Assembly: GCF_900188185.1 (NCBI RefSeq)
Contig: NZ_FZPA01000014.1
Span: 1-64,000, forward strand
Origin: Sphingopyxis indica
GTDB lineage: Bacteria; Pseudomonadota; Alphaproteobacteria; Sphingomonadales; Sphingomonadaceae
Length of the DNA stretch: 64,000 bases
Direction: 5' to 3'
The notes beneath the pieces are model-generated. The model ran no database searches and was not told the origin of the DNA. It worked only from the letters and a program-made list of their open reading frames with translations. Every line of letters begins with the position of its first letter. Within the stretch, counting starts at the first letter, position 1. Both the position numbers and the translations under genes were made by a program. Of the stretch, positions 1 through 64,000 are shown piece after piece.

Positions 1-96
1 GGCAATCGAACAGCGCTCCTCAAGCGATAAATGACGGTATCTCGACATGGCACCACCTGCTTGAGGTGTTGCACTTCGTTTGTGAACTCAGGGGGG

Positions 97-149
97 TCCA
101 TGACTTCGGCGCTGCTGTGGATCCCGGATCAAGTCCGGGATGACGAAAG
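97..149 (+). repeat. Dispersed 53-base repeat, copy 1
   Basis: This 53-base segment matches the reverse complement of 5832-5884 at 50 of 53 positions. The differences are at three scattered bases. The second half contains the inverted GATCCCGGATC-type core typical of sphingomonad intergenic repeats. The two copies flank clpP, clpX and a TonB-dependent receptor in opposite orientation. Confidence 0.85.
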
Positions 150-166
150 GACTATCTGTATATCTG

Positions 167-247
167 GGTGATCCCCGGTGAAGGCCGGGGTCCATGCGTC
201 AGGCGCAGCGCTTTCGCGCTGGACCCCGGCCTTCGCCGGGGATCACC
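167..247. repeat. Long hairpin, 28-base arms
   Basis: Arms 167-194 and 220-247 are inverted repeats matching at 27 of 28 positions, with a 25-base loop. The single difference would be a G-U pair in RNA. No gene overlaps it. It belongs to the class of GC-rich intergenic hairpins that recur in this window. Confidence 0.85.
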
Positions 248-346
248 TTATGATGCCACCGCGGGAACGGCTGCTTCCACCCCAAATAGGACGATCGCTG
301 CCGATTTTGGCCGGAATGACCGCTTGCGGGCGGTAGCGGGCGTAAT

Positions 347-480
347 AAGCCCCTCCCCTTTAGAGGAGGGGTTGGGGGTGGTGGCGCGCGATAGCGCGCA
401 AGACGTCTAGCACCACCCCGCTGCGACTAAGCCAGCAAGCTGGCAAGTCTCGCTGCCCCTCCTCTAAAGAGGAGGGGTTT
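347..480. repeat. Compound inverted repeat, family shared with 16.4 kb
   Basis: Outer arms 347-374 and 455-480 are inverted copies of a segment that is itself nearly palindromic (CCCCTCC with AGGAGGGG). A nested pair GGGTGGTG and CACCACCC lies inside. The core 414-462 is about 80 percent identical to 16456-16503, so the two sites are copies of one repeat family. Confidence 0.8.
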
Positions 481-739
481 GGTCGAATGACAGCAAACCA
501 CCCCAAATCGGCCACCGCCATCAAATAAGGCTTTCCTACATTATCCCGCTGTGCCAGCCTTCATCTGGCTTTTTCGACGGAGAGTGCCCAGCGCGTCGAA
601 CACACCCAAAGATCGAGATCACAGGACGCACAAGGCTGAACTTTCCTGAACTTCGAGATAAAAGGTCGCCGGTCTTCGGCTTTGCCATTGCCGCCGGCAT
701 CGACGTCCCTTTCCCGAACTGTTGAACCCGTTTTGCCCC

Positions 740-771
740 CTTGAAACACTTTACCTTGGCGCCGATGTAAG
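740..771 (+). promoter_or_regulatory. Candidate RpoH-type promoter of clpP
   Basis: CTTG at 740-743 is followed by 18 bases and then CCGATGTAAG at 762-771. This matches the alphaproteobacterial heat-shock consensus CTTG, 17-18 bases, CYTATnTnnG except at one position. It lies about 65 bases upstream of the clpP start. The match is visible; the assignment is inference. Confidence 0.5.
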
Positions 772-836
772 GCAGCGGAGGGGCCAGCCCGCCGGTTCTC
801 GGCAGGGCGCCCCCGATAATGAAGGACGAAATTCCA

Positions 837-1487
837 ATGATCGACCCGCTCGCCGCCCTGGTTCCCGTCGTCGTCGAACAGACGAGCCGCGGCGAACGCA
901 GCTTCGACATCTTCTCGCGCCTGCTGCGCGAGCGGATCGTCTTCGTGACGGGCGAGGTCGAGGACCAGATGGCGTCGCTGATCGTCGCGCAGCTGCTGTT
1001 CCTCGAATCGGAAAATCCGAAGAAGGACATTTACATGTACATCAACTCGCCGGGCGGAGTCGTCACGGCGGGCATGGCGATCCACGACACGATGCAATAT
1101 ATCCGCCCGCGCGTCGGGACGGTGTGCATCGGGCAGGCGGCGTCGATGGGCAGCTTCCTGCTCGCCGCGGGCGAGCCCGGAATGCGCGTCGCGCTGACCA
1201 ATGCGCGCATCATGGTTCACCAGCCCTCGGGCGGTGCGCGCGGCATGGCGTCGGATATCGAGATTCAGGCGAAGGAAATCCTGCGCATCCGCAAGCGGAT
1301 GAACGATCTCTACGTCCAATACACGGGCAAGTCGCTGAAAGAGATCGAAAAGGCGATGGACCGCGACACCTTCCTCGAAGCCGACGAAGCCAAGGCGTTC
1401 GGCCTCGTCGATCATGTCTACGACCGCCGCCCCGGCATGCCCGACGCCGAGGCCGCGAGCGAACAGAGCGAAGGGCCGACGCCCTGA
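837..1487 (+). CDS. clpP: ATP-dependent Clp protease proteolytic subunit
   Basis: Serine peptidase that forms the tetradecameric chamber of the Clp protease and degrades proteins unfolded by ClpX or ClpA in the cytoplasm. From the ATG at 837 the protein has 216 residues. The triad is Ser103 (in AASMGS), His128 (MVHQP) and Asp177 (RDTFLEA), with the same 25 and 49 residue spacings as the E. coli enzyme. The start at 837 is preferred because GAAGGA lies about ten bases upstream; an in-frame ATG at 819 is the alternative. clpX follows 212 bases downstream on the same strand, and a heat-shock-like promoter lies upstream. Confidence 0.97.
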
Positions 1488-1699
1488 GTCCCGATTCGGG
1501 ACCGACCGACAAGCTCCCGCCAACCGCATTTCTTGAGGCACTATTGGCGCCGCGGTGCCAGGCGGGACATTGCGCCCATGTCACCCAATTGCCATATTGT
1601 AATTGGAGGCACCGGGGCTAGGATATCAGGCGACGCGATCAGCGGGGATCGCGTCAGTACCGGCCGCGCGGGGATTCGCACGGTCCGAAAAGGAATGTT

Positions 1700-2971
1700 A
1701 TGACCAAGCTCTCTGGCTCCGACAGCAAGAGCACCCTCTATTGCTCCTTCTGCGGCAAGTCGCAGCATGAGGTCCGCAAGCTGATTGCCGGGCCGACCGT
1801 GTTCATCTGCGATGAATGCGTCGAGCTGTGCAACGACATCATCCGCGAGGAGATCAAGGGCGGCGTCGCCGCGCGCAAGGACGGCGCAGTGCCGACCCCG
1901 CTCGAAATCTGCCAGCATCTCGACGCCTATGTGATCGGCCAGAACACCGCGAAGCGCGTGCTGTCGGTCGCGGTGCATAATCATTACAAGCGGCTCGCCA
2001 ACTCGGGCCGCGGCGACGATGTCGAACTGGCGAAGTCGAACATCCTGCTCGTCGGCCCGACCGGCAGCGGCAAGACCCTGCTCGCGCAGACGCTCGCGCG
2101 TTTCCTCGACGTGCCCTTCACCATGGCCGACGCGACGACGCTGACCGAAGCAGGCTATGTCGGCGAGGATGTCGAGAACATTATCCTGAAGCTGCTTCAG
2201 GCGTCCGACTATAATGTCGAAAAGGCGCAGCGCGGCATCGTCTATATCGACGAGATCGACAAGATCAGCCGCAAGGCCGAAAATCCCTCGATCACGCGCG
2301 ACGTGTCGGGCGAAGGCGTGCAGCAGGCGCTGCTCAAGCTGATGGAGGGCACGACCGCCTCCGTCCCGCCGCAGGGCGGCCGCAAGCATCCGCAGCAGGA
2401 ATTTCTGCAGGTCGACACGACGAACATCCTGTTCATCGCGGGCGGCGCCTTCGCCGGCCTCGAAAAGATCATCGGCGACCGCCTGCAGGGCAAGTCGATC
2501 GGCTTCGGCGCGCATGTCGCCGGTCCCGACGAACGCCGCGCGGGCGAAGTGCTCAAGCAGATCGAGCCCGAGGATCTCCTCAAATTCGGCCTCATCCCCG
2601 AATTCGTCGGCCGCCTGCCCGTCATCGCGACGCTCGAGGACCTCGACGTCGATGCGCTGGTCAAGATTCTCGGCGAGCCGAAGAACGCGCTGGTGAAGCA
2701 GTATAAGAAGCTGTTCGATCTCGAAGAGGTCGCGCTGACCTTCACCGACGACGCGCTCGTCGCGGTCGCCAAAAAGGCGATCGAACGCAAGACCGGCGCG
2801 CGCGGCCTGCGCTCGATCGTCGAGGCGATCCTGCTCGACACGATGTTCGACCTGCCCGACCTGTCGGACGTGGTCGAAATCGTCGTCGACAAGGACGTCG
2901 TCGAAGGACGCAAGCAGCCGGTGCGTGTCTATGCCGACAAGGCGAAAGAGGCCGCGGGCGACGCAGCCTGA
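1700..2971 (+). CDS. clpX: ATP-dependent Clp protease ATP-binding subunit ClpX
   Basis: Hexameric AAA+ unfoldase that recognises tagged substrates and feeds them to ClpP. The 423 residues include the N-terminal zinc-binding domain with Cys15, Cys18, Cys37 and Cys40, Walker A GPTGSGKT at about 119-126, Walker B VYIDEIDK at 181-188, and the C-terminal small domain. Length is normal for the family. AAGGA stands just upstream of the ATG. It follows clpP on the same strand, the usual order, but with a 212-base gap that may hold its own promoter. A short GC-rich hairpin follows the stop. Confidence 0.98.
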
Positions 2972-2975
2972 GTCG

Positions 2976-3004
2976 CGGCGCGCCCCGGCGCGCCGCCACC
3001 TTTT
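2976..3004 (+). terminator. Possible terminator of clpX
   Basis: Two copies of the palindrome GGCGCGCC (2977-2984 and 2987-2994) can pair, followed after six bases by TTTT. The loop is very tight, so efficiency is uncertain. Confidence 0.45.
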
Positions 3005-3242
3005 CATGTTGCATTGCAGCAACAGTGACGGGAAAAAATCCCCTGCCGCGCGCGGCTGACTGCCGCTGAACCACGCAAAAGCGTCGTTTCCAACTCCAGG
3101 TGGACCCCCTCCGCCCCCCTCCCCTTGCATTGTCACAATTGCTGTCACAATCGTGCCACACGCGAGGCTCAGGGGCGCTCGCAGGTGACGCGTGCCGCAA
3201 GTCGCACGCCGCCGTTAAGCCACCAAAAGGGGACACCCAGTC

Positions 3243-5717
3243 ATGAAATTCCGCCATATTCTCGCAGCGAGCGCCGCGACGCTTCCCGTTGCACTGCTCT
3301 CGACGCCTGCCTTCGCGCAGTCGACCGGTTCGGTCGATTTCGAAAACGACATCGTCGTCACCGGATCGCGCACTACCGATGTCGGCGGCATCCAGTCGCC
3401 CGACACGTCGAAGGCGAAGTCGGTGCTCGGTCAGGAAATCATCGCGCGCCAGAATCCCGGCCAGACGATCCTCGACACGATCAACCTCGTCCCCGGTGTC
3501 GTCTTCACCAACAACGACGCTTATGGTTCGTCGGGTGGCCAGCTCACGATCCGCGGCTTTTCTGAAGACCGTATCAGCCTGACCTTCGACGGCGTTCCGC
3601 TTAATGACTCGGGCAACTACGCCATCTATTCGAACCAGCAACTTGATCCCGAACTGATCGAACAGGTCAACGTCAACCTCGGCACCACCGACGTCGACAG
3701 CCCGACGGCGGCCGCCACCGGTTCGACCGTCAACTATCGCACCATGGTCCCGACCGAAGATTTCGGCGTCAGGGTCTCGGGTTCGGCGGGCGAATATAAA
3801 TTCTTCCGTATCTTCGGCCTGATCAACACGGGCGTCTTCACGCCCTTCGGCACGCGCGCCTTCTTCTCGGCAAGCCATGCGGAGAATGATAACCCGTTCA
3901 ACAATTATGGCGTCATCGACAAGCAGCAGTACAACGCCCGCATCTATCAGCCGATCGGCGAGGACGGCGACTTCGTGTCGATCGCGGGACACTATAACCA
4001 GAACCGCAACAACTTCTTCGGCTCGGTTAGCCTCCGCAACGACCGCGACGTCCCGAGCGGCTTTCCGCAGTCGAAGGACGAGCGCGAATATGACATCAAC
4101 TATCCATGCACCGTCAGCACCGAAGCGACGCCTGGTGAAGCCGACCTCACCAACGGCTGCGGCACCGAATTCGACCGTCGCTACAATCCGTCGAACACCG
4201 GCAACATCCGCGGCGCGTCGCGCTTCACGCTGAGCGACGGCATCACGTTGACCGTCGACCCGAGCTATCAATATGTGAAGGCCAATGGTGGCGGCACGGT
4301 CAACGCTCGCGAACGGCTCAACAACGGCCTGACCGGCTATATGGGCGGTCGTCCCTATTTCGGCATGGACCTCAACGGCGACGGTGACCTGCTCGACGAA
4401 GTCACGATGCTCGCACCGAGCCAGACGCATACCGATCGCTACGGCGTGATCGCCAACCTGCGCTGGGACATCAACGACGAGCATAGCGTGCGTATCGGCT
4501 ATACTTGGGACCGCGCGCGTCACCGTCAGACCGGTCAGGTCGGGCTGTTGCAATATAATGGCGAACCGTTCGACGTCTTCCCGATCAACGACCCGCAAGT
4601 CGACGCATCGGGCGCAGTGCTTCAGAAGCGCGACCGCCTGTCGTTCGCGATCTTGAACCAGGTTTCAGGTGAATATCGCGGCGAGTTCTTCGACGGCGGG
4701 CTCATTGCGACGCTCGGCATCCGCGCGCCCTTCTTCAAGCGCGAGCTCAACAACTATTGCTTCACGACCAGCGACACCGGCTTCGTCGACTGCTTCGGCA
4801 AGGACGATCCGCGCAACGCCGTCTATGCCGCCGCCAACCCGGACGTTCAGGGTCCGCAGCGCCGCGTGCTGAAATATGACGACGTGCTGCCGAACGTCGG
4901 CCTGCTGTTCAAGGCGAGCAACCAGATGTCGGTCTTCGCCAATTATTCGAAGGGCCTGCAGGTTCCGGGCACCGACGCGCTCTATAATGCGTTCTTCTTC
5001 GCGCCCGACACGGATTCGGCGCGCCCCGAACCCGAGACGACTGACAACTTCGACCTCGGCGTCCGCTATCGCACCAGCACGGTGCAGGCGCAGCTTTCGG
5101 GCTGGTTCACCAAATATAACAATCGCCTGGCCTCGGCCTATGACCCGGTGACCGACCGCAACCTCTATCGCAACCTTGGCCGCGTCGACAAATATGGCAT
5201 CGACGGCAGCGTCGCATGGCAACCGATTCAGCAGCTGTCGCTCTATGTCTTCGGTTCCTATCTGAAATCGGAGATCAAGGACGATGTGCAGTCGGGTGTG
5301 GACGACGACGGGAATCCCGTCTTCCTTCCGACCAAAGGCAAGCGTGAATCGGGTGCTCCCGCCTATACGTTCGGCGGTTCGGCGCGTGGCACGCTGGGTC
5401 CGGTCGAGCTGGGCGTCACCGCCAAGCGCACCGGCGGTCGCTATATCTACGACACTAACCTGCCGATCGTGTTCGACGGGACCGAAGTCTATGGCGCCAA
5501 GACACCGGCTTACTGGCTCGTCAATCTCGACGCGCGCGTGAATCTGGAGTTTCTGGGGCTCAACGATCAGACCTTCTTGCAGCTCAACGTCTATAATCTG
5601 TTCGACCAGCTCTATATCGGCAGATATACGACGTCGCTGTCGCAAGGGTCGTCGGCGCCGTTCGTTCAGATCGGCGCGCCGCGCACCGTCAGCGGGACGC
5701 TGTCGGTCGCTTTCTGA
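3243..5717 (+). CDS. TonB-dependent outer-membrane receptor
   Basis: Outer-membrane barrel for energised uptake of a large or scarce ligand. The 824 residues begin with a signal peptide (cleavage probably after AFAQ), then a plug domain with ENDIVVTGSR, LVPGVV and QLTIRGF, then a long barrel with alternating aromatic strands, ending in Phe (TVSGTLSVAF) as outer-membrane barrels do. AAGGGG lies upstream of the ATG, and a strong terminator follows, so it is probably monocistronic. The ligand cannot be told from the sequence: no haem or siderophore synthesis gene is next to it. It lies between clpX and sufE with no obvious functional link. Confidence 0.93.
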   Translation: MKFRHILAASAATLPVALLSTPAFAQSTGSVDFENDIVVTGSRTTDVGGIQSPDTSKAKSVLGQEIIARQNPGQTILDTINLVPGVVFTNNDAYGSSGGQLTIRGFSEDRISLTFDGVPLNDSGNYAIYSNQQLDPELIEQVNVNLGTTDVDSPTAAATGSTVNYRTMVPTEDFGVRVSGSAGEYKFFRIFGLINTGVFTPFGTRAFFSASHAENDNPFNNYGVIDKQQYNARIYQPIGEDGDFVSIAGHYNQNRNNFFGSVSLRNDRDVPSGFPQSKDEREYDINYPCTVSTEATPGEADLTNGCGTEFDRRYNPSNTGNIRGASRFTLSDGITLTVDPSYQYVKANGGGTVNARERLNNGLTGYMGGRPYFGMDLNGDGDLLDEVTMLAPSQTHTDRYGVIANLRWDINDEHSVRIGYTWDRARHRQTGQVGLLQYNGEPFDVFPINDPQVDASGAVLQKRDRLSFAILNQVSGEYRGEFFDGGLIATLGIRAPFFKRELNNYCFTTSDTGFVDCFGKDDPRNAVYAAANPDVQGPQRRVLKYDDVLPNVGLLFKASNQMSVFANYSKGLQVPGTDALYNAFFFAPDTDSARPEPETTDNFDLGVRYRTSTVQAQLSGWFTKYNNRLASAYDPVTDRNLYRNLGRVDKYGIDGSVAWQPIQQLSLYVFGSYLKSEIKDDVQSGVDDDGNPVFLPTKGKRESGAPAYTFGGSARGTLGPVELGVTAKRTGGRYIYDTNLPIVFDGTEVYGAKTPAYWLVNLDARVNLEFLGLNDQTFLQLNVYNLFDQLYIGRYTTSLSQGSSAPFVQIGAPRTVSGTLSVAF

Positions 5718-5738
5718 TCGATCGCGAGACGATAAATC

Positions 5739-5770
5739 GGGCGCGGAAGGCAACTTCCGCGCCCTTTTTT
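5739..5770 (+). terminator. Rho-independent terminator of the TonB receptor
   Basis: A perfect 11-base stem (5739-5749 with 5754-5764) and a four-base loop are followed directly by six T residues. It stands 22 bases after the receptor stop codon. Confidence 0.92.
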
Positions 5771-5831
5771 GTGGTCATCCAGCAAACTGATCTGGCGGCT
5801 TCGGGGTGGGGAACTGACGTTCGCCTGCTCT

Positions 5832-5884
5832 CTTTCGTCATTCCGGACTGGATCCAGGATCCACAGCAGCGCCGAAGTCATGGA
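5832..5884 (-). repeat. Dispersed 53-base repeat, copy 2
   Basis: Reverse-complement copy of 97-149 with three mismatches. It continues rightward into a second inverted segment (about 5883-5910) that resembles its own left end, so this copy looks like a fuller version of the element. Confidence 0.85.
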
Positions 5885-5958
5885 CCCCGGATCAAGTCGG
5901 GGATGACGATGATCAATGGGGCAGCAATCGGTCGTTTGCCGACGTCGGGGCTCGCTTG

Positions 5959-6369
5959 CTATCCCGCAGTAATCCGCCGCGCCGTGTCCTGGACCAGCGC
6001 GATCATGTTCGGCACCCCCTGCGTGCGGTTCGAGGAGAGCTGGCGCGTCAGGTCGAAGGGGGCGAGGCGGGCGGCGATGTCCATCTTGGCGACCTCCGCT
6101 GCGGGCTGGTCCTGCACCGCGCTCAGCACCAGCGCCACGATGCCCTTGGTGATCGCCGCATTGCTGTCGGCGAGGAAGTGGAGGCGGCCGCCCGCCTGCG
6201 GCACCGGATAGACCCACACGCTCGCCGAACAGCCCGCTACCCGCGTCGCGTCGGTCTTGAGCGCGTCGGGCATCGGCTCGAGGCTGCGGCCGAGTTCGAT
6301 CAGCAGGCGATAGCGATCGTCGCCGTCGAGAAAGTCATATTCTTCGAAAATATCGTCGAGACTGCGCAT
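5959..6369 (-). CDS. sufE: SufE family sulfur acceptor protein
   Basis: SufE takes persulfide sulfur from the cysteine desulfurase SufS and passes it on for iron-sulfur cluster assembly in the cytoplasm. The 136 residues cover the whole SufE fold. The acceptor cysteine is Cys47 in the motif VAGCSASVW, matching the family pattern of a Cys in a loop after the first helices. No other suf gene lies in the window, so it is a stand-alone copy. A GC-rich hairpin separates it from the psp array upstream. Confidence 0.93.
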   Translation of the reverse strand: MRSLDDIFEEYDFLDGDDRYRLLIELGRSLEPMPDALKTDATRVAGCSASVWVYPVPQAGGRLHFLADSNAAITKGIVALVLSAVQDQPAAEVAKMDIAARLAPFDLTRQLSSNRTQGVPNMIALVQDTARRITAG

Positions 6370-6411
6370 GGCGCGGCAGTGGCAGATTCGACATGCGGTT
6401 TAAAGAGAAAC

Positions 6412-6501
6412 CGTCGCCCCCGCGCAGGCGGGGGCCGCTGGAGGTTTACGCAACGCCGCCGGGCAAGGCCGCCGGCGGCCCCCGCCTGCGCGGGGGCGAC
6501 G
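6412..6501. repeat. Perfect 27-base inverted repeat
   Basis: Arms 6412-6438 and 6475-6501 are exact inverted copies with a 36-base loop. It lies between the start of sufE and the last gene of the psp array, where it may end transcription of the array. Confidence 0.9.
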
Positions 6502-6507
6502 TCATAG

Positions 6508-6762
6508 TTAAAGATCGACCCCCGCCGCGATCGCTTCCAGCTTGCGCAGCCGTTCCTTCAGATCGGCGATCTCGATGCGCGAGCCCGCGTGCGGGACCGC
6601 GGGGTCCTGCGCCGGGCCGTGCCCCGCCGCGAGTTCCTCGCGCTTCAGCTGAATCCAGTCGCGCCAGCCGCGCAGCGCGACCAGACTGACGATGGTCAGC
6701 GCGGAGAGTGCGATCGCTGCGGTGACCAGATTGGTGGCAAGGTCGGACGTCATGGTGCCCAT
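6508..6762 (-). CDS. Small membrane coiled-coil protein, last of the psp array
   Basis: An 84-residue protein with one hydrophobic segment near residues 10-32, a basic stretch (GWRDWIQLKREE) and a C-terminal helix with the heptad-like LKERLRKLEAIAAG. The last part is a degenerate form of the LExR..VLERI motif found in the other small proteins of this locus. It lacks the terminal DEIxxLR. I do not recognise a named family. It is the ninth gene after the 57-residue peptide in a uniform minus-strand run and is inferred to belong to the envelope-stress operon. Confidence 0.78.
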   Translation of the reverse strand: MGTMTSDLATNLVTAAIALSALTIVSLVALRGWRDWIQLKREELAAGHGPAQDPAVPHAGSRIEIADLKERLRKLEAIAAGVDL

Positions 6763-6786
6763 GGATCGGCTCCTTCTTCGTCGCTT

Positions 6787-7062
6787 TTACGGGAGGGACC
6801 GGTCGCGCAGCTTCTCGATCTCTTCGTCGAGGCTGACGGCGCGGTTATTGTCGGTGGCGATGCGTTCGAGCACCTGGATGCGCTCTTTGAGGGCGCGGAT
6901 CTCCGCCTGCAGCGCCTTGGTCTCGGCATCGTCGCGCGGGGTAATATCGGGGCCATAGCCGCTGTCACGGCCGCGGTGGCCATGCACGCCATATTTCGCC
7001 CGGATGATGCTGCCGATCGTCACGATGAGGACGATGCCGATGACCATTTCAAAGGGGTTCAT
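6787..7062 (-). CDS. PspB-like small membrane coiled-coil protein (91 aa)
   Basis: One N-terminal membrane segment (about residues 4-20), a charged linker, then a coiled coil with KERIQVLERIATD and EEIEKLRD at the C end. The same two motifs occur in its neighbours at 7095, 7367, 7651 and 7988. The start at 7062 is chosen because AAAGGA stands upstream and the membrane segment begins at once; a longer reading frame to 7281 overlaps the neighbouring gene and has no such support. The topology is that of PspB. Function unknown; probably a partner in the Psp envelope-stress response. Confidence 0.8.
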   Translation of the reverse strand: MNPFEMVIGIVLIVTIGSIIRAKYGVHGHRGRDSGYGPDITPRDDAETKALQAEIRALKERIQVLERIATDNNRAVSLDEEIEKLRDRSLP

Positions 7063-7094
7063 GGGGAGGGATCCTTTCGTGTCTTTCGTATCTG

Positions 7095-7343
7095 TCAGTT
7101 GAGCGGCGCGTCGCGCAGCTTGTCGATTTCGTCGGCAACGTCGATGCCACGATCGGTGACGATGCGTTCGAGAACGCGCACGCGTGCTTCGAGCTTTTCG
7201 GTCTGCGTCGCATATTGCGCCGCCTTTTCGGCGGTCATCTCCGACTGTTTCTCGATCATCCGCTGCTGATGCTTCGACCACACGATGAAGCCGGTCAGGA
7301 TGAAGGGAGCGAGCGGGATCAGGATCCAGATTTCGTCACCCAT
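7095..7343 (-). CDS. PspB-like small membrane coiled-coil protein (82 aa)
   Basis: 82 residues: a hydrophobic segment at about 5-22, then a coiled coil with EKLEARVRVLERIVTD and DEIDKLRDAPLN at the end. It is closely related to the next gene upstream (7367-7639): both have EKAAQYA followed by near-identical C-terminal halves, so the pair arose by tandem duplication. It lies 32 bases downstream of the previous gene's start on the same strand order and is probably cotranscribed with pspABC. Confidence 0.82.
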   Translation of the reverse strand: MGDEIWILIPLAPFILTGFIVWSKHQQRMIEKQSEMTAEKAAQYATQTEKLEARVRVLERIVTDRGIDVADEIDKLRDAPLN

Positions 7344-7366
7344 GGGTCTTCTCCAAATCTTTTCCG

Positions 7367-7639
7367 TCAGTTGAGCGGCGCGTCGCGCAGCTTTTCGATC
7401 TCGTCCGCGACCTCGAGGCCGCGATCGGTGACGATGCGTTCGAGGACGCGCATCCGCTGCTCGAGCCGTTCGGTGTGCGCAGCATATTGCGCGGCCTTTT
7501 CGGCGGTCTCGTTGCTGATCGCCTCGAGCTGCTTTTCCTTGAACTTCAAGTGGCGCTTGTACATGTCGCCGCCCACGCCGAGGATCACCGGGATGCCGAC
7601 CACGATGAAGAAGAAGCCCAGAATGAAATATTCGTTCAT
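7367..7639 (-). CDS. PspB-like small membrane coiled-coil protein (90 aa)
   Basis: 90 residues with a membrane segment at about 3-22, a basic stretch (KRHLKFKEKQ), and a coiled coil carrying EQRMRVLERIVTD and DEIEKLRDAPLN. The C-terminal half is almost identical to that of the 82-residue protein downstream. The N-terminal halves differ, which suggests that the membrane segment has diverged while the coiled coil is kept. Twelve bases separate it from the gene upstream. Confidence 0.82.
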   Translation of the reverse strand: MNEYFILGFFFIVVGIPVILGVGGDMYKRHLKFKEKQLEAISNETAEKAAQYAAHTERLEQRMRVLERIVTDRGLEVADEIEKLRDAPLN

Positions 7640-7650
7640 CGGTTCGCTCC

Positions 7651-7971
7651 TCAGTTCGCCGGGCGCCGCAGCGCCTCGATTTCGCTCGCTACCCGGTGGC
7701 TCTCATCGGTGACGATGCGCTCGACCACCGCGAGGCGATCCTTGACCGAGCCGAGCTCGGCGCGCAGCTGCGCATTTTCCTGGCTGATCAGCTTGACGCG
7801 CTCCATCGCCTCGTCGCTCGTCTTCGGATAGATCGCCTGGCCCCAGGCGCCGTCGAGCGGATAGCCGTTCTTGATCCGGAGCCAGGTCGTGAAGACCCAG
7901 CCGCCGATCGCGACCACGCCGACGATCGTGACGATGGGGGCGATCGCACTGATGATTTCAATGGCTTCCAT
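7651..7971 (-). CDS. PspB-like small membrane coiled-coil protein (106 aa)
   Basis: 106 residues starting at the ATG at 7971. It has a membrane segment at about 6-30, then RIKNGYPLDGAWGQ, a coiled coil with KDRLAVVERIVTD, and SEIEALRRPAN at the end. The GYP motif after the membrane segment is shared with the next gene upstream (KHGYPVENEWGE), marking those two as a second duplicated pair in the array. A longer frame upstream to 8199 runs through the neighbouring gene and is rejected. Confidence 0.8.
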   Translation of the reverse strand: MEAIEIISAIAPIVTIVGVVAIGGWVFTTWLRIKNGYPLDGAWGQAIYPKTSDEAMERVKLISQENAQLRAELGSVKDRLAVVERIVTDESHRVASEIEALRRPAN

Positions 7972-7987
7972 GTGCAAATCCTCTCTC

Positions 7988-8287
7988 TCAGCGCAGCCGG
8001 TCGATCTGGTCGGCGAGCTGCGCCGCTTGTCCATTGGTGTCGGTCGCGATGCGTTCGAGCACCGAAATGCGTTCCTCGAGCCGGACAATCTTGTCGGCGA
8101 GCTTGGCATTATCGCCTTCCAGCAGCGCGATTTTTCGATCGGCGTCGGGGGTGGTTCGATGAACCGTCTCGCCCCATTCATTCTCGACCGGATAGCCATG
8201 CTTGGCGCGCATCCACGTCGTCACCATCCAGCCGACCATCGACATGCCGATGATGACGAGGACGAAGGACGGACTACCCCAACTCAT
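7988..8287 (-). CDS. PspB-like small membrane coiled-coil protein (99 aa)
   Basis: 99 residues: membrane segment at about 5-24, WMRAKHGYPVENEWGE, then a long coiled coil ending in EERISVLERIATD and ADQIDRLR. It is the first of the six extra genes after pspC, 44 bases downstream of it. The layout (short outside or membrane part, then a cytosolic coiled coil) is like PspB, but the protein is longer and lacks a close match to PspB itself. Confidence 0.82.
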   Translation of the reverse strand: MSWGSPSFVLVIIGMSMVGWMVTTWMRAKHGYPVENEWGETVHRTTPDADRKIALLEGDNAKLADKIVRLEERISVLERIATDTNGQAAQLADQIDRLR

Positions 8288-8331
8288 TGCTCATTCTCCC
8301 TGTTGCCCGCCCGCTCGAAACCGGTTCCTGC

Positions 8332-8712
8332 TCAGCGCAGCGCGTCGATTTCGTCGGCGAGACGGCGGTTGTGGCTGGTATAATATTGCTCGATGTCGGC
8401 AAGCCGGCGGTCGATGTCGCGGAAGCGCGAGCGGATGTCGCGGGTCGAAGCGCTGGGGTTCGACCGCACGCCCTGCCAGAATTTAGCCTCCTCCTGCGTC
8501 GCATAGAGCGCAAAGGGCTTGGGCGTGGCCATCCAGGCGACGAGCCAATAGGCGATCAGCGTCCAGGGGAAGCCGCCCATCAGGGTGAGCAGCACCGCGC
8601 CGACCCGGACCCACAGCGCGTCGATGCCGCTATAGTCCGCGATCCCCGCACAGACGCCGCTCCATTTGGCGTTCTGCTTGTCGAGATAGAATTTGGTGCG
8701 GCTGGCAGACAT
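8332..8712 (-). CDS. pspC: Envelope stress protein PspC
   Basis: PspC-domain membrane protein that senses inner-membrane stress and helps recruit PspA. The 126 residues open with the PspC signature (LDKQNAKWSGVCAGIADY), followed by a two-part hydrophobic stretch at about 32-62. The C-terminal cytosolic part ends in RRLADIEQYY and ADEIDALR, the same ending as the small proteins downstream. Length is close to the 119 residues of E. coli PspC. It starts two bases after the pspB stop, so the two are coupled. Confidence 0.92.
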   Translation of the reverse strand: MSASRTKFYLDKQNAKWSGVCAGIADYSGIDALWVRVGAVLLTLMGGFPWTLIAYWLVAWMATPKPFALYATQEEAKFWQGVRSNPSASTRDIRSRFRDIDRRLADIEQYYTSHNRRLADEIDALR

Positions 8713-8713
8713 C

Positions 8714-8989
8714 TCAGTTCCTCCTGTTCATATTCTCGAGCTGCGCCAGATCCTCATCGCTGCGCACCGCGGGGCGGAAATCGGGATGGTCGGCGCTGAT
8801 GATGCGTTCGACGGTATGAAGACGATTCTCGAGCCGGCGAGCCGTATCGTAAAGTTCGTCGAGCAGTTGCTCATCCTCTCCGGTCAGCGTCTTGGCCTGC
8901 TTCCACTTGGTGATATAGTGGAGGATCAGCCAGGGCAGACCGAGGAAGAGCGTGCCGATGACGATCGGGACAATGATGACTTCTTCCAT
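8714..8989 (-). CDS. pspB: Envelope stress protein PspB
   Basis: Small inner-membrane partner of PspC. The 91 residues have one N-terminal membrane segment (about 4-25), the WxxLHYITKWKQ region and a coiled coil with RRLENRLHTVERIIS, as in PspB of enterobacteria, plus an acidic C-terminal tail. E. coli PspB has 74 residues. It sits 12 bases after pspA and two bases before pspC. The motif LENRLHTVERI is the apparent template for the repeated motif of the downstream array. Confidence 0.9.
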   Translation of the reverse strand: MEEVIIVPIVIGTLFLGLPWLILHYITKWKQAKTLTGEDEQLLDELYDTARRLENRLHTVERIISADHPDFRPAVRSDEDLAQLENMNRRN

Positions 8990-9001
8990 CGGTCCGGTTC
9001 C

Positions 9002-9664
9002 TTATTTCTTGCCCTGCGCGGCCTTCAGCGCGGCGAGCTCGTCGGCGACCTTGTCGGCGGCCTGCAGCTCGGCGATCTCTTCGTCGAGCGACTTCTTGTA
9101 GCCGAGGCCAAGCGCTTCGGCGCGGCCTTCTGCCTCGTCGACGCGGCGCTCGAGGATCTCGAAGCGCGAGAAAGCATCCTCGACGCGGTCGCCGTTCGTC
9201 ATTTCGCGCAGCCTGTAGCGGTTTTCGGCGCTTTCGAGGCGGTTGACGATACCCGACTGGCGCGCGCGCGCTTCGCTCAGCTTCTTTTGCAGCTTGGCGA
9301 TATCGGCCTCATAGCCCTTGAGCGCGTCGTCGAGCACCGCGATTTCGGCCTTCAGCTTCTCGGCCATGTCGCCCGCCTTCTGCTTTTCGACGAGCGCGGC
9401 GGTGGCGAGATCCTCGCGGTCCTTCGACAGCGCGAGCTCGGCCTTTTCCTTCCAGCTGTCCTGAAGGCTTTCGAGCTTGGCGATATGGCGGCGCATCTCC
9501 TTCTGGTCCGCGATGGTGCGGGCCGCGGAGGCGCGAACCTCGACCAGCGTCTCGTTCATCTCGAAAATGATCTGGCGGATCATCTTTTCGGGATCTTCCG
9601 CCCGGTCGAGCAAATCGGTGACGTTGGCGGCGATGATGTCGCGGGTTCGAGAAAAAATACCCAT
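9002..9664 (-). CDS. pspA: Phage shock protein A
   Basis: Peripheral membrane protein of the PspA/IM30 (ESCRT-III-like) family. It stabilises stressed inner membranes, and in enterobacteria it also binds and inhibits PspF. The 220 residues match the usual length of 222. They start with an amphipathic helix (MGIFSRTRDIIAAN), then the LLDRAEDPEKMIRQ signature and nearly continuous coiled coil. It heads pspB and pspC in an operon and lies downstream of the sigma-54-type promoter at 10.0 kb. Confidence 0.97.
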   Translation of the reverse strand: MGIFSRTRDIIAANVTDLLDRAEDPEKMIRQIIFEMNETLVEVRASAARTIADQKEMRRHIAKLESLQDSWKEKAELALSKDREDLATAALVEKQKAGDMAEKLKAEIAVLDDALKGYEADIAKLQKKLSEARARQSGIVNRLESAENRYRLREMTNGDRVEDAFSRFEILERRVDEAEGRAEALGLGYKKSLDEEIAELQAADKVADELAALKAAQGKK

Positions 9665-9721
9665 TTTGCTAACTCCTGATCGAATTCTTTTTTAGAGACC
9701 CAGTAACGGTTGATGAATGCT

Positions 9722-9760
9722 GGTGCCGGGGCGGGGCAAGGGGGAGAGTGCCCCGGCACC
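9722..9760 (-). terminator. Hairpin between the 57-residue gene and pspA
   Basis: An exact 11-base stem (9722-9732 with 9750-9760) with a 17-base loop follows the small gene's stop. There is no T run after it on the minus strand, so it is more likely an attenuating or RNA-stabilising structure than a full terminator. Confidence 0.6.
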
Positions 9761-9768
9761 AGTGCCGG

Positions 9769-9942
9769 TCAGGCCATCGGGCCGACCGCCGGGGAAGCCG
9801 CAGCGATCACCGAAACCATGCCGACCGAGTGTCCGGCGTGGCTGACGGCGATCTGAGGATGGTCGATCACGCCGACGAGAATGGCCAGCGCTCCCGCCGC
9901 GCTGAGCGCAAATGTGGCGGCCTGGGCAAACATCGTCTTCAT
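9769..9942 (-). CDS. 57-residue membrane peptide at the head of the psp operon
   Basis: A 57-residue frame starting at the ATG at 9942: MKTMFAQAATF, a hydrophobic segment at about 10-28, a His-containing middle (DHPQIAVSHAGHSVG) and a second weakly hydrophobic stretch ending in GPMA. GGAAGG lies upstream. It is the first gene behind the sigma-54-type promoter and is separated from pspA by a hairpin. I know no family for it. A signal-peptide reading is also possible. That it is translated is inferred from its start site and codon usage. Confidence 0.65.
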   Translation of the reverse strand: MKTMFAQAATFALSAAGALAILVGVIDHPQIAVSHAGHSVGMVSVIAAASPAVGPMA

Positions 9943-10002
9943 GGCTTCAACCTTCCCTGTTCTGACTGCGCCGGCGCGCCATTGCGCCGGTTCGCACCAA
10001 TC

Positions 10003-10021
10003 TTTGCAGGGACCGTGCCAA
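10003..10021 (-). promoter_or_regulatory. Sigma-54 promoter of the psp operon
   Basis: Read on the minus strand, TTGGCACG (-24 element, 10014-10021) is followed by four bases and CTGCA (-12 element, 10005-10009). This is near the consensus TGGCACG, four bases, TTGCW. It points at the 57-residue gene and pspA and lies between them and pspF. The palindrome CCAATGATTGG at 10109-10119, overlapping the pspF start region, could be part of an upstream activator site. Confidence 0.85.
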
Positions 10022-10120
10022 TTGCCGGAAAGCCCCGAAAATGGCGCAACTTCACGCCGGATTCGCCTTGCTCGCCGATTTTTCTTGCCAATCAGCGGGA
10101 AATATTGCCAATGATTGGGA

Positions 10121-11140
10121 ATGGAGCGCGAAACGCAGTTCATCGGCCAGTCGGCGGCTTTTCAGGATGCGGTCGATCGCGCGAGCCAGGCCGCGGCGCT
10201 CGACCGCCCCGTGCTGGTCATCGGCGAGCGCGGCACCGGCAAGGAACTGATCGCGGAGCGCCTCCACCGCCTGTCGGCGCGCTGGGACAAGCCCTATGTC
10301 ATCATGAACTGCGCCGCGATGCCCGAAACGCTGATCGAGGCCGAATTGTTCGGGCACGAGGCGGGCGCCTTCACCGGTGCGACGCGCAGCCGCGCAGGGC
10401 GCTTCGAGGAGGCCGACGGCGGCACCCTGTTTCTCGACGAGCTCGCGACCATGTCGATGGCGGCGCAGGAGCGCCTCTTGCGCGCGGTCGAATATGGCGA
10501 GGTCACGCGCGTCGGCGCCTCGCGCCCGATCCGCGTCGACGTGCGCATCGTCGCGGCGACCAACGAGCATCTGCCCGCGCTGGTCGAGGCGAACAGCTTC
10601 CGCGCCGACCTGCTCGACCGCCTGTCGTTCGAGGTGATCACCCTGCCCCCGCTTCGCGCGCGCGAGGGGGACATCGAAGTGCTCGCGACCTATTTCGGGC
10701 AGCGCATGGCGGCGGTGCTCGGCTGGGAGGAATGGCCGGGCTTCGGCCCGCGCGCGCTTGCGGCGATGGAGGGGCACGACTGGCCGGGGAATGTCCGCGA
10801 GCTCAGGAATGTGATCGAGCGCGCCATCTATCGCTGGGCCGACCCCGAAAAGCCGGTCGATGCGCTGACCTTCGATCCGTTCGCGAGCCCGTGGCAACCG
10901 GTCGCGAGCAAGGCGGCGGTGAAGGCCGAGGCGCCGGCGCAGCCGGGCGATTCCGCGCCCGCCGCCACGCCGCCGGCCGGGACGGTGAACGACCTGCGCG
11001 CCGCGGTTGACGGCTATGAACGGCAGATTCTCGCCGACACCATGGCGCGCTGCCGCTATAATCAGAAGGTCGCCGCCGAAGCGCTCGGCCTCAGCTACGA
11101 TCAGATCCGGCACGCGCTGAAGAAGCATGGGTTGAACTGA
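10121..11140 (+). CDS. pspF: Sigma-54-dependent activator PspF
   Basis: AAA+ bacterial enhancer-binding protein that drives sigma-54 transcription of the psp genes. From the ATG at 10121 it has 339 residues. The AAA+ domain starts almost at once, with no N-terminal sensor domain, as in E. coli PspF. It has Walker A GERGTGKE at 35-42, the sigma-54 contact loop GAFTGA at 82-87 and Walker B GTLFLDE near 101-107. A Pro/Ala-rich linker leads to a Fis-type helix-turn-helix in the last 40 residues. A TTG at 10115 is an alternative start. It is divergent from the psp operon, the classical arrangement. Confidence 0.95.
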   Translation: MERETQFIGQSAAFQDAVDRASQAAALDRPVLVIGERGTGKELIAERLHRLSARWDKPYVIMNCAAMPETLIEAELFGHEAGAFTGATRSRAGRFEEADGGTLFLDELATMSMAAQERLLRAVEYGEVTRVGASRPIRVDVRIVAATNEHLPALVEANSFRADLLDRLSFEVITLPPLRAREGDIEVLATYFGQRMAAVLGWEEWPGFGPRALAAMEGHDWPGNVRELRNVIERAIYRWADPEKPVDALTFDPFASPWQPVASKAAVKAEAPAQPGDSAPAATPPAGTVNDLRAAVDGYERQILADTMARCRYNQKVAAEALGLSYDQIRHALKKHGLN

Positions 11141-11143
11141 CAA

Positions 11144-11168
11144 GGTCGCCCCCGCGAAGGCGGGGCGA
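11144..11168. terminator. Short hairpin between pspF and a lipoprotein gene
   Basis: Inverted repeat GTCGCCCC (11144-11151) and GGGGCGAC (11161-11168) three bases after the pspF stop, between two convergent genes. There is no T run. It belongs to the same GC-rich intergenic hairpin class as 6412-6501. Confidence 0.5.
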
Positions 11169-11185
11169 CGGCTATAGCGAACGCC

Positions 11186-11707
11186 CTATTCTTCCGGCAA
11201 TTGCGCCTGCAGCGCATCGACCACCGCGCGCTGGGTCGCATCCATGTCGGCGAGCCGGTCGCGCAGCGCGTAGATGTCGGGCAGGCCGTCGACCTGCTCC
11301 TCGACGCTGCGGTCGATATAGAGGCGGTCGATGTCGGCGAGCGCGACGGTCAGCGGCGCGCGCGTCGATTGCAGGCGCGAGATCGCCTGCTGCGCGACGA
11401 CCCAGCGCTCGCTGCCCACGCTCGCGCCGACGCCTTCCGACACGAGCGCGGCGGTGCCGTCGCGTTCGGCGGCAAATGCTTGCTGCGCCTGCGTCGCATC
11501 CGATTCCCAGCGCGCGAGGCGGCCGGCAAGGTCAGTCGGCAGCGGCCCCGGCGGCTCGGCGATCACCGCGGGCGGCGCAACGTCGAAACGGCCCTCGACC
11601 GGGCGCGGGGCGAGCGACGGCGCGCCCGTCTGCTGCGCCGATGCACAGCCCGAAAGCGGCAGCAGGGCGGCGGCAAGAAGCGGCATCAGGAGGCGGGTGC
11701 GCATCAT
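11186..11707 (-). CDS. Hypothetical lipoprotein
   Basis: From the ATG at 11707 (or 11704) the protein has about 173 residues. It begins with a lipoprotein signal, MMRTRLLMPLLAAALL, and the lipobox LSGC. The mature part is hydrophilic and rich in Ala, Asp and Glu, with helical segments (RLARWESDATQAQQAF, DIDRLYIDRSVEEQV). No catalytic motif is visible and I recognise no family. Upstream in-frame codons to 11788 would place a non-hydrophobic leader before the signal and are rejected. It converges on pspF and is divergent from rplU. Confidence 0.8.
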   Translation of the reverse strand: MMRTRLLMPLLAAALLPLSGCASAQQTGAPSLAPRPVEGRFDVAPPAVIAEPPGPLPTDLAGRLARWESDATQAQQAFAAERDGTAALVSEGVGASVGSERWVVAQQAISRLQSTRAPLTVALADIDRLYIDRSVEEQVDGLPDIYALRDRLADMDATQRAVVDALQAQLPEE

Positions 11708-11815
11708 CGCCGTCTCTGATATGGTCGCTTTACCGGTCCAGCAAGGTCGAATCGGGTAAAGACCGCGCGCCGGCGCGAACGACGGCAAAACCGCAAAAAA
11801 CCCCGAAATATGCGG

Positions 11816-11844
11816 TTGACAGCCCCGCCGTTCACCGCTAGTGG
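11816..11844 (+). promoter_or_regulatory. Housekeeping promoter of rplU-rpmA
   Basis: TTGACA at 11816-11821, 17 bases, then TAGTGG at 11839-11844. The -35 element is perfect and the spacing ideal. The leader of about 80 bases before rplU contains a small GC hairpin near 11870-11890 that might be an L21 leader, but I see no known motif in it. Confidence 0.65.
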
Positions 11845-11933
11845 CGCTGACTTTCCCGCATGCCGGAAAAATCGCCTGCTTCGGCGGGTGACTGGTAGCG
11901 CGGCCGTTTTAGTTTCTGATTGGATGGAAGACC

Positions 11934-12422
11934 ATGTTCGCAATCGTGCGCACGGGCGGCAAACAATATCGCGTCGCCGCTGGAGACAAGATCGCCGTTG
12001 AAAAGATCGACGGCGAAGCGGGCGACACCGTGTCGCTGGGCGACGTCCTGCTGGCCGGCGACGGCGGCGAAGTGAAGGACGCGAAGGGCCTGACCGTCTC
12101 GGCCGAGATCATCGCGCAGACCCGCGGCGAAAAGGTCATCGTCTTCAAGAAGCGCCGCCGGCACAATTATCGCCGCCGCAACGGCCATCGCCAGTCGCTG
12201 ACGCTGCTGCGCATCACCGCGATCGGCGATGCCAAGAAGGCCGCGCCGAAGAAGGAAGCCGCCCCCAAGGCCGAAGCGGCTCCGGCTGCCGAAGCGAAGG
12301 CTGCACCCGCCAAGAAGGAAGCCGCGCCCAAGAAGGCCGCTGCTCCGAAGGCGGAAGCCGCCGACAAGGCCCCCGCGAAGAAGCCCGCTGCCAAGAAGGC
12401 GGCCCCCAAGAAGGACGCCTGA
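11934..12422 (+). CDS. rplU: Large-subunit ribosomal protein L21 with long basic tail
   Basis: L21 binds 23S rRNA in the large ribosomal subunit. Residues 1-100 are the normal protein, with the signature [17 protein letters not shown] near 71-87. Residues 101-162 are an extension made only of Ala, Lys, Pro, Glu and Asp in KKEAAPK-like repeats, resembling histone H1 tails. Standard L21 has about 103 residues. Similar tails are known in other alphaproteobacterial L21 proteins. rpmA follows 44 bases downstream, the near-universal pairing. Confidence 0.97.
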
Positions 12423-12466
12423 GCGCGCTCGTCCGCGGCTCGGCAACAGATTAAGGAGTATCGGTC

Positions 12467-12736
12467 ATGGCACATAAGAAAGCAGGCGGTTCCTCGCGCA
12501 ACGGTCGCGACTCAGCCGGCCGCCGCCTTGGCGTGAAGAAGTTCGGCGGTCAGGACGTGATCGGCGGCAACATCATCGTGCGCCAGCGCGGGACCAAGGT
12601 CTATCCGGGCGTCAACGTCGGCATGGGCAAGGACCACACGCTGTTCGCGACCGCGGACGGCCGCGTCCGATTCCACGACGGCAAGCTCGGCCGCAAATAT
12701 GTGTCGGTCGACGCCATGGCGGACGCCGCCGAATAA
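12467..12736 (+). CDS. rpmA: Large-subunit ribosomal protein L27
   Basis: L27 reaches its N-terminus toward the peptidyl-transferase centre. The 89 residues start [16 protein letters not shown], the standard form without the cleaved leader seen in Firmicutes, and contain the [14 protein letters not shown] core. AAGGAG stands upstream. It ends the rplU-rpmA operon and is followed by two hairpins. Confidence 0.98.
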
Positions 12737-12737
12737 G

Positions 12738-12850
12738 GGACGACCCGGTCGGGGTCGTCCACCAGGGACGACCCGGAGCCGCCCTTTCCGCCCCAAGCGG
12801 AAACCAGGTTCGAAAAGAGGGAGACGGGTCGCCCCCGGTCTCCCTTTTTT
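12738..12850 (+). terminator. Hairpin plus rho-independent terminator after rpmA
   Basis: A first stem pairs 12738-12747 with 12751-12760. A second, AGGGAGAC and GGG with CCCGGTCTCCCT (12818-12828 with 12834-12845, one bulge), is followed by six T residues and is a standard intrinsic terminator. Confidence 0.88.
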
Positions 12851-12976
12851 CTTGTACGTTTGCCCGCCGGGCGGGCGGACGCGAAAACGGGGCCATCCAT
12901 CTCCCTCGCACATCGCCTGTCGTCAAAGCGTCACCATCTGGCGCCAACGGCAACAGGCAAATGGGAGTGAAAAGAG

Positions 12977-13588
12977 ATGTTTGCGCGTACCGAAAGACTG
13001 TTGCTGCGGCCCGGCTGGCAGGAAGACGCCCCCGCCCTCGCGCGGGCGATCGGCGACGAGATGATCGTGCGCAACCTGTCGCGCGCACCCTGGCCCTATG
13101 ACGAGGCGCATGCGCGCGCCTTCCTCGGCGGCTGGACCGAAGGGAACCCGAGCCGCTTTCTGATGATCCAGCGCACCGCCAGCGCGCCGCGGCTGATCGG
13201 CTGCATCGGCATGGACCGGATGGAGAGCGGCGACGTCGAACTCGGCTATTGGGTCGCGCGGCCCTATTGGGGACTCGGCTATGCGACCGAGGCGGGCCGC
13301 CACATGATCGACCTCGCGCGCACGCTCGGCATCCGCCGCCTCGTCGCATCGCACTTCACCGACAATCCGGCGTCGGGTGCGGTGCTGCGCAAGCTCGGCT
13401 TCCGGCCCACCGGCCGCCACCCCGAACGCGCGAGCCTCGGCCGCAGCCAGACGGCGCCGACGATCGAATATGCGCGCGAGATCGCGGCGCCAGGCAATGA
13501 CGGCGACGGGGAGGACAGCCCCGTCGCCATGCCCGGCCTTCGCTGGCCCGATACGTTGCGCGAAGACTGGCGCCTCGCGGCGGCGTAG
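12977..13588 (+). CDS. GNAT family acetyltransferase (RimJ/RimL type)
   Basis: The 203 residues follow the Acetyltransf_3 (RimJ/RimL-like) pattern: FARTERLLLRPGW at the N end, LIGCIGMDRM strand, ELGYWVARPYWGLGYATEAG with the acetyl-CoA loop, and NPASGAVLRKLGFRPTG. Such enzymes acetylate N-terminal amines or small molecules with acetyl-CoA. The substrate cannot be told. A C-terminal extension of about 35 residues beyond the fold is unusual but not interpretable. GAGTGAAAAGAG precedes the ATG. It stands alone between the rpmA terminator and the convergent sdhA. Confidence 0.88.
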   Translation: MFARTERLLLRPGWQEDAPALARAIGDEMIVRNLSRAPWPYDEAHARAFLGGWTEGNPSRFLMIQRTASAPRLIGCIGMDRMESGDVELGYWVARPYWGLGYATEAGRHMIDLARTLGIRRLVASHFTDNPASGAVLRKLGFRPTGRHPERASLGRSQTAPTIEYAREIAAPGNDGDGEDSPVAMPGLRWPDTLREDWRLAAA

Positions 13589-13635
13589 GAGACGGGCGGC
13601 ATGATGCGCTGATGCGCCTTGCCTGTTTTCCGATA

Positions 13636-15438
13636 TCAGTAAACGCGCGCCTTCGGCTTGATATATTCGGCGTCGTCGGTGAGCGTATATTCGTGGACCG
13701 GGCGATAGTCGATCTTGACGCCGCCGCCCTTGCCGCCCCAGCCGTCGAACCAGCTGACCGTGTGCTTCATCCAGTTCGCATCGTCGCGATCGGGGAAATC
13801 CTCGTGCGCGTGGGCGCCGCGGCTTTCCTTGCGGTTGTGCGCCGAGTGCATCGTCACCACCGCCTGCGCGATCAGATTGTCGAGCTCCAAGGTCTCGACG
13901 AGGTCGGTGTTCCAGATCAGGCTGCGGTCGGTGACGTGGATGTCCTGCATCCGCGCGTAGGTCTTGGCGAGCTTTTCCTTGCCCTCGGCCATCAGCTCAT
14001 CGGTGCGGAACACCGCGGCGTGCTGCGACATGGCGCGCTGCATCTCGGTACGGATTTCCGCGGTCGGCGAACCGCCGCTGGCATTGCGGAAATGGTCGAG
14101 GCGGCCGAGCGCGAGGTCGGCGCTGTCCTTGGGCAGCGCGTCCTGCGCGGCGCCGGGTTTCACCAGTTCCTTGAGGCGATGTCCGGTCGCGCGGCCGAAG
14201 ACGACGAGGTCGATCAGGCTGTTCGAGCCGAGGCGGTTCGCGCCGTGGACCGACACGCACGCCGCCTCGCCGACCGCGAACAGGCCGGGGAGCACGGTGT
14301 CGGGGCCGTCCTTGCCGAGCGTGACGACCTCGCCATGATAGTTGGTCGGGATGCCGCCCATATTATAATGGACCGTCGGCACCACGGGGAGCGGCTGGCG
14401 CGTCAGGTCGACGCCCGCGAAAATCTTGCCGCTTTCGGTGATGCCGGGCAGGCGTTCGGCGAGCACCTTCGGGTCGATATGGTCGAGGTGCAGGAAGATA
14501 TGGTCCTTGTGCGGGCCGACGCCGCGGCCTTCGCGGATTTCGAGCGCCATCGAGCGCGAGACGACGTCGCGCGACGCGAGATCCTTCGCCGACGGGGCAT
14601 AGCGCTCCATGAAGCGCTCGCCTTCGCTGTTGGTGAGATAGCCGCCCTCGCCGCGCGCGCCTTCGGTGATGAGCACGCCCGCGCCGTAAATGCCGGTCGG
14701 GTGGAACTGGACGAATTCCATGTCCTGGAGCGGCAGGCCGGCGCGCAGCACCATGCCGCCGCCGTCGCCGGTGCAGGTGTGCGCCGAGGTCGCGGTGAAA
14801 TAGGTGCGGCCGTAGCCGCCCGTCGCGAGCACGACGGCCTGCGACCGGAAACGATGGATGCTGCCGTCCTCGAGGCACAGCGCGATCACGCCGCGGCACA
14901 CGCCATTTTCCATGATCAGGTCGAGCGCGAAATATTCGATGAAGAAGTCCGCGTCATATTTCAGCGACTGCTGATAGAGCGCGTGGAGCATCGCGTGGCC
15001 GGTGCGGTCGGCCGCGGCGCAGGTGCGCTGCACCGGCGGGCCTTCGCCCATATTCTGCATATGGCCGCCGAATGGGCGCTGATAGATGGTGCCGTCCTGG
15101 TTGCGGCTGAACGGCACGCCGGCATGTTCGAGCTCGTAAACCGCCTGCGGCGCTTCGCGCACCATATATTCGATCGCGTCCTGGTCGCCGAGCCAGTCCG
15201 ACCCCTTGACGGTGTCGTACATGTGCCAGGTCCAGTGGTCGGGCGAATTGTTGCCGAGCGAGGCCGCGATGCCGCCCTGCGCCGCGACGGTGTGGCTGCG
15301 CGTCGGGAACACCTTGGTGATGCATGCGGTCTTCAGCCCCGCCTCGGCACTGCCCATCGTCGCGCGCAGGCCCGATCCCCCGGCGCCGACGACGACGGTG
15401 TCATAAGTGTGGTCGATAATCTTGTAGGCGTCGGTCAT
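13636..15438 (-). CDS. sdhA: Succinate dehydrogenase flavoprotein subunit
   Basis: Catalytic subunit of respiratory complex II, oxidising succinate to fumarate with a covalent FAD. The 600 residues have the FAD-binding [12 protein letters not shown] near 16-26, the flavinylation His49 in [10 protein letters not shown], and the C-terminal region ending PKARVY. The start overlaps the sdhD stop by four bases (ATGA), so the two are translationally coupled. The expected next gene, sdhB, is absent: only 47 bases separate the sdhA stop from a convergent acetyltransferase gene. Confidence 0.98.
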
Positions 15439-15827
15439 GCCGCGGATCCCCCGGCGAAAGCGATACGGGCGATGGCGAAGATGCCGTAGGCGGCGGCGCC
15501 GATCGCATAGAAATTCAGGACGACGATGGCGAAGAGGCGCGCCGCCTCGCCATGCACATAATCCTCGATCATCACCTGCAGCCCGAGGCGCAGGTGCCAG
15601 AAGACGCTGACCACCATCAGGATCAGCGCGAGCGCGACGGTCGGGTTCGCGGCCCAGCGCAGCACCGCGCCATGATCGCCGAGCGGCAGGCGCAGGAGCG
15701 ACACGAAGAACCAGACGACGAGCAAGACGTTGCCGAGCGCGGTCAGGCGTTGCTGGAGCCAGTGGCCGGTGCCGTGGTGCGAGGCGCCGAGCCCGCGCAC
15801 GCGGCCGAGACGCGTACCATTACCCAT
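15435..15827 (-). CDS. sdhD: Succinate dehydrogenase membrane anchor subunit
   Basis: Small membrane subunit of complex II that helps bind haem b and ubiquinone. From the ATG at 15827 it has 130 residues with three hydrophobic segments (near 25-45, 55-78 and 95-120) and the motif [16 protein letters not shown], in which the His is the likely haem ligand and DYVH is the family signature. It overlaps sdhC by eight bases and sdhA by four. Frames running further upstream overlap sdhC and are rejected. Confidence 0.93.
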
Positions 15828-16263
15828 TGAGCGCCTCCTTCGCGATGTAGAGCCAGGTTGCCGCGGTCGCGAGGATCGCGCCGACGAAGACCAGCGTCGA
15901 CCAGAGCCGGTTGATCTTGAGCTCATAGCCCGCGCCGGTGTCGAGCACCAAATGGCGAAGGCCCGAGAAGAGATGCTGGAAAAAGGCCCAGGTCAGGCCG
16001 ACGAGCACGACCTTGCCGAGAATATTGGTTACCCGATGCACCGTACCCGCGTCGGGATCGTGCCAGACGCACGCGACGAAGGCGGCGTAGGCATCGGGGC
16101 CGGCGGCGAGCGCGCCGAGCCACCAGAGGAACATCAGCGCGCCGACGATGGCAAGCCCGTCGCCCGTGATGCGGTGGAAGATCGAGACCGCCATCGACGG
16201 CGCCCATTTATACACCCCGAGGTGCGGTGAGAGCGGCCGTGCGCTCGGTTGCTTGCCAGCCAT
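15820..16263 (-). CDS. sdhC: Succinate dehydrogenase cytochrome b556 subunit
   Basis: Membrane subunit of complex II. The 147 residues begin RPLSPHLGVYKW, contain the quinone-site signature SIFHRITG near 27-34 and the haem-ligand helix FQHLFSGLRHLVLDTG, and have three membrane segments. It is the first gene of sdhC-sdhD-sdhA on the minus strand. The upstream gap to 16.4 kb should hold the promoter. Confidence 0.95.
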   Translation of the reverse strand: MAGKQPSARPLSPHLGVYKWAPSMAVSIFHRITGDGLAIVGALMFLWWLGALAAGPDAYAAFVACVWHDPDAGTVHRVTNILGKVVLVGLTWAFFQHLFSGLRHLVLDTGAGYELKINRLWSTLVFVGAILATAATWLYIAKEALNG

Positions 16264-16400
16264 ATCAGCCCCGTATCTTATGACTCTATCCGGTCGATGG
16301 AGCGCCGGTTAAGCCTTCCCGCGGCGATATGCAATTGCTTAGGCGCCGAGGCAGGCAAGATTTAGCGGTTGGCGGGGATCGGCCGACAGCGGGCATAAAT

Positions 16401-16521
16401 CCTCCCCTCCCGCTTGCGGGAGGGGTCGGGGGCGGGCAGCGACGGCACAGAGGCCCACCCCGCTGCGGCTAGCGAGCAAGCTCGCGAGCCTCACTGCCCC
16501 TCCCGCAGGCGGGAGGGGAGG
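16401..16521. repeat. Compound inverted repeat, family shared with 0.35 kb
   Basis: Arms 16401-16429 and 16496-16521 pair with one or two mismatches, each built around CCCTCCCGC. The core 16456-16503 is about 80 percent identical to 414-462. It fills most of the gene-free stretch 16264-16587 upstream of sdhC. The rest of that gap shows no gene. Confidence 0.8.
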
Positions 16522-16587
16522 TTCGTGCCGTATCCCAACGTCCGCTCCCACCCCGAAGCAGCCGCGAAGGTGTCAGCCCCCGCGCGG

Positions 16588-16830
16588 CTACTTCCGATCG
16601 CGGCCTGCATAGAGCAGCGCCGCGAGCACCGCGGCCGAGCCGATGCCGATTCCCGCGGCGGCGGCGGTCTTCCATCCGATCCGCTTGCCGCGGCGGCCAT
16701 CGGCGGCTTCGGTTTCCTCGGCCGCCTGTTCCTGCTGCTTGCGTTCGCGGACCGCGCGCAGCACTTCATTCTCTTCGCCCGCATCTGCTGCCGTCAGCGG
16801 TTCATGATCGTCGTTCGTCTCAAGGGTCAT
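16588..16830 (-). CDS. Small hypothetical membrane protein
   Basis: An 80-residue protein from the ATG at 16830, which has AGGAGG upstream. The N-terminal 50 residues are acidic and helical (AGEENEVLRAVRERKQQ). One hydrophobic segment follows (GWKTAAAAGIGIGSAAVLAALL) and a short basic tail ends the chain. Such an arrangement suggests a tail-anchored inner-membrane protein. I recognise no family. It starts 22 bases after the ald stop and may be cotranscribed with ald. Confidence 0.7.
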   Translation of the reverse strand: MTLETNDDHEPLTAADAGEENEVLRAVRERKQQEQAAEETEAADGRRGKRIGWKTAAAAGIGIGSAAVLAALLYAGRDRK

Positions 16831-16852
16831 TTTGGAAACTCGGGTCCTCCTG

Positions 16853-17968
16853 TCAGGCGAGTGCCTGTTCGACAGGCACATAATCGGTTCCGACGGCTTC
16901 GGCTACGGCCTCGAACGTAACCTTCCCATTCCAAACGTTCAGTCCGTGCGAAAGATGCACGTCACGCCGCAGCGCCTCTTTCCAGCCGAGGTCGGCGATG
17001 CGCAGCGCGTGCGGCAGGGTGACATTGTTGAGCGCATAGGTGCTGGTGCGCGCCACCGCGCCGGGCATGTTCGCGACCGCATAGTGGACGATCCCGTCGA
17101 CGACATAGGTGGGGGCATCGTGCGTCGTCGGGTGGCTCGTCTCGAAACAGCCACCCTGGTCGATCGCGACGTCGACGAGCACCGATCCGGGGCGCATCGT
17201 CTTCAGCATCTCGCGGCTGACGAGCTTCGGCGCTTCGGCGCCCGGGATCAGCACCGCGCCGATGACGAGATCGGCCTCGGCGACGCATTGGGCGAGGTTC
17301 GCGCGGTTCGAAAAGCGCGTCTTCGCCCGCGATTCGAAGAAGGTGCCGACGCGCTCGAGCACTTCGGGGTCGCGGTCGAGGATCGTCACGTCGGCGCCGA
17401 GCCCGGTCGCCATCTGTGCCGCGTTGAAACCGACAACGCCGCCGCCGATGATCGTGACCTTGCCTGGCGCGACCCCGGGAACCCCGCCGAGCAATACGCC
17501 GAGCCCGCCATGCGCCTTTTCGAGCGCGGTCGCCCCCGCCTGGATCGACATGCGCCCCGCGACCTGGCTCATCGGCTTCAAGAGCGGCAGGCCGCCGTGC
17601 GGGCTGGTGACGGTTTCATAGGCGATGCACACCGCGCCCGATTTCATCAGGTCGCGCGTCTGATCAGGATCGGGCGCGAGGTGGAGATAGGTGTAGAGGA
17701 TCTGGCCCTCGCGCAGCATCGCGCGCTCGTTCGCCTGCGGCTCCTTGACCTTCACCACCATGTCGCAATTGGCGAAGATGTCGGCGGGCGTGGCGACGAT
17801 CTCAGCCCCCGCGTCGCGATACAGTTGATCGTGCGCAGCGATGCCTTCGCCGGCGCCGGTCTCCACCAGCACCCGATGCCCGTGCGCGACAAGTTCGCGC
17901 ACGCTTTCGGGGGTCAGCCCGACGCGATATTCGTGATTCTTGATTTCCTTCGGCGTGCCGATGATCAT
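16853..17968 (-). CDS. ald: Alanine dehydrogenase
   Basis: NAD-dependent oxidative deamination of L-alanine to pyruvate and ammonia, or the reverse. The 371 residues match the family length. The N-terminal signature is [17 protein letters not shown]. Lys75 (VVKVKEPQ) and His96 (TYLHLAPD) correspond to the catalytic pair of the mycobacterial enzyme. The NAD-binding fold is at [13 protein letters not shown], with an Asp at the end of the second strand (ILD). A divergent Lrp/AsnC regulator and an inverted half-site pair lie directly upstream, indicating control by that regulator. Confidence 0.97.
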
Positions 17969-18055
17969 GATCGCTCTCCACTAACGCTACGTCGGGCGCC
18001 AATTTCCGGTTCCCGAAGCCTTTGGCGAACCATAACAGCAAGGCCGTGCGAGGTG

Positions 18056-18104
18056 CTTGCATATTTTCGCCTGCTGTCACAGGATCACGCACAAATTATG
18101 CAAG
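18056..18104. promoter_or_regulatory. Lrp-type operator between ald and its regulator
   Basis: CTTGCATATTTT at 18056-18067 and AAATTATGCAAG at 18093-18104 are inverted copies matching at 11 of 12 positions, centres 37 bases apart. They lie in the 156-base divergent gap between ald and the Lrp-type gene. AT-rich half-sites spaced by several helical turns suit an Lrp-family oligomer. Confidence 0.65.
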
Positions 18105-18124
18105 ATAAGAAGAATTGACGCCAA

Positions 18125-18589
18125 ATGATCGACCGAATCGACGTCAAACTGCTCGAGCTCCTGCAACGCGACGGCCCGAAACCGGCGGTCGAGCTCGGCG
18201 ACGCGGTCGGACTGTCGCCCTCGGCGTGCCACCGCCGCATCCGCGCGCTCGAGGCGGCGGGGATCATCGCCGGCTATGCCGCGCGGCTCGATCCCGAGCG
18301 GATCGGGCTGGGGCTCGACGTGTTCGTCGACATCACGCTGACGTCGCAGAGCGAGGAGGCGCTGACCGCGTTCGAAAGCGCGGTGATGCGCTTCGACGAG
18401 ATCCTCGAATGCCAGCTCCTGTCGGGAGCGGCGGACTATCGCCTGCGCGTCGCAGCACGCAGCGTCGCCGATTTCGACCGGCTGCACCGCCACTGCCTGT
18501 CGCGGCTGCCCGGCGTCGCCGCGATGCACAGCGCCTTTGCGCTGCGCACGATCAAGGGTTTCGAAGGCTATCCGGTGCGCGCGGCCTGA
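18125..18589 (+). CDS. Lrp/AsnC family transcriptional regulator
   Basis: The 154 residues have an N-terminal helix-turn-helix (IDVKLLELLQRDGPKPAVELGDAVGLS, recognition helix SACHRRIRALEAAG) and a C-terminal RAM ligand-binding domain (VDITLTSQSEEALTAFE, ILECQLLSGAADYRLRV). Divergent Lrp-type genes beside ald are commonly alanine-responsive activators (AldR/AdeR type), so that is the likely role. No strong ribosome binding site is visible before the ATG. Confidence 0.93.
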   Translation: MIDRIDVKLLELLQRDGPKPAVELGDAVGLSPSACHRRIRALEAAGIIAGYAARLDPERIGLGLDVFVDITLTSQSEEALTAFESAVMRFDEILECQLLSGAADYRLRVAARSVADFDRLHRHCLSRLPGVAAMHSAFALRTIKGFEGYPVRAA

Positions 18590-18710
18590 GATTCCACCGC
18601 GCAGTTAACGACGAATTTACCCTTATCGCATCATATCCCGTTGACCAATTTCGCGGACGCAGGCGGGCGAGAGAAATCGCGCGTTCCAAAGTGGCCCAGG
18701 GGACAGGATC

Positions 18711-20063
18711 ATGGTGAAGGATAATCCCATTCATAAGCAGCAGATCGATCCGGTGCTGATGGCCGATCGCTTTCCCTTTTATGACCTCGACGGGCGGCTC
18801 GCCGCCGACGCCGCGGAGATCCACAGGATCACCGAAGGCCATGACGAGGAAATGGGCCGCGCCTATTGGGATGCGTTCAACGCCCTTCCCTCGAACGAGC
18901 GCAAGGTCGAGGGCGAACTTTACAACAGCTATGTTCAGGGCAGCGCCAAGCATATGCGCGTCAAATATGCCGACGCGGCAGGGCAGGACGCAGCGACGAT
19001 CGCCTGCCAGAACACGCATATGGCGCTGCGCGTCGGCGTTCCGCTCGCGTCGGTCCTCTCCTGCATCGCCGAATGCCAGCGGCTCACGATCCACTATGTC
19101 GTCGAAGCCTGCGCGGGCGATGCCGCACGCATCGTGCGGCTGACGAGCGCGGTGAACCGGCTCGCGCTGCTCGAGATGGACATCATGCAAAGCTATGCCG
19201 AAAAGCTCGAACGCGCCGCCGTGTCGCGCGAGCGGCAGGCGCTCGCAGGCGATTTCGACCGCTCGATCGCATCGCTGGTGCAGGACACCGACGGGGTGCG
19301 CCAGCAGCTCGCCAGCCAGGCCGACGCCGCCGACATCGCCGCCAAGGGCATGATCGCCAAGACGAGCGAAGTGGCCGCGGCCTCCGAGCAGTCGGCGATC
19401 GCGATGCGCGAGGCGGCCTCGACCGCCGCCGGGCTGATCCGCGCGATCGAGGACGCACGCGGCGAGGTCGAGGCCTCGGCGAGCGTCGCGACGCGCGCCT
19501 CCGAACAGGCGGGCGAAGCCGTCGCCATGTCCGAAGCGCTGTCGCGCCATGCCGAATCGATCGAATCGATCCTGGGCCTGATCCGCGAGATCGCGGGCCA
19601 GACGAACCTGCTCGCGCTCAACGCCACGATCGAAGCGGCGCGCGCCGGCGAATCGGGCCGCGGTTTCGCCGTGGTCGCGCAGGAGGTGAAGAGCCTCGCC
19701 AACGAAACCGCGCGCGCGACCGACGACATCGCGGGCAAGATCGCCGCGATCCAGCAGGCGACCAAGGGCACAGTGACCGCCAACCAGTCGATCCGCGAAA
19801 CGATCACCGAGGTGCAGCAGTCGGCGCAGCGCATCCGCGACGCGATGGACGCGCAGGCGCAGACGGTCACCTCGATCACCGCCGCGGTAGACGAAACCGC
19901 GCTCGCGGCCGATTCGATGTCGTCGACGATCGCCAGCATCCGTAACGATTCGGGCATGGTCGCGAGCGAGATCAGCGTGCTCAGCGAGAAATTCGCCAGG
20001 ATGGGCGAGCGGCTCCAGTCGCTCGAACAGGCCGCGAGCGAGTTCAGCCGCCGGGTGGCGTGA
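18711..20063 (+). CDS. Cytosolic chemoreceptor with protoglobin-like sensor domain
   Basis: The 450 residues have no membrane segment. Residues 1-160 form an all-helical N-terminal domain that resembles globin-coupled sensors: [18 protein letters not shown] holds a His near 103 at the place of the proximal haem ligand. The rest is a methyl-accepting signalling domain with the hairpin tip [18 protein letters not shown] and [14 protein letters not shown] near 298-332. If haem is bound, it would sense oxygen or another gas and signal to CheA. Globin assignment is inferred from the pattern, not proved. AGGGGA lies upstream. No che gene is in the window. Confidence 0.85.
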
Positions 20064-20102
20064 CGCTTTGAATATGGCGATGGTCCCGCTAAACGCGGGG
20101 CC

Positions 20103-20795
20103 ATGACCACGCATATCCTGATCACCGGCGCGAGCCGCGGGATCGGCGCCGCCGCCGCCGATGCCCTCGCGCACCGGAACCATCGCATCGTCGCGCTGTC
20201 GAGCGCCGACGGCGACCTCGGCCAGCCCGACGAACCCGCGCGGCTGTGGGCCGAGAGCCTCGACCGGCTCGACGGGCGCGTCGACGTGCTGGTGAACAAT
20301 GCCGGAGTGTTCGAGGCAAACCCGATCGAGGCGGCCGGCGACGTCTGGCTCGAAAGCTGGAACCGGACGCTGCAGATCAACCTGACCGCCGCGGCGTCGC
20401 TGTGCCGCCTCGCGGTGCTGCACTGGCAGCAGACAGGGCTCGGCGGGCGCATCGTCAATGTCGCGAGCCGCGCCGCCTATCGCGGCGACAGTCCGGCGCA
20501 CTGGCATTATGCGGCGGCAAAGGCGGGCATGGTCGCGATGACCAAGACGATCGCGCGCGGCTATGCCAAGGACGATATTCTGGCCTTCGCCATCTGTCCC
20601 GGCTTCACGATGACCGGCATGGCCGAAGATTATCTCGCGAGCCGCGGCGGCGACAAATTGCTCGCCGACATTCCGCTGGGCCGCGTCGCAATACCGGCCG
20701 AGATCGCCGAAATGATCCGCTGGTGCGCGCTCGACGCGCCGCCGTCGATGACCGGCGCGGTGCTCGACGCCAATGGCGCGAGCTATGTCCGCTGA
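20103..20795 (+). CDS. SDR family oxidoreductase
   Basis: Short-chain dehydrogenase of 230 residues with the cofactor motif TGASRGIG near 8-15, the structural VNNAG, the catalytic Ser in NVASRAAY and YAAAK with catalytic Tyr and Lys. The end ASYVR closes the fold. Substrate unknown; it resembles the FabG-like classical group. It ends three bases before prmA on the same strand, so the two are probably cotranscribed although functionally unrelated. Confidence 0.92.
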   Translation: MTTHILITGASRGIGAAAADALAHRNHRIVALSSADGDLGQPDEPARLWAESLDRLDGRVDVLVNNAGVFEANPIEAAGDVWLESWNRTLQINLTAAASLCRLAVLHWQQTGLGGRIVNVASRAAYRGDSPAHWHYAAAKAGMVAMTKTIARGYAKDDILAFAICPGFTMTGMAEDYLASRGGDKLLADIPLGRVAIPAEIAEMIRWCALDAPPSMTGAVLDANGASYVR

Positions 20796-20798
20796 CCG

Positions 20799-21770
20799 AT
20801 GAGCTGGATCGTCTCCCTTCCCTGCACCCGCGACGAAGCCGAGGCGCTGTCGGGCGAGATCCCCGAACTCGACGCGCTGGCCGCGCCGCCGGTGGTGGTC
20901 ACGCGCGAGATCGACGAGGAGGCGGGGACGTGGCAGCTCGACGCCTATGTCGACGATAAGCCCGGCGCCGACCTGCTGGCGCTGTTGAAATCGCTGGTGC
21001 CGAGCGCCACAGGCGTCGCACCGCAAGTCGAGGCGCTTCCAGAAGCGGATTGGGTGACGCTGAGCCAGCAAGGCCTCGAACCCGTGCGCGCCGGGCGCTT
21101 CTTCGTCCATACGAGCAGCTATGCCGACGCGGTGCCGGCGGGCACGACGCCGTTCCTGATCGACGCGAGCCAGGCGTTCGGCACCGGCGGGCACGACACG
21201 ACCGCGGGATGCCTCGCGATGCTCGACCGGCTAGCAGCGACCGGCGCGAGCCCGCGCAATATCGCCGACATCGGCACCGGAACGGGGCTGCTCGCCTTCG
21301 CCGCGCTGTCGCTATGGCCGCGTGCGCGGGCGATCGCGTCGGACATCGACCCGGCGAGCATTTCCGTGACGCGCGAGAATGCCGCGATCAACGGCGTCGC
21401 GCTCGGGCGGTCGGGCGGCCAGCTGGCGCTCGCCGTCGCGCCGGGCACCGATCATCCGGCGATCCGGCACCGCGCGCCCTATGATCTTGTCGTCGCCAAT
21501 ATCCTCGCCGGGCCGCTGATCACCCTTGCCCCCGACATCGCGGCGGCGACCGCGCCGGGCGGTCACGCGATCCTTGCGGGGCTGATCGCGCGGCAGATGG
21601 AGCCCGTATTCGCCGCCTATCGCGCGCAGGGCTTTCGCCTCGCCGCGCGCGGGGGAAGCGCCGAATGGCCATGCCTGCTGCTCACCAAGCGGCGGCGCTA
21701 TGGCTATCGGCGCAAGGAACGCGCCTTTCACCGCGCGAACCCGGCCGACGCGACCTTCGGAAGCTGGTAG
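20799..21770 (+). CDS. prmA: Ribosomal protein L11 methyltransferase
   Basis: SAM-dependent enzyme that trimethylates L11. The 323 residues have an N-terminal substrate-recognition domain, the signature AFGTGGHDTTAGCL, the SAM loop IADIGTGTGLLAFAAL, and VVANILAGPL. A basic C-terminal tail (KRRRYGYRRKERAFHR) extends beyond most PrmA proteins, which have about 295 residues. It follows the SDR gene by three bases and has no strong ribosome site of its own, suggesting translational coupling. Confidence 0.93.
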   Translation: MSWIVSLPCTRDEAEALSGEIPELDALAAPPVVVTREIDEEAGTWQLDAYVDDKPGADLLALLKSLVPSATGVAPQVEALPEADWVTLSQQGLEPVRAGRFFVHTSSYADAVPAGTTPFLIDASQAFGTGGHDTTAGCLAMLDRLAATGASPRNIADIGTGTGLLAFAALSLWPRARAIASDIDPASISVTRENAAINGVALGRSGGQLALAVAPGTDHPAIRHRAPYDLVVANILAGPLITLAPDIAAATAPGGHAILAGLIARQMEPVFAAYRAQGFRLAARGGSAEWPCLLLTKRRRYGYRRKERAFHRANPADATFGSW

Positions 21771-21793
21771 GCGCGAGCGGCCAACCCGCTCGC

Positions 21794-22792
21794 TCAGACC
21801 GTCAGCACGATCTTTCCGACATGCTCGCCCGCCTGCATCCGGGCGTGCGCTGCCGCTGCTTCGGCGAGCGGGAAACTCTGGTCCATCGCCGGCTTCCACG
21901 CGCCCTCGGCGAGACGCGGCCACAGCGTCCGGCGGATCTCGTCGGCGAGCGCCGCCTTGAAGTCCGCGCTGCGCGCGCGGAGCGTCGATCCGGTCATGGT
22001 CAGGCGGCGGCGCATCAATTGCGACATGTCGATTTCGGCGGTCGCGCCGCGCTGAAAGGCGATGGTGACGTGGCGCCCGTCATCGGCGAGGCAGGCGAGA
22101 TTGCGCGGCACATAATCGCCGCCGACCATGTCGAGCACGACATCGACGCCCCTGCCGTCCGTGAACTGCTTCACCGCCTCGACATAATCCTCGGCCGAAT
22201 AGTCGATCGCGAGATCGGCGCCGAGCGCGCGCGCGGCGTCGCACTTCGCCGGGCTGCCGCAAGTCACGATGATGCGGATGTCGAACAGCCTGGCAAGGCC
22301 GATCGCGGTGGTGCCGATGCCGCTGGTGCCGCCGTGGACGAGCGCGGTTTCGCCGTCCTTGACCCAGCCGCGCTCGAACAGATTGTGCCAGACGGTGAAG
22401 ACGGTTTCGGGCAGCGCCGCCGCCTCGGCCATCGAAAACCCCTTGGGCACCGGCAGCACGCTGCCCGCCGGCGCGGCGCAATATTCGGCATAGCCGCCGC
22501 CCGCGACGAGCGCGCAGACCGCCTGCCCCAGCCATTCGGGATCGACCCCCGCGCCGACCGCGGCGACGGTCCCCGCGACCTCGAGCCCCGGCAGGTCGGA
22601 CGCGCCCGGCGGCGGCGGGTAAAAGCCCATGCGCTGAAGGACGTCGGGGCGGTTGACCCCGGCGGCGGCGACCTGGATCAGCAGCTCGCCCGCGCCCGAC
22701 TGCGGGACTGGACGCCGTTCGGGCACCAGCACCTCGGGCCCGCCGGGCTCGCGAATGGCGACGGCGGTCATGCTTTCGGGCAGGCTGGTCAC
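21794..22792 (-). CDS. NAD(P)H quinone oxidoreductase, zinc-free MDR family
   Basis: The 332 residues form a medium-chain dehydrogenase of the PIG3/zeta-crystallin type: N-terminal GroES-like domain with GPEVLVPERRPVP, the signature VNRPDVLQRMGFYPPPPG, and the NADPH fold GGTSGIGTTAIGLAR. The zinc ligands of alcohol dehydrogenases are missing. Such enzymes reduce quinones or reactive carbonyls. It is convergent with prmA and divergent from DUF1192. Confidence 0.93.
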   Translation of the reverse strand: MTSLPESMTAVAIREPGGPEVLVPERRPVPQSGAGELLIQVAAAGVNRPDVLQRMGFYPPPPGASDLPGLEVAGTVAAVGAGVDPEWLGQAVCALVAGGGYAEYCAAPAGSVLPVPKGFSMAEAAALPETVFTVWHNLFERGWVKDGETALVHGGTSGIGTTAIGLARLFDIRIIVTCGSPAKCDAARALGADLAIDYSAEDYVEAVKQFTDGRGVDVVLDMVGGDYVPRNLACLADDGRHVTIAFQRGATAEIDMSQLMRRRLTMTGSTLRARSADFKAALADEIRRTLWPRLAEGAWKPAMDQSFPLAEAAAAHARMQAGEHVGKIVLTV

Positions 22793-22890
22793 GTTAAATC
22801 CCCCACTTTCCTCGATTTACCCAACGCGCCGCCTTATTGACAGCCGCGGCGCGCGGGTCAACAGTCGCCCACCGGAAGAGGAGCCCATAG

Positions 22891-23088
22891 ATGGATGACG
22901 ACGATCTTCCCCGCCGCCGCGACGATATACTCGCGGCGTTGACGAAACAATCGCTCGATCCCCTGTCGGTCGAGGAGCTGGGCGAACGCATTGCCGTTCT
23001 CGAGGGCGAGATCGCGCGGACGAAGGCGCACCGAGACGCCGCCGGGGGCGTCAAGGCGAGCGCCGAAGCGCTGTTCCGCAAGGCCTAA
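22891..23088 (+). CDS. DUF1192 family protein
   Basis: A 65-residue acidic protein with the family pattern: DDDLPRR at the start, LDPLSVEELGERIAVLEGEIAR and AEALFRK at the end, predicted as one long coiled coil. Function unknown; the family is small and confined largely to alphaproteobacteria. GGAAGAGGAG lies upstream of the ATG. It is divergent from the quinone oxidoreductase and convergent with the CBS chemoreceptor. Confidence 0.9.
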   Translation: MDDDDLPRRRDDILAALTKQSLDPLSVEELGERIAVLEGEIARTKAHRDAAGGVKASAEALFRKA

Positions 23089-23096
23089 AGCTCGTG

Positions 23097-24383
23097 TCAT
23101 GCCGCCGCCACCGCATCGACGAAATGGCGCGCGCGGTCGTGGAGCGATCGCGCCGCGCCGCTGAGCCCCGAGGACAGGCGCCCGAGCGTTTCGGCGCCGC
23201 TGCCGACCGACGCCGCGCCCTTGCTGATGTCGAGCACGCGCATGTCGACCTCGCGCCCCGCCGCCACCGCCTGTTCGACATAGCTCGCGATCATCAGCGT
23301 CGTGGTGCGCTGGCCATCGACCGCGCGGTCGACCGTGTCGGAGAATTTATTGTTCGCCTCGATCGCGCGTTCGATCTCGCGAAAGCCGCCCGCGACCTGT
23401 TCGACCGCCTGCCGGATATGATCGACCTGCTGCGCGATGTCGCCCGCGGCGGCTCGCGTCTGCGCCGCCAGCGCCTTGACCTCCGACGCGACCACCGCGA
23501 AGCCCCGCCCCGCATCGCCGGCGTGCGCCGCCTCGATCCCCGCGTTGAGCGCGAGCATGTTCGTCCGCCGCGCCATGTCGATGATGAGAGCGAGCATCTG
23601 TTCGATCGACTGGCTCGCCGCCTGAAGCGCGGCGGCGCGCTCGCTCGCGCCGCGCACCCGCTCATAGGCCTCGCGCCGCACGGTTCGTGCGCGGGTGCCG
23701 TCGTCGACGATCCGTGCCATCGCGTCGGCGAGCGCATGACCGCGTTCGCCCAGCTCCTGCAAGCCCGCCACCGTCTGCGCCGTCGCGCCCGCGACCGACA
23801 TCGCATCGGCACCGGTCTGGCCCGCGCGCGCGGTGAGCCGCTCAGCCACCGCTTCGACCTCGCGCGCCATGTCGGCGAGCGACGCGGTCAGCGCGGCGAC
23901 ATCGTCCTGAAACCCCTTGCCCGCCGCGTCGATCCGCGCCGCGCGCGCCGCGCGTTCGTGCGCGAGTTCCATTTCGCGCAGCATCGCGAGCTTGGCGAGC
24001 TGCGCGCTGTCGAGCGCCTCGACGAACCGGCCATCCTCGACGAGCAGCAGCGCTTCGTGATCGGACGCCTGCGAAACGATTTGCAGCAACCGCTGCGTCG
24101 GCTCGTCGATGCTGGCGGTCAGGCAGGGGTCGATCATCGCCTCGATCGAGCCGCCGATCGTCGGGTTCTGCATCAGCGAGAACCAATAGGGACAGAAAAG
24201 CAGTTCGCGCACCCTCTGTTCGCGAATGATGCCGACGGGGCGCCGCGCGTCGTCGAGCACCGCGAGAACCCGCAGCCCCGAATGGGCGCGAAAAATGTCG
24301 ATGACGTCCGACATCGGCGCGTCGGCCCCGATCGCGACCGAATGGCCGGAGAAAGGAGCGAGGGCCGTGTCTGCGGGGTTCAT
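23097..24383 (-). CDS. Cytosolic CBS-domain chemoreceptor
   Basis: The 428 residues have no membrane segment. Residues 15-130 look like a CBS pair (SDVIDIFRAHSGLRVLAVLDDARRPVG, then ALLLVEDGRFVEALD). The remainder is a methyl-accepting signalling domain with the tip RTNMLALNAGIEAAHAGDAG and RGFAVVASEVKALA. CBS domains bind adenine nucleotides, so an energy-sensing role is plausible. With the protoglobin-like receptor at 18.7 kb this makes two soluble receptors within 6 kb, without any che gene nearby. Confidence 0.85.
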   Translation of the reverse strand: MNPADTALAPFSGHSVAIGADAPMSDVIDIFRAHSGLRVLAVLDDARRPVGIIREQRVRELLFCPYWFSLMQNPTIGGSIEAMIDPCLTASIDEPTQRLLQIVSQASDHEALLLVEDGRFVEALDSAQLAKLAMLREMELAHERAARAARIDAAGKGFQDDVAALTASLADMAREVEAVAERLTARAGQTGADAMSVAGATAQTVAGLQELGERGHALADAMARIVDDGTRARTVRREAYERVRGASERAAALQAASQSIEQMLALIIDMARRTNMLALNAGIEAAHAGDAGRGFAVVASEVKALAAQTRAAAGDIAQQVDHIRQAVEQVAGGFREIERAIEANNKFSDTVDRAVDGQRTTTLMIASYVEQAVAAGREVDMRVLDISKGAASVGSGAETLGRLSSGLSGAARSLHDRARHFVDAVAAA

Positions 24384-24559
24384 ACTGGCTCCATGCGATG
24401 GATCGTCGGTGGCGCCCCGACTACTCCGGCAAGGTAAACGGCACTTTAACCAATTGTTTCAAAGCTGTGACAGATGGACGATTTCTGCGATCTATCCGTC
24501 GCAAGCGCCTGTTCAGAAACCGCGCGCTATGCAATGGGCCGCAGGTGAGGAGAAACGGG

Positions 24560-24868
24560 ATGCGTGCGACGACGATCATGATGCTGATGGCGCCGCTGGC
24601 GCTCGGCGGTTGCGTGAGCACGGTGAAGAGCGTCGTGACCGCGCCGGTGAAAGCGGCCGGACAGGTCGCCGACTGGTCGACGACGAGCCAGGACGAAGCC
24701 GACCGCAACCGCGGCCGCGCGATGCGCGAACGCGAAGAGCGGCTCGGCGAGCTGTCGCGCAAGCGCGACAAGGCGGCGGCGAAATGCCGCGACGGCGACG
24801 AAGAGCAATGTCAGCGCGCCGAAGTGCTCGATCACGAGATCGAGGCGGTGATGGCGGAGCCGATCTAG
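24560..24868 (+). CDS. Small hypothetical lipoprotein
   Basis: A 102-residue protein starting at the ATG at 24560, behind GTGAGGAG. The signal MRATTIMMLMAPLALGGC ends in a lipobox Cys. The mature chain is a charged helix (EREERLGELSRKRDKAAAK) with two more Cys (KCRDGDEEQCQ) that could form a disulfide. No family is recognised. Codons upstream to 24398 are in frame but lack a signal. Confidence 0.78.
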   Translation: MRATTIMMLMAPLALGGCVSTVKSVVTAPVKAAGQVADWSTTSQDEADRNRGRAMREREERLGELSRKRDKAAAKCRDGDEEQCQRAEVLDHEIEAVMAEPI

Positions 24869-24973
24869 AGTCGCTCTGGCGTTGTAAGTCGTCCAGTTTC
24901 GAACGGCGACACCCTCCAGAACATCGTCATGCTGAACTTGTTTGGTCATTGTCCCTTTTGCATCCGTATGCCC

Positions 24974-25050
24974 CGTCATTGCGAGCGAAGCGAAGCAATC
25001 CAGAGCGGTTTACGCATACTCTGGATTGCTTCGCTTCGCTCGCAATGACG
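24974..25050. repeat. Perfect 32-base inverted repeat
   Basis: Arms 24974-25005 and 25019-25050 are exact inverted copies with a 13-base loop. The arm contains GCGAGCGAAGCGAAGCAAT, the core of a repeat seen in many bacterial genomes. It fills most of the gene-free stretch 24869-25170. The flanks carry short GTCATNCTGAAC-like remnants. The size and perfection suit a small mobile element without a gene. Confidence 0.9.
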
Positions 25051-25170
25051 AAATCCGGAATATGGATGCGAAGGGAATAATCGCCAAACAAGTTCAGGGT
25101 GACGAAAATGGAGAGTTGGCTCTCAACCCGGAACCGCCGCGCCTTTGTGAAGGCATCTTCCGCCCGAACA

Positions 25171-25839
25171 TCAGCGCACCCGGCGCCCCGTCCAAACGAC
25201 GCGGCCGACGAGCTGCACCGATCCCATCGGCAGGTCGGGATAGCTCGGATATTGGGGATTGTCGCTGATCACCGAAATACGTCCGGCGCCCGGCGCGCGC
25301 GCGACGCGCTTGACCATCAGCGCGTCGTCCATCCGCAGCACATAGATGCCGTCGCGCAGCCGCCCTGCCGCGTCGCCGCCGTCGACGAGGATGTCGTCGC
25401 CGTCGTTCAAGGTCGGCGCCATCGAATCGCCCTCGACGCGGATGATGCTGAGCGCGCGCGGGTCGGCGCCGAGGTCGCGCAGCCATTTGGGGTCGAACGC
25501 CACCGCGCCTTCGACCGCTTCGCCGTCGATGCTCGCCCCCGCGCCCGCCGACGCGCCGACCGCGAGCTTGGGAACGAGTATCATGTCGCGGCCGCGCGGC
25601 CGCGCCGGCGTCGCGACGCGCTGCTCCGGCCCGCCGAGCAGCGCTTCGGCGACCCCCAGATAGGCGGCGATGCGCGCACGGTCCTGTTCGGCGAGGCGGC
25701 GCGGCGTCCCGCGCTTGATATATTGCTGAATATAGGCGGCGTTGCGTCCGATCACCGCCGACAGCCGCGCATAGTCGATCCCCTTGTCCTGCAAGAGACG
25801 GTCGAGCGTGGCGCGCGGATCGTCGGCGAAGTCGGTCAC
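25171..25839 (-). CDS. S24/LexA-fold repressor with helix-turn-helix
   Basis: The 222 residues resemble phage cI-type regulators. Residues 15-65 form an XRE-like helix-turn-helix (YARLSAVIGRNAAYIQQYI). The C-terminal S24 domain has the catalytic pair Ser139 (VEGDSMAPTL) and Lys177 (ALMVKRV), 38 residues apart as in LexA. An Ala-Gly pair near 98-101 could be a self-cleavage site. Three TAGGAAA-type dyads lie upstream, so it probably represses itself and the divergent small genes. No phage structural gene is nearby. Confidence 0.9.
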   Translation of the reverse strand: MTDFADDPRATLDRLLQDKGIDYARLSAVIGRNAAYIQQYIKRGTPRRLAEQDRARIAAYLGVAEALLGGPEQRVATPARPRGRDMILVPKLAVGASAGAGASIDGEAVEGAVAFDPKWLRDLGADPRALSIIRVEGDSMAPTLNDGDDILVDGGDAAGRLRDGIYVLRMDDALMVKRVARAPGAGRISVISDNPQYPSYPDLPMGSVQLVGRVVWTGRRVR

Positions 25840-25860
25840 GGGGCTGGTCCTTCCGCATTC

Positions 25861-25925
25861 TTCCTAGCAAGAGGATTTTTCCTAGACAAGTAGGAAATGA
25901 CGGTTCAGATAGGAAATATCCTATC
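25861..25925. promoter_or_regulatory. Three operator-like dyads of the S24 regulator
   Basis: TTTCCTA and TAGGAAA (25878-25897, six-base spacer), GATAGGA and TCCTATC (25908-25925, four-base spacer), and a weaker TCCT with AGGA (25861-25876) lie in the divergent gap. All share the half-site TAGGA. The region is AT-rich compared with its surroundings. Confidence 0.75.
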
Positions 25926-25966
25926 GGGCGACTCGCCCGCCACCTTCAACCGACGGGGAGACGAAT

Positions 25967-26191
25967 ATGGAGCGCAGCCTGTTGCAGCGGGTCGAGGCCT
26001 TTCTGAAGGAAGCGCAGATGCCGCCGACCGTCTTCGGCCGCGCGTCGGTGCGCGACCCGCGGCTGGTATCCGACCTGCGCGGCGGACGCGAACCGGGCCG
26101 CCGGATGATCGGACGGGTGGAACATTTCATGAACATGTGGCGCGAGACGCATCGCGGGGCCGCGCCGCGCCGCGAAAGAGGCGCGCGATGA
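25967..26191 (+). CDS. Small hypothetical protein facing the S24 regulator
   Basis: 74 residues: an N-terminal helix (SLLQRVEAFLKEAQM), then TVFGRASVRDPRLVSDLRGGREPGRR, which looks like the second half of a small helix-turn-helix, and a basic tail. A GGGGAGA ribosome site precedes the ATG. It overlaps the next gene by four bases. It is divergent from the S24 repressor and sits beside its dyads. The family is one I associate with sphingomonads but cannot name; a DNA-binding role is inference. Confidence 0.75.
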   Translation: MERSLLQRVEAFLKEAQMPPTVFGRASVRDPRLVSDLRGGREPGRRMIGRVEHFMNMWRETHRGAAPRRERGAR

Positions 26192-26514
26192 TCGCCTGGT
26201 CGCCCGCCGCGCCGATGCGGCCCGCCTGCCCGCACCGGCGTCTCCGCCGCCTGCTCGCGCGCGAACTGCCGCACGGGCTGGCGCTCGGCGCCTCGACGCT
26301 GCGGCAATGGGCGAGCGCGAGCTTCGTCGGCGCGCGCCACATCTTCCCCTGCGCCTTTGCGGCCGGCGAGGCCGAGCCGCTGCGCCGGTCGCTCGCGGCG
26401 CATCTGGAGGCGGTCGAATGGCGGCTCGCCGGCCATGTCGTCGCCGATATTGCGGTGGAGAGCGACGCGGCGGGCGCGATGCTGCGGATCGAGGTGCTGA
26501 CGGTCGAGGATTGA
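26188..26514 (+). CDS. Hypothetical protein coupled to the gene before
   Basis: 108 residues starting at 26188 in an ATGA overlap with the preceding stop, so the two are translationally coupled. It begins with a His/Arg/Pro-rich stretch (PHRRLRRLLARELPHG), then a helical middle (EPLRRSLAAHLEAVEWRLAG) and a beta-like end (VADIAVESDAAGAMLRIEVLTVED). No motif identifies a family. Codon use is as GC-rich as the surroundings. Confidence 0.65.
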   Translation: MIAWSPAAPMRPACPHRRLRRLLARELPHGLALGASTLRQWASASFVGARHIFPCAFAAGEAEPLRRSLAAHLEAVEWRLAGHVVADIAVESDAAGAMLRIEVLTVED

Positions 26515-26518
26515 CCGG

Positions 26519-27343
26519 TCAGCCGGCCACCTGCCGGTTCATCCGCTGCAACGTGCCGAGCGCGGCTTCGAGCGCGAAATCGACCGCGCCGCCCGGTCTT
26601 TCCGTCGCCGCGACCGATTCGTCGGGCACGGGCGGCTGCGGCGGCTCCTCGACCCGCTGACGACGCGCCAGCCCCGCCTCGAGCCGCGCGACCATCGCGC
26701 CGAGCGAACGGTCGAGCGAATCGGCGCGCCGCGGCATGACGAGCTCGGCGGGTTGCAGCCAGGGTTCGTCGCCTTCGGCTGGTTCAGCCGGCGCGAGGTC
26801 GGCGACCGGCGCCTCGGGAAGCTGCTCGGCTTCGCGCGCCGCAACGAACGGCGCGAGTCCGCCCGCGGGCAGATCGCGACCGGCGCGGAGCGGCGGGCGC
26901 GGCGGATCGTCGGGATGGAAATCGGCGCGGCGGCGCGGCAGCACATTGTCGAGACCGGCTTCGGCCTCGGCGCGCGCACCGCGGCGCAGCGGCGGGGAGA
27001 CGGCATCGGGCCGCGCCAGCGCCAGCGCGACGAGGCCGGCGATCAGCGCCGCGACTGCCGCCATGCCAAGTGCGAGCGCGAGGCGGCCGCCATTGCCGAC
27101 CGGCGGCTCGAACAGCGGCGAGAGGCGGTCTAGATAGAGGTTCCAGCTGATCCCGGTGACCCACGCGAGCGGCATCACCGCGGCGAAGAGAAAGGTCAGC
27201 GCCGCGGCGCCGATGACCGCCGGAACGGCCGGACGCAGCGCGCGCATCACCGCGATCGCCATCCGCTTCCTCCTGCTTCCAATTTCGTTGTCCATATCGC
27301 TTCTGATTTCGCGCGCCGCAAGGATGCTTCTATCGTGCCTCAT
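26519..27343 (-). CDS. Hypothetical two-helix membrane protein
   Basis: 274 residues starting at 27343, where ATGA overlaps the stop of the glycosyltransferase. Two membrane segments lie near 38-62 and 84-110, with the aromatic loop SWNLYLDRLSPLFEPP between. The C-terminal 160 residues are Pro/Ala/Arg-rich and probably disordered, ending in a helix (DFALEAALGTLQRMNRQ). I recognise no family. Coupling to an exosortase-system glycosyltransferase suggests a role in the same polysaccharide pathway. Confidence 0.72.
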   Translation of the reverse strand: MRHDRSILAAREIRSDMDNEIGSRRKRMAIAVMRALRPAVPAVIGAAALTFLFAAVMPLAWVTGISWNLYLDRLSPLFEPPVGNGGRLALALGMAAVAALIAGLVALALARPDAVSPPLRRGARAEAEAGLDNVLPRRRADFHPDDPPRPPLRAGRDLPAGGLAPFVAAREAEQLPEAPVADLAPAEPAEGDEPWLQPAELVMPRRADSLDRSLGAMVARLEAGLARRQRVEEPPQPPVPDESVAATERPGGAVDFALEAALGTLQRMNRQVAG

Positions 27344-28563
27344 GCGGCGAGCGGCGCCACGCCGCGCCCCAGCAGGCGTTGGTAAACCGGTTCGTAACGC
27401 AAAATGTTTGACGACCAGTTACGATGTGCCTCGACGAAGGCCCGCGCCGTTCGCCGCCGCTTGTCCCACATCGCCCGGTCGCCGAGCAAGCCGATCAGCG
27501 CGGCGGCGATCGCCGCGGGATCGTCGGGCGCGAACAGCGTCCCGGTCGTCCCGTCCTCGATCAGCTCGCGGTGCCCGCCGACGTCCGAAGCCGCGACGAG
27601 CTTGCCCTGCGCCATCGCCTCGAGCGGTTTCAGCGGGGTCACGAGGTCGGTGAGCCGCATCTTCTTGCGCGGATAGGCGAGGATGTCGATCAGCGAATAA
27701 TAACGTTCGACCGCATCGTGCGGGATGCGGCCGACGAAGTGGATATGCCCCGCGACCGGCGAGGCCGCCGCCTGTTCGCGCAAGGCCGCCTCGCGCGGCC
27801 CGCCCCCGACGAGCAGCAATTGCGCAGCGCCCTCGGCCGCGACGAGCGCGGGCATCGCCGCGATCAGATCGTCGATGCCCTCATAGTCATAGAAGCTGCC
27901 GATGAAGCCGATCACCGGTGCGCCCGCGGCGAGGCCGAGCCGCTCCGCCAGCGCCGCGTCGCGCGGCGGCGGGCTGCCGAACAGGCCCAGGTCGACGCCG
28001 TTGGGCGAAACGGTGATCTTCGCCGGATCGACCCCGCGCGCGACCAGGTCGCCGCGCAGCCCCTCGCAGATCACCGCGACCGCATCGGCCGCCTTGACCG
28101 CGTGCGTTTCGAGCCCGCGCGTCACGACATAGCGTGCGCTTCTTTCGCGCCCCGTCCCGTTGCCGACCGCCGCATCCTCCCAGAAGGCGCGGATTTCATA
28201 CAGCACCGGAATGCCCCGCCGCTTGCCGACGCGCAGCGCCGCAAGCGCATCGAGAACCGGCGAATGCGCGTGGAGCAGGTCGGGCCGCCAGTCGTCGACG
28301 AGCGCCTCGATCCGCGCCGCGAGCGCGCCGATCTCGCGCCATTCGCGCAGCGGTGATGGCGCGGGCGGGGCAGGCGGGGTGCGATAGAAGGTCAGGCCGT
28401 CGACGGTCTCGACCTCGGGACCTGGCAGCGGATGCCGCACCCCCGTGATCCCCGCGACCGTCCATCCTTTCGCGACCTGCGCCTTCATCAGCGCGCGGGT
28501 GCGGAAGGTATAGCCGCTGTGCGCGGGCAAGCTGTGGTCGAGGACGTGCAGGATGCGGGTCAT
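27340..28563 (-). CDS. Glycosyltransferase, exosortase A system-associated
   Basis: GT4-type (GT-B fold) glycosyltransferase of 407 residues from the ATG at 28563; an ATG at 28581 is the alternative. The N-terminal ILHVLDHSLPAHSGYTFRT is the signature of the exosortase-A-associated glycosyltransferase family. The acceptor region holds LLHAHSPVLDALAA. The C-terminal donor domain has GFIGSFYDYEGIDDLI and the PLKPLEAMAQGK motif with the catalytic Glu. Expected to add sugars in exopolysaccharide synthesis at the inner membrane face. It is divergent from the O-glycosylation ligase. Confidence 0.92.
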   Translation of the reverse strand: MTRILHVLDHSLPAHSGYTFRTRALMKAQVAKGWTVAGITGVRHPLPGPEVETVDGLTFYRTPPAPPAPSPLREWREIGALAARIEALVDDWRPDLLHAHSPVLDALAALRVGKRRGIPVLYEIRAFWEDAAVGNGTGRERSARYVVTRGLETHAVKAADAVAVICEGLRGDLVARGVDPAKITVSPNGVDLGLFGSPPPRDAALAERLGLAAGAPVIGFIGSFYDYEGIDDLIAAMPALVAAEGAAQLLLVGGGPREAALREQAAASPVAGHIHFVGRIPHDAVERYYSLIDILAYPRKKMRLTDLVTPLKPLEAMAQGKLVAASDVGGHRELIEDGTTGTLFAPDDPAAIAAALIGLLGDRAMWDKRRRTARAFVEAHRNWSSNILRYEPVYQRLLGRGVAPLAA

Positions 28564-28670
28564 GCCGGTGGTCTGTGACATACAAGACTTAACGCGGCGT
28601 CAACCCCCTTGGGGTAGTGCCCCCAACGCTACTCTTGAGGTCGCAGCCAAAGCTAGGCATCGCTCCATCC

Positions 28671-28832
28671 ATGGTCGACAATTTCTCGATTGCCCTCACT
28701 CACGCGCTGATGGCGATCGCACTGTGGCGCCTGCTTCACCGCGACGACCTCGACCATGAAGTGAGCGCGCGGCAATTGTGGCAGCAGCGCCGCGATGCCG
28801 AAGCCGCTAAGGAGCGCGGCGGCGATGCGTGA
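28671..28832 (+). CDS. 53-residue small protein before the ligase gene
   Basis: A short hydrophobic N-terminal helix (NFSIALTHALMAIALWRLL) and a charged tail (RDDLDHEVSARQLWQQRRD). The stop lies inside the start of the ligase gene (ATGCGTGA overlap), which supports its reality by coupling. The ribosome site before the ATG at 28671 is weak. It is probably a membrane-tethered accessory of the polysaccharide locus; no function is known. Confidence 0.65.
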   Translation: MVDNFSIALTHALMAIALWRLLHRDDLDHEVSARQLWQQRRDAEAAKERGGDA

Positions 28833-30174
28833 CCTTGCCTTCGTCGCCTTTCTCTTTGCCTTCATCGGAGTCGGCTTCCGCAAGCCGTTCCTGTTCGTCC
28901 TCTGCTATTGCTATATCGACATCGTCGCGCCGCAGCGCCTCAGCTATTTCCTGATCAATTCGATCCCGATCTCGCTGATCGTCTTCATACTCGCGATCCT
29001 CGGCTGGCTCGTCGCCGACGACAAGCGCGATACCCGATGGTCGGGGCGCCAGACGCTGATGCTGCTGCTCCTCCTCTATTGCGGGATCACGACGCTGCAG
29101 GCCGATTTCCCCGTCGAGGCGCTGGTCAAATGGGACTGGGTGTGGAAGGCGCTCGTCTGGGCGATCTTTCTGCCGCTGACCTTGCGCACCAAGCTGAGGA
29201 TCGAGGCGCTCGCGCTGATCATGCTGCTCTCGGCGGCGGCGATCGCGATCGCGGGCGGGATCAAGACCGCGGCGGGCGGCGGCGGCTATGGCTCGCTGCA
29301 ACTGCTGCTCAACGAAAATTACGGGCTTTACGAGGGCAGCACCATGTCGACGGTCGCGATCTCGATCATCCCGCTGATCCTGTGGCTGCGCCGCCATGGC
29401 ACCGTTTTTCCGCCCGACTGGCGCGTATCGCTCTTCGCCTTCGCCCTGTGTTTCGCCTGCATGTTGATTCCCGTGGGGACGCAGGCGCGCACCGGGCTCA
29501 TCTGCCTCGGCGTCTTTGCGATCCTGTCGCTGCGCGCGGTGAAGCACCGCTTTCTCTATATGGCGGGCGCTGCGCTGCTCGTCGCGGCGGCGATTCCTTT
29601 CCTGCCGCAAAGCTATACGACGCGGATGGAGACGCTCGAGGATTATCGGGTCGACCAGTCGGCCTCGACGCGCGTCGCGGTGTGGGCGTGGACGTGGAAT
29701 TATGCGAAAGAGCATCCGTTCGGCGGCGGGTTCGAGGCCTATCGACAGAACCGGCTGCGCGTCGAAACGATCGGCGGGGCGGATGCCGCCGACGCGGCCG
29801 ACACCGCGGTCCACGACGAGCGCGCGCGCGCCTATCATTCGGCCTATTTCGAAATGCTCGGTGAACAGGGCTATCCGGGGCTCGCGCTGTGGCTGCTGCT
29901 CCACGTCGCGGGCATTTTGCAGATGGAGCGGCTGCGCCGCCGCTATTTGAAAACGCGGCGCGCCGAGGAGCAATGGATCGCGCCGCTCGCGACCGCGCTT
30001 CAGCACGGCCACATCATCTATCTGGTCGGCGCGCTGTTCGTCGGCATCGCCTTTCAGCCCTTCATCTATATGATGGTCGCGCTCGAAATCGGCCTGTCGA
30101 CCTATTGCCGCCGCCGCGAGCGGCAGGCGGGCTGGCGGACGATGGCGCCGCGTTTCGCGGAAAGCGCCGCATGA
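28825..30174 (+). CDS. O-glycosylation ligase, exosortase A system-associated
   Basis: Wzy/WaaL-like O-antigen ligase family, 449 residues with about ten membrane segments. The N-terminal MRDLAFVAFLFAFIGVGFRKPF and DIVAPQRLSYF, and the large periplasmic region near NYAKEHPFGGGFEAYRQNR, are hallmarks of the exosortase-associated ligase group. It is expected to polymerise or transfer lipid-linked glycans in the periplasm. The start at 28825 is preferred over 28795 because the family begins MRD and because it overlaps the small gene before it. Confidence 0.93.
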   Translation: MRDLAFVAFLFAFIGVGFRKPFLFVLCYCYIDIVAPQRLSYFLINSIPISLIVFILAILGWLVADDKRDTRWSGRQTLMLLLLLYCGITTLQADFPVEALVKWDWVWKALVWAIFLPLTLRTKLRIEALALIMLLSAAAIAIAGGIKTAAGGGGYGSLQLLLNENYGLYEGSTMSTVAISIIPLILWLRRHGTVFPPDWRVSLFAFALCFACMLIPVGTQARTGLICLGVFAILSLRAVKHRFLYMAGAALLVAAAIPFLPQSYTTRMETLEDYRVDQSASTRVAVWAWTWNYAKEHPFGGGFEAYRQNRLRVETIGGADAADAADTAVHDERARAYHSAYFEMLGEQGYPGLALWLLLHVAGILQMERLRRRYLKTRRAEEQWIAPLATALQHGHIIYLVGALFVGIAFQPFIYMMVALEIGLSTYCRRRERQAGWRTMAPRFAESAA

Positions 30175-31298
30175 TCGCCGAGCGCAAAGTGCCGATGCTA
30201 CCGACGCTCACCGGGCTGCGCGGGATCGCCGCACTGGCGGTGCTCTTCTATCACATTCGCTTCGCGATGGCGGGGTTCCTGCCCGAATCGGCGATCGCGC
30301 TGCTCGCGCACGGCTATCTGGCGGTCGACCTTTTCTTCGTCCTGTCGGGCTTCGTGCTGTGGTGGAACTATGGCGCCGGGTTCGCCGCCGAGGGCCACCG
30401 CGCCGCGCCGCGCTTCCTCGTGCGCCGGATCGCGCGCATCTTTCCGCTGCACCTCGCGATCCTGTCGGCGATGCTGGCGTTCGCCGCCGCGCTGCTGATG
30501 AGCGGCCGCGATCCCGGCGCGCAATATGACTTCGCACGGCTGCCCGCCCATTATCTGCTCGTCCAGAACTGGGGCTTCGCCGGCGAGCTCACATGGAATA
30601 TCCCCGCCTGGTCGATCTCGACCGAATGGGCCGCCTATCTGCTGCTCGCCGCGACAGGCGGCCTGTTCGCGCGCTTGCCCGCCGGGCGGATCGTCTTTCC
30701 CGCCTTCGTTGTCCTGCTCGCGCTCGCGCTCGGCGGCTGGTTCGCCGCGACCGGGCGCGCGGACATCGGCGACGACATTGCGGCGACCGGCCTGGCGCGC
30801 TGCCTGGCCGAATTCGCGATGGGCGTCGCGCTCTGCCGCTGGTGGAGCGATCAGCGCGAACGTGGGGACGGGGCGCGGGTCATCTACGCCACCGCGACCG
30901 GCCTCGCGTTTCTCTCCGCGGCCTCGCTCGCGGCGGGCCTCCCGCAGCCCATGGCGGTCCCGCTCGCGATGGTCGCGGTCGTGATCTTCGCGCTGCAGGC
31001 CTCGCTCGCGGCGCGGCCCGCACTCTCGGGCCGGGTCGCGCAGCGGCTCGGCGACATCAGCTACGCCGTCTATCTGTCGCACTTCTTCCTGTGGATATTG
31101 TTCAAGCTCTTCTTCGTCGACGATCTCGCGGCGGTCGGCCCCGCGCAAATCGGCGCGTTCCTGCTGCTGACGCTCGCGGTGTCGCACCTGCTGCACGCCG
31201 GCCTCGAAATCCCCGCGCGCCGGATTGTTCAGCGCGGCGGGGACGGCCTGCTCGCGACGATGGCGCTCAAATATCGCGCGCGGCGCTCGCAGGGTTAG
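30171..31298 (+). CDS. Acyltransferase 3 family membrane protein
   Basis: The 375 residues start at 30171 in an ATGA overlap with the ligase stop. The family signature is near the N end (LTGLRGIAALAVLFYH with the essential Arg and His, then DLFFVLSGFVLWW), followed by about ten membrane segments (SWSISTEWAAYLL, ISYAVYLSHFFLW). Such proteins O-acetylate or O-acylate surface sugars. Tight coupling to the ligase points to modification of the same glycan. Confidence 0.92.
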   Translation: MIAERKVPMLPTLTGLRGIAALAVLFYHIRFAMAGFLPESAIALLAHGYLAVDLFFVLSGFVLWWNYGAGFAAEGHRAAPRFLVRRIARIFPLHLAILSAMLAFAAALLMSGRDPGAQYDFARLPAHYLLVQNWGFAGELTWNIPAWSISTEWAAYLLLAATGGLFARLPAGRIVFPAFVVLLALALGGWFAATGRADIGDDIAATGLARCLAEFAMGVALCRWWSDQRERGDGARVIYATATGLAFLSAASLAAGLPQPMAVPLAMVAVVIFALQASLAARPALSGRVAQRLGDISYAVYLSHFFLWILFKLFFVDDLAAVGPAQIGAFLLLTLAVSHLLHAGLEIPARRIVQRGGDGLLATMALKYRARRSQG

Positions 31299-31325
31299 CG
31301 TCTGTCCTGATCGGGTGGATCGAAG

Positions 31326-31445
31326 CCCGTTCGTCCTGAGGAGGGGCTGAGCTTGTCGAAGCCCCGTCTCGAAGGACCCGACGCGGCGCATTGTCTTTCG
31401 AGACGCCATTTCGACGGGGCTCAATGGCTCCTCGGGACGAACGGG
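31326..31445. repeat. Imperfect long inverted repeat
   Basis: The left arm beginning CCCGTTCGTCCTGAGGAG (31326) pairs with a right arm ending CGGGACGAACGGG (31445), with further matches CCCCGTC and TCTCGAA inside. It fills much of the gene-free stretch 31299-31624 between the acyltransferase and the MscS channel. It resembles a sphingomonad REP-type element. Confidence 0.75.
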
Positions 31446-31624
31446 GGCATTGAATCCGCTTGAACAGGACAGACTCCAGGGCCGGTGGAATCGCGCCTCA
31501 ACGCAACGGTTCCATCCGGACGGGTCAGACTCTATACGCATGAAACGCGCGGAACCATCACGGTGACCGTTCGCTATTGGGCCATGCCCGCCCGCCTGTC
31601 CCGCAACCGTTCAAGAGGAACGAT

Positions 31625-32809
31625 GTGACTTTGCTTAGCCTGGCCGCCGCAACCCCCGCCACGCCAAAGACCGCGCCCGCCGCCGATCCGCTCGCGGAGC
31701 TGCGATATTGGTGGGACAGCAGCGTCGTCTGGGTGAACGGTCACTGGCTCCAGATAGCGATCGCCGTCGGCGCGGGACTGATTATCTATTTCCTGCTCTC
31801 GCTGGTCCGCGGCTTCGCGCTGAAGCGCGCGCAATCGGCCCCCGGCCATTTCACCATGACCGACATCGTCGGCCGCGTGATCCACAAGACCAAGTCGCTG
31901 GTGCTTGCAATCGTCGCGATCCGGCTCGTCGCCGGCTATGCCAGCCCGCCCGCGGTGGTGATGGAGACAATCCGCTTCGTCTTCACCGTCGCGGTCGTGC
32001 TGCAGGTCGCGATCTGGGCGCGCGAGATCGTCCTCGGGCTGATCCAGCGCCGCGCCGCCGAAGGGCATAATGAAACGCTCGCCAATGCGATGGGGATCAT
32101 CCGCATCCTGATCAGCGTCGCGCTGTTCGCGGTCGCGGCGATCGTCATCCTCGACAATATGGGGGTCAATGTCACCGGCCTCGTCGCCGGGCTCGGCATC
32201 GGCGGCATCGCGATCGGCCTTGCCGCGCAGGGCATCTTCTCCGACCTCTTCGCCTCGCTGTCGATCATCTTCGACCGCCCGTTCCGCGTCGGCGAGACGA
32301 TCAAATATGACAACAGCGTCGCGACCGTCGAGCGCATCGGGCTCAAGAGCACGCACCTGCGCTCGATCAACGGCGAGCTGCTCGTGATCTCGAACACCAA
32401 TTTGCTGTCGAAGGAGATCACCAACTACGCCAACCTTCACCGGCGGCGCATCCAATATGCGATCGGGGTCGTCTATCAGACGACGCCCGAAATGCTGCGC
32501 GCGCTGCCGGCGTTGCTCCAGGCGCAGGTCGAGGCCGAGGGCCATGAATTCATCCGCTCGAGCTTCGTCGGCTTCGGCGCGTCGAGCCTCGATTTCGAGC
32601 TGGTCGCCGACGTCCACAATGACGATTATAATCAGGTGATCGCTGCGCGCACCGCGATCGGCATTCGCGTCTTCGATGAAATGACCAGGGCGGGCTACGA
32701 CTTCGCCTACCCGACGCAGACGACCTTCACCGCGGCGCCTGACGGGACGATGATTCTCCCCTATGCCGAGAGCGTGACGATGAAGACGCCGAAGTCCGCC
32801 CAGAGCTGA
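31625..32809 (+). CDS. MscS family mechanosensitive channel
   Basis: The start is taken as the GTG at 31625, with AGAGGA six bases upstream, giving 394 residues; a frame to 31577 lacks this site. Four or five membrane segments are followed by the pore helix motif VAGLGIGGIAIGLAAQGIF and the MscS beta domain FDRPFRVGETI, with VERIGLKSTHLRSINGE and a C-terminal cytosolic domain. It opens under membrane tension to release solutes during osmotic downshift. It is monocistronic between a repeat and the MaoC gene. Confidence 0.93.
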   Translation: MTLLSLAAATPATPKTAPAADPLAELRYWWDSSVVWVNGHWLQIAIAVGAGLIIYFLLSLVRGFALKRAQSAPGHFTMTDIVGRVIHKTKSLVLAIVAIRLVAGYASPPAVVMETIRFVFTVAVVLQVAIWAREIVLGLIQRRAAEGHNETLANAMGIIRILISVALFAVAAIVILDNMGVNVTGLVAGLGIGGIAIGLAAQGIFSDLFASLSIIFDRPFRVGETIKYDNSVATVERIGLKSTHLRSINGELLVISNTNLLSKEITNYANLHRRRIQYAIGVVYQTTPEMLRALPALLQAQVEAEGHEFIRSSFVGFGASSLDFELVADVHNDDYNQVIAARTAIGIRVFDEMTRAGYDFAYPTQTTFTAAPDGTMILPYAESVTMKTPKSAQS

Positions 32810-32902
32810 CGCTACGGCGACGCGGCGTCGGGGCTTGGCCCTTGTGCGATGCGGCAAGAGAGGCCTAGAACGCGCCCCGAACCAAGATTGAGGGGATGAC
32901 AT

Positions 32903-33361
32903 ATGGCCACCATCACGCCGCAGGAATTGCAGTCGAAAGTCGGGCAGCATCTCGGCACCTCCGATTGGGTGCTCGTCGATCAGGCGATGATCGACAAATT
33001 CGCCGATGCGACGGGTGACCATCAATTCATCCATGTCGACCCGGAAAAGGCCAAGCTGACCCCCTTCGGCGGCACGATCGCGCACGGCTTTCTGACGCTG
33101 TCGCTGATCCCGATGCTCGGCCAGAAGACCGACGGGCCGAAGATCGAAGGCGTCAAGATGGGCGTCAACTATGGCGGCAACAAGGTCCGCTTCCTTGCCC
33201 CCGTCCGCTCGGGCAAGCGCGTCCGCAGCCATGTGAAACTGCTCGAACTCGAAGAAAAACGTCCCGGCCAGTGGCAGCAGACCAACGAAGTGACGATCGA
33301 GATCGAAGGCGAGGAAAAGCCTGCGCTGATCGCCGAATGGATCAGCCAGTTTTTCGTGTGA
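32903..33361 (+). CDS. MaoC family (R)-specific enoyl-CoA hydratase
   Basis: 152 residues with the hot-dog fold and the hydratase motif FADATGDHQFIHVD near 33-46, where Asp and His are catalytic, then GGTIAHGFLTLSLIP. Such enzymes hydrate 2-enoyl-CoA. The next gene, a thiolase, is 63 bases downstream on the same strand, so a shared role in acyl-CoA breakdown is likely. Confidence 0.93.
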   Translation: MATITPQELQSKVGQHLGTSDWVLVDQAMIDKFADATGDHQFIHVDPEKAKLTPFGGTIAHGFLTLSLIPMLGQKTDGPKIEGVKMGVNYGGNKVRFLAPVRSGKRVRSHVKLLELEEKRPGQWQQTNEVTIEIEGEEKPALIAEWISQFFV

Positions 33362-33424
33362 GCATATCCATCCGGCTGACCTCCCCCGTAAAGACAACCG
33401 GAACCAGAAAGAAGGACCTCTATC

Positions 33425-34606
33425 ATGCGTGACGCCGTCATCGTTTCCACCGCCCGCACCCCGCTGACCAAGGCGGCGCGCGGCTCGTTCAACAACACCC
33501 CCTCGCCGACGCTCGGCGCCTTTTCGGTCAAGGCCGCGGTCGAGCGCGCCGGCCTGGAGGGCGGCGAGATCGACGACGTCGTCTTCGGCGCCGCGATGCA
33601 GCAGGGGTCGCAGTCGCCGAACGTCGCGCGCCTGATCGCGCTGCGCGCCGGCCTGCCCGTCACCGTCCCCGGCATGTCGATCGACCGCCAATGCTCGTCG
33701 GGCCTGATGACGATCGCGACGGCTGCAAAGCAGATCATCGTCGACCGTCAGGACATCTGCGTCGCCGGCGGCGTCGAGTCGATCTCGAAGGTCAGCGGCA
33801 GCGGCAAGGTCTTCATCGAGCCCGACGCCGAACTGCTCGCGATGCACAAGGACACCTATATGCCGATGATCGGCACCGCCGAGGTCGTCGCGAAGCGCTA
33901 CAACATCGGTCGCGAAGCGCAGGACGAATATTCGCTCCAGTCGCAGCAGCGCACCGCCGCCGCGCAAGCCGCGGGCAAGTTCGCCGACGAGATCATCCCC
34001 TGCAAGGCGACGATGGCGATCGTCGACAAGGAGACGAAGGAAGTCTCCTACAAGGACGTCACCGCCGACCGTGACGAATGCAACCGTCCGGACACCACGC
34101 TCGAAGGGCTCGCGAGCCTGAAGCCGGTGATGGGCGAAGGTCATACGATCACCGCGGGCAATGCGAGCCAGCTGTCGGACGGCTCGTCGGCGTGCGTGGT
34201 GATGGAAGCCAAGGTCGCGGAGAAGCGCGGGCTCCAGCCGCTTGGCCGCTATGTCGGCATGGCGGTCGCGGGCACCGAGCCCGACGAAATGGGCATCGGC
34301 CCCGTTTTCGCGATCCCGAAGCTGCTCGAACGCTTCGAGCTCAAGATGGACGACATCGGCCTGTGGGAGCTCAACGAAGCCTTTGCGGTGCAGGTGCTTT
34401 ACTGCCGCGACAAGCTCGGCATTCCGAACGAGCTTTTGAACGTCAATGGCGGCTCGATCTCGATCGGCCACCCGTTCGGCATGACCGGCGCGCGCTGCGT
34501 CGGCCATGCGCTGATCGAAGGCAAGCGCCGCGGCGTCAAATATGCCGTCGTCACCATGTGCATCGGCGGCGGTCAGGGCGCCGCGGGCCTGTTCGAAGTC
34601 TTCTGA
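33425..34606 (+). CDS. Acetyl-CoA C-acyltransferase (thiolase)
   Basis: Thiolase of 393 residues that cleaves 3-ketoacyl-CoA or condenses two acyl-CoA units. Nucleophile Cys90 lies in DRQCSSGL, the catalytic His in GGSISIGHPFGMTGAR, and the second Cys in TMCIGGGQGAAGLFEV. A GAAGGA site precedes the ATG. Which chain lengths it handles cannot be told. It stands between a MaoC hydratase and an ABM monooxygenase on the same strand. Confidence 0.96.
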   Translation: MRDAVIVSTARTPLTKAARGSFNNTPSPTLGAFSVKAAVERAGLEGGEIDDVVFGAAMQQGSQSPNVARLIALRAGLPVTVPGMSIDRQCSSGLMTIATAAKQIIVDRQDICVAGGVESISKVSGSGKVFIEPDAELLAMHKDTYMPMIGTAEVVAKRYNIGREAQDEYSLQSQQRTAAAQAAGKFADEIIPCKATMAIVDKETKEVSYKDVTADRDECNRPDTTLEGLASLKPVMGEGHTITAGNASQLSDGSSACVVMEAKVAEKRGLQPLGRYVGMAVAGTEPDEMGIGPVFAIPKLLERFELKMDDIGLWELNEAFAVQVLYCRDKLGIPNELLNVNGGSISIGHPFGMTGARCVGHALIEGKRRGVKYAVVTMCIGGGQGAAGLFEVF

Positions 34607-34666
34607 CAATGCGAGCCGGGCCGGCGCGTGCCGGCCCGGACGCCAATCATAATGAGGGAGAGCGAT

Positions 34667-34957
34667 ATGAGCGCCATCGGCATCATCGCGACGCTGCGCG
34701 TGCAGGCGGGCAAGGAAGAGGAATTCGAAGGCGTTTTCGCCGAGCTCGCCCCGGCGGTGCGCGCGGGCGAACCCGGCAACAGCTATTACCGCCTGTTCAG
34801 GACGGGCGAAGCGGGCGTATACAAGGTGCTCGAATGCTATGACGACGAGGCGGCGACCGAAGCGCACCGCGCCTCGGACCATTTCCGCACCCTCGGCGCC
34901 AAGCTCGGCCCCTGCCTCGCCGGCGCGCCCGAAATCGAGCGGCTGACCGCGGTCTGA
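34667..34957 (+). CDS. Antibiotic biosynthesis monooxygenase domain protein
   Basis: A 96-residue protein of the dimeric alpha-beta barrel (ABM) type: IGIIATLRVQAGKEEEFE at the N end, SYYRLFRTGEAGVYKVLECYDDEAATEAHRAS with the family's Tyr-rich strand and HxxS, and a short C-terminal helix. The start at 34667 has GAGGGAGAG upstream. Members are cofactor-free oxygenases or simply binding proteins; the substrate is unknown. It follows the thiolase by 60 bases. Confidence 0.88.
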   Translation: MSAIGIIATLRVQAGKEEEFEGVFAELAPAVRAGEPGNSYYRLFRTGEAGVYKVLECYDDEAATEAHRASDHFRTLGAKLGPCLAGAPEIERLTAV

Positions 34958-35063
34958 CCTGCGGCGGCCCTTCGACGAAGGGGGCCATTGCGATCGGGCG
35001 ATAGCAGCCGCGGGGGTTGAGGGAACAGAACAACGCGCTGTGCTGCGGGTGTCGGCGAGATTT

Positions 35064-35215
35064 GTTTCGCGCGAAGACGCGAAGACGCGAAGATTCCGGT
35101 TCGCGGCCGCAAGGCCGCCTTTTCCTTCAGCGTCGCGTCCACCGCAACGCGAAATGGGGAAAGCCGCTTCGCGGCAAGCGCGACATCTTCGCGTCTTTGC
35201 GTCTTCGCGCGAAAC
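35064..35215. repeat. Long inverted repeat, 30-base arms
   Basis: Arms 35064-35093 and 35186-35215 match inverted at 29 of 30 positions and are built of GCGAAGAC repeats. The inner 90 bases are GC-rich without a gene. The gene-free stretch is 34958-35386; the rest of it shows nothing recognisable. Confidence 0.88.
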
Positions 35216-35386
35216 GAAAAATCCCGACCCGCCGGTTTCAACCAACGCCTGCTGCGCGCACCTTCTTGCGCCGCAAGAGCCCGCTCACACCCCAAAACCG
35301 ACCTTCGCCCGAAAGCCCCTCCCATAAACGAAAGGGCCGCCCGTCGCTTTCGCAACGGACGGCCCCGAAATCGCGATCGGGCGGGA

Positions 35387-35689
35387 TCAGGCCTGGCGCG
35401 TGCCCGTCATCGCCATCGAGCCGAACGGGCCGGCCTTGATCGTTCCGGTCAGCGCGTCGCCGTCGATCGTCGCTTCGCATTCGAGCGTCATCGGCATCGG
35501 CACTTTCATATTCATCGTCCAGCTGAGCTTGTTGCCGTCGACCTTGCCGTTTTCGACGTCGAGCGAGCCCATCGCACCGGCATTCTGCCCCGTGAACATA
35601 TCGCCGTCGCTCTTGACGGTGAAAACCGACTTCTGGTCGCCCATCGGCGACTTGGTCACGCAATCATAGCTGCCATCGACTTGAGACAT
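35387..35689 (-). CDS. Small hypothetical beta-rich protein
   Basis: A 100-residue protein with no signal peptide. It has regular beta-type alternation (DGSYDCVTKSPMGDQ, SVFTVKSDGD, KLSWTMNMKVP, TLECEATIDGD, LTGTIKAGPFG), which looks like a one-domain beta sandwich or barrel. Two Cys are present. The pattern resembles small lipocalin-like conserved hypotheticals, but I cannot name a family. GGAGAG is upstream of the ATG. The M16 peptidase ends 31 bases beyond it on the same strand. Confidence 0.75.
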   Translation of the reverse strand: MSQVDGSYDCVTKSPMGDQKSVFTVKSDGDMFTGQNAGAMGSLDVENGKVDGNKLSWTMNMKVPMPMTLECEATIDGDALTGTIKAGPFGSMAMTGTRQA

Positions 35690-35719
35690 ACGGGCTCTCC
35701 TTACTGAAACTGATGTTAG

Positions 35720-38599
35720 TTACGGGGTCGCTGTTTCCACGGTCAGCCCCAATCCGTCAAGCTGCGGTTTGACCGTCGCGGCATCGCCGACGACGACATA
35801 GACGAGGTCGTCGACGCTGAGCGCCTGCCGGGCGGCGGCGTCGATCGCCGGGGCGGTCATCGCTTCATAGATGGCGGGCAGCTTTTCGTAATAATCGTCG
35901 GCGCGGCCGAATTTGACGATCGAGCGCATCCCGCCGAGCACGTCGCCCGAGGTTTCGAAGCTGCCCGGAAGCGCGCGCACGCTGCCGTTGATCGTGCGCT
36001 CGAGTTCCTCGGCGGTGGTGCCCTTGTCGCCGAGATAGGCGGCGAGATCCTCGCGCAGCGCCTTGATCGAATCGCCGGTGCGGTCGGCCTGCACCGGCGC
36101 GGTCGCGACCCAGGTCACGCGGCCTTCGTCGTCCGAAATGCCCGAGCGCACACCATAGGACCAGCCCTTGGTCTCGCGCAGGTCCATGTTGAAGCGCGAC
36201 AGGAAATTGCCGCCGAAAATATCGTTCGCCGCGCGCAGCACTTCGAGGTCGTCGCCGCCCTTCGCATCCAGCACCTTGCCCGCCATGATCACCGACTGCG
36301 GCGATTTGGGCCGGTCGACGAGCAGGATGCGCGGCTGCGGCTTCGGAATCGCGACGTCGAAATTCTTTTCGGGCTTCGGCGTCGCAGGCGACTTCCACGC
36401 GCCGAGCGTCGCGTCGAGCTGTTTCTTCACTTCGGCGAGCGTCGTATCGCCGACGACGAAGATGCGCGCCATGTCGGGGCGGATCCATGTGTCGTGGAAG
36501 GCGATGAGATCGGCCCGTGTCGCGCCCTGCACCGCATCGGCCGAGCCGAGCCCCGAGGGCGGGATGCCATAGGGATGATCGGCGCCGTAAAGCACCGGCG
36601 CGAGCACGCGCGACGCGACGGCGCGCGGATTGTTGAGTTCGGCCTTGAGCCGCGTCAGCTGCTGCGCGCGCACCCGTTCGAGTTCCTGCGCGTCGAAGGC
36701 GGGGTTGCGGATATAGTCGGCGAGCAGCGCCAGCGACGGGCGCAGATTGGGGGTCAGCGCGAACAGGCTGAACACCGTCTCGTCGGCGCTCGCCGACCCG
36801 TCGATCTGTGCGCCAAGCCGCTCCTTCGCCTCGGCAAAGGCGATCGAAGGGAGGCTCGTCGTGCCCTCGTCCATCAGGCTGAGCATCAGCGACTGGGTGC
36901 CGAGCGCGTCGTGCGGATCGGCGGCATAGCCCGCGTCGAAGCTCACCGCGACCTGCACCGTCGGCACCGCGTCGCGGCGCGCGAAATAGACCGGGATGCC
37001 GTTCTTGAGCGTCGTGCGCTCGATCGCGGGAAAATCGAGCGCCTTGAGCTGGGCGACCGGCGGCAGCTGCGAACGGTCGGCGATCGAGGTCGCGGCGCCG
37101 ACGCCGGTGTCGGGGCCGACGTCACCGAGGTCGGGGTTCCAGTAGCGATCGGGGGCGACCGCTTCTGCCACCTTGCCGGCGCGCACCGCGCCGCCGCGAT
37201 TCTCGCCGCCCTCGGTGCGCTCGCCGGGGGTGTAGGTCAGCGAGAAGGCCGGGCGCGACAGCCATTTGTTCGCGACCGCCTTCACTTCCTCGGGGGTCGC
37301 CTTCGCCATCCGCGCGAGCTCGGTCTTGTAATAGGCCGGATCGTTCGAATAGAGCGCGCCCTCGGCGAGCGTCACTGCCTTGCCGCCGAAGCCGCCGACC
37401 GATTCGAGGCTGGCGATGGTGCCGCCCAAAGTGCTCGCTGCGGCGCGCTGCAATTCGTCGGCGGTCGGGCCGGTCGCGAGGAAATTCGCAATCTCTTCGT
37501 CGAGCTTCCTGCCGACGACTTGCGGAGACACGCCCTCCTTGACGTCGGCCTGGACGATCAGGATGCCCGCATCCTCGAAGGGCTGGGCGAAGGCGGCGAC
37601 GCTGACCGCGACCGGGTCCTTGCGCACCATCGCATTGTCGAGGCGCGAACTCGACAGCCCGCCGAGCACGCTCATCGCCATCTGGAGCGGCACCGCTTCG
37701 GGATCATTGAGCCCCGGGATCGCCCACATGCGATAGATGCGCGTCGTCGGGATCATGTCGAAGACCTGCTTCGCGAGCGGCGCGGGCAGCGTCGGCACCG
37801 TGACCTTCGGCATCTGGACGTCGGGACCGCGCGGGATGTCGCCGAACCATTCGGCGACCTTCGCCTTTGCGGTCGCCGGGTCGATGTCGCCCGCCAGCAC
37901 CAGCACCGCATTGTTCGGGCCATAATGGTCGGTGAACCATTTCTTCACGTCGGCGAGCGTCGCCGAATTGAGGTCGTCCATCGAGCCGATGGTGCTGTGG
38001 TGATAGGGGTGACCCGAGGGGAAGAGATTCTCGAATATCTCGTAGCGCAGCAGACCATAGGGATTATTGTCGCCCTGGCGCTTTTCGTTCTGGACGACGC
38101 CGCGCTGGTTATCGAGCTTTTCCTGCGTCACCGCGCCGAGCAGATGCCCCATGCGGTCGCTTTCGAGGAACAGCGCGCGGTCGAGCGCGCCGGTCGGCAC
38201 CGTCTCGAAATAATTGGTGCGGTCCATGTTGGTCGTGCCGTTGCTGTCGGTCGCGCCGACCTGTTCGAGCGGCTCGAAGAAATCGCCCGGCGCATTTTCC
38301 GACCCGTTGAACATCAGATGCTCGAACAGATGCGCAAAGCCCGTCTTGCCCGCCGGCTCGTTCTTCGACCCGACGCGATACCACACCGACACCGCGACTA
38401 CCGGCGCCTTGCGATCCTCATGCACGATCACGCGCAGCCCGTTGTCGAGCGTGAAGCTCTGATAGGGAATATCGACCGCCTTCACGAGTTCGGCGATCGG
38501 CGCCGCCTGCTCGGCCTTCGGCTTGGCGAGCGCGGGGCCGGCGGCGACGAGCGCGGTCGAGGCGGCGAGAGCGAGAGCGATACGGCGGAAGGGGGGCAT
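35720..38599 (-). CDS. M16 family zinc metallopeptidase, periplasmic
   Basis: From the ATG at 38599 (AAAGGAG upstream) the protein has 959 residues with a signal peptide (cleavage after ALA). It contains two insulinase-type halves. The first half has the inverted zinc motif HLFEH, with His90, Glu93 and His94. The second, from about residue 510, has no such motif and is the usual inactive partner. Family members degrade small peptides in a closed chamber. A frame to 38626 adds nine residues before a normal start and is less likely. Confidence 0.95.
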   Translation of the reverse strand: MPPFRRIALALAASTALVAAGPALAKPKAEQAAPIAELVKAVDIPYQSFTLDNGLRVIVHEDRKAPVVAVSVWYRVGSKNEPAGKTGFAHLFEHLMFNGSENAPGDFFEPLEQVGATDSNGTTNMDRTNYFETVPTGALDRALFLESDRMGHLLGAVTQEKLDNQRGVVQNEKRQGDNNPYGLLRYEIFENLFPSGHPYHHSTIGSMDDLNSATLADVKKWFTDHYGPNNAVLVLAGDIDPATAKAKVAEWFGDIPRGPDVQMPKVTVPTLPAPLAKQVFDMIPTTRIYRMWAIPGLNDPEAVPLQMAMSVLGGLSSSRLDNAMVRKDPVAVSVAAFAQPFEDAGILIVQADVKEGVSPQVVGRKLDEEIANFLATGPTADELQRAAASTLGGTIASLESVGGFGGKAVTLAEGALYSNDPAYYKTELARMAKATPEEVKAVANKWLSRPAFSLTYTPGERTEGGENRGGAVRAGKVAEAVAPDRYWNPDLGDVGPDTGVGAATSIADRSQLPPVAQLKALDFPAIERTTLKNGIPVYFARRDAVPTVQVAVSFDAGYAADPHDALGTQSLMLSLMDEGTTSLPSIAFAEAKERLGAQIDGSASADETVFSLFALTPNLRPSLALLADYIRNPAFDAQELERVRAQQLTRLKAELNNPRAVASRVLAPVLYGADHPYGIPPSGLGSADAVQGATRADLIAFHDTWIRPDMARIFVVGDTTLAEVKKQLDATLGAWKSPATPKPEKNFDVAIPKPQPRILLVDRPKSPQSVIMAGKVLDAKGGDDLEVLRAANDIFGGNFLSRFNMDLRETKGWSYGVRSGISDDEGRVTWVATAPVQADRTGDSIKALREDLAAYLGDKGTTAEELERTINGSVRALPGSFETSGDVLGGMRSIVKFGRADDYYEKLPAIYEAMTAPAIDAAARQALSVDDLVYVVVGDAATVKPQLDGLGLTVETATP

Positions 38600-38735
38600 G
38601 GATGCTCCTTTGAAAATCGCAGGCAATAAGGGAATTGGTCGGCAGAACAGAGGTGTGTCACCGGTTTAGGACGGCATTTCCGCGCTTTCAAGGGCGAGGG
38701 AGGCCGTGGGACGATACCGATTTTCAGGAAGGACT

Positions 38736-38948
38736 CGCACGAAGCCACGAAGCCACAAAGGGGCAGGGCTGATACGTGGTCGTCTTTGCGATAAACCATA
38801 TGTGTCCCCGCGCAGGCGGGGACCCATTTCCCGCCGGCTCGAAATAGCCCTCCGGAGATGGACTCCCGCCTTCGCGGGAGCACACCGTTTTTGATCGAAG
38901 ATGGTCGCAGACTGGAGCGACCCCTTTGTGGCTTCGTGGCTTCGTGCG
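38736..38948. repeat. Nested long inverted repeat, perfect 28-base arms
   Basis: Arms 38736-38763 and 38921-38948 are exact inverted copies (GAAGCCAC repeats). A second, imperfect pair lies inside (GTCCCCGCGCAGGCGGGG near 38805 with GCCTTCGCGGGAG near 38870). It occupies the gene-free stretch 38600-38991 between two convergent-looking minus-strand genes and shows no coding frame. Confidence 0.88.
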
Positions 38949-38991
38949 AAATATGGGCAGCGGCGGCTCGCCGTCGTTGCAGTCCGTCGCC

Positions 38992-41190
38992 TCAAGGGCG
39001 ATAGAAACGCGCCCCGCTCGCCCTCAGCGCCGCGGGGTCGAACAGCACCGGCTTGAGCTGATGGCGCACGAACAGCGGCGCCTGGTCGTTATAGTGCGGG
39101 CTGTCGGGGCGCGTCGTCGCGGCGCCGAAGGGCTGGATCGACTGCGAATGCACCCGCCCCGCCTTGTCCCATGTGACAAACATGATGAAGCTGTCGCCGT
39201 GGCGCACCTTCAGCCGCCCGTCGGGCTCGGCGTCCCACAGGGTCGAGGCGCGGACCGTGTCGTTGCCGCCATCGAGCGGCAGGTCGACGCGATGCGCGCC
39301 CTCGCCGTGGCGCAGGCGCAGCACGGTGCCGAGCTTCGGGTCGAGGCTGCCGAAATATTGCCGGAGATGCGCGGCAACCTCGCTCAGCACTTCGCGCGGG
39401 TCGGGGTCGGCGCGGCGCTGGTAATGCGCACTGCCCGCGGGGCGCAGCACCATCAGCGCGAGCGCGTCGCCATGCCCCTTGCCGTCGAGATTCCAGTCCC
39501 ATTCGCGAAGCAGCTTTTGCGCTTCGGCGAGCGCCGGGTCGCCTTTGGTGTCGAGCGCGAGCAGCTTGTCGATCCATGCCTTCGCGTAACCCGTCTTCGC
39601 ATAGGCGGTGTCATATTTGATTTGCCTGAGCCGCGCTTCGTCGATCTTGCCCGATGCCTCGAACAATTGGATCAGCCGCGCCGCGCGGTTGGTCATATCG
39701 TCCTCGATCCCGAGCAAGGGCGAAAAGGCCGCCGGATCGAGCTCGTCGCCCGGCCCCGCCGCGACCCACGGCGTATTGTTCGCGTTGATAACATAGCCCG
39801 ACGCCGGGTTGACGAGCGCGGGAACGCGGTCGAACGGCAGGGTCTTGGTCCACAGATCGGCCGAGGTGTCGCCGGGCAGGATGGTGCGCCAGTCGAAGCC
39901 GCGCGGCCGGTCGGGGAACATCGCATTATAGAAAAGGCCGATATTGCCCTTGGCATCGGCATAGATGAAATTGGTCGCGGGCACGCCCTGCGCCGCCATC
40001 GCCGCGCGCCATTCGGCGAAGCTCTTCGCCTTGTTCAGCCGGTAATATTGGGTGACCATATTCGCCTGGTCCTGCCCTGCGTAGCGGATCGCAAAGGCAC
40101 CCTGGTCGTTCTCGATCACCGGCCCGTGCACCGAGCGATAAACGGTGCGCGGCACCGGCAGCACGAAGGGACCGAATTTGACCTTGAGCCAGATGCGCTT
40201 TTTCTCGAGCGGCAGCCATCGGCCGTCGAAGCGATAGTTCTTCCCGCTTTCGTCGAGCGTCAGCTTATAGACGTCGATCAGGTCGGGCCGGTTCACCGTG
40301 TTGGTCCAGCCGAGATATTTGTTGTGGCCGAGGAAGGGATAGGGCGAGCCGGGGAAATTGGCCCCCGCAAAGTCCCATCCCTGCTGACTGTGGACGACGA
40401 GTTCGTACCATGCGACCCCGCCGGTCCATGGCTGGTGCGAGTTGGAGACGAGCCGCGTCGTGCCGTCGGCCATGCGCGACGGGGCGACCGCGATGCCGTT
40501 CGAGCCGCTCTCGCCCGGATCGCTTCCGAGCGGCGTGTCGGCGCGCGGCACCACCTTGCCCGTGACGTCGATCGCCGGTCCGCCCTCGCGGCCCAGCGGT
40601 TCGCCCGCAGCCAGCTTGCCGAGCACCGAATCGAGCCCGAAGAAGAAGGGCGAGCGCAGCACGAAACCCGCGACGACATCCTCGCCGGTCACCGGGAACA
40701 GCCCGCGCATCCGCACCTCGCCCGGATGCTTTTCGGCATAATGGTTGAGCCCCGCGGCATAGGCGGTGAACAGCGCGCGCACGTCGGCGGGGAGGCGCGG
40801 CCAGTCGCGCGCGGTCGTGTCGCGCACGCCAAGCAGCGCCGCGACATAGTCGATCTTCGCGCCATCCGGCCCAAGCATCGCCCCCGCGCGACCGCGCGTC
40901 ATCGCGAGCACTTCCTGCAAGGTCGAAAAATCATCCTCGGCGTGCGCGAAGGCGACGCCATAGGCGACATCGGCGTCGGTCTTTCCAAAGATATGCGGCA
41001 CCCCGAACTTGTCGCGCGCAATCCGGACGTCGCCCACCTTGTAGGCTGGGGCGGCTGGCGCTTCGGCGGTGAGCGGCTCCCAGATCGCAAGCCCGATCGC
41101 CACCGCGGCGAGCAGCAAAAGCAATCCGAGGAAAAATTTACGCATCCGCTTGCCCACCCGCTGCATTATGATCGTGCGACGCGCCCTCAT
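38992..41190 (-). CDS. Penicillin acylase family N-terminal-nucleophile hydrolase
   Basis: 732 residues with an N-terminal hydrophobic anchor at about 19-37 (RKFFLGLLLLLAAVAIG). The Ntn precursor layout is clear: an alpha part, a spacer, and the autocleavage site before Ser230 in ESGSNGIAVAPS, with the downstream NSHQPWTGG. Such enzymes cleave amide bonds in beta-lactams, acyl-homoserine lactones or other acylated amines. The substrate cannot be told from sequence. The start at 41190 has AGGA nine bases upstream. It is divergent from clpB. Confidence 0.9.
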   Translation of the reverse strand: MRARRTIIMQRVGKRMRKFFLGLLLLLAAVAIGLAIWEPLTAEAPAAPAYKVGDVRIARDKFGVPHIFGKTDADVAYGVAFAHAEDDFSTLQEVLAMTRGRAGAMLGPDGAKIDYVAALLGVRDTTARDWPRLPADVRALFTAYAAGLNHYAEKHPGEVRMRGLFPVTGEDVVAGFVLRSPFFFGLDSVLGKLAAGEPLGREGGPAIDVTGKVVPRADTPLGSDPGESGSNGIAVAPSRMADGTTRLVSNSHQPWTGGVAWYELVVHSQQGWDFAGANFPGSPYPFLGHNKYLGWTNTVNRPDLIDVYKLTLDESGKNYRFDGRWLPLEKKRIWLKVKFGPFVLPVPRTVYRSVHGPVIENDQGAFAIRYAGQDQANMVTQYYRLNKAKSFAEWRAAMAAQGVPATNFIYADAKGNIGLFYNAMFPDRPRGFDWRTILPGDTSADLWTKTLPFDRVPALVNPASGYVINANNTPWVAAGPGDELDPAAFSPLLGIEDDMTNRAARLIQLFEASGKIDEARLRQIKYDTAYAKTGYAKAWIDKLLALDTKGDPALAEAQKLLREWDWNLDGKGHGDALALMVLRPAGSAHYQRRADPDPREVLSEVAAHLRQYFGSLDPKLGTVLRLRHGEGAHRVDLPLDGGNDTVRASTLWDAEPDGRLKVRHGDSFIMFVTWDKAGRVHSQSIQPFGAATTRPDSPHYNDQAPLFVRHQLKPVLFDPAALRASGARFYRP

Positions 41191-41222
41191 GGCGGAAAAT
41201 CCTGGGCGCGGGAAGCCATGCT

Positions 41223-41253
41223 CTTGTGTTGCATAAAGGCAACACTATCTCTG
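41223..41253 (+). promoter_or_regulatory. Candidate RpoH-type promoter of clpB
   Basis: CTTG at 41223-41226, 17 bases, then ACTATCTCTG at 41244-41253, matching the alphaproteobacterial heat-shock consensus CYTATnTnnG at nine of ten positions. It ends 25 bases before the clpB ATG. The spacer holds the inverted repeat GTGTTGC and GCAACAC (41226-41232 and 41239-41245), which could bind a repressor. Confidence 0.7.
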
Positions 41254-41278
41254 GCAGCGAGAAAGGGGCTTACCACAT

Positions 41279-43855
<2,577 letters not shown>

Positions 43856-43895
43856 GGTGGCAAAGTTGGCAATTATCGAAGATTCGAGGATTTTA

Positions 43896-44168
43896 ATGAT
43901 GAAAGCATTGATTGTTGGCATCGCCGCCCTGACGCTCGTCCCCGTTTCGGCTGTCGCAATGGAACCGGCGGCTTCCGACAGCGCGCAGAAGGACGATGCC
44001 AGCAAGGACGGCGATCAGAATCGCGTGATCTGCAAGCGCGAGAAGATCATCGGGTCGCGCCTCGGCTCGAAGAAAACCTGCGCAACCGAAGCCGAATGGG
44101 CCCAGATGCGCGCCGAACAGCGGCAAGCCACCGAGCGCGTGCAGGCGAACCGTCCGCGCCAGAACTAA
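43896..44168 (+). CDS. Small secreted hypothetical protein
   Basis: 90 residues from the ATG at 43896, with GAGGA upstream. A signal peptide (MMKALIVGIAALTLVPVSAVA) is followed by an acidic segment (SDSAQKDDASKDGDQ) and a basic region, VICKREKIIGSRLGSKKTC, with two Cys that may pair. EAEWAQMRAEQRQA forms the C-terminal helix. I associate this pattern with sphingomonad hypotheticals of unknown function. It lies 40 bases after clpB and could be cotranscribed. Confidence 0.82.
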   Translation: MMKALIVGIAALTLVPVSAVAMEPAASDSAQKDDASKDGDQNRVICKREKIIGSRLGSKKTCATEAEWAQMRAEQRQATERVQANRPRQN

Positions 44169-44223
44169 GCCCTCAAGGACGTTCGGGCACTCCGACGAGA
44201 CCCTATGGCCGTTTAAACTCTAG

Positions 44224-46107
44224 CTATGCGGTCTCGTAGCCCATGCGCTCGGCCCACGGGCGAAGGATCGGCATCACCGGAGCGAGATGGTCGGCATAGC
44301 GCCGCCAACGCTCGGCCGCGCGCGTGTAGAGCGGTTCGCCGATCTGCGAATAGCTCGCGGTGCGCACCCGGCCGCGATTGCGGGCGACCTGCGTATGATC
44401 GAGCAGCGCATCGTCCCAAGCAAGCCCCAGCCAATCGACGAGCGGCGCCAGTTCCCCCGCGGGATCGACGACGAGTCGTTCGTAGCGCACGGCATGGGTG
44501 TCTACGGGAAAGAGGCTCGTCGCGCGGTGCCATGCGGTAAAAGCGGCGTCATAGGTGCGCGCCGCCTCGCCCAGCGAGGTGAAGCTGCGCATGGCGAAGT
44601 TCATCTGGAAATTCGCCATGAAGCAGCTGAGGACCGCATCATAGGGATGCCGCTCGGCGAAGATGAAGCGCGCCTGCGGGAACAGCCGATGGAGCAGCGG
44701 GGCACGCGTCATGTTGAGCGGATGCTTGTCGACGAGCCAGCGTTTGCCGTCCCACCCATATTCGCGGGCGAAATCGAAATAGGCGCTGCGCAATTCGTCG
44801 ATATGTGCCGGGGTCAGCGCCGCCAGATCGCCCTCGACGAGCGCCTTCGTCCGGGCGGCCATCGGACGCTCCTCGATCACCGAAAGATCGTCGAGGCCCA
44901 TCAGCATCGTGTCGAGCAGCGTCGTCCCCGACCGCGGAAAGCCGACGAGGAAAATCGGATCGCGAGAGGGTGCCGCCGCCGGCTCGAATGCGGTCCATCC
45001 CGCCGCCCACTCCTCGTTCCACGCCGCGACGTCAGCTTCGACCTGTTCGCGAAAACTCGGTCCCGACAGCGGCGTCGCCTCGGCCAGGGCGGCCTGGTTC
45101 ATGCCCTCGAAGGCTGCAAAGGCCGCGTCGGGATCGTCGCAGCGGTCGGCGATGCCGCCGATCAGATGGAGGCGGCGCAGCGGATGGATCGTTTCGGGGA
45201 TGCGCGCCGCGAGCGCCTGCGCGTCGTCGAACCGCTCTTCGCGCCGCGCTTGCCAGGCGAGCAGAAAGGCGAATTCGGGCGGCGCGCTGTCCTTGTCGGT
45301 TCGCGCGATCAGCGCCGCGAGATCGTCGACGCGGTTCAGGCTTTCATAGATCATTCCGAGTTCGAGCTGGGCTTCGCCGAAATCGGGAGCGACTTCGAGC
45401 GCGCGCTCGAGGCTGGCGATCGCCGAATCGAGATCGTCGAGCGCCGCATGAGCCATGCCGGTTTCGGTGAGCAATTTGGGATCGTCGGGGGCGAAGGCCC
45501 CGGCATCGAGCAGCGTCTTGAGCCGCGCCTCGTGGCGCTGCGCGACGCGGAGCAGTTCGGCGAGATTGAGGTAGATGGGCAGATCGGCCGGCGCGAGCGT
45601 GATCGCGCGTTCGAACGCGGCGATCGCACCTTCGATGTCTCCGCTTTCCGCGAGAATATTGCCGAGATTGTTCCAGCTCGACAGGTCGTTGGGGTCGGCC
45701 GCGATGGCGCGGCGATACGCCGCGGCGGCGGCCTCGCTGCGCCCTTCCTGCTGATGAATATAGCCCTCGATCCGCGCCAGCGAGGCTTCGGGCGCGCCTT
45801 CGACGAGCGCCATTGCGCGGCCGCTCTCGCCGGTGCTCAGCAGCGCATTGGCGAGGTTTGCGCGCGTCGCGCGATCGTCGGGGCGCAGCGCGAGCAATTC
45901 GTCGAGATAGGCGATGGCTCGTTCGGTGAGGCCGAGATGCAAGGCGGCGTGTCCCGCAAGCGCAAGATGGGGAACGCGGTCCGCCGCATTCGGCAGCGCG
46001 GCCTCGACGGTGTCGAGCGCCCCCTGCATGTCGCCGCGGCGCATCGCCTGCATCGCCTCTAGCAATGCGGGCGGAGGGGTCATGGGCTTGGTGGGGCGTG
46101 TCGCCAT
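44224..46107 (-). CDS. TPR-repeat sulfotransferase family protein
   Basis: From the ATG at 46107 the protein has 627 residues; a TTG at 46119 overlapping the upstream stop (TTGA) is the alternative. Residues 10-250 hold about six tetratricopeptide repeats (DPNDLSSWNNLGNILAESG, APADLPIYLNLAELLRVAQ). The C-terminal 245 residues are a PAPS-dependent sulfotransferase domain starting with the phosphate loop PIFLVGFPRSGTTLLDTML and followed by VDKHPLNMTRAPLL and FIFAERHPYDAVLSC. Predicted to sulfate a protein or peptide bound by the repeats. It is third in a run after a TonB receptor and a TPR oxygenase. Confidence 0.92.
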   Translation of the reverse strand: MATRPTKPMTPPPALLEAMQAMRRGDMQGALDTVEAALPNAADRVPHLALAGHAALHLGLTERAIAYLDELLALRPDDRATRANLANALLSTGESGRAMALVEGAPEASLARIEGYIHQQEGRSEAAAAAYRRAIAADPNDLSSWNNLGNILAESGDIEGAIAAFERAITLAPADLPIYLNLAELLRVAQRHEARLKTLLDAGAFAPDDPKLLTETGMAHAALDDLDSAIASLERALEVAPDFGEAQLELGMIYESLNRVDDLAALIARTDKDSAPPEFAFLLAWQARREERFDDAQALAARIPETIHPLRRLHLIGGIADRCDDPDAAFAAFEGMNQAALAEATPLSGPSFREQVEADVAAWNEEWAAGWTAFEPAAAPSRDPIFLVGFPRSGTTLLDTMLMGLDDLSVIEERPMAARTKALVEGDLAALTPAHIDELRSAYFDFAREYGWDGKRWLVDKHPLNMTRAPLLHRLFPQARFIFAERHPYDAVLSCFMANFQMNFAMRSFTSLGEAARTYDAAFTAWHRATSLFPVDTHAVRYERLVVDPAGELAPLVDWLGLAWDDALLDHTQVARNRGRVRTASYSQIGEPLYTRAAERWRRYADHLAPVMPILRPWAERMGYETA

Positions 46108-46115
46108 TTTTCGGT

Positions 46116-47630
46116 TCAACCTTGTGGTGGGCGGGCAATATCGAAGGCGACGGTCAGGCGCTCACCCGCGGGAAAGGGGCGCGTACCATGCCACATCGTC
46201 GATGGAAACAGGACGAGGCGGCCGGGCCGGGGTTCGATCAGCCGCAAAGGTGCGAGCCCGGGGACGAGATCGCGCGCTTCGCCGAGGCTCAGCCAGCCCT
46301 CGTGCCGCGCCGCGCCTTCGGGCGAGGTTTCGGGAAGCGCGATATAGAGCGCCGAGCTGATCCAACCCTGGCTGTGTACATGGTCGGTGTGGAAGCCTTC
46401 GCCCTCGAGCCGCACCGACCAGGCACCAGCGAAGCGAATCGGCGCGCGCCCGATGGGTAGCGTCGGGTGGCCGGGCCGGGGCGGCGGGAGCTGTGCGACA
46501 TAAGCCGCGACCGCCGCCGATATGGCCGACCTCAATCGGTCGATGATCGGCTCGTCGCGCAGCAACAGGTGCCCGTCGGTCTGCGTTCCTCCACGCACCG
46601 ACTGGTCGAGCGGCGCCGCGCGCGCCGCGTGCAGGCGGCGCAAATGATCGGCGATCTCGCCGAGGTCGCCGAGCGCGGGCGCGAGGTCGTGGCAGCCGAC
46701 CAGCGCCGCATCGCCCTCGAGCCATTGCCAGCGGGGATCGCCGGTCATGCGCCACGCGAGCGAGCGATAGGGCCAGAGCAATCGCTCGTCGTCGCGGTCG
46801 ATCCAGTCGTCGATGAGCCGGGCCGCATCGACCGGACGTTCGGCCCGGATCAGGTGCCGAACGCGCTGCGCGGCAAGGTCGATCCGGCCGGGCGCGCCGA
46901 GCACGTCGAACAGCCGGTCGGCCTCGGCCACCGCCCCGCGCTCGGACGCGACATGCGCCGCGACCGTGGTAAGCCAGGCCGCCTCGCCAACCGTCCGCGC
47001 CGCGGCATCGACGGCGGCCTGCGCCGCGTCGAGGTCGCGCGCCTCGAGATGGATGGCGATGCATTCACGGTGCAGTTCGGTCTGGCGCGGCAACCGCCGC
47101 AGCGCCGCGACGACGACGCCGGCGGGGTCGAGCCCCTGCTGCCCGCGTAGCCGCGCGAGCGCCCGCTGGCCGTCCATCCACAGCGGATTTTTTTGTACCA
47201 CGGCGTCAAGGTCGGCGATCGCCTGATCGGCGAGACCCTCGGCGACCTGCGCCGCCGCACGGCCCATCAGCACCGATCCGTCGGCCGGCGCCAGTCGCGC
47301 CGCGCGATCGAACAGCGCCACGGCGGGCCGGCCGGCCTCGAGCGCCGCGCGCGCATGGCTGTGCGCGATCAACGCATCGGCCGGAGCCAGTCGAGCCGCG
47401 CGACCGAATGCGTCGAGGGCGACGCGGCTCTGTCCCAGCGCCCGCGCCGTCAGGCCGAGCAGCTGCTGCATTCTGGCGTCGGCGCCGTGACGCCGCGCCG
47501 CGATGCGCGCGCGATCGAACAGTTGTTCGGGGCGATCACCACGCAGCAGGTCGATTCCCGCCGCGAAAAAGGCATCGGGGTCCGCGAGCGACGCTGCACC
47601 CATCCGCCTTTCTGCCTCGTCCCGCGTCAC
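46116..47630 (-). CDS. TPR-repeat 2-oxoglutarate/Fe(II) oxygenase-like protein
   Basis: The 504 residues open with TPR-like helices (residues 20-230), and the last 180 resemble the 2OG-FeII_Oxy_5 fold. HTDHVH at 414-419 provides the first metal ligands, His481 in FPSTMWHGTRPF the last, and Arg491 in GERLTVAFDI would hold 2-oxoglutarate. A 2-oxoglutarate and Fe(II)-dependent hydroxylation of a protein or peptide side chain is expected. It directly precedes the TPR sulfotransferase with overlapping ends. Metal-ligand choice is inferred. Confidence 0.88.
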   Translation of the reverse strand: MTRDEAERRMGAASLADPDAFFAAGIDLLRGDRPEQLFDRARIAARRHGADARMQQLLGLTARALGQSRVALDAFGRAARLAPADALIAHSHARAALEAGRPAVALFDRAARLAPADGSVLMGRAAAQVAEGLADQAIADLDAVVQKNPLWMDGQRALARLRGQQGLDPAGVVVAALRRLPRQTELHRECIAIHLEARDLDAAQAAVDAAARTVGEAAWLTTVAAHVASERGAVAEADRLFDVLGAPGRIDLAAQRVRHLIRAERPVDAARLIDDWIDRDDERLLWPYRSLAWRMTGDPRWQWLEGDAALVGCHDLAPALGDLGEIADHLRRLHAARAAPLDQSVRGGTQTDGHLLLRDEPIIDRLRSAISAAVAAYVAQLPPPRPGHPTLPIGRAPIRFAGAWSVRLEGEGFHTDHVHSQGWISSALYIALPETSPEGAARHEGWLSLGEARDLVPGLAPLRLIEPRPGRLVLFPSTMWHGTRPFPAGERLTVAFDIARPPQG

Positions 47631-47652
47631 CCGATCAACCTCTCGCTACGCC

Positions 47653-47686
47653 TCAAATGAAAATGGCGGACCCGAAGGCCCGCCAT
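47653..47686 (-). terminator. Intrinsic terminator between the TonB receptor and the oxygenase gene
   Basis: Read on the minus strand, a ten-base stem (ATGGCGGGCC with GGTCCGCCAT) and TTCG loop are followed by TTTTCATTT. It stands 27 bases after the receptor stop. The T run is interrupted, so part of the transcription may read through into the oxygenase and sulfotransferase genes. Confidence 0.82.
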
Positions 47687-47713
47687 TCCCGTTCTTTCCG
47701 GTCGCCGGACGGA

Positions 47714-50700
47714 TCAGAAGTCCAGCGTCACACCGGCGTAGATGTAACGGCCGAGCGCATCATAGACCTGCGCGAAGACGTTACCGTTACAGAAGCCCGC
47801 GGGGCAAGCCTGCGAGCCGGTAACCGGCGGTTCCTTGTCGAAGACGTTGTTCATGCCAAGGCGGAAGTCGTAGTGATCACCAAACTTCCCGGTCAGCGCG
47901 AGGTCAAAATAGCTGACCGCATCGAAACCGGCAATGCCCGGCTGGGTCGTGTCACTCAGACTGTCGACATCGACCGAGCCGAAGTAGCGCCAGCGCACCG
48001 ATGCTCCGAAGCCATTCGGCATGTCGAAGCTCAGACGAGCCGTGTGGCGCCATTCGGGGTTCGGCGTACCGCAGACGTTGCCATAGAGACCGGCGCACTC
48101 CACGTCCGGACCCACGCCAGGATTGGAGGTCAGCTTGTCGAGCCAAGTGCCGACGAATGTCAGCCCCAGACGACCGGCATTCCCGATTTCGCGGCTATAC
48201 CCGGCCTGCACGTCGATGCCCGACGTTTCGAGACGACCGATGTTCTGCGACAGGTCGGTCACATAACCGCCCGAGCTGCGCCACAGCGAACCCGACGCAT
48301 CGCGAACGACCAGGCTGCAGAAGAACGGATCAGCAGTATCGCGGTCGCACTGATTGAGGATCGTGTCGGCTCCGATACCCTGGATCGCCCCTTTGACCTT
48401 GATATTGAAATAGTCGACGCTGGCGTTGAATCCGGGCAGGAAACCCGGGGTCAGAACCACGCCGGCCGTATAGGTATCGGCGACTTCGGGGACGAGATCG
48501 GGGTTGCCGCCGATCAGGCCGTTGTACTGGCTAGCCGGGTTTGGCGCGACCACTTGGCCGACGCTGAGTCCGCTAGCGAGACAACCCACGTCGCCGGCCG
48601 CAATCGGGGCGCCCGAGCACGGATCGGTCGAACCATCGAGCGCGACACGCTGCGGAGCGAAGAGATCCTGCACCGTGGGCGCACGCACCGCACGGTTGTA
48701 ACCGCCACGAATACGGATGTCCCGCGTCGGGGCCAGTTCACCTTCGATCTTGTAGGTATCGGTAGAAGCACCGGTGCTATAGTCCGAATAACGGTAGCCG
48801 CCGGTGATGCTAAGGTCATACAGCCAGCTGTCCTGCACGATCGGCAGACGCACCTCGGAGAAGAACTCCTTCACGTTGAAGGAACCCGAGACAGGAAGCG
48901 TCGGGGCGCCCTGACCCGCGAGATCGCCGGTCTGGAACGCGAGATCCGACAGGAATTCAAGCTTTTCCTTGCGATATTCGCCACCGAGCACGATGCTAAC
49001 ACCTTCATCGGCCCAAGGCGACTGAATGCCATATTCACCGAGCGAACCAGCGACATAGCCCGACAGGACCTGTTCGCTGACGATGCCGCGCTGGAAGCCC
49101 GGGGTCGAGATGTAGTTGACGGCATCCTGCGACGGCGTGGACGTGCCCGGCGAGAAAATGTCCCAGGGGACGCAGTTCGGGTCGGTGCCGTCGAGCGTCG
49201 AACGGCAGACGGCATTGCCGTTCGCGTCCGTCACGACGTCCAGCGCCCGCGTCAGGCGAGTCACCGAGAAGTCGTTCGTATAGGTCTCGGCGAAGTTGGT
49301 CCGGCCATACTGATAATATATGTCATAGGACCAGGCGGGGCTCAGATCGCCGCGCGTGCCCAGCACGGCGCGGTAGCTGGTGTGCTGGAGGTCGTCGCGA
49401 CGCGGACCGCCTTCGACGTTCCGGCGCAGAATCTGCGCAAAGCCGCGATTGTAGGTTGCACCGGTCGTCGGGTCGATGAAACCGAACGGAGTGGTCGGCA
49501 GCAAAGGTTCGCCGAGGCCACGGTCGATACGCGCCTGGTTCTCTGCCGCCACATTGCCGACCACGGTGAAGGCATCGCCGGCCGCGGGGCTGACAAGGAG
49601 GTTTTCCGTATCGCAGATGACCGCGAGCTGCTCGGCCGACAGCAGCGGGTTGTCGCAGTTGATCGACAGCGAGTTGCCGAAGTTACCCGACGGAGCGATC
49701 TGGGCGACCGTGCGGTCGTCCATGAACATGAACTCCATATAGGGGTGCAGCGCTTCGGAGACTTCATAGTCGGCGAAGACACCAGCCGTGTAGCGCTCGT
49801 CGGGACGCTGGAAATAGTTCAGCGGCGCGAAGTTGTACGGCGTGAAGCCGGGCAGCAGGGTGCGGTTGGGGCCGAACTGATAGATCGTCGACGTGAACGA
49901 ATCCGCAACGCCATCACCATTCGCATCGGTCGGATCGCCAAACGAGTCATAGGCGAAGATCGTGCCCTGCGGCGAGGTCGCCGAGCCGCCGCAGTTGTAC
50001 AGGCGTCCGCCAGCCGCAACCGACGCAGCCGAGTTCGCCGACAGCGCGCAAGCCGAATAGTCGCGAGTCGCCTGATTCACCGGATTGATCTTGCGGTATC
50101 CGACATAGGCGGACACATGGCCGCGGCCATCGTCGAAACCCGCGCCGAAGGCGAGCGTCGCGTCGAAGGTGCCGCCATTGGTCGACATGCCGCGCGGATA
50201 GCCATTACCGCTCGCGTCGAGCGGATCGGTGAACTTGCTCTTGTTGCGGTTATCGTGGTTGTACAGCGAATATTGCGTGTCGAGCTTGAAGCCCTCGAAG
50301 TCGGTGTCCATCACGAAGTTGACGACGCCCGCCACGGCGTCCGCACCGTACACCGACGAAGCACCGCCGGTCAGCACGTCGACACGCTCGATCAGCGCAG
50401 CGGGAATGACGTTGATGTCGGCAGCCGAGGAGGTCGGATCACCCGGGACGAGACGACGGCCGTTGACCAGAACCAGCGTGCGCTCGTCGCCGAGGCCGCG
50501 CAGGTTCAGCGTCGCGGTGCCGGTCGCGCCGTTCGAAACGTTCGCACCCTGCGCCGCAAAAGCCTGCGGCAGCGAGTTGACGAGATCCTCGACGCGGGTG
50601 GTGCCGGTCTGCTTGAATTCGACGTTGCTGATGACGGTGACGGGGCTGGCCGATTCGAGGTTCGGCTGCTTGATGCGCGAACCGGTAACGACGATCGGCG

Positions 50701-50833
50701 CGCCGATGTCGGCGGCGCCTTCATCGGCGGGCGCGTCCTGCGCCATCGCCGGAGTCGCCATGGCCAAAAGGCCAACGCCGAGCACGAACGGCGCAGCGCC
50801 GCGCTTCAACGCGGAAAGGTGGGTTTTCTTCAC
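47714..50833 (-). CDS. TonB-dependent outer-membrane receptor (large)
   Basis: The start is the GTG at 50833, with AAGGGA upstream; the frame to 50875 adds a non-hydrophobic leader. The 1039 residues begin with a signal peptide (cleavage after AMAQ), then a plug with IVVTGSRIKQPN, DLVNSLPQAF and LNLRGLGDERTLVLVNGRR, and a barrel with long loops ending in aromatic Phe (YAGVTLDF). The type is the OMR/CarO-like receptor common in sphingomonads. Its neighbours are an oxygenase and a sulfotransferase, so it may handle a modified peptide. The ligand is unknown. The 271 bases upstream (50834-51104) show no gene. Confidence 0.93.
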   Translation of the reverse strand: MKKTHLSALKRGAAPFVLGVGLLAMATPAMAQDAPADEGAADIGAPIVVTGSRIKQPNLESASPVTVISNVEFKQTGTTRVEDLVNSLPQAFAAQGANVSNGATGTATLNLRGLGDERTLVLVNGRRLVPGDPTSSAADINVIPAALIERVDVLTGGASSVYGADAVAGVVNFVMDTDFEGFKLDTQYSLYNHDNRNKSKFTDPLDASGNGYPRGMSTNGGTFDATLAFGAGFDDGRGHVSAYVGYRKINPVNQATRDYSACALSANSAASVAAGGRLYNCGGSATSPQGTIFAYDSFGDPTDANGDGVADSFTSTIYQFGPNRTLLPGFTPYNFAPLNYFQRPDERYTAGVFADYEVSEALHPYMEFMFMDDRTVAQIAPSGNFGNSLSINCDNPLLSAEQLAVICDTENLLVSPAAGDAFTVVGNVAAENQARIDRGLGEPLLPTTPFGFIDPTTGATYNRGFAQILRRNVEGGPRRDDLQHTSYRAVLGTRGDLSPAWSYDIYYQYGRTNFAETYTNDFSVTRLTRALDVVTDANGNAVCRSTLDGTDPNCVPWDIFSPGTSTPSQDAVNYISTPGFQRGIVSEQVLSGYVAGSLGEYGIQSPWADEGVSIVLGGEYRKEKLEFLSDLAFQTGDLAGQGAPTLPVSGSFNVKEFFSEVRLPIVQDSWLYDLSITGGYRYSDYSTGASTDTYKIEGELAPTRDIRIRGGYNRAVRAPTVQDLFAPQRVALDGSTDPCSGAPIAAGDVGCLASGLSVGQVVAPNPASQYNGLIGGNPDLVPEVADTYTAGVVLTPGFLPGFNASVDYFNIKVKGAIQGIGADTILNQCDRDTADPFFCSLVVRDASGSLWRSSGGYVTDLSQNIGRLETSGIDVQAGYSREIGNAGRLGLTFVGTWLDKLTSNPGVGPDVECAGLYGNVCGTPNPEWRHTARLSFDMPNGFGASVRWRYFGSVDVDSLSDTTQPGIAGFDAVSYFDLALTGKFGDHYDFRLGMNNVFDKEPPVTGSQACPAGFCNGNVFAQVYDALGRYIYAGVTLDF

Positions 50834-51104
50834 AGTGCAGTCCCTTGCTACTGAGTGGTTAGGATACCCGGGCATACGCTGCGAAGAGTGGCTTCACCCC
50901 CTGCAAAGATACCCCGATAGGCTGCGGGATGACCCCTCATTCATTTTGAGTAAAGGAAATTCCCCACCGTTTCTGCGGTTTCCAACGGGATTGTGACGTA
51001 TTTGCAACATCCGCGAGAGGCAAAGCAACACATCGTGCCGCGGCGCGGCATTTCGCGAAACTTTGTTTCAATGGTTACAATGTTGCAGCGCAGCATCGAA
51101 TGTT

Positions 51105-52037
51105 TCAGCGCGGCATCGGTCCCGCGAGCGTGCCCGGATCGAGCCGCGCGTCGTGCCATTTGAGGCCCCAGTGGAGGTGCGGCCCGGTCGCGCGGCCGCT
51201 CTGCCCGACCGTCCCCAGCCGCTGCCCCTGCACCACCCGGTCGCCGACCTTCACGTCGAGGCTCTGGCAGTGGAGGAAGGCGCTGTTGAGCCCCATGCCG
51301 TGATCGACGATGAGGAGATTGCCCTCGAGCGTGAAGGGCGTCGTCGCGGCGAGCGTCACCACGCCGTCGGCGGGCGCATAGAAGGGCGTGCCCGCGGGGA
51401 CGGCGATGTCGGTGCCGCCGTGATAGCTGCCCGGCTTGCCCTGATAGACGCGCTGCGATCCAAAGAAGCCCGAGAGACGCCCCGTCGCCGGCCAGCGGAA
51501 GCGCTGGCGCCAGCCGTCGACGTCGTGATCGACGCGGCGCGCTTCGGCGATCTGCGCCAGCTCGGCGGGGCGGCGGCGCTGGAACTCGGCGTCGCTCGAC
51601 GCGCTGCCGCGCCAGGGGGCGTCGATATGCTCGATCCGCCAGTCGCCCGCGGCGATGCTGAGGTCGCGCGCGATCGTGCGCCCGTCGGCCAGCGTCGCGA
51701 CGAGCCGCTCGCCCGCGGGCGCGTCGCGGTCGAAGGCGATGATGAAGCCGCCGTCGTGCGCGAAGGGAATGGCCCTACCGTCGAGCGTCAGCGTCCGCGT
51801 CGTTGCGGGAACGCGGCCGAGCAGCATTCCGCCTTGCACCGGGGTCCCGCGCAGGATGGTGAAGTCGGCGTCGACGGGCGCGGGCGGCGGAGCGGGCGCA
51901 GGCCGGGCGGCGGGCGGCGGGACGGGTGCGGGTGTCGGCGCCGGCTCGACCGGTCCGGCGGCGGGCGGCACGCAGCCGGCGAGCGCGGCGAACAGCGCCG
52001 TCAGCGCGGCGCGATGAGCAGCCTTGCCTGCCCTCAT
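51105..52037 (-). CDS. M23 family peptidoglycan endopeptidase, lipoprotein
   Basis: From the ATG at 52037 the protein has 310 residues. The signal AALTALFAALAGC ends in a lipobox Cys. A Pro/Ala linker leads to an Ig-like domain and the LytM/M23 domain with metal ligands in GSYHGGTDIAVPAG (His and Asp) and GPHLHWGL (HxH). It should cut cell-wall cross-bridges from the outer membrane or periplasm. The start overlaps the DUF2093 stop by four bases, so the two are coupled. Confidence 0.92.
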   Translation of the reverse strand: MRAGKAAHRAALTALFAALAGCVPPAAGPVEPAPTPAPVPPPAARPAPAPPPAPVDADFTILRGTPVQGGMLLGRVPATTRTLTLDGRAIPFAHDGGFIIAFDRDAPAGERLVATLADGRTIARDLSIAAGDWRIEHIDAPWRGSASSDAEFQRRRPAELAQIAEARRVDHDVDGWRQRFRWPATGRLSGFFGSQRVYQGKPGSYHGGTDIAVPAGTPFYAPADGVVTLAATTPFTLEGNLLIVDHGMGLNSAFLHCQSLDVKVGDRVVQGQRLGTVGQSGRATGPHLHWGLKWHDARLDPGTLAGPMPR

Positions 52038-52246
52038 GCCTTGCGGGCGTGGTCGAGCGCGGCCTGCACCGAAATGGCGGCGCTGGCATAGGGCTCCTGC
52101 CGCGCGACCGACCAGTAACGCAGCTCGTCGAGCCCGATCGGCACGCCGGTCACCGCGCACAGCACATGGTCGCCGGGCGACACGACGCGAAAGCCGTTGG
52201 GGCCATATTGGAGGCGGGCGAGGCGGTTGCGGCTGGCGATCAGCAT
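52034..52246 (-). CDS. DUF2093 family protein
   Basis: A 70-residue protein with the family pattern RLARLQYGPNGFRVVSPGDHVLCAVTG, then IGLDELRYWSVARQEPYA and a C-terminal helix. Function unknown; the family is alphaproteobacterial and usually adjoins xseA or an M23 gene, as here. It lies 124 bases downstream of xseA on the same strand and ends in an ATGA overlap with the M23 gene. Confidence 0.9.
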   Translation of the reverse strand: MLIASRNRLARLQYGPNGFRVVSPGDHVLCAVTGVPIGLDELRYWSVARQEPYASAAISVQAALDHARKA

Positions 52247-52336
52247 GATTCGATATCCGTTGGAAAGACTGACATTCTTGATGCGACTATAACAGCATCG
52301 GCGCGCGCGGCCACCCCTAGGCGCCGCAAAGGAGTC

Positions 52337-52364
52337 CGTCGCCCCAGCTTTCGCTGGGGCGACG
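52337..52364 (-). terminator. Hairpin downstream of xseA
   Basis: A perfect 12-base stem (52337-52348 with 52353-52364) and a TTTC loop lie seven bases after the xseA stop. There is no long T run on the minus strand, so it may be a weak terminator or an RNA-stabilising end. Confidence 0.6.
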
Positions 52365-52370
52365 AATTCG

Positions 52371-53783
52371 TCAGAATAACTCGCCCTGCCCTTTGCCCGG
52401 CGGTGCGGCGGGCGGCTTGCGCGCCGGACGCGGCGAGGGCGACGGCGGCGCGTCCTCCGCGGCGACGGACACCTCGCCGTCAGCGAACTGCAACCGCATA
52501 TGCCCGGCGGCGCGCGCGCGCGCCGCGGTGGTGACGAGGCCGCCGCCCCTGTCGCGCACCATCGCGTAGCCGCGCGAGAGCAGCGCGCGCGGGTCGAGCG
52601 AGGCGAGCAGCCGCGCCAGTCCTTCGAGCCGCGCCCGGTCGCGGTCCCACGCCCGCGCGAGCAGCGACGGGCGCAGCGCCGCGGCGCGCGACGCGAGTCG
52701 CTCGCTCGTCACCGCGAGCCGGTGGCGCTGACTGCGGTCGAGCCGATCGCCCGCATCGTCGAGCCGCTGGCGCTGCGGCGCATAAAGCGCCTCGCGCTTC
52801 GGCAAGTGCCGCGCGAGCGCCGTCAGCCGCTCGCTCGCCAGCGATTGATGCCGGCTTGCCGCGCCGATCATCCGCCCGCTCCACGTCGCGAGCTGCGCGG
52901 CGAGCTCGGCGCGCACCGGCACCGCCATCTCGGCCGCCGCGGTCGGCGTCGGTGCGCGCACGTCGGCGGCATAGTCGGATAGCGTCACGTCGGTTTCGTG
53001 CCCCACCGCGCTGATCGTCGGAATACGGCACTCGGCGATCGCGCGCACGACGATTTCCTCGTTGAACGCCCACAGATCCTCGATCGACCCGCCGCCGCGC
53101 GCGACGATCACCAGATCGGGGCGCGGCACCGGCCCGCCCGGTTCAAGCGAATCGAAGCCGCGCACCGCGCGCGCGACCTGCGCCGCGGCGCCTTCACCCT
53201 GAACGAGCACCGGCCAGACGATCACATGGCTCGGGCAGCGGTCGGCGAGCCGGTGGAGAATGTCGCGAATCACCGCGCCGGTGGGCGATGTCACGACGCC
53301 GATCGTCCGCGGCAGGAAGGGCAGCGCGCGCTTCTTCGCCTGGTCGAACAGCCCCTCGGCGCCGAGCCGCGCCTTCAGCTTTTCGAACAGCAGCATCAAG
53401 GCGCCCTCGCCCGCGACCTCGAGGCTTTCGACGACGAGCTGATATTTCGAGCGGCCGGGATAGGTGGTGAGCTTGCCGGTCGCGATCACCTCGATCCCGT
53501 CCTCGGGGCGAAAGGCGAGGCGCGCCGCCTGCCCCTTCCACATCACGATGTCGATCAGCGCATTATCGTCTTTCAGGCAGCCATAGAAATGCCCCGACGC
53601 GGCGCGCTTGGCGCCCGACAGCTCGCCGCGCACGCGCACGCGCGCAAAGCCGTCCTCGACGGTGCGCTTGATCGCGGCGGATAATTGGCTGACCGAAAGC
53701 GCGGGCGCATTGTCGTGCGTCCCCGCCTCGGCTAACAGCCGCGCGGGCGTGTCGCCATCGGACTCGGGAAAAGGAACTGACAT
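52371..53783 (-). CDS. xseA: Exodeoxyribonuclease VII large subunit
   Basis: Large catalytic subunit of ExoVII, which degrades single-stranded DNA from either end with XseB. From the ATG at 53783 the protein has 470 residues. The N-terminal OB fold has [29 protein letters not shown], followed by the catalytic domain ([50 protein letters not shown]) and a long helical C-terminal region. The start overlaps the purD start in a single CATG. xseB is not in the window. Confidence 0.95.
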
Positions 53784-55059
53784 GAATATCCTGCTTGTGG
53801 GCTCGGGCGGCCGCGAACATGCACTGGCGTGGCAGCTCGCACAATCGCCGAGCTGCGACAAGCTTTATGCCGCGCCCGGCAATCCAGGGATCGAACTCCA
53901 CGCCGAATGCCTGCCGGTCGCCGCCGACGACCTCGACGGGCTGATGACGCTGGTGCGCGTCCACGGAATCGAGTTCGTCGTCGTCGGCCCCGAGGCCCCG
54001 CTCGTCGCGGGGCTCGCCGACCGGCTGCGCGAGGCCGGCGTCGCGGTCTTCGGCCCCGGCGCCGCCGCGGCGCAGCTCGAAGGGTCGAAGGGCTTCACCA
54101 AGGACCTGTGCGCGCGCGCCGGCATCCCGACCGCCGCCTATGTCCGCTGCACGAGCGCCGAGGAAGCCCATGCCGCGCTCGACGGCTTCGCCATCCCCGT
54201 CGTCATCAAGGCCGACGGGCTCGCCGCGGGCAAGGGCGTGATCATCGCCGAAACGCGCGCGGCCGCGTCCGCGGCGATCGACGAGATGTTCGCCGGCGCG
54301 TTCGGCGGGGCGGGCGCCGAGGTGGTGATCGAGGACTATCTGGCCGGCGAGGAAGCGAGCTTCTTTGCGCTGTCCGACGGCACCGACGTCATCGCCTTCG
54401 GCAGCGCGCAGGACCACAAGCGCGTCGGCGAGGGCGACACGGGGCCGAACACCGGCGGCATGGGCGCCTACAGCCCCGCGCCGGTGCTCACGCCCGCGCT
54501 CGAGGCCGAGGTCATGGAGCGCATCGTCCGCCCGACGGTAAAGGCGCTCGCCGCCGAGGGCACGCCCTATGTCGGCGTGCTCTTCGCCGGGCTGATGCTG
54601 ACCGACGAGGGCCCCAAGCTGATCGAATATAATTGCCGCTTCGGCGACCCCGAATGCCAGGTGTTGATGATGCGCCTGAAGGGCGATTTCGCCGCGCTGC
54701 TCCACGCCGCCGCGACCGGCACGCTCGCCGGCGCCGAGCCGCCGCATTTCGCCGCCGATTATGCGCTGACCGTCGTGATGGCGGCGAACGGCTATCCGGG
54801 CACCCCCGAAAAGGGCGGGACGATCCGCCGCATTGCCGATGCCGAAAAGGGCGGCGTGCGCGTCTTTCATGCCGGCACCGCGCGCAAGGACGGCGCGATC
54901 GTCGCGGCCGGCGGGCGCGTGCTCAGCGTCACGGCGACGGGCAAGAGCGTGACCGAGGCGCAGGCCGCCGCCTATGCGGCGCTCGACCGCATCGACTTTC
55001 CCACCGGCTTCTGCCGCCGGGACATTGGTTGGCGCGAGGTCGCGCGCGAGGCGCGCTAA
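53782..55059 (+). CDS. purD: Phosphoribosylamine-glycine ligase
   Basis: Second step of purine biosynthesis: ATP-dependent joining of phosphoribosylamine and glycine. The 425 residues match the family length. Signatures are [15 protein letters not shown] at the N end, [14 protein letters not shown] (ATP-grasp), [13 protein letters not shown] and [14 protein letters not shown] with the magnesium ligands. AAGGA six bases before the ATG supports the start at 53782. Its 3' end carries one copy of a 23-base direct repeat. Confidence 0.97.
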
Positions 55060-55087
55060 GGGGCTGGCGCGAGGTCGCGCGCGAGGC
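55030..55087 (+). repeat. Direct repeat across the purD stop codon
   Basis: A 23-base segment at 55030-55052 recurs exactly at 55065-55087, 35 bases downstream. The first copy codes for the last residues of PurD, and the second lies beyond its stop. It looks like a recent short tandem duplication. Confidence 0.9.
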
Positions 55088-55169
55088 AAAATGGACGCCC
55101 TCTGGACCCAGCGCCGCCCGGCCGATAGGCTGGCTTCCGGTGGGGCGCCCTCGAAACAAGGGGATAGAC

Positions 55170-55718
55170 ATGACTTGGCTTCAGGAAAACTGGATCGTCG
55201 CGCTGATCGTGCTGATCGTCGTCGTCGCACTCGTCTGGTGGCTCGCCGCGCGGCGGCAGCCCCGCGACGTCGTGCCGCCGACGGTCGAGGCGAAGCCCGC
55301 GAAGCCGCTCGAGCCGGCAAAACCCGACATCGTCGCCGCCGAACCCGCCTTCAAAAAGGCCCCCGTCGCCGCGCCGACCCCGCCTCCCCCGGCACCCGAA
55401 CCCGCGCCCGCGCCCGCTCCGCAAACCGAAGCCCCGCCGCCGCCCGCAGCCGCGGCGCCCGCGGGTCAGGCCGACAATCTGCAATTGCTGAAGGGCGTCG
55501 GGCCAAAGCTCGCCAAGCTGCTGGGCGACCTCGGCGTCACCAGCTTCGAACAGATCGCGGGCTGGAGCGACGCCGATATCGCGGCGATCGACGCGCGGCT
55601 CGGCAATTTTTCGGGCCGCATCGCGCGCGACAATTGGGTCGATCAGGCCGGCTATCTCGCGCGCCGCGACAAGGCGGGCTTCGAAGCCAGATATGGGGCG
55701 CTGGGCGGCGAACTCTGA
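55170..55718 (+). CDS. Membrane-anchored helix-hairpin-helix protein
   Basis: 182 residues from the ATG at 55170, with GGGATAGAC upstream. One N-terminal membrane segment (NWIVALIVLIVVVALVWWLA) is followed by a Pro/Ala-rich linker (about 35-100), and a C-terminal helix-hairpin-helix domain with LKGVGPKLAKLLGDLGVTSF and FSGRIARDNWVDQAG. This motif occurs in small proteins once annotated as complex I-like or 5'-nuclease-like. It may bind DNA or another protein near the membrane, but no catalytic residue is visible. It follows purD by 110 bases. Confidence 0.85.
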   Translation: MTWLQENWIVALIVLIVVVALVWWLAARRQPRDVVPPTVEAKPAKPLEPAKPDIVAAEPAFKKAPVAAPTPPPPAPEPAPAPAPQTEAPPPPAAAAPAGQADNLQLLKGVGPKLAKLLGDLGVTSFEQIAGWSDADIAAIDARLGNFSGRIARDNWVDQAGYLARRDKAGFEARYGALGGEL

Positions 55719-55733
55719 CCGGGCCGGAGAGCC

Positions 55734-55848
55734 GAACGCACTCTAGAGTGATTGCGAGTGAAATGGAACATTTCACGGCTCGGAAATCACGGCAAAACAG
55801 GAATCTAGAGTGCCGGTTTTGATTCTATCAAAATCGAACGCACTCTAG
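55734..55848. repeat. CACTCTAG repeat cluster ending in the crtB stop
   Basis: The 12-base palindrome CACTCTAGAGTG lies at 55739-55750. A further CTAGAGTG (55805-55812) and CACTCTAG (55841-55848) form an inverted pair around TTTTGAT and ATCAAAA. GAACGCACTCTAG occurs twice in direct orientation (55734 and 55836). The TAG stop of crtB is the CTA inside the last copy. Confidence 0.85.
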
Positions 55849-56792
55849 GATCGCGGCCGCGTCCACAGCCCGTCGCGGTCGATGCGGCGAAGCGGCGGGC
55901 GGCGCAGCACCGACCAGCCGGCGCGTGCGACCCAACCCAGTTTGGCGACGAACGAGGTCACGGTGCGGTGATCCCACGCATGGTCGCCGCGGCGCCGCAC
56001 TTCGCGCGCGATGTCGCCGTAAATGCCCATCGCGGCGAGCACCGCCCAGCGGCTGCGCGGCGGCAGTTTGCGGGCGCCCCAGCGCGCCGACGCTTCATAT
56101 TCCCCGGCCATTTCGGCAAGCCATTTCGCCATGACGCTGAGCCGCCCGCGATAGCGCGGATGCATGTGCTGGCCCGGCGGAATATCGAGTTCGACGAGCC
56201 AGTCGACGGGCAGGTAGCAGCGATCGGCGGCGGCATCCTCGGCCACGTCGCGCGCGATATTGGCGAGCTGAAAGGCGATGCCGAGGTCTGCGGCGCGGTC
56301 GAGCGTGCGCTCGTCGGCGGGGTCGATCCCCATCACCAGCGCCATCGCGACCCCGACCGCGCCCGCGACATGATAGCAATAGCGTAGCAGATCCGCCTCG
56401 CTGCGCGGGCGCCAGTCGTCGGCGTCGAGTTCGAAACCGGCGATGATGTCGTCGATCACCGCGCGCGGGATGGCGATTTCGGTGAGCAGCAGGCCGAGCG
56501 CGTCGAAGGCGGGCTCGCCGGTCGGCTCACCGGCATAGGCCCGGTCGGTCAGTGCATGGATATGCGCGACCGCCGCCTTCGCATCATGGCCGGCCGCCGC
56601 GGCGCCGCCATGGTCCTGCCCGTCGGTCAGATCGTCGGCGGCGCGGCACCAGGCATAGAGCAGCCACACGCGCTCGCGGGTGAGGCGGTCGAAGAGCTGG
56701 CTCGCGAGCGCGAAACTCTTCGAACCCCGCACGATGCTGTCGTGCGCGAAGCCATGAAGCTCGTGCGCGTCATAGCCCCCCGCTGCCGACAT
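55845..56792 (-). CDS. crtB: Phytoene synthase
   Basis: Joins two geranylgeranyl diphosphates to phytoene, the first committed step of carotenoid synthesis. The 315 residues have the two Asp-rich motifs that bind the diphosphates, DDLTD at 53-57 and RDVAED at 181-186, and the start SKSFALASQLF of the family. It overlaps the LOG gene by three bases (ATGA) and is the last gene of the cluster. The stop codon lies in a CACTCTAG repeat. Confidence 0.95.
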   Translation of the reverse strand: MSAAGGYDAHELHGFAHDSIVRGSKSFALASQLFDRLTRERVWLLYAWCRAADDLTDGQDHGGAAAAGHDAKAAVAHIHALTDRAYAGEPTGEPAFDALGLLLTEIAIPRAVIDDIIAGFELDADDWRPRSEADLLRYCYHVAGAVGVAMALVMGIDPADERTLDRAADLGIAFQLANIARDVAEDAAADRCYLPVDWLVELDIPPGQHMHPRYRGRLSVMAKWLAEMAGEYEASARWGARKLPPRSRWAVLAAMGIYGDIAREVRRRGDHAWDHRTVTSFVAKLGWVARAGWSVLRRPPLRRIDRDGLWTRPRS

Positions 56793-57376
56793 CAGAGGTC
56801 GTCGGCCTTCATCGCGAAGATCGACTTGTGCGGCTGATAGGACGCCATCTTGTCGAGCAACTCGTCGAGCCCGGCGTCGACGATCATGATTCCGGCGTGC
56901 GCGGGGCGGATGAAACCGACCTCGATCATGTGGCGATTGAAGGCGATCAGCTCATTGTAGAAGCCCGCGGCGTTGAGCAGGCCGACGGGCTTGTCGTGAT
57001 AGCCGAGCTGCGCCCAGCTGATCGCTTCCCACAGCTCGTCCATCGTCCCGACGCCGCCGGGGATGGTCAGGAATCCGTCGGAAAGATCGGTGAACATCCG
57101 CTTGCGCTCGTGCATACCGGAAACGACGTGGAGTTCGGTGACCCCCTTGTGCGCGACCTCGGCGCCGACGAGCGCGTCGGGGATCACCCCGATCACCTCG
57201 CCGCCCGCCGCGAGCGCCGAATCGGCGACCGCTCCCATCAGCCCCAGACGGCCGCCGCCATAAACGACGCCGATGCCCCGCTCGGCAAGCGTCCGGCCGA
57301 CGAGGCGCGCGGTTTCGATATAGACGGGATCTTCGGGGGTCGCGGACCCGCAATAGACGGCAAGGCGTTTCATCAT
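56792..57376 (-). CDS. LOG family protein (TIGR00730 Rossmann fold)
   Basis: 194 residues with the LOG signature PGGVGTMDELWEA near 107-118 and GGGRLGLMGAVADSAL near 41-56. Characterised members remove ribose 5-phosphate from cytokinin nucleotides or act on other nucleoside monophosphates. The gene starts in an overlap with the crtI stop (ATGATGA) and ends in an overlap with the crtB start, so it is truly part of the carotenoid operon. Its role there is unclear. Confidence 0.93.
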   Translation of the reverse strand: MMKRLAVYCGSATPEDPVYIETARLVGRTLAERGIGVVYGGGRLGLMGAVADSALAAGGEVIGVIPDALVGAEVAHKGVTELHVVSGMHERKRMFTDLSDGFLTIPGGVGTMDELWEAISWAQLGYHDKPVGLLNAAGFYNELIAFNRHMIEVGFIRPAHAGIMIVDAGLDELLDKMASYQPHKSIFAMKADDL

Positions 57377-58851
57377 TCTTCCAACATCAATCTGGCGGTC
57401 GCCTTGGCGCTGCCGACGACTCCGGGGATACCGGCGCCGGGATGGGTGCCCGCGCCGACGAAGTAAAGGTTGGAAATCGCATCGTCGCGATTGTGCGCGC
57501 GAAACCAGGCGCTCTGCCACAGCAGCGGCTCGAGGCTGAACGCGCTGCCCAGATGCGCGGCGAGATCGCGGCCGAAGTCGGCGGGCGTGTAATGGAAGCG
57601 GGTGACGAGGTTGGCGCGCAGGCCGGGGAGCAGGCGGCGCTCGACCTCTTCCAGAATCGAATCGGCGAAACGGTCGCCGAATGCGCCGTCCCAGTCGGCC
57701 TGCGCCTTGCCGAGATGCGCAACGGGGGCGAGCGCGTAAAAGGCGGCATGACCCGGCGGCGCCATGCCGGGATCGGTGATGCTCGGATGGTGGAGGTAGA
57801 GCGAAAAATCGTCCGCGACGACGCCGTTCCGGTAGATGTCGTCGAGCAGCCCCTTGTAGCGCGGGCCGAACAGGATGCTGTGATGCGCGATGGCGGGATA
57901 GTCGCCCTTCACCCCGAAATGGACGACGAACAGCGACGGCGACCAGCGCTTGCGCGCGAGACGCTTCGCCACCTTTGCGCCGCGCGGGTGACCCGCGAGC
58001 AGGTCGCGATAGCTGTGCATCAGGTCGCCGTTGCACGCGATGCTGTCGGCTTCGCCGCGCCAGCCGCTTTCGGTGACGACGCCGGTGGCACGACTGCCCT
58101 GCGTCTCGATCTTCGCCACCGGATCGCCGAGGCGGAGCGCACCGCCGAGCCGTTCGAACAGGCGCACCATCGCCGCGACGAGCGCATTGGTCCCGCCGCG
58201 CGCGAACCAGACGCCGCCCTCCCTCTCGATCGTGTGGATCAGCGCATAGATGCTGCTTGTCGTCATCGGATTGCCGCCGACGAGCAAGGTGTGGAACGAC
58301 AGCGCCTGCCGCAGCCGCTCGTCCTGCACATAAGAAGCGACGACCGAATAGACGCTGCGCCACGCCCGATATTTCATCAGCGACGGCGCCGCACCAAGCA
58401 TCGAGGCGAAATCGAGGAAGGCGGCCGAGCCGAGCTTCACATAGCCTTCCCGATACACGCCTTTCGAATAGGCGAGGAAGCGTTCGTAGCCCGCGACGTC
58501 GGCGGGGTTGAGCTTGGCTATTTCCGCCGCGAGCGCGGCCTCGTCGTTCGAATAGTCGAGGGTCGAACCGTCGGGCCAGTCGAGGCGATAGAAGGGCGTG
58601 ACCGGGATCAGATCGACGTCGGCGGCGATGTCCTGTCCGCTCAGCGCCCATAGTTCATTCAGGCAAGGCGGGTCGGTAATCACCGTCGGGCCGGCATCGA
58701 AGGTGAAGCCGTCCCGCTGCCAGTGCCAGGCGCGCCCGCCGGGCTTGTCGCGCGCTTCGACGATCACCGTCGCGACGCCCGCCGACTGGAGCCGGATCGC
58801 GAGCGCGAGGCCGCCGAAGCCGGCGCCGATGACGATGGCGCGGCGCGTCAC
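57373..58851 (-). CDS. crtI: Phytoene desaturase (lycopene-forming)
   Basis: FAD-dependent desaturase of phytoene to lycopene. The start is the GTG at 58851, overlapping the crtY stop as GTGA; frames further upstream run through crtY. The 492 residues have the FAD fold VIGAGFGGLALAIRL, an FTFDAGPTVITDP patch, and the C-terminal signature GTHPGAGIPGVVGSAKAT. Length is standard for CrtI. It lies second in crtY-crtI-LOG-crtB. Confidence 0.95.
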   Translation of the reverse strand: MTRRAIVIGAGFGGLALAIRLQSAGVATVIVEARDKPGGRAWHWQRDGFTFDAGPTVITDPPCLNELWALSGQDIAADVDLIPVTPFYRLDWPDGSTLDYSNDEAALAAEIAKLNPADVAGYERFLAYSKGVYREGYVKLGSAAFLDFASMLGAAPSLMKYRAWRSVYSVVASYVQDERLRQALSFHTLLVGGNPMTTSSIYALIHTIEREGGVWFARGGTNALVAAMVRLFERLGGALRLGDPVAKIETQGSRATGVVTESGWRGEADSIACNGDLMHSYRDLLAGHPRGAKVAKRLARKRWSPSLFVVHFGVKGDYPAIAHHSILFGPRYKGLLDDIYRNGVVADDFSLYLHHPSITDPGMAPPGHAAFYALAPVAHLGKAQADWDGAFGDRFADSILEEVERRLLPGLRANLVTRFHYTPADFGRDLAAHLGSAFSLEPLLWQSAWFRAHNRDDAISNLYFVGAGTHPGAGIPGVVGSAKATARLMLEE

Positions 58852-60005
58852 CGCCAGTCGAAGCGCTTCAGCGCCGCGATCGCGCGGCCGACCGGCACCG
58901 GCGGGCGGCCCGACAGGATGCGCAGCTTGTCGCCGGGGCGCGACCGCCCGGCATAGAAGCGCGCGATCACCCCGGCGGGCAGGCCGTAGAAACGTTCGAA
59001 GATGCGGTAGCGCCCGGCGGGCTCGGCGGCGCGGAAGAGCATGGCGGAGAGCATCCGATAGAAGCGCTGGCGCCGCCAGGCGGCCGCGGCGCGCTCGCGC
59101 AGCCGCGCGGGCAGGTCGGGGCCGATCATGCCGGGCAGCGCGGCGGCGGTGCGCACCGCATCGGGCAGCGAATAGCCCGTCGTGGCATGAAAAGCCCCCG
59201 CGCGCGCGCCGATGCGCGCGGTGCGATCGGACGGCGGCCAATAGCGGTCGAAATCGCCCGCGATCACGACCGGCAGCACGCCGCTTTCCTCGCGCTCCGC
59301 CGGCGCCGCGACCGTCCACCCTTGCGCGTCCGCATAGGCGGCGATGCGCTGCCGGATCGCCGCGACGTCGAGCGCCGCCTCATCGCTGTAACAGGTATCC
59401 TCGACGAAGATCCTCTCGGCATCGAAGGGCAGCAGATAGACGAAGCGATAGCCGTCCGACTGCTCGACCCGCGCGTCCATCACCACGGGCTGCGTCAACC
59501 CGTGCCCGCCCTCGACGCGGAGCGCCTGTCCGACGAATTTCTGCCAGCCGCAGGTCAGCGCCGACAGGTTGCCGGCGCCGCGCGCGTCGATGACGTGCCG
59601 CGCGTCGAGCCGGCCTCCGGCGGCGAGCAGCACATGGTCGGGGGCGACGTGGAGCGCGCGGTCGGCGACGATATGGCCCGGCGGCAACGCCGCGGCGACC
59701 GCCCCGGCGAGCGCTTCGCCGGTGACACTCTTATACCCCATGCGCAGCGTGCGGGCGCGGCCCGGAAAGCGGACGTCATAGGCCGGCCAGTGGTGGCGGA
59801 CGAGCGGCGCGACCAGCCAGCGGTCGCGCCGCGCAATGTCGCTGTCGAAGAAGGACCAGATGTGATTGCCCCCGACGTCGCCGGCTTCGACCAGCCGCAC
59901 GTCGAGCTCGGGCCGCTTCGCCGCAAGCGCGAGCGCCGCGAGCCCGCCGGCAAGCCCGCCGCCGACGATGGCGATGTCGCAGCGCGGGGGGCGAGTGTCG
60001 GTCAT
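58848..60005 (-). CDS. crtY: Lycopene beta-cyclase
   Basis: Forms beta-ionone rings on lycopene to give beta-carotene. From the ATG at 60005 the protein has 385 residues with the FAD-binding DIAIVGGGLAGGLAALAL and IWSFFDSD near the N end, the cyclase motif FVEDTCYSD (counterpart of FLEET), and a C-terminal helix with FERFYGLPAGVIARFYAGR. It is the first gene of the carotenoid operon and divergent from an acetyltransferase. An ATG at 60029 is an alternative start. Confidence 0.95.
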   Translation of the reverse strand: MTDTRPPRCDIAIVGGGLAGGLAALALAAKRPELDVRLVEAGDVGGNHIWSFFDSDIARRDRWLVAPLVRHHWPAYDVRFPGRARTLRMGYKSVTGEALAGAVAAALPPGHIVADRALHVAPDHVLLAAGGRLDARHVIDARGAGNLSALTCGWQKFVGQALRVEGGHGLTQPVVMDARVEQSDGYRFVYLLPFDAERIFVEDTCYSDEAALDVAAIRQRIAAYADAQGWTVAAPAEREESGVLPVVIAGDFDRYWPPSDRTARIGARAGAFHATTGYSLPDAVRTAAALPGMIGPDLPARLRERAAAAWRRQRFYRMLSAMLFRAAEPAGRYRIFERFYGLPAGVIARFYAGRSRPGDKLRILSGRPPVPVGRAIAALKRFDWR

Positions 60006-60091
60006 CGCCCCCTGCCTAGCCGAGCGCATAGCGGCGGGGAAGCCGCTTCGCGGCGGATGACAAACGCCCTGCCTTGCGGCAGAACCGGAGC

Positions 60092-60625
60092 GTGCCCCGC
60101 GCCTCGCCCTTTATCGAAGCCGCAACGCCCGCCGACGCAAAGGCGATCGCGTCGATCTATGCCCATCATGTCGCGCGCGGGACGGGAACCTACGACATCG
60201 AACCGCGGAGCGTCGCTGTGACCGCAGCGCTGGTGTCCGACCACATCGCGAAGGGCTGGCCGTTCCTCGTCGCGCGCGACGCGGGCGGGGATGTGCTCGG
60301 CTATGCCTATGCCAGCCAGTTCCGCCCGCGCCCTGCCTATCGCTGGACGTGCGAGGACAGCATCTATGTCGGCCCCGCCGCGCAGGGCCGCGGCGTCGGA
60401 CGCGCGCTGCTCGAGGCGCTGATCGGCGCCAGCGAAGCCGTGGGCTTTCGCACGATGATCGCGGTGATCGGCGGCGCCGAGCCCGCGTCGATCGCGCTCC
60501 ACGCCGCGTGCGGCTTCGCGCATGCCGGCCGGCTCGAATCGACCGGCTGGAAGCACGGCCGCTGGCTCGACACCGTCTATATGCAGCGCGCGCTCGGCGA
60601 CGGCAGCGCCAGCCCGCCGCTATGA
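60092..60625 (+). CDS. GNAT acetyltransferase, phosphinothricin-type
   Basis: From the GTG at 60092 the protein has 177 residues (a TTG at 60074 adds six). The pattern ATPADAKAIASIYAHHVARGTGTYD and EDSIYVGPAAQGRGVGRALLEAL, with SIALHAACGFAHAGRL, is that of Pat/Bar-type acetyltransferases, whose natural substrates include methionine sulfoximine-like compounds. It overlaps the hydroxylase downstream by four bases (ATGA), which ties it to the pigment region for no obvious reason. Confidence 0.9.
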   Translation: MPRASPFIEAATPADAKAIASIYAHHVARGTGTYDIEPRSVAVTAALVSDHIAKGWPFLVARDAGGDVLGYAYASQFRPRPAYRWTCEDSIYVGPAAQGRGVGRALLEALIGASEAVGFRTMIAVIGGAEPASIALHAACGFAHAGRLESTGWKHGRWLDTVYMQRALGDGSASPPL

Positions 60626-61371
60626 GCGCGGCGCTCCCGATCGCGTTCTCGGCGCTCGCGATGACGCTGATCGTCGGCGGGCGCTATCTTCTGACGAGCG
60701 GCGCCTTCGCCCTCGCCACGCGGCTCAGGCGGCCCGGCCTCTATCGCGGGCTCGAGGCGCAGATGCGGCGCGAGATCGGCTGGAGCCTCGCGAGTGCGGC
60801 GATCTATGGCATCCCCGCGGGCATCGTCGCCTGGGGGTGGCAGGCGCAGGGCTGGACACGCATCTATTCGGGCGTCGGCGACTATCCGCTCTGCTATCTG
60901 CCGGTCAGCCTCCTCGCCTATCTTCTGCTCCACGACACATGCTTCTATTGGACCCACCGGCTGATGCACCGCCCGGCGTGGTTCCGCCTCGCGCACGCGG
61001 TGCATCACGACAGCCGACCGCCGACCGCGTGGGCCGCGATGAGCTTTCACCCGATCGAGGCGGTCACCGGCGCGGTGGTGATCCCGGCGCTCGTCTTTGT
61101 GATCCCGGTTCATGTCGCGGTGCTCGGCGCTGTCCTCGCGATCATGACGGTCATGGGGGTCGGCAATCATATGGGGTGGGAGATGTTTCCGCGCGCCCTC
61201 GTTCACGGACCGGCCGGGCGCTGGCTGATAACCGCGACGCATCACGAGCGGCATCATGCCGCCTATCGGGGGAATTACGGCCTCTATTTCCGTTTCTGGG
61301 ACAAGGCGTGCGGCACCGATCTGGGGCTTGGCGATCTTGCGGCTGCTTCAAGGCTGCGAGCTTCGCGGTGA
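60622..61371 (+). CDS. Sterol desaturase / fatty-acid hydroxylase family protein, candidate carotenoid ring hydroxylase
   Basis: Di-iron membrane oxygenase of 249 residues with four or five membrane segments. The His boxes are HDTCFYWTHRLMH, HAVHHDS and THHERHHAAY. It starts in an ATGA overlap with the acetyltransferase. It is larger than CrtZ (about 165 residues) and lacks the CrtZ pattern. A CrtG-like 2,2'-hydroxylase that adds hydroxyl groups to beta rings, as needed for nostoxanthin, is a possible role given the neighbouring crt genes. That assignment is inference. Confidence 0.82.
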   Translation: MSAALPIAFSALAMTLIVGGRYLLTSGAFALATRLRRPGLYRGLEAQMRREIGWSLASAAIYGIPAGIVAWGWQAQGWTRIYSGVGDYPLCYLPVSLLAYLLLHDTCFYWTHRLMHRPAWFRLAHAVHHDSRPPTAWAAMSFHPIEAVTGAVVIPALVFVIPVHVAVLGAVLAIMTVMGVGNHMGWEMFPRALVHGPAGRWLITATHHERHHAAYRGNYGLYFRFWDKACGTDLGLGDLAAASRLRASR

Positions 61372-61405
61372 CCGGCGAGGTCCAGCAAACGCTCTCCATG
61401 AAGGA

Positions 61406-62176
61406 TCAAGCCGTCAGCACCCGCCACAGGCTGAACGCGCTGGTCGCGGTCAGGACGATACCGACGAGAATGAGCATCAGCTTGGGCGAGAAGCGTTTCG
61501 CCATGAAGGCACCCATCGGCGCCGCGATCACGCCGCCGATCAGCAGGCCGAGCGTCGCGCCCGCGACGTCCGCGAACCCCAAATGCCAGATGAAGGTCGC
61601 CGACACCGCGAGCGTCAGGAAGAATTCGACGCTGTTGACCGTGCCGACGACCTTGCGCGGCTCGGCGCCCTGAACCAGCAGGTTCGAAGTCACGACCGGG
61701 CCCCAGCCGCCGCCGCCCGCGGCGTCGAGGAAGCCGCCGATCAGCCCGAGCGGCGCAATGACCGCGGGTTTCTTGATCTTTGGCGGATAGAATATGCCGC
61801 GTATCAGGAGCCATGCACCGACGCAGACCAGATAGCCGAGCACGAACGGCTTCATAAGTTCGCCGCTGATCGAACTCAGGACATAGGCGCCCGCCACGCC
61901 GCCGATCAGCCCAGGCACGAGCAGGCCGAAAAAGAGCGGCCATTCGATGTTGCGATGGAGGAGGTGGCTGATCCCCGACACGCCGGTCGTGAACACCTCG
62001 ACGACATGGATCCGCGCCGAGGCAGTCGCGGGCGGCACACCGAGGACGGCGACGAGCAACGTGTTGCAGATGACGCCGAACGCCATGCCGAGCGCCCCGT
62101 CGACGAGTTGCGCGGCAAAGCCGATGAGCACGAACGGCAGAAGCGCTGCGATGTCGAGCACAGAAATATCGACCAT
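61406..62176 (-). CDS. TauE/SafE family sulfite exporter
   Basis: 256 residues with seven or eight membrane segments in two homologous halves. The half-repeats are GAAxLGVPPATASARIHVVEVFTTG-like near the N end (VLGVPPATASARIHVV, SGISHLL) and GGFLDAAGGGGWGPVVTSNLL in the second half. The family moves sulfite, sulfoacetate or other organosulfur anions. The gap before it holds the small inverted repeat CAACT and AGTTG (62187-62201) near the start. It is followed by a hydroxylase gene in convergent orientation. Confidence 0.93.
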   Translation of the reverse strand: MVDISVLDIAALLPFVLIGFAAQLVDGALGMAFGVICNTLLVAVLGVPPATASARIHVVEVFTTGVSGISHLLHRNIEWPLFFGLLVPGLIGGVAGAYVLSSISGELMKPFVLGYLVCVGAWLLIRGIFYPPKIKKPAVIAPLGLIGGFLDAAGGGGWGPVVTSNLLVQGAEPRKVVGTVNSVEFFLTLAVSATFIWHLGFADVAGATLGLLIGGVIAAPMGAFMAKRFSPKLMLILVGIVLTATSAFSLWRVLTA

Positions 62177-62292
62177 GTCACTATCCCAACTGTTTTAGTT
62201 GAGAAATAGATGGCGCAAATCGGAGGCGCTGGCGAGTGCAATTTTTCTGCTGGCGCCGAAGGGAATGCTTCGCGCGACGAGGCGAGCGGCGC

Positions 62293-63219
62293 TCAGCCTG
62301 TTATGTCGTCGGGCAGATGTTCGCGAACATAGTCGATGAAGGCGCGCAGCTTGGGCATCACCTGCTTGCGGCTTGGATAATAGAGAAACAGGCCCGAAGT
62401 CGACGCGGCATAGTCGACGAGCGTCAGTTCGAGCAGTCCGGTCTGGACCTGCAATTTGGCGGTCGGCTCGGCAATCATGCCGATCGCGACCCCCGCCCGC
62501 ATGGCGACCATCATCGCGCTGAAATCATTGACGATCACCGGACCGGTGACGTTGACCTCGAACTCGCGATTACCCTGTTCGAAGGTCCACGGCATCATCG
62601 CGCCGGTTGTCATGCGCATCCGCACGCACCGATGATCGCGCAAATCGTCGGGATGTCCGGGGCGGCCGTGGCGTTCGAAATAGGCGGGCGAGGCAGCCGC
62701 GACGAAGCGAAAGGGGCCGGTCAGACGGACTGCCACCGCATCGGCATCGAGCGATTCGCCCATCCGCACCCCGGCGTCGAACCCGTCCGCACTCAGATCC
62801 GCGAGCGCATCGTCGGCAAAGATTTCCAGTTCGATGTCGGGATAGGTTTCGCAGAAGCCCGCGATGATCGGTTCGAACAATGGCTGGACCGCGCCGCGCA
62901 TCAGATTGATCCGCAACCGTCCCGCGGGCCGGTTGCCAAGATTGCGCGCCGCTTCATAGGCGTCGGCGAGCCCGGCATAGGCAGGCGCCGCGCGCTCGAG
63001 AAACATTTCGCCCGCCTGCGTCAGCCCGACGCTGCGCGTCGTGCGCATGAACAGCGGCGCACCGACCCGCGCCTCGAGCGCCTTTACGGTCTGGCTGATC
63101 GCCGATGGCGACACGCCGAGGTCGGCGGCGGCGGCGGAAAAGCTCCGCCGCTCCGCGACACGCAGGAAAGCTTCGATCCCGTCGAGCGCCCCATGGGGAA
63201 TTGTTAAATCCTGCTTCAA
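62293..63219 (-). CDS. LysR family transcriptional regulator
   Basis: 308 residues with an N-terminal winged helix-turn-helix (FSAAAADLGVSPSAISQTVKALEAR) and a substrate-binding domain (GRLRINLMRGAVQPLFEP, FAAAASPAYFER-like strand). The start is a TTG at 63219; no ATG occurs early, so the exact start is uncertain. It is divergent from the small secreted protein at 63.3 kb. Its target is unknown; the exporter gene 116 bases downstream in the same orientation may be cotranscribed or regulated. Confidence 0.92.
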   Translation of the reverse strand: MKQDLTIPHGALDGIEAFLRVAERRSFSAAAADLGVSPSAISQTVKALEARVGAPLFMRTTRSVGLTQAGEMFLERAAPAYAGLADAYEAARNLGNRPAGRLRINLMRGAVQPLFEPIIAGFCETYPDIELEIFADDALADLSADGFDAGVRMGESLDADAVAVRLTGPFRFVAAASPAYFERHGRPGHPDDLRDHRCVRMRMTTGAMMPWTFEQGNREFEVNVTGPVIVNDFSAMMVAMRAGVAIGMIAEPTAKLQVQTGLLELTLVDYAASTSGLFLYYPSRKQVMPKLRAFIDYVREHLPDDITG

Positions 63220-63302
63220 GGCACTTGCAGATTATAGCGGATTATCTATTGGCGCAATCGCGGCTAAAAAGGTTGCACAACGAAACGAAAGGACCCTCTC
63301 CC

Positions 63303-63638
63303 ATGACCTATCAGCTCTCCTCTTACCGCCGTTTCCCATCCGCCTTCGCGATCGTCGCGGCTTCGGCGCTCGCCTTCACCGGCCTGATCGCCTCGACCTC
63401 GCCGGCCTATGCCCGCGACAGCCAGGATTATCGCTGCACCGGCCTCGCCGATCAGGCAAAGACCGCGGCCAACGATACGCAGGGCGACAAGCAGTCGAGC
63501 GCGCAGCGCTTCGTCGCGACCGGCAACAAGCTGTGCGAAGCGGGCAACGAACGCGCCGCCGCCAAGCAGTATCGCGCCGCGCTCAAGATCGCCGGCGTCG
63601 CCGAAGTCGAAACCGACAGCAAGATGGCGGCCCGCTGA
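63303..63638 (+). CDS. Small secreted hypothetical protein
   Basis: 111 residues from the ATG at 63303, with AAAGGA upstream. A twin-basic signal region (SSYRRFPSAFAIVAASALAF) is cleaved near AYA. The mature part is short and hydrophilic with two Cys (YRCTGLADQAK, NKLCEAGNER) and a TPR-like helix pair (AAAKQYRAALKIAGVAEVE). No family is recognised. It is divergent from the LysR gene and followed by a terminator. Confidence 0.8.
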   Translation: MTYQLSSYRRFPSAFAIVAASALAFTGLIASTSPAYARDSQDYRCTGLADQAKTAANDTQGDKQSSAQRFVATGNKLCEAGNERAAAKQYRAALKIAGVAEVETDSKMAAR

Positions 63639-63695
63639 GCCTTCGACGCCAATCTCCGGCCTGCCTCTCTCCCTCTCCGCGGCAGGCACCACAAC

Positions 63696-63731
63696 TGGGG
63701 CGGCACCCAAAAAAAGGGGCCGCCCCATTTT
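63696..63731 (+). terminator. Intrinsic terminator between convergent genes
   Basis: A nine-base stem (63696-63704 with 63719-63727) with an A-rich loop is followed by TTTT. It lies between the secreted protein gene and the convergent trmB and may act in both directions. Confidence 0.85.
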
Positions 63732-63754
63732 GATTCGCGGGCGCGGCGCGTCCT

Positions 63755-64000
63755 TCAGCGCCGCCGATAGCGGAAGTACCAGACCTCGTGCCCCTGCGCC
63801 CGCGCCTTGGCCTCGTAGCGCGTTTCGGGCCAGCCGGCGGGGCGGACAAGGAAATCCTTCGCCTTCTCTGCCAGCCATTCGAACTGGTGGCGGTGGCGGC
63901 GCATCACCATCAGCGCGTGGGCGAGATATATGGGGTGGTCGGTGCCGAAGCGGAACTCGCCGCCGGGTTTCAGCTTGGCGGCGATCAGATCGACCGGCCC
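63755..64000 (-). CDS. trmB: tRNA (guanine-N7-)-methyltransferase, 3' part
   Basis: The last 81 codons of a gene entering from the right edge. The translated end, LIAAKLKPGGEFRFGTDH followed by YLAHALMVMRRH, and LVRPAGWPETRYEAKARAQG with HEVWYFRYRRR, matches the C-terminus of TrmB, which makes N7-methylguanosine at position 46 of tRNA. The TRYEAKA motif is the conserved substrate-binding end. The reading frame runs without a break to the window edge, so the gene is cut only by the window. Confidence 0.92.
   Translation of the reverse strand, partial: GPVDLIAAKLKPGGEFRFGTDHPIYLAHALMVMRRHRHQFEWLAEKAKDFLVRPAGWPETRYEAKARAQGHEVWYFRYRRR

Follow-up and report, generated by a model that had tools for sequence, protein, structure and literature searches.

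An ordered array of small membrane protein genes behind pspABC in one family of sphingomonads, most with PspB-like layout and PspC-like tails

The psp region and its six additional genes

The window, a stretch of 64,000 nucleotides from Sphingopyxis indica (contig NZ_FZPA01000014.1, positions 1 to 64,000), contains a psp region in which pspA, pspB and pspC are followed by six small genes, S1–S6, all on the minus strand, with pspF divergent (Table 1). A first, sequence-only reading of this DNA had reported six consecutive small minus-strand genes behind pspABC, and we confirmed them together with their coordinates; they have 82–106 codons, and the gaps downstream of pspC are 11–44 nt. The PspA of the window is 97% identical to PspA of Sphingopyxis species. 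GC-rich palindromes (CGCCCCCGC...GCGGGGGCG) at window positions 6400–6505, after S6, and 11141–11190, near the end of pspF, flank the psp region and look like REP-type elements or terminators.

Table 1. Genes and sites of the psp region, with positions in the window
Feature	Position	Strand	Description
pspF	10115..11140	+	sigma54 activator for the psp operon; TIGR02974 471 bits (cut-off 443.55)
sigma54 (−24/−12) promoter	10006..10020	-	TGGCACGGTCCCTGC; 356 nt upstream of pspA; assigned by sequence match
57-aa hydrophobic leader ORF	9769..9942	-	MKTMFAQAATFALSAAGALAILVGVIDHPQ...; between sigma54 promoter and pspA
pspA	9002-9664	-	TIGR02977 271 bits, above the curated NCBIfam cut-off
pspB	8714-8989	-	TIGR02976 91.7 bits and PF06667 97.6 bits, both above cut-offs
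pspC	8332-8712	-	TIGR02978 120.6 bits, above the curated cut-off; C-terminal tail ends ADEIDALR
S1 (class T1, 99 aa)	7988-8287	-	membrane helix, juxtamembrane motif RAKHGYPVENEWG, PspC-like tail
S2 (class T2, 106 aa)	7651-7971	-	membrane helix; motif RIKNGYPL..WG; PspC-like tail on a long cytoplasmic helix
S3 (class T3, form a, 90 aa)	7367-7639	-	hhalign probability 94.5 against broad PspB profile
S4 (class T3, form b, 82 aa)	7095-7343	-	membrane part IWILIPLAPF
S5 (class T5, 91 aa)	6787-7062	-	hhalign probability 93.1 against broad PspB profile
S6 (class T6, 84 aa)	6508-6762	-	final operon gene; membrane helix, LRGWR.W..LKR, C-terminal end ADLKERIRKLEAIAAGVDL

A sigma54 match of the same grade as that in Table 1 is present in the 700 nt before pspA in 81/81 loci, and a top-grade match is absent from 79/80 operon interiors. 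No terminator-like site was found within the window on the coding strand of the S1–S6 operon, and purine-rich stretches occupy the expected ribosome-binding positions of the genes. Given the short gaps, the upstream sigma54 site and the lack of a coding-strand terminator, S1–S6 are likely cotranscribed with pspABC. The sigma54 site and the short gaps agree, at the level of sequence, with a psp operon driven by PspF and sigma54.

Short ORFs with one hydrophobic stretch occur in the same position as the leader ORF in the other sphingomonad loci listed. A GC-rich inverted repeat (GGTGCCGGGGC...GCCCCGGCACC) lies between the leader ORF and pspA. Repeats of the ATTGGCAA type at window positions 10085–10125, upstream of the sigma54 promoter and across the pspF start, are candidate PspF binding sites.

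Relation of S1–S6 to PspB and PspC

The first reading described a coiled-coil motif and an ending shared by most of the small proteins. The motif, LERI(V/A)TD...(E/Q)I(D/E)xLR, is present in S1–S5 (as VERIVTD in S2), but S6 has KERLRKLEAIAAGVDL alone and the second half of the motif is missing. Searches of Pfam, NCBIfam and PHROGs with S1–S6 gave nothing above cut-off. The top sub-threshold matches of the S proteins are PspB and PspC, with S3 matching TIGR02976 at 1.8e-5 and TIGR02978 at 1.1e-4. By curated score no S protein is a PspB: S3 is the best at TIGR02976, with 24.9 bits vs 51.7, and S5 the best at PF06667, with 13.9 against a cut-off of 25.6. The PspC domain PF04024 is absent from S1–S6, the PspC of the window being its sole match there, and S6 scores 16.8 bits with PspM (NF047839), for which the cut-off is 80. 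A search of a plasmid collection with S3 gave no match.

Profiles were also compared with hhalign. Two PspA coiled-coil stretches, used as controls, gave probabilities below 4, and reversed-sequence targets gave at most 26. With a PspB profile drawn broadly from alphaproteobacteria, the alignments of T3 and T5 span 67 columns, membrane helix included (Table 1), and T1 reaches 90.8. Against the sphingomonad PspC tail, which carries ExxxT...EIxxLR, T1, T2 and T0 (a rarer class) align end to end with probabilities of 83–93; T1 gives 83.0, and T2 and T0 give 92.9 each and reach the last residue of PspC. T3 and T5 give 66–69 with this tail. The matches are short, 18–67 columns. T6 gives at most 3.1 with the PspB and PspC profiles, so that no link was detected, and aligns weakly with T5 (25 columns, 84.8). 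Thus the kinship to PspB and PspC proposed in the first reading holds for S1–S5 and could not be detected for S6. A direct link between the PspB tail and the PspC tail, compared without the S proteins, is unsupported, with a probability of 4.2, and homology therefore does not pick either pspB or pspC as the source gene.

Like PspB (TIGR02976 / PF06667), S1–S5 have one N-terminal membrane helix and a helix that is presumably cytoplasmic, and they share with PspB the sequence (R)RLExRxxxLERI and the operon. Unlike PspB, they have a T(D/S)...EIxxLR tail in place of the DAExPxWR ending; the signature (D)AExPxWR occurs in PspB of other alphaproteobacteria and was not found in S1–S6. Their tails resemble the C-terminal domain of PspC (TIGR02978 positions 82–121), in which ExxxT(S/D)...EI(D/E)xLR extends to the very C-terminus, but the S proteins have neither the PF04024 domain nor any membrane region of PspC. 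S1–S5 are remote relatives of PspB and PspC, with a PspB-like layout and, to judge from the alignments, a PspC-like end. An AlphaFold2 model of S2 (pLDDT 77, pTM 0.31) has a membrane helix at residues 2–34 and a long helix at 53–102, joined by a linker of low confidence; it carries no information on partners. The model of PspC is poor and silent on binding. A PDB sequence search with the T2, PspB and PspC profiles returned only chance matches, mostly coiled coils, and no solved relative.

Distribution, order and exchange of anchors

A search of sphingomonad genomes, as the first reading had suggested, shows that the array is not peculiar to the window. From named sphingomonads we sampled 80 loci with pspA, in which the small ORFs lying downstream of this gene were called. 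The order pspA-B-C-T1-T2-T3-T5-T6 is repeated across them, with losses and occasional duplications. Every sampled locus except one truncated contig has pspB, pspC and T6, and the interval from pspC to T6 holds between one and five genes, drawn from classes T1, T2, T3 and T5 and the rarer T0. The commonest order, T1-T2-T3-T5-T6, is found in 28 loci and in a further one (L009) with two pspB-like ORFs, a split pspB. T1 is present in most other loci holding the operon, and T1, T2, T3 and T5 are each missing from some species. The order in the window is T1-T2-T3-T3'-T5-T6, and it is alone among the sampled loci in having two T3 genes.

The first reading took the array for a lineage-specific expansion, and profile searches with T2 and T6 agree, placing it within a single family. 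Matches to T2 among 240 alphaproteobacterial genomes were the window genome and two more members of its family; T6 was found in 34/120 genomes of the order, every one in that family. The family meant here is the GTDB family, which, judging from the names, spans the NCBI families Sphingomonadaceae, Sphingopyxidaceae, Sphingobiaceae and others. In 200 genomes of the family, PspA was found in 187 and T6 in 169; when the two lists are combined, with kinship ignored, T6 is present in 168/187 PspA-positive and 1/13 PspA-negative genomes, and the sole PspA-negative genome with T6 is 66% complete. In four genomes (G054, G130, G146 and G198) T6 is apparently outside the psp operon, at another place in the genome or on a different contig, yet is kept; in G054 and G130 it is far from pspA.

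In a tree of 16 loci, built on few columns, the classes are recovered as ortholog groups. Stepwise local duplication, as the first reading envisaged from two close neighbouring pairs, is not what we found. S3 and S4 are indeed close (54% identity), but S1 and S2 (33%) are no closer than S2 and S3 (36%), and T1 and T2 form separate, non-sister clades. The classes of S1–S6 are old, ordered ortholog groups that occur only within a single GTDB family, with no recent local burst. The median dN/dS between the window and other Sphingopyxis is 0.045–0.077 for pspA, pspB and pspC and 0.19–0.38 for the extra genes, with the T3 values inflated by the mixing of two forms; the extra genes are under purifying constraint but evolve faster than pspABC. 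Since the class order is kept across about 80 sphingomonad loci and dN/dS is purifying, the array is not due to chance.

The two ends of the proteins differ in conservation. With the tail defined as the last part, starting nine residues before the LExxxT motif, identity within every class is 58–73% in the tail vs 39–59% in the membrane (N) part; between classes, it is 39–45% vs 15–31%. The T3 slot in Sphingopyxis has two N-terminal forms, a and b, with 17–28% identity between them, and the T3 tails do not group according to form (DNA identity 85% for a–b, 83% for b–b and 89% for a–a). A match was found in 56 Sphingopyxis genomes: 36 carry form a without b, 19 carry form b without a, and the window genome is the only one with both, arranged in tandem; the forms were distinguished in this count by full-length vs partial matches to S4. 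Simple recent copying of S3 does not account for S4, whose N-terminus is the different form that is common in the genus. The N-terminus of form b is also found on T5-type tails in five other, Sphingorhabdus-like loci. The simplest reading of these sequences is that anchors have been exchanged between tails.

How much of this was known? Ravi et al. (2024; PMC11237479) report that PspB duplicates occur in psp operons, with AOL22920.1 as an example, and that PspC may bear a divergent PspB-like end. Their operons resemble the sphingomonad array in having extra PspB-type genes with pspABC, but their main text does not divide the genes into classes or state their order, tail type, range and copy number, and these operons may overlap with the sphingomonad set. 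The main text of Popp et al. (2022; PMC9239133) does not mention sphingomonads, and our search of open-access papers found no description of the S1–S6 array. Two loci of another alphaproteobacterial family (L135 and L136) are similar in that a gene for a membrane segment with a PspC tail and a second, for a membrane segment of PspB type, directly follow pspC; they differ in having these two genes only, separately recognisable as the PspC-tail and PspB types, and this addition is apparently independent of the sphingomonad array. A further locus of that other family (L126) has, besides a second PspC-like gene, an additional small gene with a membrane segment. That psp operons can hold duplicated PspB genes is thus already known; what appears to be undescribed is the ordered set found across the family, with its hybrid proteins, its constant T6 and its swapped anchors.

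Proposed role of the additional proteins

What is the function of these proteins? We suggest, with a probability of roughly 0.55, that T1–T5 are membrane-anchored docking partners of PspA and of the PspBC switch. They would be small single-pass inner-membrane proteins with a PspB-like anchor, a cytoplasmic helix and, at a C-terminus that we place in the cytoplasm, a tail that shares homology with the PspC C-terminal domain. Through their divergent membrane and juxtamembrane parts, these proteins would detect different membrane conditions, move to sites where such conditions prevail, or find different partners among PspB and PspC, while their common tails would bind to PspA, or would rival the tail of PspC for PspA or PspB. 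The outcome may be graded release of PspF and graded recruitment of PspA, with T6, the most constant member, as an accessory subunit.

This proposal is favoured because a PspC-type tail sits on other membrane anchors, with profile homology that holds against the controls, and because operon order and short gaps are kept in about 80 loci, with the sigma54 site upstream and no coding-strand terminator in the window. Furthermore, T6 co-occurs with PspA, tails outlast N parts in conservation within and between classes, the T3 tails are common to two unrelated N-termini, and one of these also occurs on a T5-type tail. Finally, the PspC tail binds PspA. In Yersinia, the C-terminal domain of PspC is reported to bind PspA when the switch is on, freeing PspF (PMC5596341), and in E. 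coli the PspC fragment 40–119, its C-terminal half, and its zipper are required for interaction with PspA (PMC3068692). Several results count against the docking-partner proposal: S1–S5 all fall below the curated PspB and PspC cut-offs, the matches are short, dN/dS is several times the pspABC value, so that each copy is less constrained, four of the classes have each been lost somewhere, and S6 could not be linked to either PspB or PspC.

The S proteins could instead be effectors, small membrane-stabilising proteins under sigma54 and PspF whose tail serves only for assembly with PspBC or with each other. We consider this rather unlikely, although other small Psp proteins have been suggested to play such a role, among them PspG, an effector that interacts with PspC in E. 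coli (PMC3068692). Membership of the same operon with a single sigma54 promoter site, and a most constant member, T6, that has no complete tail, would suit effectors, but the PspC-type tail is strongly conserved in T1–T5, and in PspC that part is tied to PspA binding. Less probable again is a role as negative competitors, decoys that would use their tails to occupy PspA or the cytoplasmic domain of PspB and would keep the switch off until stress sets in; being induced together with pspA, they would provide negative feedback. The joining of a PspB-like anchor to a PspC-like tail is consistent with decoys, as is the silencing of the system by the cytoplasmic domains of PspB and PspC in Yersinia (Flores-Kim and Darwin 2016, as cited in PMC5596341), but by sequence decoys are inseparable from docking partners. 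That the genes are largely redundant paralogues with little function of their own, which drift and gene conversion have retained in a duplicated operon, is very improbable: dN/dS above that of pspABC and variable losses would fit, but a dN/dS of 0.19–0.38 is still purifying, class identity and order are maintained family-wide, and some genera keep T6 even where it lies outside the operon.

Returning to the docking-partner proposal, it is conceivable, and we put it forward tentatively, that the array is a modular psp sensor. Anchors would be swapped between PspA-docking tails, PspA would read several membrane states via paralogous receptors, and the two T3 forms would be alternative inputs.

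Genes that fall under the Pfam and NCBIfam cut-offs, and would usually be annotated as hypothetical, now have names and boundaries. The array offers about five natural hybrids of PspB and PspC, with constant tails and variable anchors, in many sphingomonad species, in which input is separated from output, and this series would allow module-swap tests of how PspB and PspC sense membrane damage. In these bacteria, the S proteins probably give PspA several different docking partners.
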